Shown piece after piece: positions 1 through 45,609 of a stretch of 45,609 nucleotides of DNA. A model generated the notes under the pieces. The model searched no databases. It was given only the letters and a program-made list of their open reading frames with translations, and was not told where the DNA came from. This DNA comes from an uncultured Clostridia bacterium. GTDB taxonomy: Bacteria > Bacillota > Clostridia > Oscillospirales > Ruminococcaceae. The stretch lies in NCBI GenBank assembly GCA_947588805.1, contig CANPYR010000016.1, positions 1-45,609 on the forward strand, given 5' to 3'. Every line of letters begins with the position of its first letter. Position 1 is the stretch's first letter. The translations under genes and the position numbers were made by a program.

Positions 1-518
<518 letters not shown>

Positions 519-567
519 TTACACGCGTTGTTCGCGTAAAATATTGCCAAAAATCAAGAAATTAAAA

Positions 568-591
568 TTAAATCTAAATTTAAATCTAAAT
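568..591. repeat. Two tandem copies of a 12-bp AT-rich repeat at the ilvN stop codon
   Basis: TTAAATCTAAAT occurs at 568-579 and again at 580-591, with a looser AT-rich extension on the lower-coordinate side. The ilvN stop codon (TAG on the minus strand, 586-588) lies inside the second copy, so the repeat forms the 3' edge of the gene and the ilvN-ilvC spacer. I see no hairpin or ribosome-site role for it. Confidence 0.8.
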
Positions 592-1089
592 TTCCATCTT
601 TGAGATGGTCGTAGCTCCGCGTTCGAGCGAAACGATACCCGTGCGGCAGATCTCGAGTATTGTGAAGTCGCGCATAAGATCGGTAAACGCGTCAAGCTCT
701 CTTGATGTGCCGGTAAGCCGCATGATAATGCTCTCACGGGTATAGTCGAGCGTCTTAGCGCCGAATGCCGAAGCTGCGTCTCTCACGTCCGCGCGGCTCT
801 CGGGATCGTTTTTGACCTTTATGAGCATAAGCTCACATGCGACCGATTCGGTTATATTCAGCTCCTTTATCGAGCATACGTCGGGGAGCTTATAGAGCTG
901 GTTTATGAGCTGCTTTTTATCGGTTTCGAGTCCCGAGGAGCTGACGGTGATTCTTGAAAGTCCCGGGGATTCGGTCTCGGAGACGGTGAGGGAGTTTATG
1001 TTGAAACGCCTGCGCCTGAACATGCTCGTTACGCGGTTCAGAACGCCGAACTGGTTTCTTACGAGTACCGCTATCGTGAAGTTATTCAT
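586..1089 (-). CDS. ilvN: Acetolactate synthase small (regulatory) subunit
   Basis: The regulatory subunit of acetohydroxyacid synthase binds the large subunit and confers valine feedback inhibition. The protein of about 167 residues starts MNNFTIAVLVRNQFGVLNRVTSMF, a classic N-terminal ACT domain. A second conserved half follows (ELMLIKVKNDPESRADV, then a C-terminal domain). I choose the ATG at 1089 because GGTGAG sits just upstream and this is the usual family start; in-frame GTG (1098) and TTG (1101) codons would add only 3-4 residues. The start overlaps the 3' end of ilvB (stop at 1082), which fits translational coupling of the two subunits. The gene could equally be labelled ilvH; the genome holds only this copy within view. 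Confidence 0.95.
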   Translation of the reverse strand: MNNFTIAVLVRNQFGVLNRVTSMFRRRRFNINSLTVSETESPGLSRITVSSSGLETDKKQLINQLYKLPDVCSIKELNITESVACELMLIKVKNDPESRADVRDAASAFGAKTLDYTRESIIMRLTGTSRELDAFTDLMRDFTILEICRTGIVSLERGATTISKMEI

Positions 1090-2758
1090 CGCTCTCACCA
1101 ACCTTTGTAATTATATCGTCCATCGACCCGCCCGGAGGGAGCATGGGAAGAACGAATTCGTCCTTATCTATCATGCACTCCACGACAAACGGCCCGTCGC
1201 AGTTGAACGCGAGCTCGAGCGCCTTGTCAAGCTCTTCAAGACTTGAAGCTCTCGCGCCGTTTGCTCCGAACGCCTTGGAAAGCGCGACAAAATCGGTCTT
1301 TCGGTCAAGAACGGTGTTTGAATAGTGCCGCCGGAAAAAGAGAGTCTGCCACTGGCGAACCATGCCTAAAACGCCGTTGTTCATAAGAAGTATCACGACC
1401 GGGATGCGATAAGTCACGGCAGTCGCGAGCTCGTTAAGGCACATCCCGAAGCCGCCGTCGCCCGTCACCAGGACCGAGCGCTCGTTAGTACCGATCGCCG
1501 CGCCCATCGCGGCTCCCATTCCGAAGCCCATGGTTCCGAGACCGCCCGAGGATATAAAGCGGCGCTTGGTCTTAAGCCTGATATTCTGCGCCGTCCACAT
1601 CTGATGCTGTCCCACGTCGGTAGCGACCGCGGTATTCTCGCCGAGAAACTTATTAAGTTCAAGTATCGCCGATCTCGGAGTAAGACCCGGGCGCGAGTCG
1701 GAGGTCCTTCGCTCTTCGGCCTTGAGACCTTCTACCGTTTTTCTCCATTCCGGGAGCTTTTTTTGATTCAGAAGCGGCAGGAGCCGCCCGAGCGTAAGCT
1801 TAAGATCCCCGCGCATAGAATGCGCCGCCGAGACCGTCTTATCAAGCTCCGCGCCGTCTACGTCGATGTGAACTATCTGAGCGTGAGTCGCGAATTTCGC
1901 ACGGTTTCCGGTAACTCTGTCGTTGAATCTGACTCCGAGCGCGATTATGCAGTCGGCCTTGTGCATGGCCATAGAGCTTGCGTAGTGACCGTGCATTCCC
2001 TGCATGCCCAAAAATCTCGGGTGATCGGTAGGGATCGCGGAGAGCCCCATCAGAGAACATCCTATCGGCGCGTCGAGTATCTCCGCAAGCTTTAAAAGCT
2101 CTTCCTCTGCGTCCGATGTGATCATCCCGCCGCCGAAATAGATAAACGGTCTTTGGGACATATTTATGCATTCCGCAGCGTCGCGTATTCTTATCTCCTT
2201 CGCGGCCTGACCGGGTTCCGGGATAACAGGCTCCTGCTCGGTGAATTCGCACTGCGCCACCTGGATATCCTTAGGAACGTCGATAAGAACGGGTCCGGGC
2301 CTTCCGGATGAAGCGAGTCTGAACGCTTCCCTTATGGTATCCGCAAGCTCCTCGACCGAGCCGACGACGTAGTTATGCTTGGTTATAGGGAGCGTAATAC
2401 CGGTTATATCTATCTCCTGGAAGGAGTCGGTGCCGAGCTGAGTAGTCGGGACGTTTCCGGTTATCGCGACCATAGGCACCGAGTCAAGATAAGCAGTAGC
2501 TATCCCGGTGACGAGATTTGTAGCGCCGGGTCCCGAGGTGGCGATCACAACGCCGGGTCTTCCGGTAGCTCTTGCGTATCCGTCGGCGGCATGAGCCGCA
2601 CCCTGCTCGTGAGCGGTGAGGATATGAGTAATCTCGTCGCGGTATTTATACAGAGAATCGTATACGTTAATTATCTGTCCTCCCGGGTAGCCGAAAACAG
2701 TCGTTGCTCCCTGTTCGATAAGAGTGCGGACGATTATGTCTGCGCCTGAAAGTTTCAA
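1082..2758 (-). CDS. ilvB: Acetolactate synthase large (catalytic) subunit
   Basis: This thiamine diphosphate and FAD-binding enzyme condenses pyruvate with pyruvate or 2-oxobutyrate, the first common step to the branched-chain amino acids. About 558 residues are seen. The N-terminal ThDP domain holds the catalytic glutamate in TAHEQGAAHAADGYAR (near residue 51). The C-terminal half holds the ThDP-binding GDGGFGMCLNE...MNNGVLG motif. Length is normal. No ATG is available; the TTG at 2758 gives the family start MKLSGADIIV and lies about 10 bases from AAAGGGA, whereas the TTG at 2767 would be almost on top of that site. It follows leuB in the same operon and is coupled to ilvN. Confidence 0.97.
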   Translation of the reverse strand: MKLSGADIIVRTLIEQGATTVFGYPGGQIINVYDSLYKYRDEITHILTAHEQGAAHAADGYARATGRPGVVIATSGPGATNLVTGIATAYLDSVPMVAITGNVPTTQLGTDSFQEIDITGITLPITKHNYVVGSVEELADTIREAFRLASSGRPGPVLIDVPKDIQVAQCEFTEQEPVIPEPGQAAKEIRIRDAAECINMSQRPFIYFGGGMITSDAEEELLKLAEILDAPIGCSLMGLSAIPTDHPRFLGMQGMHGHYASSMAMHKADCIIALGVRFNDRVTGNRAKFATHAQIVHIDVDGAELDKTVSAAHSMRGDLKLTLGRLLPLLNQKKLPEWRKTVEGLKAEERRTSDSRPGLTPRSAILELNKFLGENTAVATDVGQHQMWTAQNIRLKTKRRFISSGGLGTMGFGMGAAMGAAIGTNERSVLVTGDGGFGMCLNELATAVTYRIPVVILLMNNGVLGMVRQWQTLFFRRHYSNTVLDRKTDFVALSKAFGANGARASSLEELDKALELAFNCDGPFVVECMIDKDEFVLPMLPPGGSMDDIITKVGESDE

Positions 2759-2805
2759 GTTTATCAATCCCTTTTTACAATAAATATTTATATTTTATAT
2801 CTATT

Positions 2806-3876
2806 TTATATCGCCTGAGCGATAAGGCTTCCCATTTCCGCGCAGCCTACCCGCTTCATGCCCTCCTGCATAATATCGCCGGTTCTGTAGCCGTCTGAGA
2901 GGACCTTATTTACCGCGGCTTCAATGCTGTCGGCTTCCTTGGGCATATCGAAGCTGAATCTCAGCATCATCGCAGCCGATAGAACGGTTCCTATCGGGTT
3001 CGCCTTATCCTGTCCCGCGATATCGGGAGCGGAGCCGTGAATAGGCTCGTACAGGCCGTTCGAGCCGGCTCCCAAGGAAGATGACGGGATCATTCCTATG
3101 GAACCCGTTATCATCGAAGCTTCGTCGGAGAGTATATCCCCGAACATATTCTCGGTGACGATAACGTCGAACTGCGCGGGATTTTTGACTATCTGCATGG
3201 CGCAGTTATCTACGAGCATATCCGTAAGCTCAACGTCGGGATATTCCTCGGCGAGCCTGTGGATAACCGCCTTCCAAAGGCGCGAGGTATCCAAAACGTT
3301 AGATTTTTCGACCGAGCAGAGCTTCTTTCTTCTCTTTCTTGCAGTCTCAAAGCCTATTCTTCCTATTCTTTCTATCTCCGATTCGGAGTACTTCATAACG
3401 TCCTCCGAGACCTTTTCGCCGCCCTGTTCGTAGGTCTTATGCTCACCGAAGTATACGCCGCCGATAAGCTCTCTTACGATTATGAAATCTATTCCCTTTT
3501 CAACTATCTCCGGCTTCAGCGGCGAAGCGGAGGCAAGCTGCGGCCAGATCTTCGCGGGGCGGTTGTTAGAGTATACTCCCATCCCGGCTCTTATTCTTAA
3601 AAGTCCCTTTTCGGGTCTTAGGTTTCCCGGAACCGAATCCCACTTCGGGCCGCCTACCGCGCCCAAAAGAACGCTGTCGGCCGAAAGGCACTTGTCAAGC
3701 TCATGCTGAGGAAGCGGGTCGCCGTATTTATCGATAGCGCAGCCGCCCATGTCGGCGTTTATATATTCAAAAGTGTGACCGAATTTTTCGGCGACCTTAT
3801 CAAGGACCTTTATCGCTTCGTTCACGATCTCGGGACCTATTCCGTCGCCGCGTATAACGGCAATTTTCTTGTTCAT
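2806..3876 (-). CDS. leuB: 3-isopropylmalate dehydrogenase
   Basis: The enzyme oxidatively decarboxylates 3-isopropylmalate to 2-oxoisocaproate using NAD+, the third step of leucine synthesis. The 356-residue product has the normal length. Visible motifs are IRGDGIGPEIVNEA at the N-terminus, the substrate region RELIGGVYFGE, and the metal-binding C-terminal signature ENMFGDILSDEASMITGSIG. It lies 21 bp downstream of leuD and upstream of ilvB in one transcription unit. Isocitrate and tartrate dehydrogenases share the fold, but the RELIGGVYFGE loop and the leuACD neighbours settle the substrate. Confidence 0.97.
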   Translation of the reverse strand: MNKKIAVIRGDGIGPEIVNEAIKVLDKVAEKFGHTFEYINADMGGCAIDKYGDPLPQHELDKCLSADSVLLGAVGGPKWDSVPGNLRPEKGLLRIRAGMGVYSNNRPAKIWPQLASASPLKPEIVEKGIDFIIVRELIGGVYFGEHKTYEQGGEKVSEDVMKYSESEIERIGRIGFETARKRRKKLCSVEKSNVLDTSRLWKAVIHRLAEEYPDVELTDMLVDNCAMQIVKNPAQFDVIVTENMFGDILSDEASMITGSIGMIPSSSLGAGSNGLYEPIHGSAPDIAGQDKANPIGTVLSAAMMLRFSFDMPKEADSIEAAVNKVLSDGYRTGDIMQEGMKRVGCAEMGSLIAQAI

Positions 3877-3897
3877 ATCTCTCTCGTCCTTTATTAT

Positions 3898-4380
3898 TTA
3901 TTTTTTAAGCGATTTCAACAGCCCGCCGGCCTTGATTATGTTCTGGATAAATTCCGGGAATGGCTCGGCCTTATAGGTTTTTCCGGTGGTAAGATCGCTT
4001 ATTATCCCGGTATCGAAGTCTACGCTTACCTCGTCCCCGGCGTTAATCTCCTCGGCGGCGGTCTCGCATTCAAGAATCGGCAGACCGATATTTATCGCGT
4101 TTCTGTAGAAGATCCTCGCGAAGCTCTTAGCGATCACGCAGCCCGTGCCGCAGGTCTTGATAACGAGCGGGGCGTGTTCTCTTGACGAGCCGCAGCCGAA
4201 ATTCCAGCCCGCGACCATAACGTCGCCCTTGCTCACTTTTTTGACGTACTCCGAGTCGATATCCTCCATGCAGTGCTTTGAAAGCTCCTGAGCGTCCGAG
4301 GTGTTCAGGTAGCGAGCGGGGATTATAACGTCGGTATCTACGTTGTCGGGATATTTAAATACTTTTCCTTGCGTATTCAT
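3898..4380 (-). CDS. leuD: 3-isopropylmalate dehydratase small subunit
   Basis: The small subunit of isopropylmalate isomerase pairs with LeuC to interconvert 2- and 3-isopropylmalate. The protein has 160 residues, starting [25 protein letters not shown], with the swivel-domain motif [15 protein letters not shown] in the middle. The frame stays open upstream to 4488 inside leuC. The ATG at 4380 is preferred because the very strong ribosome site AAGGAGGA lies at the end of leuC and because this is the standard start. Only one base separates it from the leuC stop, so the subunits are probably translated in step. The length matches the archaeal/clostridial short LeuD type. Confidence 0.97.
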
Positions 4381-4381
4381 C

Positions 4382-5641
4382 TTAATCCTCCTTCGGCGCC
4401 GTGATATAGCCGGTAAGAGCCGAGCTTGCAGCGGTGGCGGGGCTTGCGAGATAGACCTCTGATTTAACGTGCCCCATTCTTCCGACAAAGTTTCTGTTTG
4501 TCGTTGCGATACATCTTTCGCCCTCGGCTAAGATCCCCATATATCCTCCGAGACAGGGCCCGCAGGTCGGCGTGGAGACCACGGCTCCCGCGTCTATGAA
4601 GGCGGTGATATATCCGCGCTCTATGCATTCTTTATAGATAGCCATCGTGGCGGGGATGATTATGCACCTCACTCCGTCGGCGACTTTTTTTCCGTTAAGA
4701 ATCTTATACGAGGCTTCCATGTCCTCAATTCTTCCGTTGGTGCAGCTTCCGATTACGACCTGATCTATCTTTATATCCGAAAGCTCGCTCGCGGGCTTTG
4801 TATTCTCCGGCAGGTGAGGGCAGGATACGGTGGGGACGATCTTTGAAAGATCTATCTCCACTACTTTTTCGTACTCCGCGTCGGGATCCGCCTTGAATTC
4901 TACCGGCTCGCGCTCGGTTCTGCCGCTCAGGTAGGCTCTTGTTACGTCGTCTACCGGGAAGATACCGTTTTTAGCTCCGGCTTCTATCGCCATGTTGCAT
5001 ATGCAGAGCCTGTCGTCCATCGAAAGGGATTTAACGCCGTCTCCGGTGAATTCCATGCTCTTATAAAGAGCGCCGTCTACGCCTATCATGCCGATAATAG
5101 TTAAGATAACGTCCTTACCGGAGCAGCACTTCGGAAGGCTGTTTTTAAGCTCGAATCTTATAGCCGCGGGGACCTTGAACCATGCGGTACCGGTAGCCAT
5201 TCCCGCCGCCATATCTGTAGAGCCGACTCCGGTCGAGAACGCTCCGACAGCTCCGTAGGTGCAGGTATGGCTGTCTGCGCCTATTATGCAGTCGCCGGCT
5301 GTGACGACTCCCTGTTCGGGCAAGAGCGCATGCTCGATACCCATTTTTCCGACGTCGTAGAAGTGGCTCACGCAGTGCGCGCAGGCAAATTCGCGGCACT
5401 GTTTGGACTGCTCCGCGGCTTTTATATCCTTGTTCGGGACGAAGTGATCCAAAACGATAGCTATTCTGTCCTTATCGAATACGCAGTCGAATCCGGCTTT
5501 ATTAAACTCGTTGACCGCGACGGGGGTGGTTATGTCGTTTCCCAAGACGAGATCAAGCTTTGCGGAGATGAGCTGTCCCGCCTTGACGGATTCGAGACCT
5601 GCGTGCGCCGCAAGGATCTTCTGAGTCATAGTCATTCCCAT
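4382..5641 (-). CDS. leuC: 3-isopropylmalate dehydratase large subunit
   Basis: This aconitase-superfamily 4Fe-4S protein carries the catalytic centre of isopropylmalate isomerase. It has 419 residues, the length of the archaeal/clostridial (HacA-like) LeuC class rather than the 465-residue proteobacterial class. Visible motifs are [23 protein letters not shown], the cluster-binding GSCTNGR near residue 296 and CGPCLGG near residue 358. The start MGMTMTQKI offers three closely spaced ATGs; the first (5641) has GGAG about 10 bases upstream. It sits 27 bp after leuA and abuts leuD. Confidence 0.96.
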
Positions 5642-5667
5642 TTTTTAACTCGCTCCTTTATTTCTGA

Positions 5668-7332
5668 TTATTTTTTGGAATTGTTATAAGCGCTGACAAG
5701 AGCGTATGCGGAAGCTCTTATTATATCGGTGTGATATCCCGCTCCCCAGCAGAGCTCGCCGCTCGGGGTGCGGATCCCTATGTAAGCGATAGCTTCTGAC
5801 TGCGACGCCTGATTCATAAGGCTGTGCTCGGTATATACCTCAAGAGTATAGCTGTCGCCGGTGAGGGATTTTAGGGCGTTGGATACCGCGTCGATAGAGC
5901 CGTTGCCCTTTGAGGATATTCTGATCTCGCTCCCGTTATAGTCGAAGAGTATATCCGCGTCTACGCCGTCCGGGTGTTCGGAGAACTGCATTTTCTGTAT
6001 GCAGACCGGTTCGACGATCCTGAAATAATTCCGTCGGAAGATCTCAAGAATCTCATCCGGTTTAAGCTCTCTGTGCTCGTGGTCGGAAATTCCCTTGCAG
6101 ATGTAAGAGAAGTGCTCGCGCATCTTCGGGGGGAGATTATAGCCGTAGGTATGCTCTAAAAGATAGCCTATGCCGCCCTTGCCGCTCTGAGAATTGACCC
6201 TGATAACGTCCGCGTCGTAGGTGCGGTTTATATCCGTCGGGTCTATCGGGATATAAGGCGTGGTCCACTGCTCGAGATTTTTCTCTTCGCGCCACTTCAT
6301 TCCCTTAGCTATAGCGTCCTGATGGCTTCCCGAGAACGCGGCGAATACCAAAGCTCCCGCGTAAGGGGTGCGCTCGTGGACTCTCATGCCGGTGCAGGTC
6401 TCGTAAACCTTCGCTATCTCCGGCATATCCGAAAAATCAAGCTTCGGGTCCACGCCGTGGGAATACATATTCATAGCGAGCGTGATTATATCGACGTTGC
6501 CCGTTCTTTCGCCGTTTCCGAAGAGGGTGCCCTCGACTCTGTCGGCTCCCGCCAAGAGAGCAAGCTCGGTATCGGCGACTCCGGTGCCGCGGTCGTTATG
6601 GGGGTGAAGAGAAAGCGTGACGTATTCGCGGTATTTAAGATTTTTGCTCATGTATTCGATCTGAGAAGCGTAGATATGCGGAAGGCTCATTTCGACCGTC
6701 ACCGGGAGGTTGATGATGACGTTATTATCCGGCCCCGGCTCCAAAATATCGAGCACGGCGTTGCATACTTCCAGAGAATATTCGGGTTCCGCTCCGGTGA
6801 AGCTCTCGGGGGAATATTCAAAGCGGAAGTTCCCGTCATACTCCGCGGCGAGCTTTTTAACAAGCTCCGCGCCGTCGGTAGCGATCTTTTTTATCTCGTC
6901 CTTTGATTTTCTGAAAACCTGCTCGCGCTGAGCGACGCTAACGGAGTTATAGAAGTGAACGATAGCGGACGGCGCGCCCTTTACGGCTTCAAAAGTCTTT
7001 CTGATGATATGCTCGCGGCACTGAGTAAGGACCTGAACGGTAACGTCCTTCGGGATAAGATCCTGTTCGATAAGCGCGCGCAGGAAGTCATACTCGGTTT
7101 CGGAAGCCGCGGGAAATCCGACTTCGATCTCCTTGAAGCCTATCTGCAAGAGGAGCTTATAGAATTTAAGCTTCTGGTCAAAGCTCATCGGGATCACAAG
7201 GGACTGATTTCCGTCGCGAAGGTCTACCGAGCACCACTGCGGAGCTTTTTCGATCCTTTCCTTTTTAACCCAGTCGTAGGTCGTTTCCGGCGGCAGATAA
7301 TAGCCGGGCGAATACTTCTTGAAGTTCATCAT
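5668..7332 (-). CDS. leuA: 2-isopropylmalate synthase, long LeuA2 type
   Basis: The enzyme condenses acetyl-CoA with 2-oxoisovalerate, the committed step of leucine synthesis. The 554-residue protein begins MMNFKKYSPGYYLPP, typical of the LeuA2 class (about 550-560 residues). The TIM-barrel catalytic domain shows SVDLRDGNQSL and the metal-binding SLHPHNDRGTG. The C-terminal LeuA dimer/regulatory domain with GNGSIDAVSNAL near residue 480 normally gives leucine feedback inhibition. AGGAGAAG precedes the ATG. As first gene of the operon it lies directly behind the T-box leader, consistent with leucine being the sensed amino acid. Confidence 0.96.
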   Translation of the reverse strand: MMNFKKYSPGYYLPPETTYDWVKKERIEKAPQWCSVDLRDGNQSLVIPMSFDQKLKFYKLLLQIGFKEIEVGFPAASETEYDFLRALIEQDLIPKDVTVQVLTQCREHIIRKTFEAVKGAPSAIVHFYNSVSVAQREQVFRKSKDEIKKIATDGAELVKKLAAEYDGNFRFEYSPESFTGAEPEYSLEVCNAVLDILEPGPDNNVIINLPVTVEMSLPHIYASQIEYMSKNLKYREYVTLSLHPHNDRGTGVADTELALLAGADRVEGTLFGNGERTGNVDIITLAMNMYSHGVDPKLDFSDMPEIAKVYETCTGMRVHERTPYAGALVFAAFSGSHQDAIAKGMKWREEKNLEQWTTPYIPIDPTDINRTYDADVIRVNSQSGKGGIGYLLEHTYGYNLPPKMREHFSYICKGISDHEHRELKPDEILEIFRRNYFRIVEPVCIQKMQFSEHPDGVDADILFDYNGSEIRISSKGNGSIDAVSNALKSLTGDSYTLEVYTEHSLMNQASQSEAIAYIGIRTPSGELCWGAGYHTDIIRASAYALVSAYNNSKK

Positions 7333-7394
7333 TTTTGTTCTTCTCCTGTTATAAAAAGTATTTTTTCGGAATTTTGAAGCCCCTTTGAAAAATC

Positions 7395-7675
7395 CCGGCG
7401 CAGGTATAAAAAATCCGCCCCAAAGGTTTTTCTTTGAGACGGGTGCAGATATTTTACACTCGCGGTACCACTCAAATTGCGGAAAAATCCGCCTCTCTTG
7501 GAATCCAACAATTCCTATGCGCTAACGCGGCAGTCACGGATCGTCCTACTTACCGTAAAACGGGTTCAGACAGTCGGCTCGGAAGCGAGGGGCGTCAGGA
7601 GGAGTCCCGCCGATTTTCACCAACCATCGGCTCTCTGGACGGACGCAACCTTTGCCTTCTTCGTCATCGCTTTTA
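7395..7675 (-). promoter_or_regulatory. T-box leader of the leu-ilv operon (probably leucine tRNA-sensing)
   Basis: A T-box riboswitch binds uncharged tRNA and prevents transcription termination. On the minus strand the stem I apical region reads AGAGAGCCGATGGTTGGTG, the usual AGAGA plus GNUG-type module. The T-box core TGAGTGGTACCGCG is at 7461-7474. A terminator hairpin follows at 7415-7442. The specifier region contains two overlapping CTC leucine codons at 7599-7604. The order stem I, T-box, terminator, leuA is canonical. The exact specifier register is inferred because the specifier loop here is not textbook. Confidence 0.93.
7408..7442 (-). terminator. Attenuator terminator of the T-box leader
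   Basis: On the minus strand CCGTCTCAAAG (7432-7442) pairs with CTTTGGGGCGG (7415-7425) over an AAAAAC loop, 11 bp including G-U pairs, and is followed by ATTTTTTA. It lies just 3' of the T-box core, so antiterminator formation by that core would compete with it. Confidence 0.9.
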
Positions 7676-7688
7676 ATAAGACAACAAT

Positions 7689-7717
7689 ATTATAATATAG
7701 AGAAAGGTATTTGTCAA
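7689..7717 (-). promoter_or_regulatory. Promoter of the leu-ilv operon
   Basis: A perfect TTGACA (minus strand, 7712-7717) and a perfect TATAAT (7689-7694) are separated by 17 bp. Transcription would begin near 7682, giving a leader of about 350 nt that contains the whole T-box. No other promoter of this quality is visible within the operon. Confidence 0.93.
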
Positions 7718-7810
7718 CCGTTGAATTTTACAATTATTTTTCGCAATATGCGGATAATTTAAGCAAAACGCAAACGGAAAGGGGTCTATGATTCATAGAC
7801 TGCGATTTTC

Positions 7811-7839
7811 TTGACATAAGGGTTCGAGGTTGATATACT
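7811..7839 (+). promoter_or_regulatory. Promoter of the XRE regulator gene
   Basis: TTGACA at 7811-7816 and TATACT at 7834-7839 are 17 bp apart. The ribosome site GCGGAGG follows at 7857-7863, nine bases before the ATG. The promoter diverges from that of the leu-ilv operon about 100 bp away. Confidence 0.88.
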
Positions 7840-7871
7840 GAAAGCAAATCAATTTTGCGGAGGATAACGAC

Positions 7872-8444
7872 ATGGACTCAATAAAATTCGGTAACTTTGT
7901 CGCCGAAAGGCGGCGCGAGCTCGGTCTGACTCAGAATCAGCTCGCTCAAAGACTCTCCGTCACCAACAAGGCCGTAAGTCGCTGGGAGACCGGCTCGGGA
8001 TTTCCTGACATCACTCTTCTTGAACCTCTTGCGGACGCGCTCGGCGTTTCGGTCGTCGAGCTTATGCATTCTAAACGTCTCGATCTTGATTCCGAAACGG
8101 AAAAGGCCGCGGACAAGGCCGTTAGCGACGCTATTGAGCTTGCGGCTATGAAAAACGCTCAGCGTGAATTCATCGTCGCGGTCGTTCTTCTTTCAATCGT
8201 CGCGGCGGCGGTTATCGCTCTCGGATTCTATTTTCCGAGCGCGCCTACGGTCTGGACCTTGCCTTTTGTTTTTTGTCTTACTTCCGGGACCGGGTGCCTT
8301 ATAAACGCGCTCAGGAAGCGTTCCAAAGGACTTCCCACGGCGCTTTGGTTCACGGTTTCGGGGATATTGCTTACGATAGTCGTAATCCAGACGACGGTGC
8401 TGACATGGCTGGCTATTTTCGCTGCGGAGGGGTGGCTGAAATAG
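7872..8444 (+). CDS. XRE-family HTH regulator with C-terminal membrane segments
   Basis: This 190-residue protein has an N-terminal helix-turn-helix of the Cro/CI type (about residues 7-62: ERRRELGLTQNQLAQRLSVT...AVSRWETGSGFPD). A short polar linker follows, then three hydrophobic stretches (about 100-120, 126-142 and 157-180) that should be membrane segments. Membrane-tethered XRE regulators of this layout are common in Clostridia, but their targets are mostly unknown. It is a single gene behind its own promoter, between two leftward operons. I infer transcriptional regulation and cannot name the regulon or signal. Confidence 0.85.
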   Translation: MDSIKFGNFVAERRRELGLTQNQLAQRLSVTNKAVSRWETGSGFPDITLLEPLADALGVSVVELMHSKRLDLDSETEKAADKAVSDAIELAAMKNAQREFIVAVVLLSIVAAAVIALGFYFPSAPTVWTLPFVFCLTSGTGCLINALRKRSKGLPTALWFTVSGILLTIVVIQTTVLTWLAIFAAEGWLK

Positions 8445-8478
8445 AGGACAGATTTTCAGAGATCAGAGAGACAGAAGA
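8444..8478 (+). repeat. Heptad-periodic array, TCAGANN flavour (site 1)
   Basis: Directly after the XRE stop codon the sequence reads GAGGACA, GATTTTC, AGAGATC, AGAGAGA, CAGAAGA in 7-base steps. The array is degenerate, but the AGA positions stay in register. It is one of about ten such sites in the window. Confidence 0.55.
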
Positions 8479-8491
8479 GTAATAAGTAAAA

Positions 8492-8516
8492 AGCGGCGGC
8501 GGGATTTGCCGCCGCT
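8492..8516 (-). terminator. Terminator between the XRE gene and the glycosidase operon
   Basis: AGCGGCGGC (8492-8500) and GCCGCCGCT (8508-8516) form a perfect 9-bp GC stem with a seven-base loop. On the minus strand it is followed by TTTTTACTT, so it best serves the leftward GH127-GH97 operon and may also stop the rightward gene. Confidence 0.85.
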
Positions 8517-8521
8517 GATCT

Positions 8522-8563
8522 TTAATCCTTAATCCTTAATTCTTAACCCCTAATCCTTTACCC
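8522..8563 (+). repeat. Heptad-periodic array, TTAATCC variant (site 2)
   Basis: Six consecutive 7-mers, TTAATCC, TTAATCC, TTAATTC, TTAACCC, CTAATCC, TTTACCC, run from just after the terminator hairpin into the 3' end of the GH97 gene. The GH97 stop codon (8550-8552) and its last codons lie within the array. Confidence 0.85.
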
Positions 8564-10988
8564 CGATCCTATCCAGATCCGGAGCGTATCCCGAATTTGA
8601 CGTCAGCTTTATCTTGTTCTCGCCCTTCTCAAGTCTCAGCGTTACCTTCGTCTCGGCGGGGATATCAAACCCCGGGCTTGAAAGATTCTTAAGATTATAG
8701 CTTTCGCCGTTCACGCTTATGTCGAGCTGCCGCTCCTCGCCGGAGCAGAAGTAAATAAGAACCTCATATTCCCCGTCCTTCGGGACATTAACCGTCATCT
8801 CGACAGAGTTAAAGCTTCCGTTTCCGAGGTATCCCGCCTTCTTGCCGCCGGAGCACATCGAGCTTTCCGAAACGACCGCCGAGCCGGAGAGCTTTCCGTC
8901 CTCGCACTCGTAGTAGGTATAACCCTCCTTGTCGGAGCCTATCGCGCCTTCGACCTCGGTATCGACCTTTTCTTTCGTTATCATGACCGCAGCGCCGCCG
9001 GTGTTCGGCATTTCAAGCTTTAAGCTGTCTTTTGAAGTCACCGTTTTCGTCTCAAGTGCAAGCTTTCCGTCCGAGTCGTAATAAATATACGCGTTGTAGC
9101 TCCCGTCCCCGAGAAAGTCAAGCTTTATATCCGTCGAACGCTTCTTAAGACTTATCGCGCCCACATAAAAATCATCCCCCGACTGTCTTAAATATGTGAT
9201 ATAGTCTCCGGGATATCCCTCTATTACCGTCGAGCTGTCCCATGCGCAGGGGATCTTATTTAAAAGCGGAAGCCCCAAAAAGCTCGGGAACGCATACGCA
9301 GAGCTTGCGAAGTGCTGGAGCGCGGACTCGTATACTATAGCTTTCGCAAGACTGAAGCCGGGAGTTTCGCCTGTTTTCGTGATAGCTATGCAGGCGGGAG
9401 TGTAGTCCATAGACCCGACTACGTTTCTTGTGAACGGATACATCAGGCAGTTTTTAGGAGACGGAGACTCGCTCCACTTTCTGAATTCCTCTCCCAAGAC
9501 CGCTTCCGAGGTCATTATGTTAGGATACGTCCTCGTTTCGCCGCAGGGGTGAACGCAGCCGTGGAAATAGATGAGAAGACGGTGCTCGGCTCCTATCTCT
9601 GCGCAGTTTTTCATGACCTCCAAAACGTCGGTATCGTCGCTTTCAAAGTAGTCTGTCTTTACGCCGGCTACTCCCCACTTTTCCCACTGCGCGAAGGTCT
9701 TCTCTATCTCTTCCGGAGTCTTAAGGTGAAGATAATTCACCCACAGGATTATCCCCACGCCCTTTTTCCTTCCGTAGTCGCAAAGCTCCTTTATCCTGTC
9801 CTCGAAAACCGGCCATCCCGCGTCGAGACAGCAGTATTCCCAGCCGTTTTCTGAAGCGAAATCAACATGCTCGACCTGAACGTCGTAGTTGTGCTGGTCG
9901 CATCCCGACCACCAGGACCAGGATACCTTACCCGGCTTTATCCAGTCGGTGTTTTTGTAAAGCTTTTCATCTGCTTCGGGACAGAGAGAATCTATCATGT
10001 CGGAATTAAGAAGCCCGTTCAGATCGTCCGAGATAATTATAGCGCGCCAGGGCGTTTCAAAGCCGTTTACGGTTGAGAAATCGGTTATTCTTATATGTCC
10101 CGGGCTTAAAAGATCGTCGGTCACTTCGTTGAAGGGATCCCTCTTGAAGCCGAATCCGAATTTAAGCGAAGCGCTGCCGCCCGCAGTCTCAAGAACGCTC
10201 TTCACATAGCTTATATCGCCCGCGTAAACGTCCGCTTCCGAGACAAGAGCCCACCGATCGCCGATATTGGCTGTCAGAGGGGTGTTGAATATCCCTCCGT
10301 GGGATTTCAGCTCGTCGTATTTTCTCTCAACGTAGTCAAATTCATATGTCGCGCTGTAGCCGCCCGCGAATGTAACGGTTCCTTTCGGAAAGTTGACCTC
10401 GGACTGCTCGGAAGTGACATAAACGTTCTTGCCGTCTCCCGCCCTTACGTCGGAGTATCTGAACGCGAAGCCGTCGTCGTAGAGCCGTATCTTTAAAGTA
10501 TAGCTCCCGCCGCTCTTTTTAATAAATATCTCCCGCTCCATGCAGTGATCGTTAAGCGACTTATCCAAGCTGACCGTCAGCGCCGTCTCGTAGCTTTCGT
10601 TTATCTCGTCCGCGCGGTCAAAGGCTGCGATCTCCTCTATCCCATATGAGAAGTCGCAACCCGATACCGCAAGCCCTAACTTTGAGATCTCGACTATCCC
10701 GTCGCGGCCGCTCTCAACGCTGTAATATATGCTGCCGCCGTCGTCCTCATAGAATCTTGCGGTTATTTTCCCGGAGGGGGACGAGGTGGTAAGCTCGTCA
10801 AGAGGATAAACTTTCTTTCCGTCCTGGGCGGTCTTTTTGCCGCTCTCGCTCTTGATAACGGTTATAAGCTCCTTAGGCTCGCTCCGGGGTTTGCCGGCCT
10901 GTTTTTTCTCTCCGCAGCCGCTTAAGACCGCGGTTATTGTCGCAAGTATAATCATGATCGCGACAAAAGCTGCCGTTTTCTTCTTCAT
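8550..10988 (-). CDS. GH97-family lipoprotein glycosidase with C-terminal carbohydrate-binding module
   Basis: An 812-residue secreted glycosidase that acts at the cell surface. The start at 10988 gives a lipoprotein signal ending in LSGC with lipid-anchored Cys25; AAGGAG precedes the ATG. GH97 hallmarks are the N-terminal beta-sandwich with HIRITDFSTVNGFETPWRAI, then GKVSWSWWSG, then GVAGVKTDYFES (Asp near residue 446) and MTSEAVLGEEF (Glu near 494). An Asp at the KTDYF position and a later Glu match the retaining alpha-galactosidase-like branch of GH97, whereas the inverting alpha-glucosidases use other glutamates. Residues 690-812 (YYECEDG...SCSGGKKAGYLGNG-like, ending in DLDRIGVKD) resemble a CBM6/CBM35 module. 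The GH127 neighbour suggests a plant glycan target. Substrate is inferred. Confidence 0.9.
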   Translation of the reverse strand: MKKKTAAFVAIMIILATITAVLSGCGEKKQAGKPRSEPKELITVIKSESGKKTAQDGKKVYPLDELTTSSPSGKITARFYEDDGGSIYYSVESGRDGIVEISKLGLAVSGCDFSYGIEEIAAFDRADEINESYETALTVSLDKSLNDHCMEREIFIKKSGGSYTLKIRLYDDGFAFRYSDVRAGDGKNVYVTSEQSEVNFPKGTVTFAGGYSATYEFDYVERKYDELKSHGGIFNTPLTANIGDRWALVSEADVYAGDISYVKSVLETAGGSASLKFGFGFKRDPFNEVTDDLLSPGHIRITDFSTVNGFETPWRAIIISDDLNGLLNSDMIDSLCPEADEKLYKNTDWIKPGKVSWSWWSGCDQHNYDVQVEHVDFASENGWEYCCLDAGWPVFEDRIKELCDYGRKKGVGIILWVNYLHLKTPEEIEKTFAQWEKWGVAGVKTDYFESDDTDVLEVMKNCAEIGAEHRLLIYFHGCVHPCGETRTYPNIMTSEAVLGEEFRKWSESPSPKNCLMYPFTRNVVGSMDYTPACIAITKTGETPGFSLAKAIVYESALQHFASSAYAFPSFLGLPLLNKIPCAWDSSTVIEGYPGDYITYLRQSGDDFYVGAISLKKRSTDIKLDFLGDGSYNAYIYYDSDGKLALETKTVTSKDSLKLEMPNTGGAAVMITKEKVDTEVEGAIGSDKEGYTYYECEDGKLSGSAVVSESSMCSGGKKAGYLGNGSFNSVEMTVNVPKDGEYEVLIYFCSGEERQLDISVNGESYNLKNLSSPGFDIPAETKVTLRLEKGENKIKLTSNSGYAPDLDRIGVKD

Positions 10989-11061
10989 AGATATTCTCCT
11001 TGACAGTCGGTAAGAGTTTCCAAGTAAATTATTGCCGGAATTTAAAGTCTCGGCGGCGTTT

Positions 11062-13026
11062 TTAATCCGCTTCCTTGAGCCGCCAGTATATTCCGTAGCG
11101 GGTGTTATAAAGGCTGTAGTACGGGACGAACTCCATCGGTTCGGGGACGGCGGTGAATTCAAAGCTCAGGCCGCCGTTTCTTATAAGATACTTTTCCGGC
11201 TCGGTTTTTATATCCTTAGGAGCGATCCCGGGATTCAGAGTTATAATATCGCTCGGGACGGTGGTATTTTCCGGGATAATTACGCTCATGCCGGTATAGG
11301 TGGTGCTCATGTTTTCGTCCGTCAGCTTAGCCGCCAAAAGAACCGGTCCGTATCTGAAGCATACGGTGTTTATGCCGTCCTGAAGATTAAGCGCCTTGAC
11401 AGTGAGCGGGATCCCTACTTCAACGCTGTCGCCGTCTTCCCACATTCTTTTTGCGACCGCGTAGCCGTTGTCCTCGGTATATTCAAACTCTTCGCCGTTT
11501 ACCTTAAGAGTCATATCCCCCGCCGCCCAGTCTGGAATGCGAAGTCTGAGCGCGAATTCCTCAGGATCCTTCAGGCCGATCTTTAAAACCGCGGTATCGC
11601 TTTCCGGGATATCGGTATTCTGCGTTATCTTAAGCCCGAGCGAGGGATCGTTAAGCTCGGACGGAAGATACATATTCACGATTATATCCCCGTCGCGGTT
11701 GAAGTATATCCCGTCTCCTAACTTCGTCATGTTCTCCATGCCGCTTCCCGTGCAGCACCAGAAGCTGTCGGTGGGAGTCGAATAGGTTCTGAAATAACCC
11801 GTCGCCATCGCCTGGAAGTAGGTAGTCATTCCCGTTTCGGGATTCTGAGAAGCCATGATGTGGTTTATGAACGCGTTCTCATAGTAGTCGGCGTATTTTT
11901 TATCCCCCGTGGCTTCAAAGAGATACTTAGTCAGCTTGAGCATATTATATACGTTGCAGGTCTCGCAGTTGCAGTTGGTTCTCTCAAGATTCAGCACGTC
12001 GTCCTCTCCGAAGTGCTCCCACTCGGAATTGCCGCCGGTGGCGTAAGTGTGATGATCGACTACGGTCTGCCAGAAGATCTCTGCGGTCTCAAGATATTCG
12101 TCCCCCGCCTTATCCCCAAGCACGAGCCGGCGCTTCATCGCTCCTATCACCTTCGGGATCGTGGTATTTGCGTGAAGATTATTAAGAACGTTTTTATTCC
12201 CGGAGCGTATCCTCTCAAACAGCGCGTCCTCGTCGAAAGCGTGCGCGGCTTCGGCGTATTTCTTCTCTCCGGTCAGCGCGTAAAGGTCGTACATAGCGTC
12301 GTTCATCCCGCCGTACTCTATGCTTAAGACGGTATTTCTGGTCTTATCGTTCCACCTGCCGGTACGTTTGCATACCCAATCGCCCAATTTTGAAGCTACG
12401 TCGAGCGCAGGCTGATAACCGGTCTCGGCGTAGACGCTTATAAGTCCCTCCAGGATCTTATGCATGGTATACCACGGCACCCAGGCTTCGTTGAAGATAT
12501 CGGATTTGCCCTTCTCGACGTTGTCGAACTGTATCTCGTAATTATTAAAGCTGAGAATGGTCGATCCCCACAGAAAACCGTCCTTATTCTTGCTTTGGCA
12601 TTCCGCAAGGCCGTCCACGAGAGCGGTTATGCGTTCATAGATCTTCTTTTTATCCGAAGAAGACGCGGTGGCGTTCACATAAGCCTGAGAGAGCGCCGTG
12701 AGGTAGTGCCCCATAGTATGCCCGCCGATAAGGGTATTCTCCCATCCGCCGTAGGGCTGGAGGTCGGTTGGAATGCTTGCGTTTCTTCTGAAGTTCACCA
12801 AAAGCCTGTCGGGATCGAGAGACAGAAGATATTCTATCTCTTTTTCAAGAGCGTTTTCAAAGAATTCCCCCTCGGCGCTGACCGAAGATACGGTATAGCC
12901 GGATATCGGGGTATCGAATTTAAGCCCCGCGCCGTCCGGAGCCTGTGAAGCGCTTTCCCCGCAGCCCGCGAGCATAGAAGCCGCGAGCGTGAGAAGTATT
13001 ATTTTTTTAAAATATTTTTTCAACAT
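11062..13026 (-). CDS. GH127-family lipoprotein, probable beta-L-arabinofuranosidase
   Basis: This 654-residue secreted enzyme belongs to the former DUF1680, whose characterised members release beta-L-arabinofuranose from plant glycoproteins and pectin side chains. The signal ends in LAGC with lipid-anchored Cys22. An (alpha/alpha)6 domain follows with GGWENTLIGGHTMGHYL near residue 95. The active site is intact: Glu335 (GGNSEWEHFGE) matches the acid/base, Glu355 and Cys357 (NCNCETCN) and the Cys424-Cys425 pair (FWCCTGSG) match the zinc ligands and cysteine nucleophile of the Bifidobacterium enzyme HypBA1. It is the first gene of a two-gene operon, 73 bp before the GH97 gene. Other GH127-like clans exist, so the exact sugar is not proven. 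Confidence 0.91.
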   Translation of the reverse strand: MLKKYFKKIILLTLAASMLAGCGESASQAPDGAGLKFDTPISGYTVSSVSAEGEFFENALEKEIEYLLSLDPDRLLVNFRRNASIPTDLQPYGGWENTLIGGHTMGHYLTALSQAYVNATASSSDKKKIYERITALVDGLAECQSKNKDGFLWGSTILSFNNYEIQFDNVEKGKSDIFNEAWVPWYTMHKILEGLISVYAETGYQPALDVASKLGDWVCKRTGRWNDKTRNTVLSIEYGGMNDAMYDLYALTGEKKYAEAAHAFDEDALFERIRSGNKNVLNNLHANTTIPKVIGAMKRRLVLGDKAGDEYLETAEIFWQTVVDHHTYATGGNSEWEHFGEDDVLNLERTNCNCETCNVYNMLKLTKYLFEATGDKKYADYYENAFINHIMASQNPETGMTTYFQAMATGYFRTYSTPTDSFWCCTGSGMENMTKLGDGIYFNRDGDIIVNMYLPSELNDPSLGLKITQNTDIPESDTAVLKIGLKDPEEFALRLRIPDWAAGDMTLKVNGEEFEYTEDNGYAVAKRMWEDGDSVEVGIPLTVKALNLQDGINTVCFRYGPVLLAAKLTDENMSTTYTGMSVIIPENTTVPSDIITLNPGIAPKDIKTEPEKYLIRNGGLSFEFTAVPEPMEFVPYYSLYNTRYGIYWRLKEAD

Positions 13027-13058
13027 TTTGTCAACTCCGTAATTTTTTATATAGTACT

Positions 13059-13087
13059 ATTGTAATACGGGAAAAGAAAAATGTCAA
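13059..13087 (-). promoter_or_regulatory. Promoter of the GH127-GH97 operon
   Basis: TTGACA (minus strand, 13082-13087) and TACAAT (13059-13064) are 17 bp apart. The ATG of the GH127 gene (13026) follows after a leader of about 25 bases with CGGAG as ribosome site. Confidence 0.88.
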
Positions 13088-13152
13088 GTAAAAATTGGCC
13101 GCGGACGCGCAAATCAATTTTCCCCTCTTGACGCCCATGATATAATAAAATC

Positions 13153-13857
13153 ATGACACCCAACGGAATAACAGAATACTTTGAAGAAGTAGAAATATCG
13201 GAAGAATACAACGGTTATTTTTGCAGGATACAGGACGTGATCACGGAAGTATGCGTGGACTAAAAAACGTCTTACAAATACACAAGTGGGCTGCAAATGA
13301 CAGAATAAGCGGATTTTTGAAGGAAAAATTCGGAATCATTCATGTGCCCTGTATTACCGGATTCTGTGTATGCTGAAAATAATCAAAACCGAGACGCTCA
13401 ATCAATGCCTTGTGAAACCGAGAATAATTACGGAAGAATCGAGAAAAGAACCGCATTTGTCTGTACTGAAATCGACCGGCTATAGCAGAAAAAGAGTGGA
13501 AAATCTAAGCTGTATCGGCGCAATCCACAACGAATTTGAATCAAAAAGGCCAAGTCTGACGAGTTGCATTATTACATTTCAAGCCGGCCCCTCACAGCAA
13601 ACGAACTGCTCCATCATGCAAGAATGGAATGATCAGTGGAATCGATGCATTGGCTGCTTGACGTTCATTTTGAAAAAGACTGGCGCAGGGCGGAGGATAA
13701 AGCCGTCCAACAGCATTTATATTTGTTTGCAAAGCTGCGATTAACCTTATAAAACTTTATAAATCAAAAACCAACTCGAAAGAATCTATTTCGTGGACTA
13801 TGTTAGAGTACTTGATCGATAATTCGGCTATTTTAAGGGTGGCGGAGGAAATTTGAT
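13153..13857 (+). pseudogene. Decayed ISAs1-family transposase, copy 1
   Basis: Conceptual translation across frames gives the ISAs1 order. It runs MTPNGITEYFEEVEI at 13153, then LQIHKWAANDRISGFLKEKFGI near 13273, then MLKIIKTETLNQC near 13369, then the C-terminal HYYISS...LTANELLHHA, SMHWLLDVHFEKDWRRAEDKAVQQH and MLEYLIDNSAILR. Frames change several times, stops interrupt it, and the middle (with most of the DDE catalytic core) is missing: about 700 bp remain of the usual 1.1 kb. No terminal inverted repeats are recognisable. It cannot encode an active transposase. Its 3' quarter matches copy 2 near 23.7-23.9 kb. Confidence 0.85.
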
Positions 13858-13862
13858 TTGCG

Positions 13863-14122
13863 TGTAGAAATTAGAAATTAGATGATACAAGCAAACAGTC
13901 AGGAAGCCGAAGGGCGGCGTAGCGCAGCGCGGTTTAAATTCTTGCGGTTGCGGCACAGTTACTTACAGCAAAATCGCCCCCGCCCCTCAAAAAGAAAAAC
14001 CACCCGCCCGAAGGCAAGCGATTTTTCCAATATAGTAAATGAACGTGAGAAGCAAATTAAAAAACCATGAAAACAATAAATCAAAATCTACAATCAACAT
14101 CAATGATTAAACAACCGAATAA
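13863..14122. other. Gene-free spacer between IS remnant 1 and trxB
   Basis: It begins with three 7-mers, TAGAAAT, TAGAAAT, TAGATGA (13865-13885), a short heptad array directly behind the transposase remnant. The rest is GC-rich then AT-rich sequence without a supportable reading frame; the 62-codon frame at 13882 has no ribosome site. A stretch at 13942-13962 (TTAAATTCTTGCGGTTGC) resembles one near 31084. No terminator for trxB with a U-tract is obvious. Confidence 0.5.
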
Positions 14123-15046
14123 TCAAACCGCTCTCAGGGAATCGACGTAGCTGCATGCCGCTATCGCTGCCGCGGCTCCGTCCGAGCAGGCCGTCGCGAC
14201 CTGGCGAACCGATTTTTTTCGGCAGTCCCCAGCGACGAATATCCCCGGAGTCTTCGTCAGGCAATCCTCGCCCGAGTCCGCGTATCCGAAGCCGTCAAGC
14301 GCGATTATGTCCTTAAATATCCCGTTCTGGGGAATCAGACCTATCGCTATGAACAGCCCGTCGAGCGGGATATATTCGGTCTCCTCGGTCTTTCCGTTCA
14401 TGACGCTTACGCCCTCAAGCTTTTTCTCGCCGACGATCTTTTGCACCGTGCAGCCGGTCATTATCCTGACGTTCGGCTTTGAAAGTATCCTGTCCTGAAG
14501 AGTCTTTTCTCCGGTCAGATATTCAAGATTCTGGATGATTACCACTTTATCCGCAACGTCGGCAAGAAGAGCTGCTTCCTGCAAAGCGGAATTCCCGCCG
14601 CCTACTACGCCTACGGTCCGTCCTTTGTAGAACGCTCCGTCGCATACCGCGCAGAAGGATATCCCGCTGCCGATGAGAGCTTCTTCATTCTCAAGCCCGA
14701 GAAGCCTGTGCCGCGCTCCCGAAGCGATAATTACAGCGTCCGAAAAATATTCCCCGCAGTCGCATATAACTCTCTTGCTGCCGTCGGGCTCAATCTTTAC
14801 GCTTAAGACCTCCGCAGGTTCAAGCTCCGCTCCCTGGTTCATGACCTGCTCCACCAGGGCCGCCGCGAAGTCGTTTCCCGAGATCTCTTCCGTTCCGGGG
14901 ATGTTTTCCACCTTCGGCGAAAAGGTTATCTGACCGCCGAAGGCTCCTTTTTCAAGTATCAGAGCGGTTTTACCCGCCCGCACGGCGTACAGCGCCGCAG
15001 TAAGACCTGCGGGGCCGGCGCCGACGGTAATTATATCGTATTTCAT
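14123..15046 (-). CDS. trxB: Thioredoxin reductase
   Basis: This flavoenzyme passes electrons from NADPH to thioredoxin-like proteins in the cytoplasm. The 307-residue protein shows the FAD motif GAGPAGLTAAL at residues 9-19, the redox pair Cys132-Cys135 in SFCAVCDGAFY, the NAD(P)H motif GVVGGGNSALQEA near 150 and the C-terminal FAD motif GIFVAGDCR near 270. Length and spacing are normal. It lies 29 bp downstream of nrdD and is surely cotranscribed. Because nrdD carries its own thioredoxin-like tail, trxB may help recycle that domain. That is an inference; a formate-dependent class III reductase would not need it. Confidence 0.95.
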   Translation of the reverse strand: MKYDIITVGAGPAGLTAALYAVRAGKTALILEKGAFGGQITFSPKVENIPGTEEISGNDFAAALVEQVMNQGAELEPAEVLSVKIEPDGSKRVICDCGEYFSDAVIIASGARHRLLGLENEEALIGSGISFCAVCDGAFYKGRTVGVVGGGNSALQEAALLADVADKVVIIQNLEYLTGEKTLQDRILSKPNVRIMTGCTVQKIVGEKKLEGVSVMNGKTEETEYIPLDGLFIAIGLIPQNGIFKDIIALDGFGYADSGEDCLTKTPGIFVAGDCRKKSVRQVATACSDGAAAAIAACSYVDSLRAV

Positions 15047-15075
15047 ATTTATTATTTATAATTTATTTTTAATTT

Positions 15076-17445
15076 TTACGCGCTTGCGGCGACGTTCTTG
15101 CGAATCTCCGAAACGCCCGCGTATTTCTCAAAGCTTCCGTTCTTGACTACGATAAGAGTCGGGGCCTGTCTTATGTCGAAGGCTTCGCAGAGCTCGCGGT
15201 TCTCGTTTGCAAGAAGAGTCTCGTACTTGTAGCCCTGCTTGTCTAAGATCCCCTTTATCACCTTGCAGTTCGGGCAGGTCGCGGTGGTAAAGAGATATGC
15301 TCCGTCAGTAAGAGAGGTATCGGAGGAAGCTTCCGCGCCCATCTCGACCTTCGATTCAACGCCGTTTCTTCTTAAGACCGACGCTGCGATGTTATAAGTC
15401 TTTCTCTCTTTGAATTCCTGAGCCTTTCCGTCGTTCCAAGCCTGGATAGGTCTGTAGTAGCCTGTTATGCGGCTGTATGTCTCGGTCTTTTCTCCGCAGT
15501 GCGGGCAGACGGGCTGTTCGCCTGTGAGATAGCCGTGGTTGCGGCAGACGGAATATGTCGGGCTGAGCGTATAGTAGGGAAGCTTATAATTTTCCGCGAT
15601 CTTTCTGACGAGATTTGCAGCGCTCTTCCAGTCGGGAAGCTTTTCGCCGAGGAACGCATGGAAAACGGTACCCGAGGTGTAAAGAGTCTGGAGATCGTCC
15701 TGGATATCGAGAGCGGAGAAGATGTCTTCGGTATAACCGACGGGGAGGTGAGAGGAGTTGGTGTAGTAAGGAGTCCCGTCAGAAGCGGTGATGATGTCGG
15801 GATATTTCTCCACGTCGTGCTTAGCGAGCCTGTAGGCGGTGGATTCTGCGGGAGTGGCTTCAAGATTGTAAAGATCGCCGTACTGCTCCTGATAATCCGA
15901 GAGTCTCTCGCGCATATGATTCAAAACGTCCTTGGTGAATTTCTGCGCGGCTTCGTTGGTAAGATCCTCTCTTATCCAGCAAGCGTTGAGACATGCTTCG
16001 TTCATTCCGACAAGGCCGATGGTAGAGAAATGGTTGTCAAGATTTCCGAGGTATCTCTTGGTGTAGGGATAAAGCCCCGCGTCCAAAAGCTTGGTTATTA
16101 CGGTTCTCTTTATCTTAAGGGAGCGAGCGGAGAGATCCATAAGGTGATCGAGTCTCTGATAGAATTCCTCTTCGTTCTTTGAGAGATAAGCGATTCTCGG
16201 CATGTTTATCGTGACTACGCCGATAGAGCCGGTCGATTCTCCGGAGCCGAAGAAGCCGCCGGATTTCTTTCTCAGTTCTCTCAGGTCGAGTCTTAAGCGG
16301 CAGCACATGCTTCTCACGTCCGAAGGCTCCATGTCGGAGTTTATATAGTTAGAGAAGTAAGGAGTGCCGTACTTCGCCGTCATCTCGAATAAAAGCTTGT
16401 TGTTTTCGGTCTCGGACCAGTCGAAGTCGGAGGTTATGGAATATGTCGGGATGGGATACTGGAAACCTCTTCCGTTAGCGTCGCCCTCTATCATTATCTC
16501 GATAAAGGCCTTGTTTACCATATCCATCTCGGGCTTGCAGTCCTTATAGCAGAAGTCCATCTCCTTGCCGCCGACTATGCAGGGCAGATCCGCTAAATCG
16601 TTCGGAACGGTCCAGTCGAGCGTGATATTTGAAAACGGAGCCTGGGTGCCCCATCTTGACGGGGTGTTCACGCCGTATACAAAGCTCTGGATGCACTGCT
16701 TGACCTCTTTGTAGGAGAGATTATCGACCTTTACGAACGGCGCTAAATAAGTATCGAAGCTCGAAAACGCCTGAGCGCCAGCCCATTCGTTCTGCATGAT
16801 CCCGAGGAAGTTCACCATCTGGTTGCAAAGAGTTGAGAGATGGCTCGCGGGGGAGGAGGTGATCTTTCCCTGAATGCCGCCGAGACCTTCTTTTATGAGC
16901 TGCTTTAAGCTCCATCCCGCGCAGTAGCCGGTGAGCATCGAGAGGTCGTGGAGATGTATATCGCAGTCGCGGTGAGCGTTTGCGATCTCCTGATCGTAGA
17001 TCTCTGAGAGCCAATAGTTAGCGGTTATAGCGCCGGAGTTGGAGAGGATGAGTCCTCCTACCGAATAGGTGACGGTGGAATTCTCCTTCACGCGCCAGTC
17101 GTTTATCTGAAGATAGTCGTCCACTATCTGCTTATAGTTGACGACGGTCTGGTTAAGATTCCTTATCTTTTCGCGCTGTTTTCTGTACAGGATATAAGCC
17201 TTAGCCACCGAGTCGTAGCCGGCCTTTATAAGAACGCTTTCGACCGAGTCCTGGATATCCTCGACCGCTACTTTTCCGTCCTTGATCTTCGGCTCGAAGT
17301 CCGCTGTCACCTTAAGGGCCAGAAAATCTATCACATCCTGATTGTACTGCTTTTCGCAGGCGTTGAACGCGGCGATTATGGCGTTTGAGATCTTTGAGAT
17401 GTTAAAATCAACTACCTTGCCGTCGCGTTTTATGACGTTGTACAT
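15076..17445 (-). CDS. nrdD: Anaerobic (class III) ribonucleoside-triphosphate reductase with C-terminal thioredoxin-like domain
   Basis: This glycyl-radical enzyme makes dNTPs from NTPs without oxygen. Residues 1-95 form an ATP-cone (MYNVIKRDGKVVDFNISKI...). A 10-stranded barrel core follows, with SMCCRLRLDLREL. The zinc site is CRNHG...CPHCGEK, and the radical loop RITGYYRPIQAWNDGK places the glycyl radical at Gly662. Unlike the usual 700-residue form, the protein runs to 789 residues: from about 712 a thioredoxin/glutaredoxin-like domain carries Cys724-Pro-Asn-Cys727 and the cis-proline motif QAPTLIVVKNG. This tail probably supplies the reducing electrons with TrxB, encoded next. The gene has its own promoter with NrdR boxes. 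nrdG, its activase, lies just upstream on the same strand. Confidence 0.96.
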   Translation of the reverse strand: MYNVIKRDGKVVDFNISKISNAIIAAFNACEKQYNQDVIDFLALKVTADFEPKIKDGKVAVEDIQDSVESVLIKAGYDSVAKAYILYRKQREKIRNLNQTVVNYKQIVDDYLQINDWRVKENSTVTYSVGGLILSNSGAITANYWLSEIYDQEIANAHRDCDIHLHDLSMLTGYCAGWSLKQLIKEGLGGIQGKITSSPASHLSTLCNQMVNFLGIMQNEWAGAQAFSSFDTYLAPFVKVDNLSYKEVKQCIQSFVYGVNTPSRWGTQAPFSNITLDWTVPNDLADLPCIVGGKEMDFCYKDCKPEMDMVNKAFIEIMIEGDANGRGFQYPIPTYSITSDFDWSETENNKLLFEMTAKYGTPYFSNYINSDMEPSDVRSMCCRLRLDLRELRKKSGGFFGSGESTGSIGVVTINMPRIAYLSKNEEEFYQRLDHLMDLSARSLKIKRTVITKLLDAGLYPYTKRYLGNLDNHFSTIGLVGMNEACLNACWIREDLTNEAAQKFTKDVLNHMRERLSDYQEQYGDLYNLEATPAESTAYRLAKHDVEKYPDIITASDGTPYYTNSSHLPVGYTEDIFSALDIQDDLQTLYTSGTVFHAFLGEKLPDWKSAANLVRKIAENYKLPYYTLSPTYSVCRNHGYLTGEQPVCPHCGEKTETYSRITGYYRPIQAWNDGKAQEFKERKTYNIAASVLRRNGVESKVEMGAEASSDTSLTDGAYLFTTATCPNCKVIKGILDKQGYKYETLLANENRELCEAFDIRQAPTLIVVKNGSFEKYAGVSEIRKNVAASA

Positions 17446-17551
17446 TTTTTTCTTCCTCCTGTTTTTTATTTTTTGAATTTTAAATTTTTTATATTTTTAC
17501 GTTAAAATTTGTTCGCCGGATATCTTAAGCCGATCTCGGCGGCTGTTTATT

Positions 17552-17580
17552 AGTATACAGCATATTTTGTTAATTGTCAA
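17552..17580 (-). promoter_or_regulatory. Promoter of nrdD-trxB
   Basis: TTGACA (minus strand, 17575-17580) and TATACT (17552-17557) are 17 bp apart. The leader to the nrdD ATG is about 100 bases and AT-rich, with AGGAGGAAG before the start. Confidence 0.9.
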
Positions 17581-17604
17581 GCGGCAAAACACAATATATT
17601 GTGT
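17558..17604 (-). promoter_or_regulatory. Paired NrdR boxes at the nrdD promoter
   Basis: The perfect palindrome AACACAATATATTGTGTT lies at 17588-17605, just upstream of the -35; its inner 16 bases match the NrdR-box consensus. A weaker copy, ACAGCATATTTTGTTA, occupies 17558-17573 in the promoter spacer. The centres are 31 bp apart, about three helical turns, which is the known NrdR arrangement. NrdR is the ATP-cone repressor of ribonucleotide reductase genes; its gene is not in the window. Confidence 0.9.
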
Positions 17605-17612
17605 TCAAATCA

Positions 17613-18305
17613 TTAAATTCCACGAACTTCTACCTTTTGAATATATTTTAACGCTGTTTTTTGTAAAATATTCATAAAGTCGGGAGAGGGGGAGGAGAAC
17701 CCTCCGCGGATAAGATCTCCGGAGTCCTTGAATGCCTGGAGATAGTATCTTTCAGCGCCGCTGAGCCAGCGGCCTATCTTATCAATATCCTCCGCGGAAT
17801 GAAGCTCCGGCATGACGGTGGTACGGAATTCGCAGTCCACAGCGCCCGACTTCAAAAACTCAACGCTCTCAAGGACCGGAGAGATATCGAAGTCTTTGAT
17901 ACCCACCGTCTCGGGATATTTTTCCGGGCAGTTTTTAATATCCATAGCGACGGTATCGCAGAGCCCCCCGAAGACTGCGCGCCGAAGTTTTTCGGGAAAA
18001 GTGCCGTTAGAGTCGAGCTTTACGGAATATCCGAGGGATTTTATCTCGCTGAGAAGCTCGAAAACGCCGTCCGTAAGAAGCGGTTCGCCGCCCGTAACGC
18101 AAACGCCGTCCAGAAGTCCCCTGCGTTTTTTCAGGTATGAGATAACGTCTTCCGTCGGTATATAATCCGCAAGATTTATCCTTGTGACCAAGCTTGCGTT
18201 ATGGCAGAACGGGCACCGAAGATTACAGCCCGCGATGAATATGGTAGCCGCGACCTTTCCGGGGTAGTCGAGCAGAGTCATTTTCTGAAAACCGTGTATT
18301 TGCAT
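17613..18305 (-). CDS. nrdG: Anaerobic ribonucleotide reductase activating protein (radical SAM, NrdG2 type)
   Basis: The activase cleaves S-adenosylmethionine to place the glycyl radical on NrdD. The 230-residue protein starts MQIHGFQKMTLLDYPG and has the radical-SAM cluster motif Cys27-x3-Cys31-x2-Cys34 (GCNLRCPFCHN). GVCVTGGEPLL follows near residue 75 and SNGTFPEKL near 103. It is of the longer NrdG2 type rather than the 155-residue E. coli type. The frame is open to 18392, but AAGGAGGT precedes the ATG at 18305 and the extension would overlap the promoter. The gene is separated from nrdD by 167 bp that hold the nrdD promoter. Pyruvate formate-lyase activase is the main alternative; context favours NrdG. 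Confidence 0.93.
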   Translation of the reverse strand: MQIHGFQKMTLLDYPGKVAATIFIAGCNLRCPFCHNASLVTRINLADYIPTEDVISYLKKRRGLLDGVCVTGGEPLLTDGVFELLSEIKSLGYSVKLDSNGTFPEKLRRAVFGGLCDTVAMDIKNCPEKYPETVGIKDFDISPVLESVEFLKSGAVDCEFRTTVMPELHSAEDIDKIGRWLSGAERYYLQAFKDSGDLIRGGFSSPSPDFMNILQKTALKYIQKVEVRGI

Positions 18306-18335
18306 AAAGAACCGACCTCCTTGTTTACGGGATAT

Positions 18336-18364
18336 ATTATACAACGAGCGAAGAATAAAGTCAA
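18336..18364 (-). promoter_or_regulatory. Promoter of nrdG
   Basis: TTGACT (minus strand, 18359-18364) and TATAAT (18336-18341) are separated by 17 bp, about 30 bp upstream of the nrdG ATG. Confidence 0.88.
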
Positions 18365-18372
18365 GAGGGGAG

Positions 18373-18420
18373 ATACAATATTTTGTGGACATAAAGCGGC
18401 GCGAACACGAAATGCAGTTA
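18373..18420 (-). promoter_or_regulatory. NrdR box, with possible second box, upstream of nrdG
   Basis: ATACAATATTTTGTGG at 18373-18388 matches the NrdR consensus at most positions and sits just upstream of the -35, as at nrdD. A poorer match, ACACGAAATGCAGTTA at 18405-18420, is centred 32 bp further up, again near three helical turns. The first box is convincing in context; the second is tentative. Confidence 0.72.
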
Positions 18421-18476
18421 GAAGACAGAGGTCAGATGTCAGAAATCAGAACTTCAAGGCGTCGCCTATGGCGACG
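18418..18476 (+). repeat. Heptad-periodic array (TCAGANN) plus hairpin (site 3)
   Basis: Six 7-mers, TTAGAAG, ACAGAGG, TCAGATG, TCAGAAA, TCAGAAC, TTCAAGG (18418-18459), are followed at once by the hairpin CGTCGCC-TAT-GGCGACG (18460-18476). The stretch continues with TTTTAAAAATAATGAATAA and a further hairpin. The same series, with changes, occurs at 23.56 kb and inverted at 28.5 kb. Confidence 0.88.
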
Positions 18477-18497
18477 ATTTTAAAAATAATGAATAAT

Positions 18498-18553
18498 GCC
18501 GGGCGGTTTAGACGCTCCCGGCAGAAAGAGATGTGGCCAAGGCGGCCGCGTCT
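18498..18553 (+). repeat. Two further hairpins of the interspersed element at site 3
   Basis: GCCGGG (18498-18503) pairs with CCCGGC (18517-18522). AGATGTGGCC (18529-18538) can pair with GGCCGCGTCT (18544-18553) around AAGGC using G-U pairs. The second hairpin recurs at 23531-23553, where GATGTGGCC and GGCCACATC pair perfectly around the same loop. Unlike at that site, here it lies after the heptad array, not before it. Confidence 0.8.
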
Positions 18554-18569
18554 GATTTTGAATTTCCTC

Positions 18570-18598
18570 TTGCAAAATGTATGAATATGTGCTATAGT
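18570..18598 (+). promoter_or_regulatory. Probable promoter of the MATE transporter gene
   Basis: TTGCAA (18570-18575) and TATAGT (18593-18598) are 17 bp apart. The untranslated leader that follows contains the heptad array at 18624-18665, and AAGGTG (18663-18668) is the ribosome site. Confidence 0.7.
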
Positions 18599-18623
18599 AT
18601 AAAAACGCGGCTTCTGTCCGCAG

Positions 18624-18665
18624 CTAACAACTAACAACTAATTACTAACTACTAACAACTATAAG
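18624..18665 (+). repeat. Heptad-periodic array, CTAANNA flavour (site 4), in the MATE gene leader
   Basis: Five 7-mers, CTAACAA, CTAACAA, CTAATTA, CTAACTA, CTAACAA, then CTATAAG, run from the putative 5' leader up to the ribosome-binding site. A short hairpin, GCGG-CTTCTGT-CCGC, precedes the array. Confidence 0.92.
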
Positions 18666-18673
18666 GTGTTTCT

Positions 18674-20068
18674 ATGCTTAAGAATTTCAAAACAAAATAC
18701 CTCGGGGACCGTGCGTTTTATAAAATGCTTGCTTCGGTCGTTCTTCCCATAATCGTCCAGAACGCTATAACGACCTTTGTCGGGCTTCTTGACAACATAA
18801 TGGTCGGAAAGACCGGCACCGACCCCATGACCGGAGTTTCGATCGCAAACCAGCTCGTTTTCGTATTCAACATCCTGATATTCGGCGCGATATCCGGAGC
18901 GGGGATCTTCACTGCACAGTTCCACGGCTCTTCGGATCAGGACGGCGTGCGATATACCATGCGCTTCAAGCTGATCGTATGCATGCTTATCTCCGCTGCG
19001 GGGATAGTTATATTCGGCCTGTTCCGGGATAATCTGATTTCCCTCTACATATCCGATACCGCAACGGTAGGAGATCCTGCGGCGACTCTTCGGCACGGTT
19101 CGGAATATCTTAAAGTAATGCTCTTCGGGCTTATACCGTTTGCGATAACTCAGTCTTACGCCGGGACTTTAAGAGAAACAGGCGAGACGGTAGTACCGAT
19201 GGCGGCGGGGATAACGGCTGTGCTTGTGAATCTTTCGCTGAACTGGGTTCTTATATTCGGTCATCTCGGCGCGCCCGCGCTCGGAGCAGCCGGAGCGGCT
19301 ATAGCTACAGTCGTTTCAAGATATGTGGAGCTTATAATCGTCACGGCCTGGACTCACAGACATACCGAAAAAAATCCGTTCGCAAATGGACTTTACCGCA
19401 GCGCTAAGATCCCGCTCGATATCGTGAAAGCGATCGTTAAAAAGGGAACTCCGCTTTTGATGAACGAAGCGCTCTGGAGCTTCGGAATAGCGGCGGTAAC
19501 GCAGTGCTATGCCGCAAGAAGTCTTGAAGTCGTGAGCGCGAATAATATCTGCGTGACGGTGATGAATCTTTTCAACGTAGTATTTCTGTCGCTCGGCTCG
19601 GCGATATCGATTATAGTCGGGCAGTCGCTCGGCTCGGGAAAGACCGAGGAAGCGGTCGATACAGACCGGAAGCTTCTATTCATTTCGGTAGTTTCGGGTA
19701 TAGCCACCGGCGCGGTTATGGCGCTCTGCGCGCCCATTTTCCCGCAGTTTTATAATACCGAGCCGCAGATAAGAGAGCTTGCGGCAAAGCTCATACTTGC
19801 GGTGGCGGCGGGAATGCCTGTACAGTCGTTTTTAAACGCCTGTTATTTCACTCTGAGATCCGGCGGCAAGACGGTTATAACCTTCATCTTCGACAGCGGC
19901 GCCATCTGGGCGATAAATTATCCGCTGGTCTATGTTCTCGTGCATTTCGTCCCGTCGATGCCCGTGGAGCTGATAATGCTCTGCGAACAGATGTCGGGTC
20001 TGGTGAGATGCGTTATCGGGTTTATTCTCGTAAAGCGAAGAAGCTGGGTGAATAACCTCACAAAGTAG
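18674..20068 (+). CDS. MATE-family multidrug/metabolite efflux transporter
   Basis: A 464-residue integral membrane exporter expected to use a Na+ or H+ gradient. The hydrophobicity pattern fits twelve transmembrane segments. MATE landmarks include the first segment with ASVVLPIIVQNAITTFVGLLDNIMVGKTG, the SGAGIFTAQFHGS loop near residue 75, and the second-half counterpart VVFLSLGSAISIIVGQSLGSGKTEEA near 300. Substrate cannot be read from sequence. It stands alone between the nrd genes and a converging leftward group, with a terminator behind it. Confidence 0.92.
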   Translation: MLKNFKTKYLGDRAFYKMLASVVLPIIVQNAITTFVGLLDNIMVGKTGTDPMTGVSIANQLVFVFNILIFGAISGAGIFTAQFHGSSDQDGVRYTMRFKLIVCMLISAAGIVIFGLFRDNLISLYISDTATVGDPAATLRHGSEYLKVMLFGLIPFAITQSYAGTLRETGETVVPMAAGITAVLVNLSLNWVLIFGHLGAPALGAAGAAIATVVSRYVELIIVTAWTHRHTEKNPFANGLYRSAKIPLDIVKAIVKKGTPLLMNEALWSFGIAAVTQCYAARSLEVVSANNICVTVMNLFNVVFLSLGSAISIIVGQSLGSGKTEEAVDTDRKLLFISVVSGIATGAVMALCAPIFPQFYNTEPQIRELAAKLILAVAAGMPVQSFLNACYFTLRSGGKTVITFIFDSGAIWAINYPLVYVLVHFVPSMPVELIMLCEQMSGLVRCVIGFILVKRRSWVNNLTK

Positions 20069-20111
20069 AGGGATTACAGCGGAGTCGGGAGACGGGGATA
20101 AAACAGAAAAG

Positions 20112-20140
20112 GGCAGACGGGAAAGACGTCTGCCTATTTT
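20112..20140 (+). terminator. Terminator after the MATE gene
   Basis: GGCAGACG (20112-20119) and CGTCTGCC (20127-20134) form a perfect 8-bp stem followed by TATTTTATATA on the plus strand. An A-rich 5' flank means it may also work leftward for the converging TfoX-N gene. Confidence 0.88.
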
Positions 20141-20185
20141 ATATATAATCCAGAAACCCCGTTTGGAAGATAACCGCGAAACCGC

Positions 20186-20506
20186 TTATTTCTTCTTTTT
20201 CGGCTTAGGCTGCGGCAGCTCCGCATACATGGCGTTAAACAAACCGGTCAAAAACTCTCTGCTGTCAACCTCTTCCACAAGAAGCATTTCTTTCGCTCCC
20301 TCGTAGGGTAATTCATACAGAGCTTCCGGCATATAGCCGATCGCAGCCTTTATCGGCTTTACAAGCAGCCTGTCGTCATAGATCCCGCCTATGATTTTAC
20401 CGCGGTAATAAAGGATATATTCTCCCATCATTGCCCGGTACGTAATTTCATCCAATTCGGATAACTGCCCTAAAATAAAATTTAAATATTCTTTACTTGA
20501 AGCCAC
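20186..20506 (-). CDS. TfoX N-terminal-domain protein
   Basis: A 106-residue soluble protein. It has the TfoX_N signature: an N-terminal helix, then ITYRAMMGEYILYYRGKIIGGIYDDRLLVKP near residue 22, and a C-terminal lysine tail (PKPKKKK). Full-length TfoX/Sxy regulates natural competence in gammaproteobacteria, but stand-alone N-domains like this one are widespread in Clostridia without known function. It is the last gene of a leftward group, 72 bp after a lipoprotein gene. I would not infer a role in competence. Confidence 0.85.
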   Translation of the reverse strand: MASSKEYLNFILGQLSELDEITYRAMMGEYILYYRGKIIGGIYDDRLLVKPIKAAIGYMPEALYELPYEGAKEMLLVEEVDSREFLTGLFNAMYAELPQPKPKKKK

Positions 20507-20578
20507 TGTTCCGCCTCCGATTCCCGATTTATCTCGCTGACCGTCTCGGTCCTGCTCTTTTTCATCCGGAGCTACCCC

Positions 20579-21748
20579 TCAAACCCGCATACCGCATATT
20601 TCAACGGTTTCATTCGCGCTCATGTCCATAATTTCAATTACCAATCCGGATTCCGACCGGCCTTTCAGGAAAGCAAACTGATTCTCCTCAAAATCGACTT
20701 TGCGGACGTCAAGCGACTCGGTTTCGGTATCGACCGTCCAAACGCTTCCGTCATTTAAGCTGCCGAAGGCAATGATTCCGTTTCTTTCAAACACCCTGTC
20801 AAAGCTTACCTGCTCTGTGAGCGTATACTTCGTCACGGCGTTTTTTGTTAAATCGTTTACATAAAGAGCGTTATCAGTCTTATAAACCGCATAGCCGTTG
20901 CTGAAGCATATAGCCGTATCGCCGTCGGGAAGATCCAGGGCTTCGATCTCATCAGAAGCAATATTCATCTTATAATACCTTCCGTCCTCGGCTTCAAACA
21001 TGACCGTTTCACCGTCAATCCAGCCAACATGACCAACCGCAGGAACAAGCTCTCCAAGATTCAATCTGTATTCGCTGCCGGCTTGCAGGTCTGCGATCCA
21101 TAGGCCGGGGTTAAGGCTCATAACGCCGTTATCCGCATACTTGTTTGACCAATATACGATCCTGTCTCCCTTGCCGTTGACGGCGGGGACTAAAAACCAG
21201 GAAACCGTATCGTACTTTCCGGCAAGGGGCTCATATTCATCCCGGCTAAAACCGTACGCCTTGTCAGACAAAACCGGCGTAACGGAATTTGCAGCCGCGT
21301 CGAACATAAAAATCTGATTTGAATAATAATCGACGATAAAAGCTTTGTTGTCCCGAATCCAAACGGCTTCTCTGTTTGCGCCGCTGAAGACGATATGCCT
21401 AAGCTCGCCGCTCTCGTCCCTTAAAACATTGGCTTCGACGGCTTCACCGGATAAATCCAAAACCTCGGAGGTCTGTAATAGCTGCTCTGCGGCTTTGTCA
21501 ATTATATAGAATTCATTTTCCGTTGAATAAATATTTTCGGATATCATACTGCAATTCGTTGCGGTATCGCTTCTCTGCCAGTAGATTATTTCCGACTGGG
21601 CTTCCGCGTTGACGGGTTCCGTCACTTCATCGGCGCTACTGACGGCAGAATCTTCAGTCTCAGCTTTTTCGCATGAAGATAAGAGTAAAATGCTAAGCGC
21701 GATCGCAAGCAGCTTTCTCATTAAATTTATTACTTTAGTTCTTTGCAT
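20579..21748 (-). CDS. Lipoprotein of unknown function, probable beta-propeller
   Basis: The product of about 389 residues starts MQRTKVINLMRKLL and has a lipoprotein signal ending in LLSSC (Cys26). After an acidic linker, the mature part is a run of short beta-rich units of 40-50 residues, such as NREAVWIRDNKAFIVDY, GDRIVYWSNKYADNGV, HVGWIDGETVMFEAEDG and NGYAVYKTDNALYVND. This suggests a WD40/DPP-IV-like propeller exposed on the cell surface. I find no catalytic triad or metal site and no family I can name. The ATG at 21748 has GAGGG upstream; an in-frame ATG at 21766 would add six residues. It lies 28 bp after the sugar isomerase-like gene. Confidence 0.75.
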   Translation of the reverse strand: MQRTKVINLMRKLLAIALSILLLSSCEKAETEDSAVSSADEVTEPVNAEAQSEIIYWQRSDTATNCSMISENIYSTENEFYIIDKAAEQLLQTSEVLDLSGEAVEANVLRDESGELRHIVFSGANREAVWIRDNKAFIVDYYSNQIFMFDAAANSVTPVLSDKAYGFSRDEYEPLAGKYDTVSWFLVPAVNGKGDRIVYWSNKYADNGVMSLNPGLWIADLQAGSEYRLNLGELVPAVGHVGWIDGETVMFEAEDGRYYKMNIASDEIEALDLPDGDTAICFSNGYAVYKTDNALYVNDLTKNAVTKYTLTEQVSFDRVFERNGIIAFGSLNDGSVWTVDTETESLDVRKVDFEENQFAFLKGRSESGLVIEIMDMSANETVEICGMRV

Positions 21749-21776
21749 TCTTTTTCCCTCTTTCATCCCAAAAATC

Positions 21777-22592
21777 TCACAGATATTTCCGCAAAAGCTC
21801 CCCCACGGCTTTTATGCTTCGGTTCATCTTATCGGTCCTAACTCTTCCGTCAGGCTCAAGACAGCCCGATTCTACGGTGAAATCTCCCATATATCCGACT
21901 CCCGAGAGCTTTTTAAAAAAGCCGTCGAAGTCGATATTCCCTTCGCCGATGTGAAGCGCCTTTATCGCTCCCCAGTCGTGATAAGCTCCCGCGCGGTCGT
22001 TTATATGCATATGCGCGACGTTTTTCCAGATACCGATATTTTCCTCCTCAAACGCCGCGGAGTTCTCGTCGTCAAAGTCCGCCATCTTGGTATCGTATGT
22101 AAATTTCGCCCCCGGACAGCTTTCACCGAGCATTTTGATAAGCGTGAGAGGAGTCCTGAAGTGAGCGAGGACGTTTTCCGCGGTGAGCGTAAGCCCGTAG
22201 CTCTGCGCTATGGCTTCAAGATCGGGATACGCGGAGAAATTTGCGTTTATATTCGAGTCGGAGACTACGCCGTTCCAGAGATGCAGAACGAGAGTCTTGG
22301 CGCCGATATCCGAAGCCGTCCGGCAGTTGATATCAAAGAGCGAATAAGCTTCCGAAAATTTTTCCTCCGCAAGCTTTTCGCCTATGGTTTTATCGCAGTG
22401 AAGCACCGGGAAATCCCTCCCGAGCGACGATACGAACCCGCTCAGACGCGCAGCTTTTTCATACCAGTCGCTGTAGAACATAAGCTCAAACCCGTCGCAT
22501 TCGATCTGCGGAACGAGCGCTTCAATCTTGGTGAAATCCCTGCCGTTAGCCCGCCCGATAAGCGCGCCTGTGGAACAAAAGATCCGATACAT
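21777..22592 (-). CDS. Sugar phosphate isomerase/epimerase-like TIM-barrel protein
   Basis: This 271-residue protein resembles the AP-endonuclease-2/xylose-isomerase-like barrel family. Likely metal-ligand segments are LTAENVLAHFRT near residue 123, FTYDTKMADFDD near 148, VAHMHINDRAGAYHDWGAIKALHIGEGNIDFDGFF near 178 and GDFTVESGC near 222. These fit Glu, Asp, His and Glu ligands of a divalent-metal centre. Members include sugar epimerases, inosose dehydratases and endonuclease IV, so the reaction is open. It is transcribed between the metallophosphoesterase and lipoprotein genes. Confidence 0.8.
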   Translation of the reverse strand: MYRIFCSTGALIGRANGRDFTKIEALVPQIECDGFELMFYSDWYEKAARLSGFVSSLGRDFPVLHCDKTIGEKLAEEKFSEAYSLFDINCRTASDIGAKTLVLHLWNGVVSDSNINANFSAYPDLEAIAQSYGLTLTAENVLAHFRTPLTLIKMLGESCPGAKFTYDTKMADFDDENSAAFEEENIGIWKNVAHMHINDRAGAYHDWGAIKALHIGEGNIDFDGFFKKLSGVGYMGDFTVESGCLEPDGRVRTDKMNRSIKAVGELLRKYL

Positions 22593-22605
22593 AAAAATAC
22601 CTCGA

Positions 22606-22640
22606 CTAATAACTAATTACTAACAACTAACAACTATCCG
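22606..22640. repeat. Heptad-periodic array, CTAANNA flavour (site 5), at the metallophosphoesterase stop codon
   Basis: CTAATAA, CTAATTA, CTAACAA, CTAACAA, CTATCCG run from 22606 to 22640. Read on the minus strand, the array encodes the last residues (RIVVSC) and the TAG stop of the metallophosphoesterase, and fills the short gap before the next gene. Confidence 0.92.
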
Positions 22641-23438
22641 CACCGCAACTATCTCGGAGCGGTTATTTATCCGAGCCGGGATGATGCTGTTTCCTATCCC
22701 CCTTGAAATAACCGTGATACAGTCGCCTATTTTATTCGCCCCCTGATAATACTCCGGGAAGAAGAACTGGTCGGGAGCGATAAGACCGCCTGCAAACGGG
22801 ATCCTGACCTGTCCTCCGTGAGCGTGGCCGCAAAACGCTATATCTATACCCGATTCGGAGTACTCGCTTGCAAACTGCGGACGGTGCGAGATAAGAACGT
22901 TCATCACGCCGGGCTTGACAAGGCTCTTTATGAGCTCGAAGTCGGGATAGTCCCTGTCGAATACGCCGATTATATTTATCTCTTTGCCGCGGTATTCAAA
23001 GCTTTCCGCTCTGTCCTTAAGAACATGCACGCCCGACTCCTCAATCGCCTTTACCGCTTTTACATACTGATCCGCAGGAAGACGTTCCTCGTGGTTTCCT
23101 GTGACGTAATACACAGGAGCGATATCGCAAAGAGTCTCGCAAAGAGTCGCTGCCGCTGAGATATCGCTCACCCGTGAGTCGATCAGGTCCCCGGAGATAA
23201 GTATAATATCCGGTGCGAGCTCGGCGGTTTTTCTTATAAGTCGGGAATAGCTTTTTCCTCCGGTCTTGACATGGATATCCGATAGGTGGCAGATCTTCAG
23301 TCCGTCAAGACCCTCGGAATTTTCGGGCGAAAGACGGTATTCGGTAACGCCGGTGAAGTTGTTTTCGTATTCTATATACCCTGCCGCAAGAGCCGCGGCG
23401 GCGGTAAGAACTGCTAAGACTTTAAGTGTTTTTTTCAT
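22620..23438 (-). CDS. Membrane-anchored metallophosphoesterase (YkuE/YaeI-like)
   Basis: A 272-residue calcineurin-like phosphoesterase with an N-terminal hydrophobic anchor (VLAVLTAAAALAAGYI). The binuclear metal motifs are complete: LSDIH near residue 54, ISGDLID near 80, VTGNHE near 117, LISHRP near 187 and CGHAHGGQ near 204. YkuE-type enzymes act at the outer membrane face; characterised relatives cleave UDP-diacylglucosamine or other phosphoesters, but this substrate is unknown. It is the first gene of a leftward group with its own promoter. Its C-terminus is formed by a heptad repeat array, so the last five residues are probably not functionally conserved. Confidence 0.88.
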   Translation of the reverse strand: MKKTLKVLAVLTAAAALAAGYIEYENNFTGVTEYRLSPENSEGLDGLKICHLSDIHVKTGGKSYSRLIRKTAELAPDIILISGDLIDSRVSDISAAATLCETLCDIAPVYYVTGNHEERLPADQYVKAVKAIEESGVHVLKDRAESFEYRGKEINIIGVFDRDYPDFELIKSLVKPGVMNVLISHRPQFASEYSESGIDIAFCGHAHGGQVRIPFAGGLIAPDQFFFPEYYQGANKIGDCITVISRGIGNSIIPARINNRSEIVAVRIVVSC

Positions 23439-23484
23439 ATTCGGTCCTCGCTTGTGGTGTTTTTTGGTAGGATTTATTTTTTTA

Positions 23485-23513
23485 AGTATAAAACATTTTT
23501 ATGAAAAAGTCAA
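23485..23513 (-). promoter_or_regulatory. Promoter of the metallophosphoesterase group
   Basis: TTGACT (minus strand, 23508-23513) and TATACT (23485-23490) are separated by 17 bp, about 45 bp before the ATG at 23438. Confidence 0.87.
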
Positions 23514-23530
23514 GCGGCGAATAGATCTCG

Positions 23531-23609
23531 GATGTGGCCAAGGCGGCCACATCAAGAATACAGAAGTCGGAAGGCAGACGTCAGAACTTCAAGGCGTCGC
23601 CTATGGCGA
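23531..23609 (+). repeat. Interspersed element: hairpin, heptad array, hairpin (site 6)
   Basis: The hairpin GATGTGGCC-AAGGC-GGCCACATC (23531-23553) precedes the 7-mers ACAGAAG, TCGGAAG, GCAGACG, TCAGAAC, TTCAAGG (23560-23594), which lead into the hairpin TCGCC-TAT-GGCGA (23597-23609). The downstream sequence to about 23650 matches that at 18477-18518 closely. The second ISAs1 remnant begins right after. Confidence 0.9.
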
Positions 23610-23659
23610 AGATTTTAAAAATAATGAATAATGCGGGCGATTTAGACGCTCCCATAGAT

Positions 23660-23911
23660 CTCCTAAGTCAGGAGTGGTCGGCAGAATCGATGCATTGGCT
23701 GCTTGACGTCCATTTTGAAGAGGACTGGCGCAGGGCGGAGGACAAAGCCGTCCAACAGCATTTAAATATGTTTCGCAAAGCTGCGATTAGCCTTACAAAG
23801 CTTTATAAGTCAAGAGCAAACTCTAAAGAATCTATTTCGGGGATTATGTTAGAGTACTTGATCGATAATTCGGCTATTTTGAGGGGTGGGGAAAAATTGA
23901 TTTGCGTGTAA
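23660..23911 (+). pseudogene. Truncated ISAs1-family transposase, copy 2 (C-terminal fragment)
   Basis: An uninterrupted fragment encodes the C-terminal transposase region SMHWLLDVHFEEDWRRAEDKAVQQH, then FRKAAISLTKLYKSRANSKESISGIMLEYLIDNSAILR, and ends GGEKLICV at 23911. The N-terminal two thirds, with the first catalytic aspartates, are absent. The fragment is about 85-90% identical by eye to the end of copy 1 (13640-13866), and both end with the same TTGATTTGCGTGTA. The upstream part of the reading frame is made from the interspersed element, so it is not a real gene start. Confidence 0.87.
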
Positions 23912-23916
23912 AATCC

Positions 23917-23973
23917 GTCGCCGAAGGCGACTCCTCAACTAACTACTAACCACTATTCTCTAACCCCTATTAG
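23917..23973 (+). repeat. Hairpin plus heptad-periodic array, CTAANNA flavour (site 7)
   Basis: GTCGCC-GAA-GGCGAC (23917-23931) is a perfect 6-bp hairpin. It is followed by 7-mers TCCTCAA, CTAACTA, CTAACCA, CTATTCT, CTAACCC, CTATTAG up to 23973. It starts six bases after the end of transposase remnant 2. Confidence 0.88.
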
Positions 23974-24028
23974 CAATCCTGCACAATTAAGCCTGTTAAA
24001 TTAACAAAAATTTTTACTGTTTTAACAC

Positions 24029-24057
24029 TTGACAAAGATATAAAGTTGTATTAAAAT
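24029..24057 (+). promoter_or_regulatory. Promoter of the marR-ABC exporter operon
   Basis: TTGACA (24029-24034) and TAAAAT (24052-24057) are 17 bp apart, in an AT-rich region. AAGGAAG is the ribosome site of the MarR gene. Confidence 0.85.
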
Positions 24058-24067
24058 AAAAGCGCAA

Positions 24068-24087
24068 ATAGTTAATACGCTAACTAT
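24068..24087 (+). promoter_or_regulatory. Inverted repeat, candidate MarR operator
   Basis: ATAGTTA (24068-24074) and TAACTAT (24081-24087) are perfect 7-bp arms around ATACGC. The repeat lies about ten bases after the -10, over the expected transcription start, where a repressor would block initiation. Symmetric AT-rich sites of this size are typical for MarR dimers. Confidence 0.72.
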
Positions 24088-24139
24088 ATTGTCACATGAG
24101 CAAAACCTGATAAATTTTGAGTGAAAGGAAGTAACTGCC

Positions 24140-24595
24140 ATGAAAAAAGAGACAGCCAGACAAAAAAAGATCGCGGAGCTTATGCACTTGTTTCTTTACA
24201 CGAACCGTCTTCACAGAAGCCGGATGGAAGATAAGATCGCGAGTCTCGGCATTCACGGAAGCCAGCACCATACGTTAGCAATAATCGCCGCTAATAAAAG
24301 CCTTTGTCAGCGGGATATCGCCCAGCAGCTCGACATATCCTCCGCTGCGGTGGCAGTGACGCTGACGAAGCTTGAAAACGCCGGTCTTATCACCAAGACT
24401 CAGTCGTTCGACGACGCGAGAATGAACCACGTTACCATCACCGATAAGGGATCGGCTCTTCTCAAGGCTTCAAGACGTCTTCTTGACGAGCTGGACGAAG
24501 ACTTCTTCAACGGCATTACCGACGAGGAGATCGAAGCTATGAGCGCGACTCTTAAGAAGGTAAGCGAAAACGCCGCGCCCAAAAAAGCGGACTGA
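24140..24595 (+). CDS. MarR-family transcriptional regulator
   Basis: The 151-residue product is a winged-helix regulator. The DNA-binding part is about residues 45-115: GIHGSQHHTLAIIAANKSLCQRDIAQQLDISSAAVAVTLTKLENAGLITK, with the beta wing DDARMNHVTITDKG. Long flanking helices would make the dimer. MarR proteins usually repress efflux or stress genes and are released by small ligands or oxidation; Cys57 near the recognition helix is the only notable cysteine. It is 80 bp upstream of two ABC exporter genes and very likely controls them and itself through the palindrome at its start site. Confidence 0.92.
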   Translation: MKKETARQKKIAELMHLFLYTNRLHRSRMEDKIASLGIHGSQHHTLAIIAANKSLCQRDIAQQLDISSAAVAVTLTKLENAGLITKTQSFDDARMNHVTITDKGSALLKASRRLLDELDEDFFNGITDEEIEAMSATLKKVSENAAPKKAD

Positions 24596-24630
24596 GTAAA
24601 ATATAACCCTTATATATCAAGGAATATAAT

Positions 24631-24661
24631 CTGAAAGGCACCCGCTCAGGGCGCCTTTCGG
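24631..24661 (+). other. Strong hairpin between marR and the ABC genes
   Basis: CTGAAAGGCACCC (24631-24643) pairs with GGGCGCCTTTCGG (24649-24661) with one mismatch and one G-U pair. No U-tract follows; the ribosome site AAAGGAG of the first ABC gene starts five bases later. It could tune translation, protect the downstream message, or act as a weak attenuator. Confidence 0.7.
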
Positions 24662-24675
24662 CTTGAAAGGAGAGA

Positions 24676-26436
24676 ATGTTTAGTTTGGTAAAACACAACT
24701 GGTTTAAATACATAAAGCCCTACCTGCCGTTTTTCATCTTAGGGCCTATATGTATGATAGTAGAGGTAGTAGGCGAAGTGGTAATGCCGAAGCTTCTCGG
24801 ATATATCATCACAAGCTCCGAAAAAGGCACCCTTACCGTCGGCGTGAGCATGGGAGTCATGTTCGGAATGATAGGGATGGCTGTTCTTATGATGGCGGGC
24901 GGCGTAGGAGGAGCGTACTTCGGCGCCAAGGCGGCTATAAATTTCGCGGGAGATTTAAGAAGAGATATCTTCACCCGCGTTCAGAGCTTTTCGTTTGCGA
25001 ATATAGATAAGTTCTCCACGGGCTCTCTTGTAACGAGAATGACAAACGACGTTACTCAGCTTCAGAACTTCATAAACATGCTTTTAAGGATGGCGATACG
25101 CTCTCCGGGTATGCTCGTGGCGGCGCTTATCATGGCGGTGACGCTCCAGCCTACTCTTTCGGCTATCTTCGCGGTAGCGGTGCCTGTCCTCGTAGGCGGT
25201 ATCGCTCTTATCATAGCCAAGGGCTATTCAAAATTCTCAAGAGTACAGCAGAAAATAGACGGACTTAACTCAAGAGTACAGGAAAACGTCACAAACGTCA
25301 GGGTCGTCAAGTCCTTTACCCGCGAAGAATACGAGGTCGAAAAGTTCATGGATACCAACTCCGACCTTAAGAATACCGCGATGAGGGCTATGAAGATAGT
25401 TATTTTCATGAACCCGATAATGACTCTTGTCATGAACGCCACGATAATCGCGATACTTCTCATGGGCGGCAATATTGTTCTGGACTTCGGTATGGACGTC
25501 GGAGATCTCTCGCAGTTCATCTCCTACGCCACTCAGATCCTCTCTTCTCTTATGATGGTATCGATGCTCTTCATGATAGCTTCGCGTTCTCTGGCTTCGG
25601 CTAAGAGAATTGCGGAGGTTTTGGACGAAGTTCCGGACATCTCCGACGAGGACGCTTCAAGAAAGGATCTCACCGTCAAAAACGGAGAAATAGAATTCAA
25701 AAACGTGACCTTCAGATACTATAAGAATTCCGAAGACCCGGTTCTTGACAATATAAGCCTTAAGATACCCGCAAAGTCGATCGTAGGAATCGTAGGCTCC
25801 ACGGGCTGCGGAAAGACGACTCTTGTTTCTCTAATCTCCCGCCTTTACGATACCGACTCGGGAGAGGTTCTGGTGGACGGCGTGAACGTCAGGGACTACA
25901 GCCTTTATAATTTAAGAGAAGGCGTGGGAATGGTTTTACAGAATAACACCCTCTTCTCCGGGACGATTTCAGAAAACCTAAGATGGGGCGACGAGAACGC
26001 GACCGATAAAGAAGTAGCTATGGCGGCTTCGAGCGCTCAGGCGGATAAATTCATAGACTCCTTCAAGGACGGCTATGAAACTATGATAGACCAGGGCGGA
26101 ACCAACGTATCCGGCGGCCAGAAGCAAAGACTCTGCATAGCAAGGGCGCTTCTTAAAAAGCCGAAGGTCCTTATTCTTGACGACTCGACCTCGGCCGTCG
26201 ATACCGCCACCGAAGCCCAGATAAGAGAAGCTTTCAGAAACGAGCTCGCAGACTCGACTAAGATCATAATCGCTCAGAGAATAAGCTCCGTCAAGGACGC
26301 GGATATGATAGTAGTTATGAACGAAGGAAAGATAGCGGGTCTCGGCACTCACGAGCAGCTTCTTGAATCTAACGAGACCTATCAGGAGATCTACTATTCT
26401 CAGAACGACTCCGAGAGAAAGGAGGCCGGGAAGTAA
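24676..26436 (+). CDS. ABC exporter half-transporter A (degenerate ATPase site)
   Basis: A 586-residue fused membrane-ATPase subunit. Six transmembrane helices occupy about residues 15-310, with the intracellular SRVQENVTNVRVVKSFTREEYE coupling region near 200. The ATPase domain has Walker A GSTGCGKTT near 373 and the signature VSGGQ near 478. In Walker B (LILDDSTSAVD) Asp503 replaces the catalytic glutamate, so its own site should be weakly or not hydrolytic. That pattern defines one half of heterodimeric exporters such as TM287/288 or BmrCD. Its stop codon overlaps the start of the second half-transporter. The substrate is unknown; MarR control suggests drugs or toxic metabolites. Confidence 0.94.
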   Translation: MFSLVKHNWFKYIKPYLPFFILGPICMIVEVVGEVVMPKLLGYIITSSEKGTLTVGVSMGVMFGMIGMAVLMMAGGVGGAYFGAKAAINFAGDLRRDIFTRVQSFSFANIDKFSTGSLVTRMTNDVTQLQNFINMLLRMAIRSPGMLVAALIMAVTLQPTLSAIFAVAVPVLVGGIALIIAKGYSKFSRVQQKIDGLNSRVQENVTNVRVVKSFTREEYEVEKFMDTNSDLKNTAMRAMKIVIFMNPIMTLVMNATIIAILLMGGNIVLDFGMDVGDLSQFISYATQILSSLMMVSMLFMIASRSLASAKRIAEVLDEVPDISDEDASRKDLTVKNGEIEFKNVTFRYYKNSEDPVLDNISLKIPAKSIVGIVGSTGCGKTTLVSLISRLYDTDSGEVLVDGVNVRDYSLYNLREGVGMVLQNNTLFSGTISENLRWGDENATDKEVAMAASSAQADKFIDSFKDGYETMIDQGGTNVSGGQKQRLCIARALLKKPKVLILDDSTSAVDTATEAQIREAFRNELADSTKIIIAQRISSVKDADMIVVMNEGKIAGLGTHEQLLESNETYQEIYYSQNDSERKEAGK

Positions 26437-28370
26437 TGGCAAGAACTCTTGAACAGCTCCAGAAGCAGTATAATAAAAAAGCCCACGCCGAAAGGCGCGG
26501 AGGTCCCGGCGGCCCGAGAATTCAGGGCGGCGGCAGGATGAAAAACTCAAAGAAGACGGTAGGAAGAATGCTGAGCTACCTCGCGCCGTTTAAGTTCAGA
26601 CTTATAGCGGTGCTCGTATGCATGCTCGTCTCGACGCTCACCACGCTGCTTGGGTCTTATATGATCGCGCCGGTAATCAACAGACTCTATATCTTCGTCA
26701 CGGGGACCGAGGTAAATATGTCCGCGCCGGAGAGGATAGTCGATGGGATAATCGCGAAATTCTCATCCCCGGTCACGGCTTCTATGGCGAAGAGCGACGT
26801 TATTTCCTTTATTATAACCGTCGGCTCGATCATAATGATCATCTACGGACTTAATATCGTGACGACTTATCTGCAGGCAAGACTTATGCTCGCCATCTCG
26901 CAGGGGTCTATCGAAAACATCAGAAACGACCTGTTCACAAAGCTTCAAAGGCTTCCGGTCAGATACTTCGACCAAAATCCCACCGGAGAAATAATGTCGA
27001 GATTCACAAACGATATAGATAACATCGACGTTATGATAAATAACTCGCTCACGTCCCTTATATCCGGTTCGGTGCAGCTTTTAGGAACGTTTATATTCAT
27101 GATAACTACCAACTGGATACTTACGCTTATAACCGTCGTGTTTATACCTATATTCGCGCTCGGCGGCGGGGCGATAGCGAGGATGTCCTCTAAGTATTAC
27201 AGCGGTCAGCAAGCCGCTCTCGGCGCTGTGAACGGTTACACCGAGGAGACGGTTACGGGCCAGAAGGTTATCAAGGTATTCAATCACGAAGCTACCTGCA
27301 TAGAGGAATTCGATCGTCTCAACGACGACATGAGAGGAAAACAGTTCCGCGCTCAGTTCTGGGGCGGCGTTATGGGTCCTATCATGGGCAATACCTCCCA
27401 GATAAGCTACGCAGTGACGATAGGTATCGGCGGCATACTGATAATCCTCGGGAAGCTTTCCCCCGGAGGACTTCATATGTTCTCGCAGTATTCCCGTCAG
27501 TTCTCCATGCCTATAAATATGATCTCTCAGCAGACTTCAACTCTGTTCGCGGCTCTTGCGGGAGCGGAAAGAGTGTTCGAGGTCATGGATACTCCTCCGG
27601 AAGCCCCGGATCTTCCTAACGCTTCCAAAAAGCCCATCGAAGGCGAAGTGGTCCTTAAAAACGTCACGTTCGGATACGTTCCCGACAAGACAGTTCTTAA
27701 GAATATCAACCTCTACGCCCACGCCGGTCAGAAGATTGCGTTCGTAGGATCTACGGGCGCGGGAAAGACCACGATTACAAATCTTCTCAACAGATTCTAC
27801 GACATAGAGCAGGGAGAGATCCTGATCGACGGTATAGACGTGAGAAACTATCAGCGTGATTATCTGAGAGAAAATATCGCGATGGTCCTTCAGGATACCC
27901 ATCTCTTCACCGGAACCGTAAAGGACAATATCCGCTACGGCAGACCCGACGCTACCGACGAGGAGATAGTGGCGGCTGCGAAGACCGCTTCCGCGCACAG
28001 CTTTATAATGAGACTCGAACACGGCTACGATACAGTTTTGGAGGGCGACGGAGCTAATCTCTCGCAGGGACAGAGACAGCTTCTTAATATCGCAAGAGCG
28101 GCCGTATCAAAGGCTCCGATACTTGTTCTTGACGAAGCGACGTCCTCGGTAGATACGAGAACCGAGCGCCACATTGAGCACGGAATGGACAGACTTATGA
28201 AGAACCGCACGACGTTTGTGATCGCGCACAGGCTCTCAACGGTAAGAAATTCCAACGCGATAATGGTGCTCGAGCACGGAGAGATAATCGAGCGCGGCAC
28301 CCACGAGCAGCTCTTAGAGATGAAGGGAAGATATTACGAGCTGTATACTGGAGTCAAGGAATTGGATTGA
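26436..28370 (+). CDS. ABC exporter half-transporter B (consensus ATPase site)
   Basis: The 644-residue partner of half-transporter A. A basic, glycine-rich N-terminal tail of about 45 residues (RRGGPGGPRIQGGGRMKN) precedes six membrane helices. The ATPase domain shows Walker A GSTGAGKTT near 438, signature LSQGQ near 540 and the intact Walker B LVLDEATSS with catalytic Glu567, then the H-loop IAHRLSTV. One consensus and one degenerate half is the normal heterodimer arrangement. The start overlaps the stop of half A by one base with GGAGG upstream, implying coupled translation. A terminator follows directly. Confidence 0.94.
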   Translation: MARTLEQLQKQYNKKAHAERRGGPGGPRIQGGGRMKNSKKTVGRMLSYLAPFKFRLIAVLVCMLVSTLTTLLGSYMIAPVINRLYIFVTGTEVNMSAPERIVDGIIAKFSSPVTASMAKSDVISFIITVGSIIMIIYGLNIVTTYLQARLMLAISQGSIENIRNDLFTKLQRLPVRYFDQNPTGEIMSRFTNDIDNIDVMINNSLTSLISGSVQLLGTFIFMITTNWILTLITVVFIPIFALGGGAIARMSSKYYSGQQAALGAVNGYTEETVTGQKVIKVFNHEATCIEEFDRLNDDMRGKQFRAQFWGGVMGPIMGNTSQISYAVTIGIGGILIILGKLSPGGLHMFSQYSRQFSMPINMISQQTSTLFAALAGAERVFEVMDTPPEAPDLPNASKKPIEGEVVLKNVTFGYVPDKTVLKNINLYAHAGQKIAFVGSTGAGKTTITNLLNRFYDIEQGEILIDGIDVRNYQRDYLRENIAMVLQDTHLFTGTVKDNIRYGRPDATDEEIVAAAKTASAHSFIMRLEHGYDTVLEGDGANLSQGQRQLLNIARAAVSKAPILVLDEATSSVDTRTERHIEHGMDRLMKNRTTFVIAHRLSTVRNSNAIMVLEHGEIIERGTHEQLLEMKGRYYELYTGVKELD

Positions 28371-28380
28371 TTGAAAGTAA

Positions 28381-28410
28381 AGCAAGCCTGAAAGACGGCT
28401 TGCTTTTTTT
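28381..28410 (+). terminator. Terminator of the marR-ABC operon
   Basis: AGCAAGCC (28381-28388) and GGCTTGCT (28397-28404) form a perfect stem, followed by a run of seven T. This is a canonical intrinsic terminator eleven bases after the ABC stop codon. Confidence 0.95.
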
Positions 28411-28498
28411 CTGTTGCATGGGATGGGGATCTGATTTCTGCCTTCTTAACGGTAAACACTGCCCCCTCCCTCCGGTAATTCCTGTCCATATATAAATC

Positions 28499-28556
28499 TT
28501 CGCCGCAGGCGAAACCTTGAAATTCTGACCTCTGACCTCTGTCTTCTGTCCTCTAA
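28499..28556 (-). repeat. Interspersed element, inverted copy: heptad array plus hairpin (site 8)
   Basis: On the plus strand the hairpin TTCGCC-GCA-GGCGAA (28499-28513) is followed by ACCTTGAA and the 7-mers ATTCTGA, CCTCTGA, CCTCTGT, CTTCTGT, CCTCTAA (28522-28556). Read on the minus strand this is the same order as at 18.4 and 23.56 kb: TCAGANN heptads, TTCAAGG, hairpin. The hairpin stem and loop differ in sequence but keep pairing. Confidence 0.88.
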
Positions 28557-28561
28557 AAGCT

Positions 28562-28596
28562 CCCGCCCATCCCCCAAAAATCAAGGGATGGGCGGG
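28562..28596 (-). terminator. Hairpin terminator of the EF-G-like gene
   Basis: CCCGCCCATCCC (28562-28573) and GGGATGGGCGGG (28585-28596) form a perfect 12-bp stem about 20 bases after the stop codon. On the minus strand it is followed by AGCTTTTAG, a poor U-tract, so termination efficiency is uncertain. Confidence 0.75.
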
Positions 28597-28616
28597 CATA
28601 TATTGATACTGTGAGA

Positions 28617-30686
28617 TTATTCTTCGTCGGTCTTGTAGTTTGCGATTACCTCGTCTACAAGCATCTGCGGGAGCTGATCGTAGCGGAGCTTTTCAAGCGT
28701 GAATTCTCCCTCGCCGCGAGTCATCTGCCTTACAAGCATCGCAAAGTCGTGCACTTCGCTCTCGGGGATCTCGGCTTCTATCGTAGTTAGTCCCTTTTTC
28801 TTCGCGGGGTTCATTCCTAAAACTCTGCCGCGGCGCTTATTTAACTCTCCCATCATGTCTCCGGTATTAGCGTCCGGAACGGTGACTGTCAGCATGTCTA
28901 TAGGTTCCAGAAGAACCGGTTGAGCCTGCTTCATGCCTTCTTTAAATGCGATGGCGGCGGCGAGCTTGAACGACATTTCCGAGGAGTCTACAGGGTGATA
29001 GGAGCCGTCTACGAGCGTAGCTTTTACGCCTACTACGGGGAATCCCGCTAAAACGCCCTTCTTCATGCAGTCCTGAAGACCCTTTTCAACGGCGGGGAAG
29101 AAGTTTCTCGGGACCGCGCCGCCGAATACGTTCTCTTCAAAGACCAGCTCGTCGGAATCGCAGGGCTCGAACTCGATCCATACGTCTCCGTACTGGCCGT
29201 GACCGCCTGACTGTTTCTTGTGGCGGCCCTGGACTTTGCACTTCTTGCGGATGGTTTCTTTATAGGATACCTTCGGAGTGGAGGTGATAACGTCTACGCC
29301 GAAGCCGGTTTTAAGCTTGAAGAGCGTGGATTCGATATGCTGCTCGCCAAGACCCGAAAGAATCTGCTCGAAGGTGGTATCGTCCTGCTGATAGCTGAGG
29401 GACTGATCCTCTTCTAAGATCCTCTGCATAGCGCCGGAGATCTTCTGCTCGTCGCCCTGGGATTTTGCCTTTACGCATACTGAATAGCAGGGGCGCGGGA
29501 ATATAAGCTTATCAAATGCGATAACGCGCGACGGATCGCAGATAGTATCGTTGGTGTTCACGCTCATCTTAGTCGCGACGACGATATCTCCCGCCGTTGC
29601 GAAAGGGACTTCTATCTGCTTCTTGCCGATAAGATTAAGAAGCTTTCCGACCTTTTCCGTGCCGCCGGTGGTGGCGTTAGTAATCTCCTTGCCGCTTTCG
29701 AGCTTTCCGCTCATGACTTTAATAAACGACATCTTGCCTACGAACGGGTCAGCTACGGTCTTGAATACGAACGCGGACATAGGTCCGTCCATCTCGTAGT
29801 CTACCTGAACGTCCGCGCCGCTCTGGTCCTTAGCGGGCTTGCCCTTGGTTTCGTGAGGGGAGGGGAGAAGCGTTTCTATCTGATCCATCAAAAGATCCGC
29901 GCCGGCAAGGTCTACGGAGGAGATGCAGGTGACAGGCGTGATCATGCCGTTAATGACGCCGTTATGAACGCCGTTCACAAGCTCCTCGTGAGTAAGCTCT
30001 TCGCCGTCCAAAAACTTCATCATAAGCTCCTCGTCGGTCTCGGCCACAGCCTCGGCGATAGCTTCCATAAGTCCGTCTATGCGGTAGGTGGGATCGGGCT
30101 CGCCCGCGTCTACGCGGTTGCCCTTAGCGTCGTATTTATAATTCTTTCCCGCTAAAAGATCATAGTAGGAAACGATTTTATTGTCCTTGATTATCGGCGC
30201 GACGAGCGGGCAGACGGAGGAGCCGAATTCGGTTTTAAGGTTTGTAAGAACGTTAGAGAAGTTAGCGTTCTCGTCGTCGATCTTGGTGACTACGAACATA
30301 TGCGGAGTCTTATGCTCTACCGCCGCGTCGTAAGCCTTCTTGGTCCCGACGTGGATACCCGACTTAGCGGAGACGGTTATAAGGAGACAGTCCGCAGCGA
30401 AAACGCCCTCTACAAGGCCGCTCGCGTAGTCGAAAAGACCGGGGGTATCGAGGATATTGACCTTGATACCGTTTCTTTCATAGAAGGAAAGGGAGGTATA
30501 GATCGAGCACTTTTTCTGCACCTCGATGGGGGTATAGTCGGATACGGTATTGCCGTCGAGAGTCTTTCCGAGACGGTCTGTAGCGCCGGCCTTATATAAC
30601 AGCGCCTCGACGACTGAGGTCTTGCCGGAGGCGGAATGTCCTGCCAAAGCAATGTTTTTGATGTGTGAGCTGTCGTAATTTTTCAA
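28617..30686 (-). CDS. Elongation factor G-like GTPase (not the housekeeping EF-G)
   Basis: A 689-residue translational GTPase with EF-G domain order. G1 is AGHSASGKTS near residue 16, G3 is DTPGLFDYASG near 80, and G4 is TKID near 135 in place of the usual NKxD. Domains II-V follow, including the domain IV HGQYGDVWIEFEP region near 480 and GRVLGMNPAKKKG in domain V. The altered G1/G4 region and the QKKCSIYTSLSF switch segment mark the divergent EF-G-like/EF-G2 group, whose function is unsettled (ribosome recycling or stress roles have been proposed). The start is a TTG at 30686 preceded by AGGAGA. It is monocistronic. A TATAAT-like -10 lies near 30706, but no good -35 is visible. Confidence 0.9.
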   Translation of the reverse strand: MKNYDSSHIKNIALAGHSASGKTSVVEALLYKAGATDRLGKTLDGNTVSDYTPIEVQKKCSIYTSLSFYERNGIKVNILDTPGLFDYASGLVEGVFAADCLLITVSAKSGIHVGTKKAYDAAVEHKTPHMFVVTKIDDENANFSNVLTNLKTEFGSSVCPLVAPIIKDNKIVSYYDLLAGKNYKYDAKGNRVDAGEPDPTYRIDGLMEAIAEAVAETDEELMMKFLDGEELTHEELVNGVHNGVINGMITPVTCISSVDLAGADLLMDQIETLLPSPHETKGKPAKDQSGADVQVDYEMDGPMSAFVFKTVADPFVGKMSFIKVMSGKLESGKEITNATTGGTEKVGKLLNLIGKKQIEVPFATAGDIVVATKMSVNTNDTICDPSRVIAFDKLIFPRPCYSVCVKAKSQGDEQKISGAMQRILEEDQSLSYQQDDTTFEQILSGLGEQHIESTLFKLKTGFGVDVITSTPKVSYKETIRKKCKVQGRHKKQSGGHGQYGDVWIEFEPCDSDELVFEENVFGGAVPRNFFPAVEKGLQDCMKKGVLAGFPVVGVKATLVDGSYHPVDSSEMSFKLAAAIAFKEGMKQAQPVLLEPIDMLTVTVPDANTGDMMGELNKRRGRVLGMNPAKKKGLTTIEAEIPESEVHDFAMLVRQMTRGEGEFTLEKLRYDQLPQMLVDEVIANYKTDEE

Positions 30687-30699
30687 ATTGATCTCTCCT

Positions 30700-31493
30700 A
30701 TCGGGGTATAATTATATCAAGCGTCTCAGCCTGAAGTTCACTTATTGAGTTTAAATAATAAACAATAAAACCCAACGCTGTATATAATTATATAACATTT
30801 TCCCACAAAAGGCAATACAGAAGTTTTTTCCTGTTTTTTGTGCATTCTGCACAAGTTTTGAGGGAACGGAGGGGAGATATGTATCTGCTTGGGCGTGCGG
30901 GGGATAGGTCGGAAGCAGCACGCGAACGGCCGGACGGACTCGCCGGACGAAGGACAGCGAGTCGCGCGCGAAGCGCGCCGGGGGTGGGAGCAGAAAGGGA
31001 AAGGCTAAATAAAAGGTTTTTGGGAGCGAAAGCAGCACCTGCGGTCATATTGCGCCGAGCGTCCGGAGCAGGGCAGTACGGATTAAATTTTTGCGGCTGC
31101 AAACAGTTTCGGAAAATAAAAAAGCCTGCAAAGTATAATTGCAAGCTTTTATCTCTCATGAATTTACCGCTGTGCAGAAATGAAGTCCGGCTATCTAAGC
31201 TGACGGCTGTCTGTTTCTGATTTTCATTTCGTATGATAAGAAGGCTTGACTAAGCGTAGCTGCAAATCTCCGCCACTATCTTTCATATCGCTATGAAAAA
31301 GGGCGCGCAAGCGGCGGCGGGATTCGCTACTTTACTGCTGAATCTTTACCGACTGCGCCCGCCAAACTTGCCGAGTTTTGTCCGTGAGACAACCGAGACT
31401 GTCGTTTTTGTCGAGGACAGTCGAACGGGAACAAAACCGGCAATGTTTTCCCAACCATCTCCCGCTCATCCCGCCGCCTTGTCCCATCCCCTC
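30700..31493. other. Gene-free 0.8-kb region
   Basis: Reading frames here (up to 126 codons) lack ribosome sites and family resemblance. The region starts AT-rich, then holds a GC-rich block at 30870-31075 with the hairpin GCGCGC-GAA-GCGCGC (30964-30978). At 31084 it has TTAAATTTTTGCGGCTGC, similar to 13942, then a terminator-like stem at 31121-31149. Near 31399 GACTGTC and GACAGTC flank a 12-base gap. It may contain an untranslated RNA or an eroded mobile element; I cannot decide which. Confidence 0.5.
31111..31149 (-). terminator. Terminator-like hairpin downstream of the O-antigen-ligase-like gene
   Basis: AAAGCCTGCAA (31121-31131) pairs with TTGCAAGCTTT (31139-31149) with one mismatch. 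On the minus strand it is followed by TTTATTTTCC; on the plus strand by TATCTC. It lies about 345 bases after the ligase-like stop codon, so its assignment to that gene is uncertain. Confidence 0.6.
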
Positions 31494-33128
31494 CTACTCT
31501 TCACCCCCGTCGTCAAAAACCGGCTTATCGTCAATCCTCCACCCAAGCCACGACGTTCCCTCCCTGACGTCCTCAAGCATCCCCTCGATCTCATCAATGC
31601 ACCCCGCGCAGAACTCCGCGCTCTGCATATCACCCGCCTGCGAATAAAGATCCTCGGCGATCTCAAGCATTTCCCTGTAGTCGCGGTACTCCTCAATCGA
31701 ATACTTCGCATAGCCGATAGCTTTTTTCTTGTATTCGATCATCTTCTCAATATCGCCGTCTCCGAACGCCTTTCGCGCTTTAGCGCTGTACGCAAGCGAA
31801 ACGAAGCGGTTAAGATCAAGTATTTTGTCGGCATAATTATCCATCTCCTCCGGAGTCTGAGCCGCGGGAAGCTTTTCGACATAAGCCTGAGTGTAAAACG
31901 GATAGATCTTAAGCGTGAGATCGTAATTTTTAAGATAATATGCACCTGCCGCCGCGCCGAAATATAAAGAGACAGCGGAAATGATCGCCGCAGCGGAAAT
32001 AACCCCGCCGCCCGAGCGAAGCTTTATCTTTTCCCCGCCGTCTCCGTCGAGCATGAGGATCAGTATAAATCCCATGGAAACAAACTGCAGATCGAAATCC
32101 AAAAGGCAGTGTAGCATGATGGCGGCAGCCGCGGGCTTCGATATCCTGCCCGGAGCCAAAAACGCCTTGACTCCCGCCCAAGCCGAGACCGTGAAGGGTA
32201 TCCAGCCTATGTCCAAAAGAAGCTGAAGGTAGTCGTTATGAATATCTACTACGGAATAAACTCCGGTCTGGAAGCTCCCCTGGAGCCACTTATAACCGGT
32301 GTATCCGAGTCCGAACGGGTGATGGAAAATGACGGGGAGCGAGTCTTTGTAGTATAAAAGCCTCCCCAAGAAAGTGGAGGAGCTTAAGAATCTTTCGGTA
32401 AAATCCGAGATCCCGACCAAGAGAATATACCCCAAAGCCAAAACAAGCGCCGCGCAGGAGATCCCTAAAAGAGAAAGCTTTAATTTCTTGTTTCGGGATT
32501 TTATCACGAAGATCGCAAGAAAAATCGCGGAAATTATCCAAACCGTTCTTGAACCCGAGACGGCTATTCCGAATATGAGAACGGATAAAATAACGATCTT
32601 TTTCCGGAACGTGTACCCCGAGCCTACGGCTATAATTATCCCTGTAAGCAGATAGCATGCGAAGGTGTTAGAGTACTGCATAAACCCCGCGAGCCGTCCG
32701 CGAACAGTGAAGTATTCGCCTATCACGGGAAGAAAGCTCAAAGCAAGCGAAGTAACCGTCATGACGGCTCCGGTTATCGGGACCGTTTCCGCAAGCTTTT
32801 TCTTTTCATCTGTTCCGATCTGAGAAAGAGCGATGACAAAGAGCGTAAGCGGCAGGAATTTGATCGCGCCGAAAGCGCTCATCCCCTTATCCACGGCCCA
32901 GATAGGGCTTAAAATAAAGAAACATTCCGCAACCGCGCAGGCATAAAAAGCCGGAGACTTAGGGATAAAGATATACCCCGCAGCCCTTTTGCAGGATATT
33001 AAATAAACCGAGAGCGCGACGGAGATAATCGCGCAGGACCACTCGTAGTACAGCCCGATCAAGAACGGCGAAGCCGCGAAAATAAAAAGCAGGGGAGCAA
33101 ACGGCGCTCCCGCTTTGGTCTTATTCAT
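31494..33128 (-). CDS. O-antigen ligase/polymerase-like membrane protein with helical C-terminal tail
   Basis: A 544-residue polytopic membrane protein with about ten transmembrane helices up to residue 400. The Wzy_C-type signature is visible: GRLAGFMQYSNTFACYLL near 145, a large external loop, and HHPFGLGYTGYKW...VVDIHNDYLQLLLDIGWIPF near 270-310. The family joins or polymerises glycans on the outer membrane face; in Firmicutes it can serve capsule or secondary wall polymers. From about 410 a soluble helical region (AQTPEEMDNYADKIL...) looks TPR-like. AGAGG precedes the ATG. No glycosyltransferases lie nearby, so the polymer is unknown. Confidence 0.85.
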   Translation of the reverse strand: MNKTKAGAPFAPLLFIFAASPFLIGLYYEWSCAIISVALSVYLISCKRAAGYIFIPKSPAFYACAVAECFFILSPIWAVDKGMSAFGAIKFLPLTLFVIALSQIGTDEKKKLAETVPITGAVMTVTSLALSFLPVIGEYFTVRGRLAGFMQYSNTFACYLLTGIIIAVGSGYTFRKKIVILSVLIFGIAVSGSRTVWIISAIFLAIFVIKSRNKKLKLSLLGISCAALVLALGYILLVGISDFTERFLSSSTFLGRLLYYKDSLPVIFHHPFGLGYTGYKWLQGSFQTGVYSVVDIHNDYLQLLLDIGWIPFTVSAWAGVKAFLAPGRISKPAAAAIMLHCLLDFDLQFVSMGFILILMLDGDGGEKIKLRSGGGVISAAAIISAVSLYFGAAAGAYYLKNYDLTLKIYPFYTQAYVEKLPAAQTPEEMDNYADKILDLNRFVSLAYSAKARKAFGDGDIEKMIEYKKKAIGYAKYSIEEYRDYREMLEIAEDLYSQAGDMQSAEFCAGCIDEIEGMLEDVREGTSWLGWRIDDKPVFDDGGEE

Positions 33129-33184
33129 CCTAACCTCTTAAATAATCATGTTAAAAATTAAAAATAGTCAAATAATTAAATAAT

Positions 33185-33257
33185 CGCCGCGCATAAAATT
33201 ATACGCGGCGCGTTTCGGCGTTCGCCGGGGGACATACCGGAAAAATATGCCCCCGGC
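33185..33257 (-). terminator. Two hairpins after the giant surface-protein gene
   Basis: Reading leftward, GCCGGGGG (minus strand, 33250-33257) pairs with CCCCCGGC (33224-33231). Then CGCCGCG (33204-33210) pairs with CGCGGCG (33185-33191), extended through AT pairs, and is followed by ATTATTTAATTATTT. The second is the likelier terminator; the first may stabilise the 4-kb message. Confidence 0.75.
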
Positions 33258-33283
33258 TGTAATTTTAATTAAGTTCCGAGCTG

Positions 33284-36200
33284 TCAGTCAAGTCCCGCAA
33301 GCTTTCTTAAGATAAGCACCGCGTCAAGACTGCTTATGCTGCCGTCGCCGTTCACGTCGGCGGCGTTGATATTAAACTGTTCGTCCTTGAAGTTAGCAAG
33401 GTGACGAAGAATAAGCACCGCGTCAGTAGAGGAAAGCTTTCCGTCGGAGTTCACGTCTCCGGGCATGTACTGCACCGGTATATTCTTTACCGAGTAGACG
33501 TTCTGTAGATAAACGATCTGGGCTTTGAGCGGTTCATCAGGCATAAGAGTGTAAGACATTTGATTCGTCTCTGAGAAAGTCCACCATGCAGATGTATAGT
33601 TAGAGAAGGCGTATGAGGCCGAGTAGTCGGGACATGCAAACGTATACTCGTAGTACTTCGCGCCGTCAAGATCCGTATTTTTTGACTGGTCTATAGTATA
33701 TACGGTTACCGTGTATTCCGTGCCGTTATAAGTCACCTTATCGCCGTTTTTAAACTTCATAAGATCGGAAACCTTGACTGAGACGGGAAGGTTGCGTTCG
33801 GCCTTTAAAGCGCCGGTGACGAGGAAGTTTGAATAGGCGCTGAAGTTGATATTTGCAAGCTTGCCGTCGTACACTGCAGCCGTAGCGCAAATGGCGGAAT
33901 AATAGTTCAGCATAGTGTGACATACCGAGCAGTAGTCGTCAACGGGGAAGTATATGTGATAGTATGTCATCTTCGCGGGAGCGCCTTCCATTTCAACCTC
34001 TTCCACGTTTTCTTCGCCTACTGTAGACTTGATCTTTGTAAGGAATTCATCCTCGGTGAGATCCAAAAGGTCCGTAAGAACAAGCCCTGAAAGATCCTTT
34101 TTCGGCTTAATCTCGTGAGGAGTTATCTCGCAGGCGCTTCCGCAGATCTCACACGCGTATCCGTGGCCGTACATATTGGAAGCAGGGATCGACTTGTCCG
34201 GAACGTGCGGTTCGGGAGCAGCGGTTCTGTCATATCCTCCGCAGCTATCGCAGGCTTTATAGTGCCCGTCGGAATCGTAGACATATGTGTATCTGCCGTT
34301 ATTATAGGTGTGCGGTTCTGACTTGCTGTCGGGATCGATATAATTGCAGCTGTCGCACATTGCTTTATGCCCGTCCGCGTCGACCCATCCTACATAGCCA
34401 TTTTCATAGGTGTGAGCTATCGGGTGTTCGCGGTCGTAATATCCGCAAATATCGCAGGTGAGATAGTGACCCTCTTTGGTATAGCTGTAGCGGTTTACCG
34501 TTTTGCTGTCATAGACGTGAGCGACTATCTTACTCGGATCCGACGTATCGACATAGTTACAGTCGTCGCACATAGGCGCGTGCCCGTTTGCGCCTGCGGA
34601 ACCTATACGTCCTTTTTCGTAGGTGTGAGGGATAGGATTGCTGTTATAGACGTAATAGTTACATTTGTCGCAGCGGTAGAAGTGCCCTTGGGCGTTGAAA
34701 GAATACTGATATATTATCTTTTGATCGAATGTATGAGCTTCCGATTCGCTGTGTTTGTAGTCGCACCGGTCGCAGGTAATATAGTGGCCTGTGCTGTCGT
34801 AGCCGTATCTGTTTAAGCTGAAAGTGTGAGCTATCGGCTCTGCGGACGTATCGGCGTAGAGACAGCTGTCGCACCTCGGGAAGTGACCCACGTCGTTATA
34901 TACGTTATTAGAACTGTATCCGTTGTTATAGGTGTGCGGAATCGGCTCCATATCCTTGTTGCTATAGTAGCATGTATCGCACCTGTAATAGTGACCCTCG
35001 GATGTATAGCCGTCGGTAGAGGTAGATACGATCTTTTGATCGTATGTGTGCTCATGAGTCTGAGTCTTATCCTCGTAGTAGCAGTTGTCGCAGAGTAGCC
35101 AGTGCCCTGTTTCGTCGTACATATAATTTCCGTTGCTGTAAGAGTGCGGTATTATAGGCGAGCTGTCGTCGGAATATCCGCAGTCGTCGCATCTGGCGTA
35201 GTGCCCCTCTTCGGTATAGCGGCTAAAAGAACTGTCTTTATTGTTATAGGTATGCGGAATCGGATCCATATCCCTGTTGGTGTAATAGCAGGTATCGCAC
35301 TGATAGTAGTGGCCCTTGGAGGTACTATTGTATGAACTGGCAACTATTTTTAATTCATACGTATGAGCCTTGTATTCTCCGTTGACGTATCCGCAGCTGT
35401 CGCAGAGAGCAGCGTGACCGTCGTCATTATAGGTGTAATTCTGTTTTTCGTAGGTGTGAGGTAGGACCTTTGATTGGTCCACATACCCGCACTTGTCGCA
35501 ACGAATATAGTGGCCGGTCTCGTCATAGCTGCCATAGCTTGTTCTGTTCTCGGTATATGTATGCTCTTCGACGTCGACGTTCTGACGGCATCTATTGCAA
35601 TACTTGTAGTGACCTTCATCGTTATAGGAGTAGTAATCATTTGTATTGTGGTGCGCTGTTCCGCAGACCGTGCAAACGCAGTTGCTCCTATTGAGAGAGT
35701 GCGTTCCCGAATCCAACTTCAGACCGCAGACCGAGCAGATATGGTAGTGGCTTACGTCGTCGTATTCCCATCCGTCGAACTGGTGCTCGTGCTCGAAGTA
35801 TCCGCATACGCACTTGCCGTTTGAATCGAACGAGTGCTGTGCGATATTAAATCCGCGGCCGCACTCCGTACAGATAATCACGTGATTTTCATCGTTGAAC
35901 GCATACTCGGTACCGGTATGGGTGCAGTTGGAATCTATTACTTCCGTCTTATAGAAGTAATAGGTGTTTCCGATAGGATCAAAGTGTTCGCTTCCGGTCC
36001 AGCTGTTGCTGTTTTCAAAATAGTAGTAAAGAGTATCTTCCCTATCGAAGGAGCCGAAATCTCCCTTCTTAGAGGAAGCGGCCTCATACGTCGAAAAGAT
36101 AGATTCATTCGTACCGGAAACAATAGTTAATTCAGGAATGAACTCCTTGAGCTCGGGAGCTTCGCCGTCAAAGATAATCTTCTGATCCGGAGAAAGTAAG

Positions 36201-37486
36201 AAAGCGTTTCCGTCGATTTTTTTGACCGACGCGGGAATAGTGACCTCGGGAAGAGAGTAGCAATTATAGAAGGTCGCATATTCTATAGTCGTAAGCTTTT
36301 GAGAAATGACGGCTTCGCTCAATGCCGTGCAGGTGTCAAAGGCCGATGGGCCTAAATATACCACGCTGTCCGGAATTACTACGCTTTCCAAAAGCGGGCA
36401 TCTTACGAAAGCTTCTTCGTCTATTCTTTCAATTCCGTTTTCAAGAGTCAGCTGCGCGAGCTTTTGACATGACTGAAAAGCATTTGAGCCGATTGTCTTA
36501 ACGTTTCCGGGAATTGTAACGTTAGTCAGCTGGGTGCACATAAACACCTGATTTTCAATAGTTTTCAGCGAAGCGGGGAAATCTATTGACGTTAAGCCGG
36601 CATCTCCGAAGCAATACCCTCTTATCGTCTCAAGCGCGGACGGAAGCTTGATAGATGTAAGAGAAGAACAGTTGTTAAACATTCCCCATCCGAGAGTCTT
36701 GAGAGTATCCGGAAGATTAACTTCGGAAAGCGAGGAACAGTCGCCGAAAACACTGTCGCCAAACTCGGCGTCGGGGTTTGTGATAGTAACCGATTTGAGA
36801 TTATTATTGCCGCTAAACGCCCACTCTCCGATTTTAACTACGCTTTTAGGGATAACTAAAGTTTCAAAGTCGTATGACTTTTTATAATACGATCCCCAGT
36901 AATGGAAAGCGTCTTTGCCTATGGATGTAACGCCATCCTCAATGACAAGCTTTGAAATTACTCTGCCGACAACCGAGTAGGCAGGCTGTACTTCCCCAAG
37001 CGGGTTTGCATTTGAAGAGCCGTAATCCCACATGTCTCCTTCTCCGGAGATAGTAAGAGTTTCGGTTGCTTCGTCGTAGCTCCAGGTTAAGTTATCGCCG
37101 CATTTGCCGGAAACCGGTGCGTCTTCCTCTTCCCCCTGCACCGCGTCCTCGATAATCTCCATCTCGCCGATGACTACATCCTCCGGCAAAACAGGAAGCT
37201 CCGGCAATTCGGGCAGCTCCGGCAGCTCCGGGACTTCAGTCCCATCCCGGACCTCTTCGTCCTCCGCAGGAGCGGCAGGCTCGGATTCTTTCGGTTGCTC
37301 AACCGGCTCTGCGGGCTCCGACTCGGGCTCGGCTTCCGCTTCACCCTCAGCCGCTTCCGGGAGCGTTACTTCCGCCGCCGGATCTTCCGGCAGAGGCTCG
37401 GAGCCGACAGGATCCGCATACACGGACGAGGTCATTATGCCCAGAGCCATTACGATCGCCATAATCAATGCTATGAGTTTTTTCAT
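33284..37486 (-). CDS. Giant secreted surface protein: BspA-type LRRs, 17 HxxxCxxC repeats, C-terminal dockerin
   Basis: A 1400-residue exported protein. The ATG at 37486 has GGAAGG upstream and gives a signal peptide (KKLIALIMAIVMALGIM...VYA). Next come a Pro/Glu-rich linker with a tandem PEL run (about residues 25-125) and the CGDNLTWSYDEATETLTISG opening module. About ten BspA-like leucine-rich repeats (LRR_5) fill residues 179-435. Residues about 535-1125 hold seventeen copies of H-x3-C-x2-C, roughly one per 35-40 residues, most followed by an HTY-like histidine, so each could bind a metal. A less repetitive region follows. Residues about 1341-1400 form a type I dockerin with two DxNxDGxxxxxD calcium loops (GDVNSDGKLSSTDAVLILR, DVNGDGSISSLDAVLILR). 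This implies attachment to a cohesin scaffold. Ligand and role are unknown. Confidence 0.93.
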   Translation of the reverse strand: MKKLIALIMAIVMALGIMTSSVYADPVGSEPLPEDPAAEVTLPEAAEGEAEAEPESEPAEPVEQPKESEPAAPAEDEEVRDGTEVPELPELPELPELPVLPEDVVIGEMEIIEDAVQGEEEDAPVSGKCGDNLTWSYDEATETLTISGEGDMWDYGSSNANPLGEVQPAYSVVGRVISKLVIEDGVTSIGKDAFHYWGSYYKKSYDFETLVIPKSVVKIGEWAFSGNNNLKSVTITNPDAEFGDSVFGDCSSLSEVNLPDTLKTLGWGMFNNCSSLTSIKLPSALETIRGYCFGDAGLTSIDFPASLKTIENQVFMCTQLTNVTIPGNVKTIGSNAFQSCQKLAQLTLENGIERIDEEAFVRCPLLESVVIPDSVVYLGPSAFDTCTALSEAVISQKLTTIEYATFYNCYSLPEVTIPASVKKIDGNAFLLSPDQKIIFDGEAPELKEFIPELTIVSGTNESIFSTYEAASSKKGDFGSFDREDTLYYYFENSNSWTGSEHFDPIGNTYYFYKTEVIDSNCTHTGTEYAFNDENHVIICTECGRGFNIAQHSFDSNGKCVCGYFEHEHQFDGWEYDDVSHYHICSVCGLKLDSGTHSLNRSNCVCTVCGTAHHNTNDYYSYNDEGHYKYCNRCRQNVDVEEHTYTENRTSYGSYDETGHYIRCDKCGYVDQSKVLPHTYEKQNYTYNDDGHAALCDSCGYVNGEYKAHTYELKIVASSYNSTSKGHYYQCDTCYYTNRDMDPIPHTYNNKDSSFSRYTEEGHYARCDDCGYSDDSSPIIPHSYSNGNYMYDETGHWLLCDNCYYEDKTQTHEHTYDQKIVSTSTDGYTSEGHYYRCDTCYYSNKDMEPIPHTYNNGYSSNNVYNDVGHFPRCDSCLYADTSAEPIAHTFSLNRYGYDSTGHYITCDRCDYKHSESEAHTFDQKIIYQYSFNAQGHFYRCDKCNYYVYNSNPIPHTYEKGRIGSAGANGHAPMCDDCNYVDTSDPSKIVAHVYDSKTVNRYSYTKEGHYLTCDICGYYDREHPIAHTYENGYVGWVDADGHKAMCDSCNYIDPDSKSEPHTYNNGRYTYVYDSDGHYKACDSCGGYDRTAAPEPHVPDKSIPASNMYGHGYACEICGSACEITPHEIKPKKDLSGLVLTDLLDLTEDEFLTKIKSTVGEENVEEVEMEGAPAKMTYYHIYFPVDDYCSVCHTMLNYYSAICATAAVYDGKLANINFSAYSNFLVTGALKAERNLPVSVKVSDLMKFKNGDKVTYNGTEYTVTVYTIDQSKNTDLDGAKYYEYTFACPDYSASYAFSNYTSAWWTFSETNQMSYTLMPDEPLKAQIVYLQNVYSVKNIPVQYMPGDVNSDGKLSSTDAVLILRHLANFKDEQFNINAADVNGDGSISSLDAVLILRKLAGLD

Positions 37487-37554
37487 GGTTTCTTTCCTTC
37501 CCTTGAAAATTTTTTCGGTCGGCGTTTTCATGATACGACCGACTTATAATTCAT

Positions 37555-37583
37555 ATAATAGCAGAAAATATGTCAAATGTCAA
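37555..37583 (-). promoter_or_regulatory. Promoter of the surface-protein gene
   Basis: TTGACA (minus strand, 37578-37583) and TATTAT (37555-37560) are 17 bp apart, about 70 bp before the ATG at 37486. The frame is open to an ATG at 37531, which lies in the leader and has no ribosome site. Confidence 0.83.
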
Positions 37584-37610
37584 TACAAAATAGAGAGCAA
37601 AAACGCTTTT

Positions 37611-37638
37611 AGAGGATAGAATTCAGAGACGCGCAGGA
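37611..37638 (+). repeat. Short heptad-periodic stretch (site 9, weak)
   Basis: AGAGGAT, AGAATTC, AGAGACG, CGCAGGA follow one another between the surface-protein promoter and the murC terminator. Only three units keep the AGA register, so this is the least certain member of the family. Confidence 0.4.
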
Positions 37639-37655
37639 TAGATGTTCGGGATCCT

Positions 37656-37686
37656 AAAAAATCCCCCAGCCTTGCCGGCAGGGGAT
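37656..37686 (-). terminator. Terminator of murC
   Basis: On the minus strand ATCCCC (37681-37686) pairs with GGGGGAT (37661-37667), with inner GCC/GGC pairing, and is followed by TTTTTAGG. It lies a few bases after the murC stop codon. Confidence 0.88.
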
Positions 37687-37691
37687 AAGAC

Positions 37692-39068
37692 TCATCTATT
37701 TTCCTCCCTTTCTTTTGCGAGCGCCTTGGATACCTTATATATATCCCCGCAGCCGAGGGTTATTACGAGATCGCCCGGCTCGACATGGCCTTTTAGATAT
37801 TTCACGCAATCCGCAAACGTCGGCGTAAATACCGCGCCGGGGATCTTTTTAACAAGCTCTTCGGCATGAACGCCGTAGGTGTTTTTCTCGCGGGAGCCCA
37901 TAATTTCTGTTATCACCGCTTCGTCGGCGATGGATAGAGCCTTTGAGAAGTCGTCCATAAGACGGAAGGTCCTTGAATAAGTGAAGGGCTGGTGGACGGC
38001 GATTATCCTTTTGAATCCGAGACCGCGAGCGGTATTTAAAGTCGCCGCTATTTCCGCGGGGTGGTGAGCGTAGTCGTCGCAAATGGTCACGCCGCCGAAG
38101 TCTGAAATCTTTTCAAAACGTCTCAGCGCGCCGCCGAATGAGACGAGACCCTTGAGGATAATTTCTTTCGGCACTCCCGTAAACTCCGCAGCGGCGAATG
38201 CGGCGACGGCGTTCAGAACGTTATGTCTTCCCGGAACGTGGATCTCGGTCTTAGCGATCTTTTCGCCGTTTTTATATATCTCAAACTCGGTTTTAAGGCC
38301 ATTTTGCGAGATGATTTCGGGATAGAAATCGCAGCTCTTATCCCACCCGAAGCTGATTTTCGGCTTGCCGTCTATCTTCCCGGCCACGTCGGCGGTATTC
38401 CTGTCGTCGCCGCGGTAGATAAGGCATTTAGTCGCGTTCCGAGCAAATTTTTCAAATGAATTTTTAAGATTCTCAAGCGTTTTGAAGTATTCCATATGAT
38501 CCTCGTCGATATTAAGGATCACAGCGATATCGGGGTGAAGCTTTAAAAAAGTATCCACATATTCGTCCGCTTCGCAGACCATATTTTCGGAACTTCCCGC
38601 ACGTCCCGAGCCGCCTATCACAGGGAGCTTGCCGCCGATCACGCAGCCGAAGTCGTCCTTCCACTCATAAAAAATCTGCGCTATCATAGCTGTAGTGGTA
38701 GTCTTTCCGTGAGTCCCGCAAACGCAGACGGCGTTTGAGTACCAGTCGGTGACGAGTCCCAAAAGCTCCTTACGCTCCAAAACCGGCGCCCCCGAAGCCT
38801 TTGCGGCGATAAGCTCGGGGTTGTCGGACATAATAGCGGAGGTGTGGACGATAAGATCCGCGCCGATGATATTTTCGGCCTTCTGGCCTAAAACGACAGG
38901 TATCCCCATGTCCCTGACTGCCCGGAGCGTTTCGGTCTCGTTGTTGTCCGAGCCGGTGAGATAGAAGCCGAGCTGATGAAGAATCTGCGCGAGCGGGAAC
39001 ATCCCGCTTCCTCCGATACCTATGAAGTGGATATGCTTTTTACCTTCGAGAATTCCTTTATCTATCAT
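37692..39068 (-). CDS. murC: UDP-N-acetylmuramate--L-alanine ligase
   Basis: MurC adds the first amino acid of the peptidoglycan stem peptide in an ATP-dependent cytoplasmic reaction. The 458-residue protein shows the UDP-binding N-terminal IGIGGSGMFPLAQILHQLG near residue 16, the ATP-binding GTHGKTTTTAMIA near 116, NIDEDHMEYF near 185 and DDYAHHPAEI near 350. Length is normal. GGAGGGC precedes the ATG. Here it is a single-gene unit rather than part of a division/cell-wall cluster, as in many Clostridia. Confidence 0.97.
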   Translation of the reverse strand: MIDKGILEGKKHIHFIGIGGSGMFPLAQILHQLGFYLTGSDNNETETLRAVRDMGIPVVLGQKAENIIGADLIVHTSAIMSDNPELIAAKASGAPVLERKELLGLVTDWYSNAVCVCGTHGKTTTTAMIAQIFYEWKDDFGCVIGGKLPVIGGSGRAGSSENMVCEADEYVDTFLKLHPDIAVILNIDEDHMEYFKTLENLKNSFEKFARNATKCLIYRGDDRNTADVAGKIDGKPKISFGWDKSCDFYPEIISQNGLKTEFEIYKNGEKIAKTEIHVPGRHNVLNAVAAFAAAEFTGVPKEIILKGLVSFGGALRRFEKISDFGGVTICDDYAHHPAEIAATLNTARGLGFKRIIAVHQPFTYSRTFRLMDDFSKALSIADEAVITEIMGSREKNTYGVHAEELVKKIPGAVFTPTFADCVKYLKGHVEPGDLVITLGCGDIYKVSKALAKEREENR

Positions 39069-39122
39069 AGTTGCCCTCCTGAAAGCTCCCGCAAATAGCG
39101 CGGGGAGATGAATATATTTTAT

Positions 39123-39151
39123 ATTTTACAGCGACGGAGGTAAAAAGTCAA
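39123..39151 (-). promoter_or_regulatory. Promoter of murC
   Basis: TTGACT (minus strand, 39146-39151) and TAAAAT (39123-39128) are 17 bp apart. A small stem, CCCGC/GCGGG-like near 39087-39108, lies in the leader just ahead of the ribosome site. Confidence 0.85.
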
Positions 39152-39300
39152 TAGAAAAAGATCGACAGGATGCGAGGAGCGTGTGGGCGAGACGAAGTTT
39201 GATATATGTCGCATCCAAGGCAGTTAATCCCCCGCCGCTCCCTTACCCCTTTCTCCCCCATTTGCACAATTCATCCCCCCTAAACCTTTGTTCATTCTGT
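39152..39300. other. Spacer between murC and typA promoters
   Basis: No gene is supportable here. The only structure seen is an 8-bp inverted repeat, GGATGCGA (39168-39175) and TCGCATCC (39209-39216), with a 33-base gap, followed by a C-rich stretch. Confidence 0.5.
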
Positions 39301-39312
39301 CTAATTTCCCTA

Positions 39313-39342
39313 TTGACCGTGGGCGGGTTTTCGGTTTATAAT
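39313..39342 (+). promoter_or_regulatory. Promoter of typA
   Basis: TTGACC (39313-39318) and TATAAT (39337-39342) are separated by 18 bp. The leader of about 85 bases ends in AAAGGAAGGTAAG, somewhat far (about 13 bases) from the ATG. Confidence 0.8.
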
Positions 39343-39434
39343 ATTAGTTTGAAAAAAAGATTAACCTGAGGCTTCGTCGCACGTATAACCGCTCGCGCGG
39401 CGCGGCCCTAAAAGGAAGGTAAGATATTTAAATT

Positions 39435-41255
39435 ATGGTTAGAGAAGACTTGAGAAACGTGGCTATCATCGCCCACGTTGACCACGGAAAAACTACGCTT
39501 GTAGACGGTATGCTTAAGCAGTCCGGCGCTTTCAGACAGAATCAGGTCGTGAACGAGCGCGTTATGGACTCGAACGATATCGAACGCGAGCGCGGGATCA
39601 CTATTTTGGCAAAAAATACTTCGGTAATGTATAAGGACGTTAAGATAAATATCGTCGATACCCCCGGACATGCCGACTTCGGGGGAGAGGTTGAAAGAAT
39701 ACTTAAGATGGTCGACGGCGTAATACTTCTTGTAGACGCGGCCGAGGGGCCGATGCCGCAGACGAGATTTGTTTTGCAGCACGCTCTGGAGCTCGGTCAC
39801 AGGGTCATTATCGTTATAAATAAGATCGACAGGCCGGACGCAAGAATAAGCGAAGTGATCGACGAATGCTACGAGCTTTTGATGGATCTTAACGCTTCGG
39901 ACGAGCAGCTTGACAGCCCGATACTTTTCTGCTCGGGAAGGGACGGGACGGCTTCTTTGGATGAAAATTCGTCGGGAGAGGATCTTAAGCCGCTTTTTGA
40001 TAAGATACTTGAATATATCCCCGCTCCCGAGGGAGAGCCGGAGATGCCGCTTCAGATGCTCGTAAGCTCTATCGATTATAACGACTATGTCGGAAGGATA
40101 GCGATCGGAAAGATCGAGCGCGGGTCGGTCAGAGTGAATCAGGAGGTAATGATCTGCGACTATCATCACTCCAAGAAGGAGTACCGCGGGAAAGTAGTAA
40201 CGCTTTATCAGATAAACGGGCTTGAAAGAACGCCTGCCGAGACCGCTACGGTAGGGGATATAGTATGCATAAGCGGCATAGAAAATATCACGATAGGGGA
40301 TACGGTCTGCGACTACCAGACTCCCGAGCCGCTTCCGTTCGTGAAGATAAGCGAGCCGACGGTCGAGATGACATTTTCGGTAAACGATTCCCCGTTCGCG
40401 GGAAGAGAAGGCAAATACGTAACCTCCCGTCATATCCGTGAAAGACTCTTCAAGGAGCTTTTGAAGGACGTATCCTTAAGAGTTTCGGAGACCGATTCCA
40501 CCGACAGCTTCAAGGTCGCCGGAAGAGGAGAGATGCATTTATCTATTCTTATCGAGAACATGCGCAGAGAGGGCTACGAGCTCGGAGTATCTACGCCGAG
40601 GGTGTTATATAAAGAGGTAGACGGAAAGCTCTGCGAGCCGATAGAAGAGCTTGTTGTGGACGTTCCGGAGGAGTCCCTGGGCTCGGTAATGGAGAAGATG
40701 GGAGTAAGAAAGGGTGAGATGGTATCGATGTCGCCCATGGGTTCAAGAATGAGAGCGGTGTTCCACGTTCCGGCAAGAGGTCTCTTCGGATACAGAAACG
40801 AGTTTCTGACCGATACCAAGGGCGAAGGGATAATGAACTCGGTATTCCACGGCTACGAGCCGTACAAGGGAGATATCCCGAGAAGGACGAACGGTTCTCT
40901 GGTAGCTTTTGAATCCGGCGAAGCGGTGACTTACGGTCTTTATAACGCTCAGGAGCGCGGCGCGCTGTTCATAGGCGCCGGGGTGCCGGTATACGAAGGC
41001 ATGATAGTCGGAGTATCGCCGAAGCCCGGGGATCTTGTGGTGAACGTATGCAAAAGAAAGCATCTCACAAACACGCGCGCGAGCGGTTCGGACGACGCTT
41101 TAAGGCTAATCCCGCCGAGGATACTGAGTCTTGAGGATTCGCTTGAATTCATCGCCGACGACGAGCTTGTGGAGATCACGCCGAAGAACATAAGGCTCAG
41201 GAAGAAAACGCTTTCCAACGTTCAGAGAGCGAAGGACGCGGCGAAGCTTAAGTGA
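39435..41255 (+). CDS. typA: Translational GTPase TypA/BipA
   Basis: TypA is a ribosome-associated GTPase implicated in 50S subunit assembly and growth at low temperature or stress. The 606-residue protein has G1 AHVDHGKTTL near residue 12, switch I ERERGITILAKNT near 52, G3 DTPGHADFGGEVER near 75 and G4 NKIDRPDAR near 130. Domains II, III and V follow, then the TypA-specific C-terminal domain (RLIPPRILSLEDSLEFIADDELVEITPKNIRLRKK). Length is typical. It is monocistronic, with its own promoter and terminator. Confidence 0.97.
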   Translation: MVREDLRNVAIIAHVDHGKTTLVDGMLKQSGAFRQNQVVNERVMDSNDIERERGITILAKNTSVMYKDVKINIVDTPGHADFGGEVERILKMVDGVILLVDAAEGPMPQTRFVLQHALELGHRVIIVINKIDRPDARISEVIDECYELLMDLNASDEQLDSPILFCSGRDGTASLDENSSGEDLKPLFDKILEYIPAPEGEPEMPLQMLVSSIDYNDYVGRIAIGKIERGSVRVNQEVMICDYHHSKKEYRGKVVTLYQINGLERTPAETATVGDIVCISGIENITIGDTVCDYQTPEPLPFVKISEPTVEMTFSVNDSPFAGREGKYVTSRHIRERLFKELLKDVSLRVSETDSTDSFKVAGRGEMHLSILIENMRREGYELGVSTPRVLYKEVDGKLCEPIEELVVDVPEESLGSVMEKMGVRKGEMVSMSPMGSRMRAVFHVPARGLFGYRNEFLTDTKGEGIMNSVFHGYEPYKGDIPRRTNGSLVAFESGEAVTYGLYNAQERGALFIGAGVPVYEGMIVGVSPKPGDLVVNVCKRKHLTNTRASGSDDALRLIPPRILSLEDSLEFIADDELVEITPKNIRLRKKTLSNVQRAKDAAKLK

Positions 41256-41276
41256 AATTTACAGGTTAGAGAAAAA

Positions 41277-41320
41277 GAGCAGTTATCCGAGGATTCGGGT
41301 AGCTGCTCATTCTGTTTTTC
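41277..41320 (+). terminator. Terminator of typA
   Basis: GAGCAG (41277-41282) and CTGCTC (41303-41308) form the outer stem, extended inward by TA and CCG/CGG pairing. ATTCTGTTTTTC follows on the plus strand. Confidence 0.82.
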
Positions 41321-41370
41321 GATTATCCGATTTTTATTCTCTAAATGGCGCGGAAACCTATAGCAACAGT

Positions 41371-41405
41371 CTCTGACTTCCGACTTCTCAATTCTGTCCT
41401 CTGAT
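41371..41405. repeat. Heptad-periodic array, CTCTGAN flavour (site 10)
   Basis: CTCTGAC, TTCCGAC, TTCTCAA, TTCTGTC, CTCTGAT fill 41371-41405 between the typA terminator and the 3' end of the pentapeptide-repeat gene. On the minus strand this is the TCAGANN flavour. Confidence 0.8.
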
Positions 41406-41425
41406 AGCCCCAAATTCGCTTTAAT

Positions 41426-42046
41426 TCAACCCTCGTTCGCTTTTCCGGTCTCCCTGAGATAAAATTCAATAGCTTCCTTGACGTTCACGCCGTCTACCGT
41501 CATCCCATCAATCTCGCAGCCTTCAAACGAAACGTTTGTGAGATTTGAATTCTTTATCTCCGAACCGAAAAGGTTTAAGCACTGCATTTTCGTGTTCACG
41601 GCGTTTATCCCCGAAAGGCTGCTGCCGTCGATATCTATATCGTAATATTTCGAGTAGTCCGCTCTAATGTCGGTGAATACCGAGCCGTCGAAGTTGCAGT
41701 GGTTCAAGGTCGCGTTCTTAAGCTCTACGCCGTCGAATACCGTCCCCGACATCCTCACGCAGAGCCTTCCCAAACTCTCGCAGTTTTCACACCCGCCGAT
41801 CCTTGCGTCTACGAATTCCACGTCGTAAAACTCCGAGCCGGAGAGATTCATGTTCTTAAATTCCGACTTTGAGAGATTTAAATTAGAAAGCTTGCTTTTT
41901 GACATGTTCATATTTTTGAGATTGGAGCCGGACATATCAAGATTTGAAAATGAGCTGCCCTCAAGATTCAGACCGTCAAACTCCGCGCCCGCGACGTTTT
42001 TATCCTTTACGACAAGCTTACCGTCTATAATAAGATTTTCTTCCAT
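41426..42046 (-). CDS. Pentapeptide-repeat protein
   Basis: A 206-residue protein whose central part is a run of five-residue repeats of the A(N/D)LxX kind: FDGLNLEGSSFSNLDMSGSNL, MNMSKSKLSNLNLSKSEF and MNLSGSEFYDVEF, then VFDGVELKNATLNHCNF. This should form a right-handed square beta-helix. The C-terminal tail VKEAIEFYLRETGK is helical. Some such proteins mimic DNA and protect gyrase (Qnr), but most have no known function, and the Qnr-specific loops are not seen. It follows smpB by 57 bp and probably shares its promoter. Confidence 0.88.
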   Translation of the reverse strand: MEENLIIDGKLVVKDKNVAGAEFDGLNLEGSSFSNLDMSGSNLKNMNMSKSKLSNLNLSKSEFKNMNLSGSEFYDVEFVDARIGGCENCESLGRLCVRMSGTVFDGVELKNATLNHCNFDGSVFTDIRADYSKYYDIDIDGSSLSGINAVNTKMQCLNLFGSEIKNSNLTNVSFEGCEIDGMTVDGVNVKEAIEFYLRETGKANEG

Positions 42047-42103
42047 AATTATTACCCCCGCAGTACGCGTTCAAAGTTTTTGTGTTAAATATTTACAAAT
42101 ATC

Positions 42104-42571
42104 TCAGCGTTGGATCTTTTCTTTCATGCTTCTTTCAATATCGCGGTCGGCAGCGCGTCTTGCGGCGTCGTCGCGCTTATCGTAGAGCTTTTTGCCCTTG
42201 CAAAGTCCCATTTCAAGCTTTACGCGGTCATTTTTATAATAAAGCTTAAGCGGGATAAGAGTCAGACCCTCCTGTCTCACCTTGTCGTAGAGCCGTCTTA
42301 TCTCGTTTTTGTGCATAAGAAGCCGTCTTACTCTTCTTGGATCGCGGTTAAAGATATTACCCTTTTCGTAGGGGCTGATGTGCATACCGTTCACAAAGAG
42401 CTCGCCGTCCTTGATTTCGCACCAGCTGTCCTTTAAATTAACGCCGCCGTTGCGGATGGATTTGACCTCGGTGCCTTTAAGCTCGATCCCGCACTCATGG
42501 GCTTCAAGAACGAAGTAGTTATGGCGCGCCGCGCGATTTTCCGCGACGGTTCTCCCGTAGTTTTCAGACAT
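42104..42571 (-). CDS. smpB: SsrA-binding protein
   Basis: SmpB binds tmRNA and brings it to stalled ribosomes for trans-translation. The 155-residue protein shows the family features: [42 protein letters not shown] at the N-terminus, [28 protein letters not shown] in the middle, and the basic C-terminal tail that enters the ribosome ([28 protein letters not shown]). Length is typical. CCGGAGGA precedes the ATG. The tmRNA gene is often nearby in Clostridia, but I do not find it in the adjacent spacer. Confidence 0.97.
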
Positions 42572-42609
42572 TTTTAAATCCTCCGGAAAAATTCTGCAGT
42601 GATATTATA

Positions 42610-42638
42610 ATTATAGCACCCAATTTATTCAATGTCAA
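42610..42638 (-). promoter_or_regulatory. Promoter of smpB
   Basis: TTGACA (minus strand, 42633-42638) and TATAAT (42610-42615) are both perfect and 17 bp apart, about 40 bp upstream of the smpB ATG. Confidence 0.92.
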
Positions 42639-42652
42639 GCGGAGGGAGGGGA

Positions 42653-42773
42653 AGTGGAGTGTCCAAAGCGACCTCACTAAAAAATCAACCGTCCCGAAAG
42701 GCAAAGCGCAGATAATAAAAGACGGCACGCATTCCGGCGGCAGCTCCGCCATCGAAACGTACCGAAAAGTTTA
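42653..42773 (+). pseudogene. Possible 3' remnant of an unidentified reading frame
   Basis: A plus-strand frame without start codon reads VQSDLTKKSTVPKGK, then AQIIKDGTHSGGSSAIETYRKV and a TAG at 42771-42773. Composition and hydrophilic pattern look protein-like, but there is no ribosome site and I know no family for it. It may be the end of a gene whose 5' part was lost, or chance. Confidence 0.3.
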
Positions 42774-43029
42774 GAGCGCATCTGGGTGGGCGCATACAAT
42801 TGCGGCATAACCGCTCAGTGGGGTTATCGCTTACTAATGCTTTTTTAAGTCGTGTGGAAAAGCGGCTCTCACTTTTCACAGCACGACTTATTTTCATCAG
42901 CGCCCGGAAATGACTCCCGAATCGCATAGTATTTTCACGCGGCGGGAAAGCGTTGCGGTCCGGTGATATTCAAACCGTTTAGCAAAACCGCAAACGCATT
43001 TTTCACCGCCACGGAGCAGCTTCAGGATT
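42774..43029 (+). other. Gene-free spacer with two notable hairpins
   Basis: ATAACC (42808-42813) pairs with GGTTAT (42823-42828), and the stem is followed some bases later by GCTTTTTT. Next, AAGTCGTG...AAAAG (42847-42862) pairs with CTTTTC...CACGACTT (42872-42889), thirteen pairs with a small internal loop. On the plus strand the order hairpin, T-run, large hairpin would suit a small RNA with terminator. No promoter of quality precedes it, so this is only a candidate. Confidence 0.45.
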
Positions 43030-43821
43030 TTAATTTTCTTCCATTTTCCTCATTCTCCCATACTCCCTCGCGGCGAGCAGGGCGGCTGCGGGAACCATTG
43101 CTGCGGTTATAACATACACCGTCGCGATTCCCAAAAGCCCCCTCTGATACATCGCGGAGGGAACGTCGAAAACGGCGTGGATAAGTATGCAAGCGGGATA
43201 CAGCCACGTCTTGCCCTTGACTCTTGCTCCCTCAAATACAAGCACCGAAAGCGAAACATGAAGTACGATCGCCATTAAGCGTTCAAAGAGCGACAAAATC
43301 ATATTCACCGCCCCGAATGCCGCCAGCGTCTCTATCTGAAGCCTTGCCGTTTCCTCAAGCTCGGGTTTTCCTGCGGCGCTGAGCTTTATCATCCCGTCTA
43401 TACCCATCAAATTTGTGAGAACCGCGATAACTATTCCCGAGACCATCGTCATTCCTAAGATCATAATCGCCTCGCAGCCGCCGTGACCGATTCCGTACAT
43501 CACGGAGGTTTCGGGGGCGGTTTTCTTTTTCAGGACGGTTTTGAATGCCAAAAACCTTCCGGTCTCCTCAAAAATTCCGGCCGCGAGCGCGCCGTAAATT
43601 ATGTATAATAAATCGCTCTTTGAGACAATGGGAAGCATTATCGCGTGAAGAATTTGTTCGAGCAGGAGCGCGAAGATGAAGAACGTCCCCGCGCCGACAA
43701 AAACCGCCGAGACGGGCGCGGTTTTAACTTTCATTTTGAAAATCACCGCGCAAATTACCGGTATTGCAAAGCAGATAAGCCCGGTCAGAGCCATTAATAT
43801 TACAGTCGATATTGAAAACAT
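43030..43821 (-). CDS. YhfC-family intramembrane metalloprotease-like protein
   Basis: A 263-residue integral membrane protein with about seven to eight helices. It matches the YhfC family (PF10086): GIFEETGRFLAFK near residue 82 supplies an EExxR-type motif, GIGHGGCEAIMILG near 112 a histidine, and IHAVFDVPSAMYQ near 218 a further His/Asp. YhfC proteins belong to the CAAX-protease/PrsW-like group with a presumed metal site in the membrane; substrates are unknown. AGGAGGA precedes the ATG. A long leader of about 185 bases and a strong palindromic operator on its start site point to tight control. Confidence 0.85.
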   Translation of the reverse strand: MFSISTVILMALTGLICFAIPVICAVIFKMKVKTAPVSAVFVGAGTFFIFALLLEQILHAIMLPIVSKSDLLYIIYGALAAGIFEETGRFLAFKTVLKKKTAPETSVMYGIGHGGCEAIMILGMTMVSGIVIAVLTNLMGIDGMIKLSAAGKPELEETARLQIETLAAFGAVNMILSLFERLMAIVLHVSLSVLVFEGARVKGKTWLYPACILIHAVFDVPSAMYQRGLLGIATVYVITAAMVPAAALLAAREYGRMRKMEEN

Positions 43822-43985
43822 TTTATCCTCCTGTTTAGCGTTTTTTTCTCCGTTTTCGTCGAAGTTTTTTAAGAGCCGCTTTTAAGAGATAAATCGCAGC
43901 GCGTCTTCCAAAAGTTTACCCCCAACGAAAACCAACCAATCCTGAAAGAATCGGCGCGGTAATACTTGCGCCGTTCCATGCAGTC

Positions 43986-44012
43986 ATTTAACATTTAGCC
44001 TAAATGTTAAAT
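43986..44012 (-). promoter_or_regulatory. 27-bp perfect palindrome over the yhfC-like transcription start (operator)
   Basis: ATTTAACATTTAG (43986-43998) and CTAAATGTTAAAT (44000-44012) are perfect 13-bp arms around a single C. The site begins two bases after the -10 and covers the expected start point, a classic repressor position. The near-zero spacing and long arms are unusual. The repressor is not identified. Confidence 0.88.
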
Positions 44013-44014
44013 GT

Positions 44015-44043
44015 ATTATATCACACCCGACAAGGTTTGTCAA
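44015..44043 (-). promoter_or_regulatory. Promoter of the yhfC-like gene
   Basis: TTGACA (minus strand, 44038-44043) and TATAAT (44015-44020) are both perfect with a 17-bp spacer. Such a strong core promoter beside a large palindrome suggests that expression is set mainly by repression. Confidence 0.92.
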
Positions 44044-44195
44044 GACTCGGAGGGGAAAATTTTTAGGGGAGTGGGGCAGGGGCTTCAATCCGGCAGGGCT
44101 GCAGTATTTTTCGCCATGCCTTTGTACAATTCCAACAATATTTTAAACCGCATTTTGGCGGGTGTAACAATTTTTGCCGTCGCTTTAATTTTCAC

Positions 44196-44224
44196 TTGAC
44201 AAATATAACGGTTAGTGATATAGT
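44196..44224 (+). promoter_or_regulatory. Promoter of the padR-DUF2812 operon
   Basis: TTGACA (44196-44201) and TATAGT (44219-44224) are 17 bp apart. AGGAGGTG follows at 44245-44252, six bases before the TTG start codon. Confidence 0.88.
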
Positions 44225-44243
44225 TATTACAGTAAACGTAATA
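44225..44243 (+). promoter_or_regulatory. Inverted repeat at the padR start site, candidate operator
   Basis: TATTAC (44225-44230) and GTAATA (44238-44243) are perfect 6-bp arms around seven bases, immediately after the -10. Autoregulation through such a site is usual for small PadR regulators. Confidence 0.6.
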
Positions 44244-44257
44244 CAGGAGGTGTTAAA

Positions 44258-44575
44258 TTGCGCGATAATATTAAAGGCGGGGCGCTCACGGAAGTGACAT
44301 TCTTTGTTTTGCTGTCGCTCTATCAGCCGAAGCACGGGTATGCGATTATGCAGTTTATTGAAGAAAAAACAAACGGACGTTTGACGCTTGGCGCGGGAAC
44401 TCTGTACGGCGCTCTCACTTCTCTTGAAGAAAAAGGTTGGATCGCGCCGCACGGCAATACCGACGGGCGAAAAAAAGAATATCTTATCACAGGCGCCGGT
44501 AAAGAGGTCTGCGATAGGGAATTATTAAGATTAAAAGAGCTGGTAAAAGCTGCGGAAAATATTATGGAGGAATGA
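44258..44575 (+). CDS. PadR-family transcriptional regulator
   Basis: A 105-residue winged-helix regulator of the small PadR class. It starts at a TTG with a strong AGGAGGTG site. The family core is complete: LTEVTFFVLLSLYQPKHGYAIMQFIEE near residue 10, LTLGAGTLYGALTSLEEKGWI near 40 with the recognition helix, and the wing GRKKEYLITGAGKEV near 70. A C-terminal helix makes the dimer. Its stop overlaps the ATG of the next gene (ATGA), a fixed pairing with DUF2812 proteins in Firmicutes. Confidence 0.93.
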   Translation: MRDNIKGGALTEVTFFVLLSLYQPKHGYAIMQFIEEKTNGRLTLGAGTLYGALTSLEEKGWIAPHGNTDGRKKEYLITGAGKEVCDRELLRLKELVKAAENIMEE

Positions 44576-45375
44576 TCATGCGTAAAAAATACTACCGTTT
44601 CTTTTGGGGATTTTTGGATAAGCAGAAAAAGTGGCTGAATGAAATGTCGGATAAAGGTTTTCGTTTAGCGGATACGGGGAGAGCATGGTATGAATTTGAA
44701 GATTGCGAGCCTAAAAAATATCGGTATACGGTGGAATTTGTCGGAGAGAAATCTAAGCGGAATGCTAAGGAGTACGCTTCATTTTTAGAGGACTGCGGAT
44801 ATCGGGTACTGTTTAAAAACTTAAATCTTGATTATTCCGTAGCGAAAGCCGTTATACGTCCGTGGGCCGACAAGGGCGGCAGAATTGCAACTACAGCAGG
44901 CTCATACAACAAAGAGCTTCTTATAGTTGAAAAAGAAAACGACGGCAAAGATTTTGAGCTTCATACTGACGAAGAGGATATCAAAGAATACAAAAAGACG
45001 GTTCGCAAGCCATGGATTTTTTCGGGTATAATTATAATTTCTTTATTACTTTTTGCTATAGGCGGTTTGGGATTTGAACCCAAGAGCGCGACAAGGATAG
45101 GTTATATCGGAAATAACGGCTTAAGCAGCTGGTCCGGAAAATATAGTTTACTTGACGGTACGATGAAGAAAACCATCCGTCCTAAAAACGACGTTCTCGG
45201 TATAGATATAGAAACGGAATCGGGGCAGATTTCAATCGAGATACGCGACGATGACGGAGAAGTGATTTTTGACGAGAAAAATATGGAGACCGGGGATTAC
45301 AGCGTGAGCGTAGATGGGAAGGTTACGGTCAAAATTAAAGCGGATAAGCATAAGGGAAGATTTGGGATCGGGTGA
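44572..45375 (+). CDS. DUF2812 membrane protein, partner of PadR
   Basis: A 267-residue protein. The N-terminal DUF2812 domain (RFFWGFLDKQKKWLNEMSDKGFRL...YRYTVEFV, about residues 9-130) is cytoplasmic. A single membrane helix follows (WIFSGIIIISLLLFAIGGLGF, about 143-163), then an extracellular beta-rich domain with SGQISIEIRDDDGEVIF and VDGKVTVKIKADKHKGRFGIG. DUF2812 genes are nearly always coupled to padR and are thought to sense or transmit a membrane signal; the biochemistry is unknown. The start overlaps the padR stop by four bases; an ATG at 44578 is an alternative. The frame continues open for 47 codons after its TGA stop. Confidence 0.87.
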   Translation: MIMRKKYYRFFWGFLDKQKKWLNEMSDKGFRLADTGRAWYEFEDCEPKKYRYTVEFVGEKSKRNAKEYASFLEDCGYRVLFKNLNLDYSVAKAVIRPWADKGGRIATTAGSYNKELLIVEKENDGKDFELHTDEEDIKEYKKTVRKPWIFSGIIIISLLLFAIGGLGFEPKSATRIGYIGNNGLSSWSGKYSLLDGTMKKTIRPKNDVLGIDIETESGQISIEIRDDDGEVIFDEKNMETGDYSVSVDGKVTVKIKADKHKGRFGIG

Positions 45376-45609
45376 GATTTAGCGGCAAACGGAAGGCATG
45401 ACATTTCCGGACAGCCGAAGGTGAAGAAAAAGCGCGACAAGAAGATAAGGTACAATATCTTTCGCAAAAAGAAAAAGGGAGCAAAAAATAGACATGTCCC
45501 CGCACTTCCGGTAGAATGAAGTAACCACAAACCATTCGAAAGCCTACAAATAAAAAGTCAAGCCCCAAAATAGAACTTGACGAAAAAAATTGTAGGTGAA
45601 GTAGGAAGA
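45376..45609. other. Right-edge spacer
   Basis: After the DUF2812 stop the same frame stays open to 45519 and would encode a very basic tail (KVKKKRDKKIRYNIFRKKKKG). I see no ribosome site and treat it as untranslated. Near 45569-45585 GTCAAG and CTTGAC flank a 15-base gap in AT-rich sequence. The window ends before any new gene. Confidence 0.4.

Follow-up and report, generated by a model that had tools for sequence, protein, structure and literature searches.

Period-seven intergenic arrays of a Ruminococcaceae bacterium lie in part within a short, MITE-like element that probably targets promoters

Short arrays of seven-base units recur between the genes of an uncultured Clostridia bacterium of the family Ruminococcaceae, raising the question of what they are and how they came there. 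A sequence-only reading of one contig (CANPYR010000016.1, positions 1 to 45,609; the window) had listed eleven such arrays in two flavours, TCAGANN and CTAANNA, and had left their function open. We examined the arrays in the window, in the rest of this genome, and in related genomes. In our reading, the TCAGANN arrays with recurrent flanks are probably the inner segment of a family of MITE-like, nonautonomous elements of about 124 bp, found in this genus and targeted to promoters.

Results

Period-Seven Arrays in Noncoding DNA

The letters of all the arrays listed were found in place. We scanned 445,609 bp, about 22% of the available genome sequence, made up of the window and the opening 20 kb from each of 20 other contigs, and found 59 runs at lag 7 in noncoding DNA vs. 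7 in coding DNA. Other lags from 4 to 30 gave 0 to 10 noncoding runs each, the exception being the harmonic 14 with 35. Within the window, the spacers held five lag-7 runs, and neither the coding sequence nor 50 dinucleotide shuffles held any. A detector for the single motif CTRAYHW identified 56 noncoding and 10 coding arrays in the wider sample, compared with 3 and 2 for the pattern read backwards. The scans and shuffles bear out that period-seven arrays exist, mainly in intergenic DNA, in two flavours and far above chance; the converse, that such runs are no commoner in spacers than in shuffled sequence, is contradicted by this sample.

Each array was also compared with 400 shuffles of its enclosing spacer by counting the shuffles that reached it. 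The arrays at 8522, 18418, 18624, 22606, and 28522 were reached by none, 41371 by 3, 13865 by 12, and 23932 by 22. Five of the eleven listed arrays thus beat every shuffle and 41371 beats 397, but those at 23560 (108 of 400), 8444 (111 of 400), and 37611 (400 of 400) do not stand out alone: the last, listed as weak, is no array by this test, and at 8444 the supposedly constant step of seven is wrong, the CAG triplets following at steps of 8, 7, and 8. The array at 23560 is weak as a periodicity, yet homology places it inside a complete copy of the element described below. The opposite strand of TCAGANN reads CTGA and the other flavour is CTAA, so on their letters the two look like two states of one motif.

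A 124-bp Element Around the TCAGANN Arrays

With 49 arrays read in one orientation, recurrent flanks emerged: GATGTGGCCAAGGCGGCCACATC-AAGAAT before the array and TTCAAGG-GTCGCCTATGGCGAC-GATTTTAAAAATAATGAATAATGCGGGCGATTTAGACACTCCC after it. The resulting element is noncoding, about 124 bp long, and composed of hairpin A, usually four heptads, TTCAAGG, hairpin B, and a right inverted repeat, its ends being GGGAGTGTC...GCAT and AGATGTGG...CACAT; hairpin A is the palindromic left inverted repeat. The window contains one complete copy, one truncated copy, and one fragment, with these parts and neighbours:

23530–23653, plus strand: complete 124-bp mini-element, 94% identical to the query copy over 2–124 (profile match, E=5.9e-35)
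23521–23529, no strand: left target-site duplication ATAGATCTC, a 9-bp exact direct repeat
23654–23662, no strand: right target-site duplication ATAGATCTC, a 9-bp exact direct repeat
23485–23513, minus strand: sigma70-type promoter TTGACT-17-TATACT, its −35 box starting 16 nt from the edge of the complete copy
23531–23553, plus strand: hairpin A/left inverted repeat GATGTGGCC-AAGGC-GGCCACATC, with paired changes across copies
23560–23587, plus strand: heptads ACAGAAG TCGGAAG GCAGACG TCAGAAC of the complete copy
23596–23610, plus strand: hairpin B GTCGCC-TAT-GGCGAA, its outermost pair broken in this copy
23631–23653, minus strand: right inverted repeat GGGAGCGTCTAAATCGCCCGCAT
18418–18519, plus strand: 5′-truncated copy without hairpin A (profile E=2.1e-25, model 24–124; 92% identity over query 26–124), with heptads at 18418–18452, hairpin B at 18461–18475, and the right end
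18529–18553, plus strand: hairpin A standing alone, lying 16 nt from the −35 box of the promoter listed next
18570–18598, plus strand: promoter TTGCAA-17-TATAGT upstream of a MATE gene (consensus match)
18336–18364, minus strand: promoter-like TTGACT-17-TATAAT upstream of a divergent radical-SAM gene
28489–28559, minus strand: partial copy (profile E=2.8e-14, model 21–91), with heptads at 28522–28556

RNA folding of the window copy gave z scores of −3.5 and −2.4 on the two strands, with hairpin A formed in both and hairpin B partly rearranged; we did not count these scores as evidence of function. Searches of the window for known RNA families and tRNAs found none. A 124-base query gave at least 29 matches in this genome, with 28 of 90 candidates scored. 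From 33 BLAST places in the stretches analysed, which lean to well-kept copies, we retained 27 near-complete copies (query start ≤3, end ≥114).

Target Duplications

Direct repeats of at least 7 bp flanked 21 of these 27 copies, compared with 0.28% of mismatched flank pairs, and their modal length was 9 bp; most well-kept copies have duplications of 8 to 9 bp. In six other genomes of the genus, 43 of 44 places were retained (start ≤3, end ≥105): 22 in G165, 10 in G151, 4 in G163, 3 each in G161 and G162, and 1 in G156. They come from 40 stretches among the best-scoring query matches and thus lean to well-kept copies; 21 of the 43 had direct repeats of at least 7 bp, vs. 1.0% in the control. 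As target duplications flank the copies, we take these to have arrived by transposition. The copies without such repeats, 6 of 27 and 22 of 43, would be older ones that have decayed. Bacterial MITEs are short, noncoding sequences with inverted ends, target duplications, and many intergenic copies, and the element resembles them in each of these traits, its many copies being dispersed.

Among the 63 arrays without hairpin A, we observed no clear excess of direct repeats (at least 9 bp in 5 of 63, 7.9%, vs. 4.0%). Conserved genes of the relatives are about 65 to 82% alike at the DNA level and orthologous spacers are mostly not alignable, which precluded a comparison of empty sites or unit numbers between strains.

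Conservation Within the Element and the Case for Slippage

We aligned 74 distinct copies, 24 of them from this genome, after dropping identical ones. Double-sided pairing changes were found in 33 and 22 cells for the two hairpins, where the maxima among shuffles, which ignore relatedness, were 16 and 10; such compensatory changes support, rather than prove, that both hairpins keep pairing. The G of all four AG cores had zero entropy. Recognised cores were spaced 7-7-7 in 42 copies and 7-7-8 in 21; the other 11 had longer or irregular spacing. With an invariant G and 21 of 74 copies spaced 7-7-8, the letters of the core are conserved no less than the period, and the earlier suggestion that period rather than sequence is conserved fails inside the element. 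One copy in this genome (locus L027, 222–346, minus strand) has TTAGA units in place of TCAGA.

Arrays of this kind could be heptanucleotide microsatellites grown by polymerase slippage, with hairpins and promoters as bystanders. According to PMC4692102, several bacteria have an excess of heptameric repeats, for which slippage has been suggested as a cause, and our data include a near-identical copy with one extra heptad (locus L010, 1591–1722). Arrays are uniform in flavour, with 88% of adjacent units alike vs. 53% when units are shuffled between arrays, and over all arrays the two free bases were common to neighbours in 21.5%, compared with a mean of 14.1% and a maximum of 22.4% in shuffles. 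In TCAGA arrays, however, the free bases of neighbours are no more alike than those between arrays (13.4% vs. 13.9%), giving no sign of recent slippage, and many of them hold a constant position in a 124-bp element that is flanked by target duplications. Slippage is thus disfavoured for TCAGANN arrays inside elements and possible for CTAANNA arrays; as the explanation of the arrays in general, we consider it improbable.

Position Relative to Promoters

A −35 box was found 13 to 16 nt from the hairpin-A edge in 19 of the 27 copies, exactly 16 nt away in 13, and one more copy had a box at 34 nt. Among the relatives, 22 of 43 places had a box 14 to 16 nt away on the hairpin-A side, and four others had one elsewhere within 60 nt. 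Promoter calls were consensus matches: shuffled flanks in the relatives had boxes at 13 to 17 nt in 0.28%, and the null for this genome, 7.5% (score ≥9 within 30 nt), is looser. On the far side of the element, boxes at 15 to 16 nt occurred in 2 of 27 and 4 of 43 cases; the orientation is strongly preferred, with the hairpin-A end facing the promoter. No box was scored at 13 to 16 nt on the hairpin-A side in 8 of the 27 copies and 21 of the 43 places. Four of these eight have TGCAAG at the usual place, as seen by eye, which the scoring missed, and some of the eight are flanked by a promoter at the far end.

Copies also lie next to other arrays. Another heptad array followed just past the right end in 11 of the 27 copies, against a background of 5%, and one lay on the promoter (left) side in 4 of 27. 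The frequency of arrays past the right end suggests that new copies enter between the promoter and older material.

Placement upstream of −35 boxes, together with the near-invariant AG core, is also what one would see if the arrays were cis-regulatory sites under selection, a regulator or RNA polymerase binding each TCAGA. The target duplications show arrival by transposition instead, within one genus pattern counts range across species from 0 to 142, and arrays adjoin stop codons as well as starts, so we give this explanation a low probability. The fixed distance to the −35 box could, in turn, reflect survival only, insertions in the polymerase-bound region being lost and those further upstream being neutral. 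The copies do lie outside the promoter and leave it intact, but survival alone predicts a spread of distances past a lower bound, whereas the boxes cluster at 15 to 16 nt with one prevailing orientation; we judge it quite unlikely that nothing more is involved.

Arrays Beyond the Element

Matches to a model of the full element (E≤1e-3), which includes the heptads, numbered 47 in the sample and overlapped 35 of the 59 lag-7 runs; the reversed sample gave no match. With a heptad-free model, the right half of the element was found to follow 19 of 47 TCAGA, 1 of 10 TAGA, and 1 of 7 TAGT arrays, compared with 1.6% of random noncoding positions, tying 21 of 64 arrays to the element. Judged by independent sequence, a minority of arrays thus belongs to it. 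Arrays without hairpin A may be old or decayed relatives, or parts of different elements. In the window, three arrays had no element profile match at E≤1e-3:

8522–8563, plus strand: TTAATCC-type array
13865–13885, plus strand: three-unit TAGAAAT array
41371–41405, minus strand: degenerate TCAGANN array

Taken together, TCAGA-type arrays have a gene boundary at one end: they lay within 22 nt of an open reading frame end in 18 of 39 cases on the TTAGA/ACAGA side vs. 2 of 39 on the other side. Gene boundaries here are greedy open reading frames of at least 90 aa, called without a gene caller, so distances on the start side are rough. Among 14 pairs of neighbouring arrays, 6 were convergent, 8 tandem (5 and 3), and none divergent, an orientation bias that is suggestive in a number too few for more.

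Some further repeats were observed along the way. A direct repeat of about 260 bp (88 to 89%) at 13626–13885 and 23671–23913 adjoins a heptad array in each copy and seems to represent two decayed copies of the 3′ end of a transposase gene, whose product, by eye, may be ISAs1-like. TTAGA arrays are followed by CAAACAGTCAGGAAGCC or a close variant in locus L014 (2004–2038 and 6519–6546) and in the window (13864–13884), and in L014 this neighbour forms a long hairpin. Repeated protein-coding segments, often about 100 bp apart, occupy 34241–35631 within an open reading frame of 1415 aa (33284–37531).

The CTAANNA Arrays

Arrays of the second flavour lie in the window at three places, one of them next to a trace of the element:

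18624–18665, plus strand: CTAANNA array preceded by the promoter at 18570–18598 and followed by the ribosome-binding site of the MATE gene, whose ATG is at 18674
22606–22640, plus strand: CTAANNA array in a short spacer between two minus-strand genes, overlapping the stop codon of the upstream gene
23932–23973, plus strand: degenerate CTAANNA array
23909–23935, minus strand: segment matching the element's right half, without heptads (E=3.1e-4), adjoining the 23932 array

The array at 18624–18665 is predicted to be unstructured as RNA. Counting overlaps, the CTAANNA pattern matched 31 times in this genome. In 23 other genomes, 22 of them of the same genus, it matched between 0 and 3 times each, which is background level, as the backward control also reaches 3. 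Judged by eye, eight of nine printed CTAAYHA arrays touch a ribosome-binding site, −35 box, or stop codon or come to within about 10 nt of one, and the ninth lies within a dispersed unit bounded by inverted TTAG/CTAA arrays. We read the CTAANNA arrays as sharing the motif class but forming, for the most part, a set of their own that hardly extends beyond this species; at least some belong to small dispersed units of another kind. One unit distinct from the element, about 115 bp long with inverted TTAG/CTAA arrays at its ends, was seen at loci L018 (63–190), L102 (1601–1906), and L103 (about 15283–15430).

That the arrays are three-frame translation stops, with TAA or TGA halting every frame within three units, is most improbable: CTAANNA and the reverse strand of TCAGANN do bear TAA or TGA every seven bases, and by eye some CTAANNA arrays fill the spacer from stop codon to ribosome-binding site, but G4 and A5, outside the stop triplet, are invariant in 203 TCAGA-type units (T1 being T in 150, with a detector that favours the motif), and the sense strand at gene ends is often stop-free, again by eye.

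Distribution in Other Genomes

The element query matched 9 of 31 genomes examined, all nine in the genus; its counts, within the genus and outside it, are lower bounds, some of the candidates having been scored per genome. Of 31 genomes of the genus, 14 contained three TCAGANN units in a row, with 1 to 142 matches each, and 17 contained none; the backward control gave 0 in 30 genomes and 1 in one. Among 148 genomes sampled from the family, 5 had the same pattern. One of these five, from another genus (G122), had 191 such matches, with different flanks in the two loci viewed, and may represent an independent expansion or a shared machinery.

Outside the genus, 13 of the 18 element-query matches listed consist of the heptads alone; two listed matches in G035 (77%) extend across hairpin B, and the remaining three, from two genomes, lie in other parts of the element. 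We found no copy of the element in plasmids and phages and neither of two exact right-end patterns in viral contigs. Four TYAGANN units, searched across the genome collection, gave mostly single matches among those listed, spread over many phyla, so this pattern is too short to be specific. In 118 collection loci, the heptad-free model matched nothing at E≤0.01, and the full model matched mostly heptads. At locus L209 (940–1013, minus strand), a hairpin-A-like sequence is followed by TTAGA heptads. The left half of the element may, from its letters, be more widespread. A contig of Oscillospiraceae bacterium bin66 (L161) has five TTAGA arrays in 4 kb, with inverted partners and similar middles, and no match to the right half of the 124-bp element; these arrays suggest another small repeated element.

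Search for a Transposase

Models of candidate transposases were run against the genomes. The ISLre2 model exceeded its cut-off in 0 of 22 genomes, with one weak match (18.3 bits, G151) in an IS256-like gene, and the ISKra4 model in 0 of 13, with weak matches in five, apparently in those IS256-like genes; the UPF0236 model was silent in the controls too and is uninformative. As this genome is 86% complete, these results do not prove absence of a transposase. A longer element with matching ends was sought in the stretches scanned, about a quarter of the genome, and none was found.

IS256-like elements occur in 8 of 22 genomes. This genome has IS256-like transposase genes at C20:25457–26545 and in six further matches, several at contig ends, and the IS256-like terminal repeats are GGTAATGTCAAG and GATAAGGTACAA. 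We rejected this transposase as the partner of the element: judged by eye, the terminal repeats differ, and the element is present in G165 and G161, which showed no IS256-like match.

Discussion

The arrays raise the question of whether they resemble anything described. Heptameric intergenic repeats are known outside cyanobacteria from Xanthomonas, and those of Nostoc and Xanthomonas are, like ours, 7-bp units in spacers with degenerate letters (PMC4692102, as far as its available text goes). They differ in being G-rich repeats (GGGAATC or GGGGA(C/T)T) studied as quadruplex formers, whereas ours are TCAGANN or CTAANNA and in part belong to a mobile element; with a good part of the arrays inside the element, they are not free-standing G-rich arrays of that type. 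In the literature searched, which left aside most subscription papers, we found no heptameric intergenic repeats in Clostridia, nor, with preprints outside PMC also left aside, any promoter-targeted MITEs. We know of no named bacterial MITE with promoter-distance targeting or a heptad core.

Closer parallels come from the transposase families ISLre2, TnGBS, and ISKra4 (p-MULT 3/4), whose elements make direct repeats of 8 to 9 bp; p-MULT elements measure 1.1 to 52 kb (PMC3942029, Guerillot et al. 2014, here and below for the part of that paper available). ISLre2/TnGBS (p-MULT 3) elements insert in one orientation 15 to 17 bp, with a peak at 16 bp, upstream of −35 boxes, and have unequal inverted repeats, traits that the element here shares. 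Unlike it, at 124 bp and without a gene, they encode their transposase, and internal heptads go unmentioned for them in the available text (PMC3942029). Some ISKra4 (p-MULT 4) elements likewise insert upstream of sigmaA promoters; those members have promoters on both sides and almost perfect inverted repeats, whereas here one orientation prevails (PMC3942029). A preference of ISLre2 and ISKra4 for positions 50 to 250 bp from genes, consistent with promoter targeting, is given in the portion of PMC9208149 at hand. The inverted repeats of p-MULT 3/4 elements are 18 to 39 bp long with a conserved terminal cytosine (PMC3942029); ours are imperfect and about 23 bp, the right end mostly closing in C and the left terminal base being A in most copies. 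The length of the direct repeats, the offset of about 16 bp from the −35 box, and a prevailing orientation are shared with these families, and an accompanying transposase is not. In these respects, the element works like promoter-targeting Mutator-like (ISLre2/TnGBS/ISKra4) elements, a likeness that falls short of demonstrated membership.

We propose that the elements are mobilised in trans by a promoter-targeting DDE transposase of the Mutator-like type, which would presumably contact either RNA polymerase bound at the promoter or the bent DNA at that site. The unequal ends would set the orientation of insertion, and successive copies would come to lie between the promoter and their predecessors. 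The heptads, near the promoter-facing end, might perhaps be an internal protein-binding or spacer segment. For arrays with element flanks, a mobile-DNA origin comes close to the recombination remnants once proposed as one option; the other arrays are not covered by it.

A bolder idea is that the heptad is a portable module, a platform with several sites for a protein that is recruited to RNA polymerase, carried by several otherwise unrelated small elements of Clostridia, with insertions stacking up at the promoter edge so that the spacers keep their order. The inverted TTAG/CTAA arrays of L018, L102, and L103, the inverted TTAGA arrays of L161, and the heptad-only matches in other genera point this way; we regard it as speculative and, on present data, unlikely.

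Under the reading we prefer, a promoter-targeted mobile element, a 124-bp sequence with dozens of copies per genome in several species would be a compact natural record of promoter-directed transposition, a process so far described, in the sources available to us, for transposase-bearing ISLre2/TnGBS/ISKra4 elements. Its many insertion junctions would allow one to ask what the transposase sees, be it polymerase, bent DNA, or sequence. Relative insertion ages may be read from stacked elements, and in such bacteria conserved-looking sequence upstream of promoters can be mobile DNA and not a regulatory motif.
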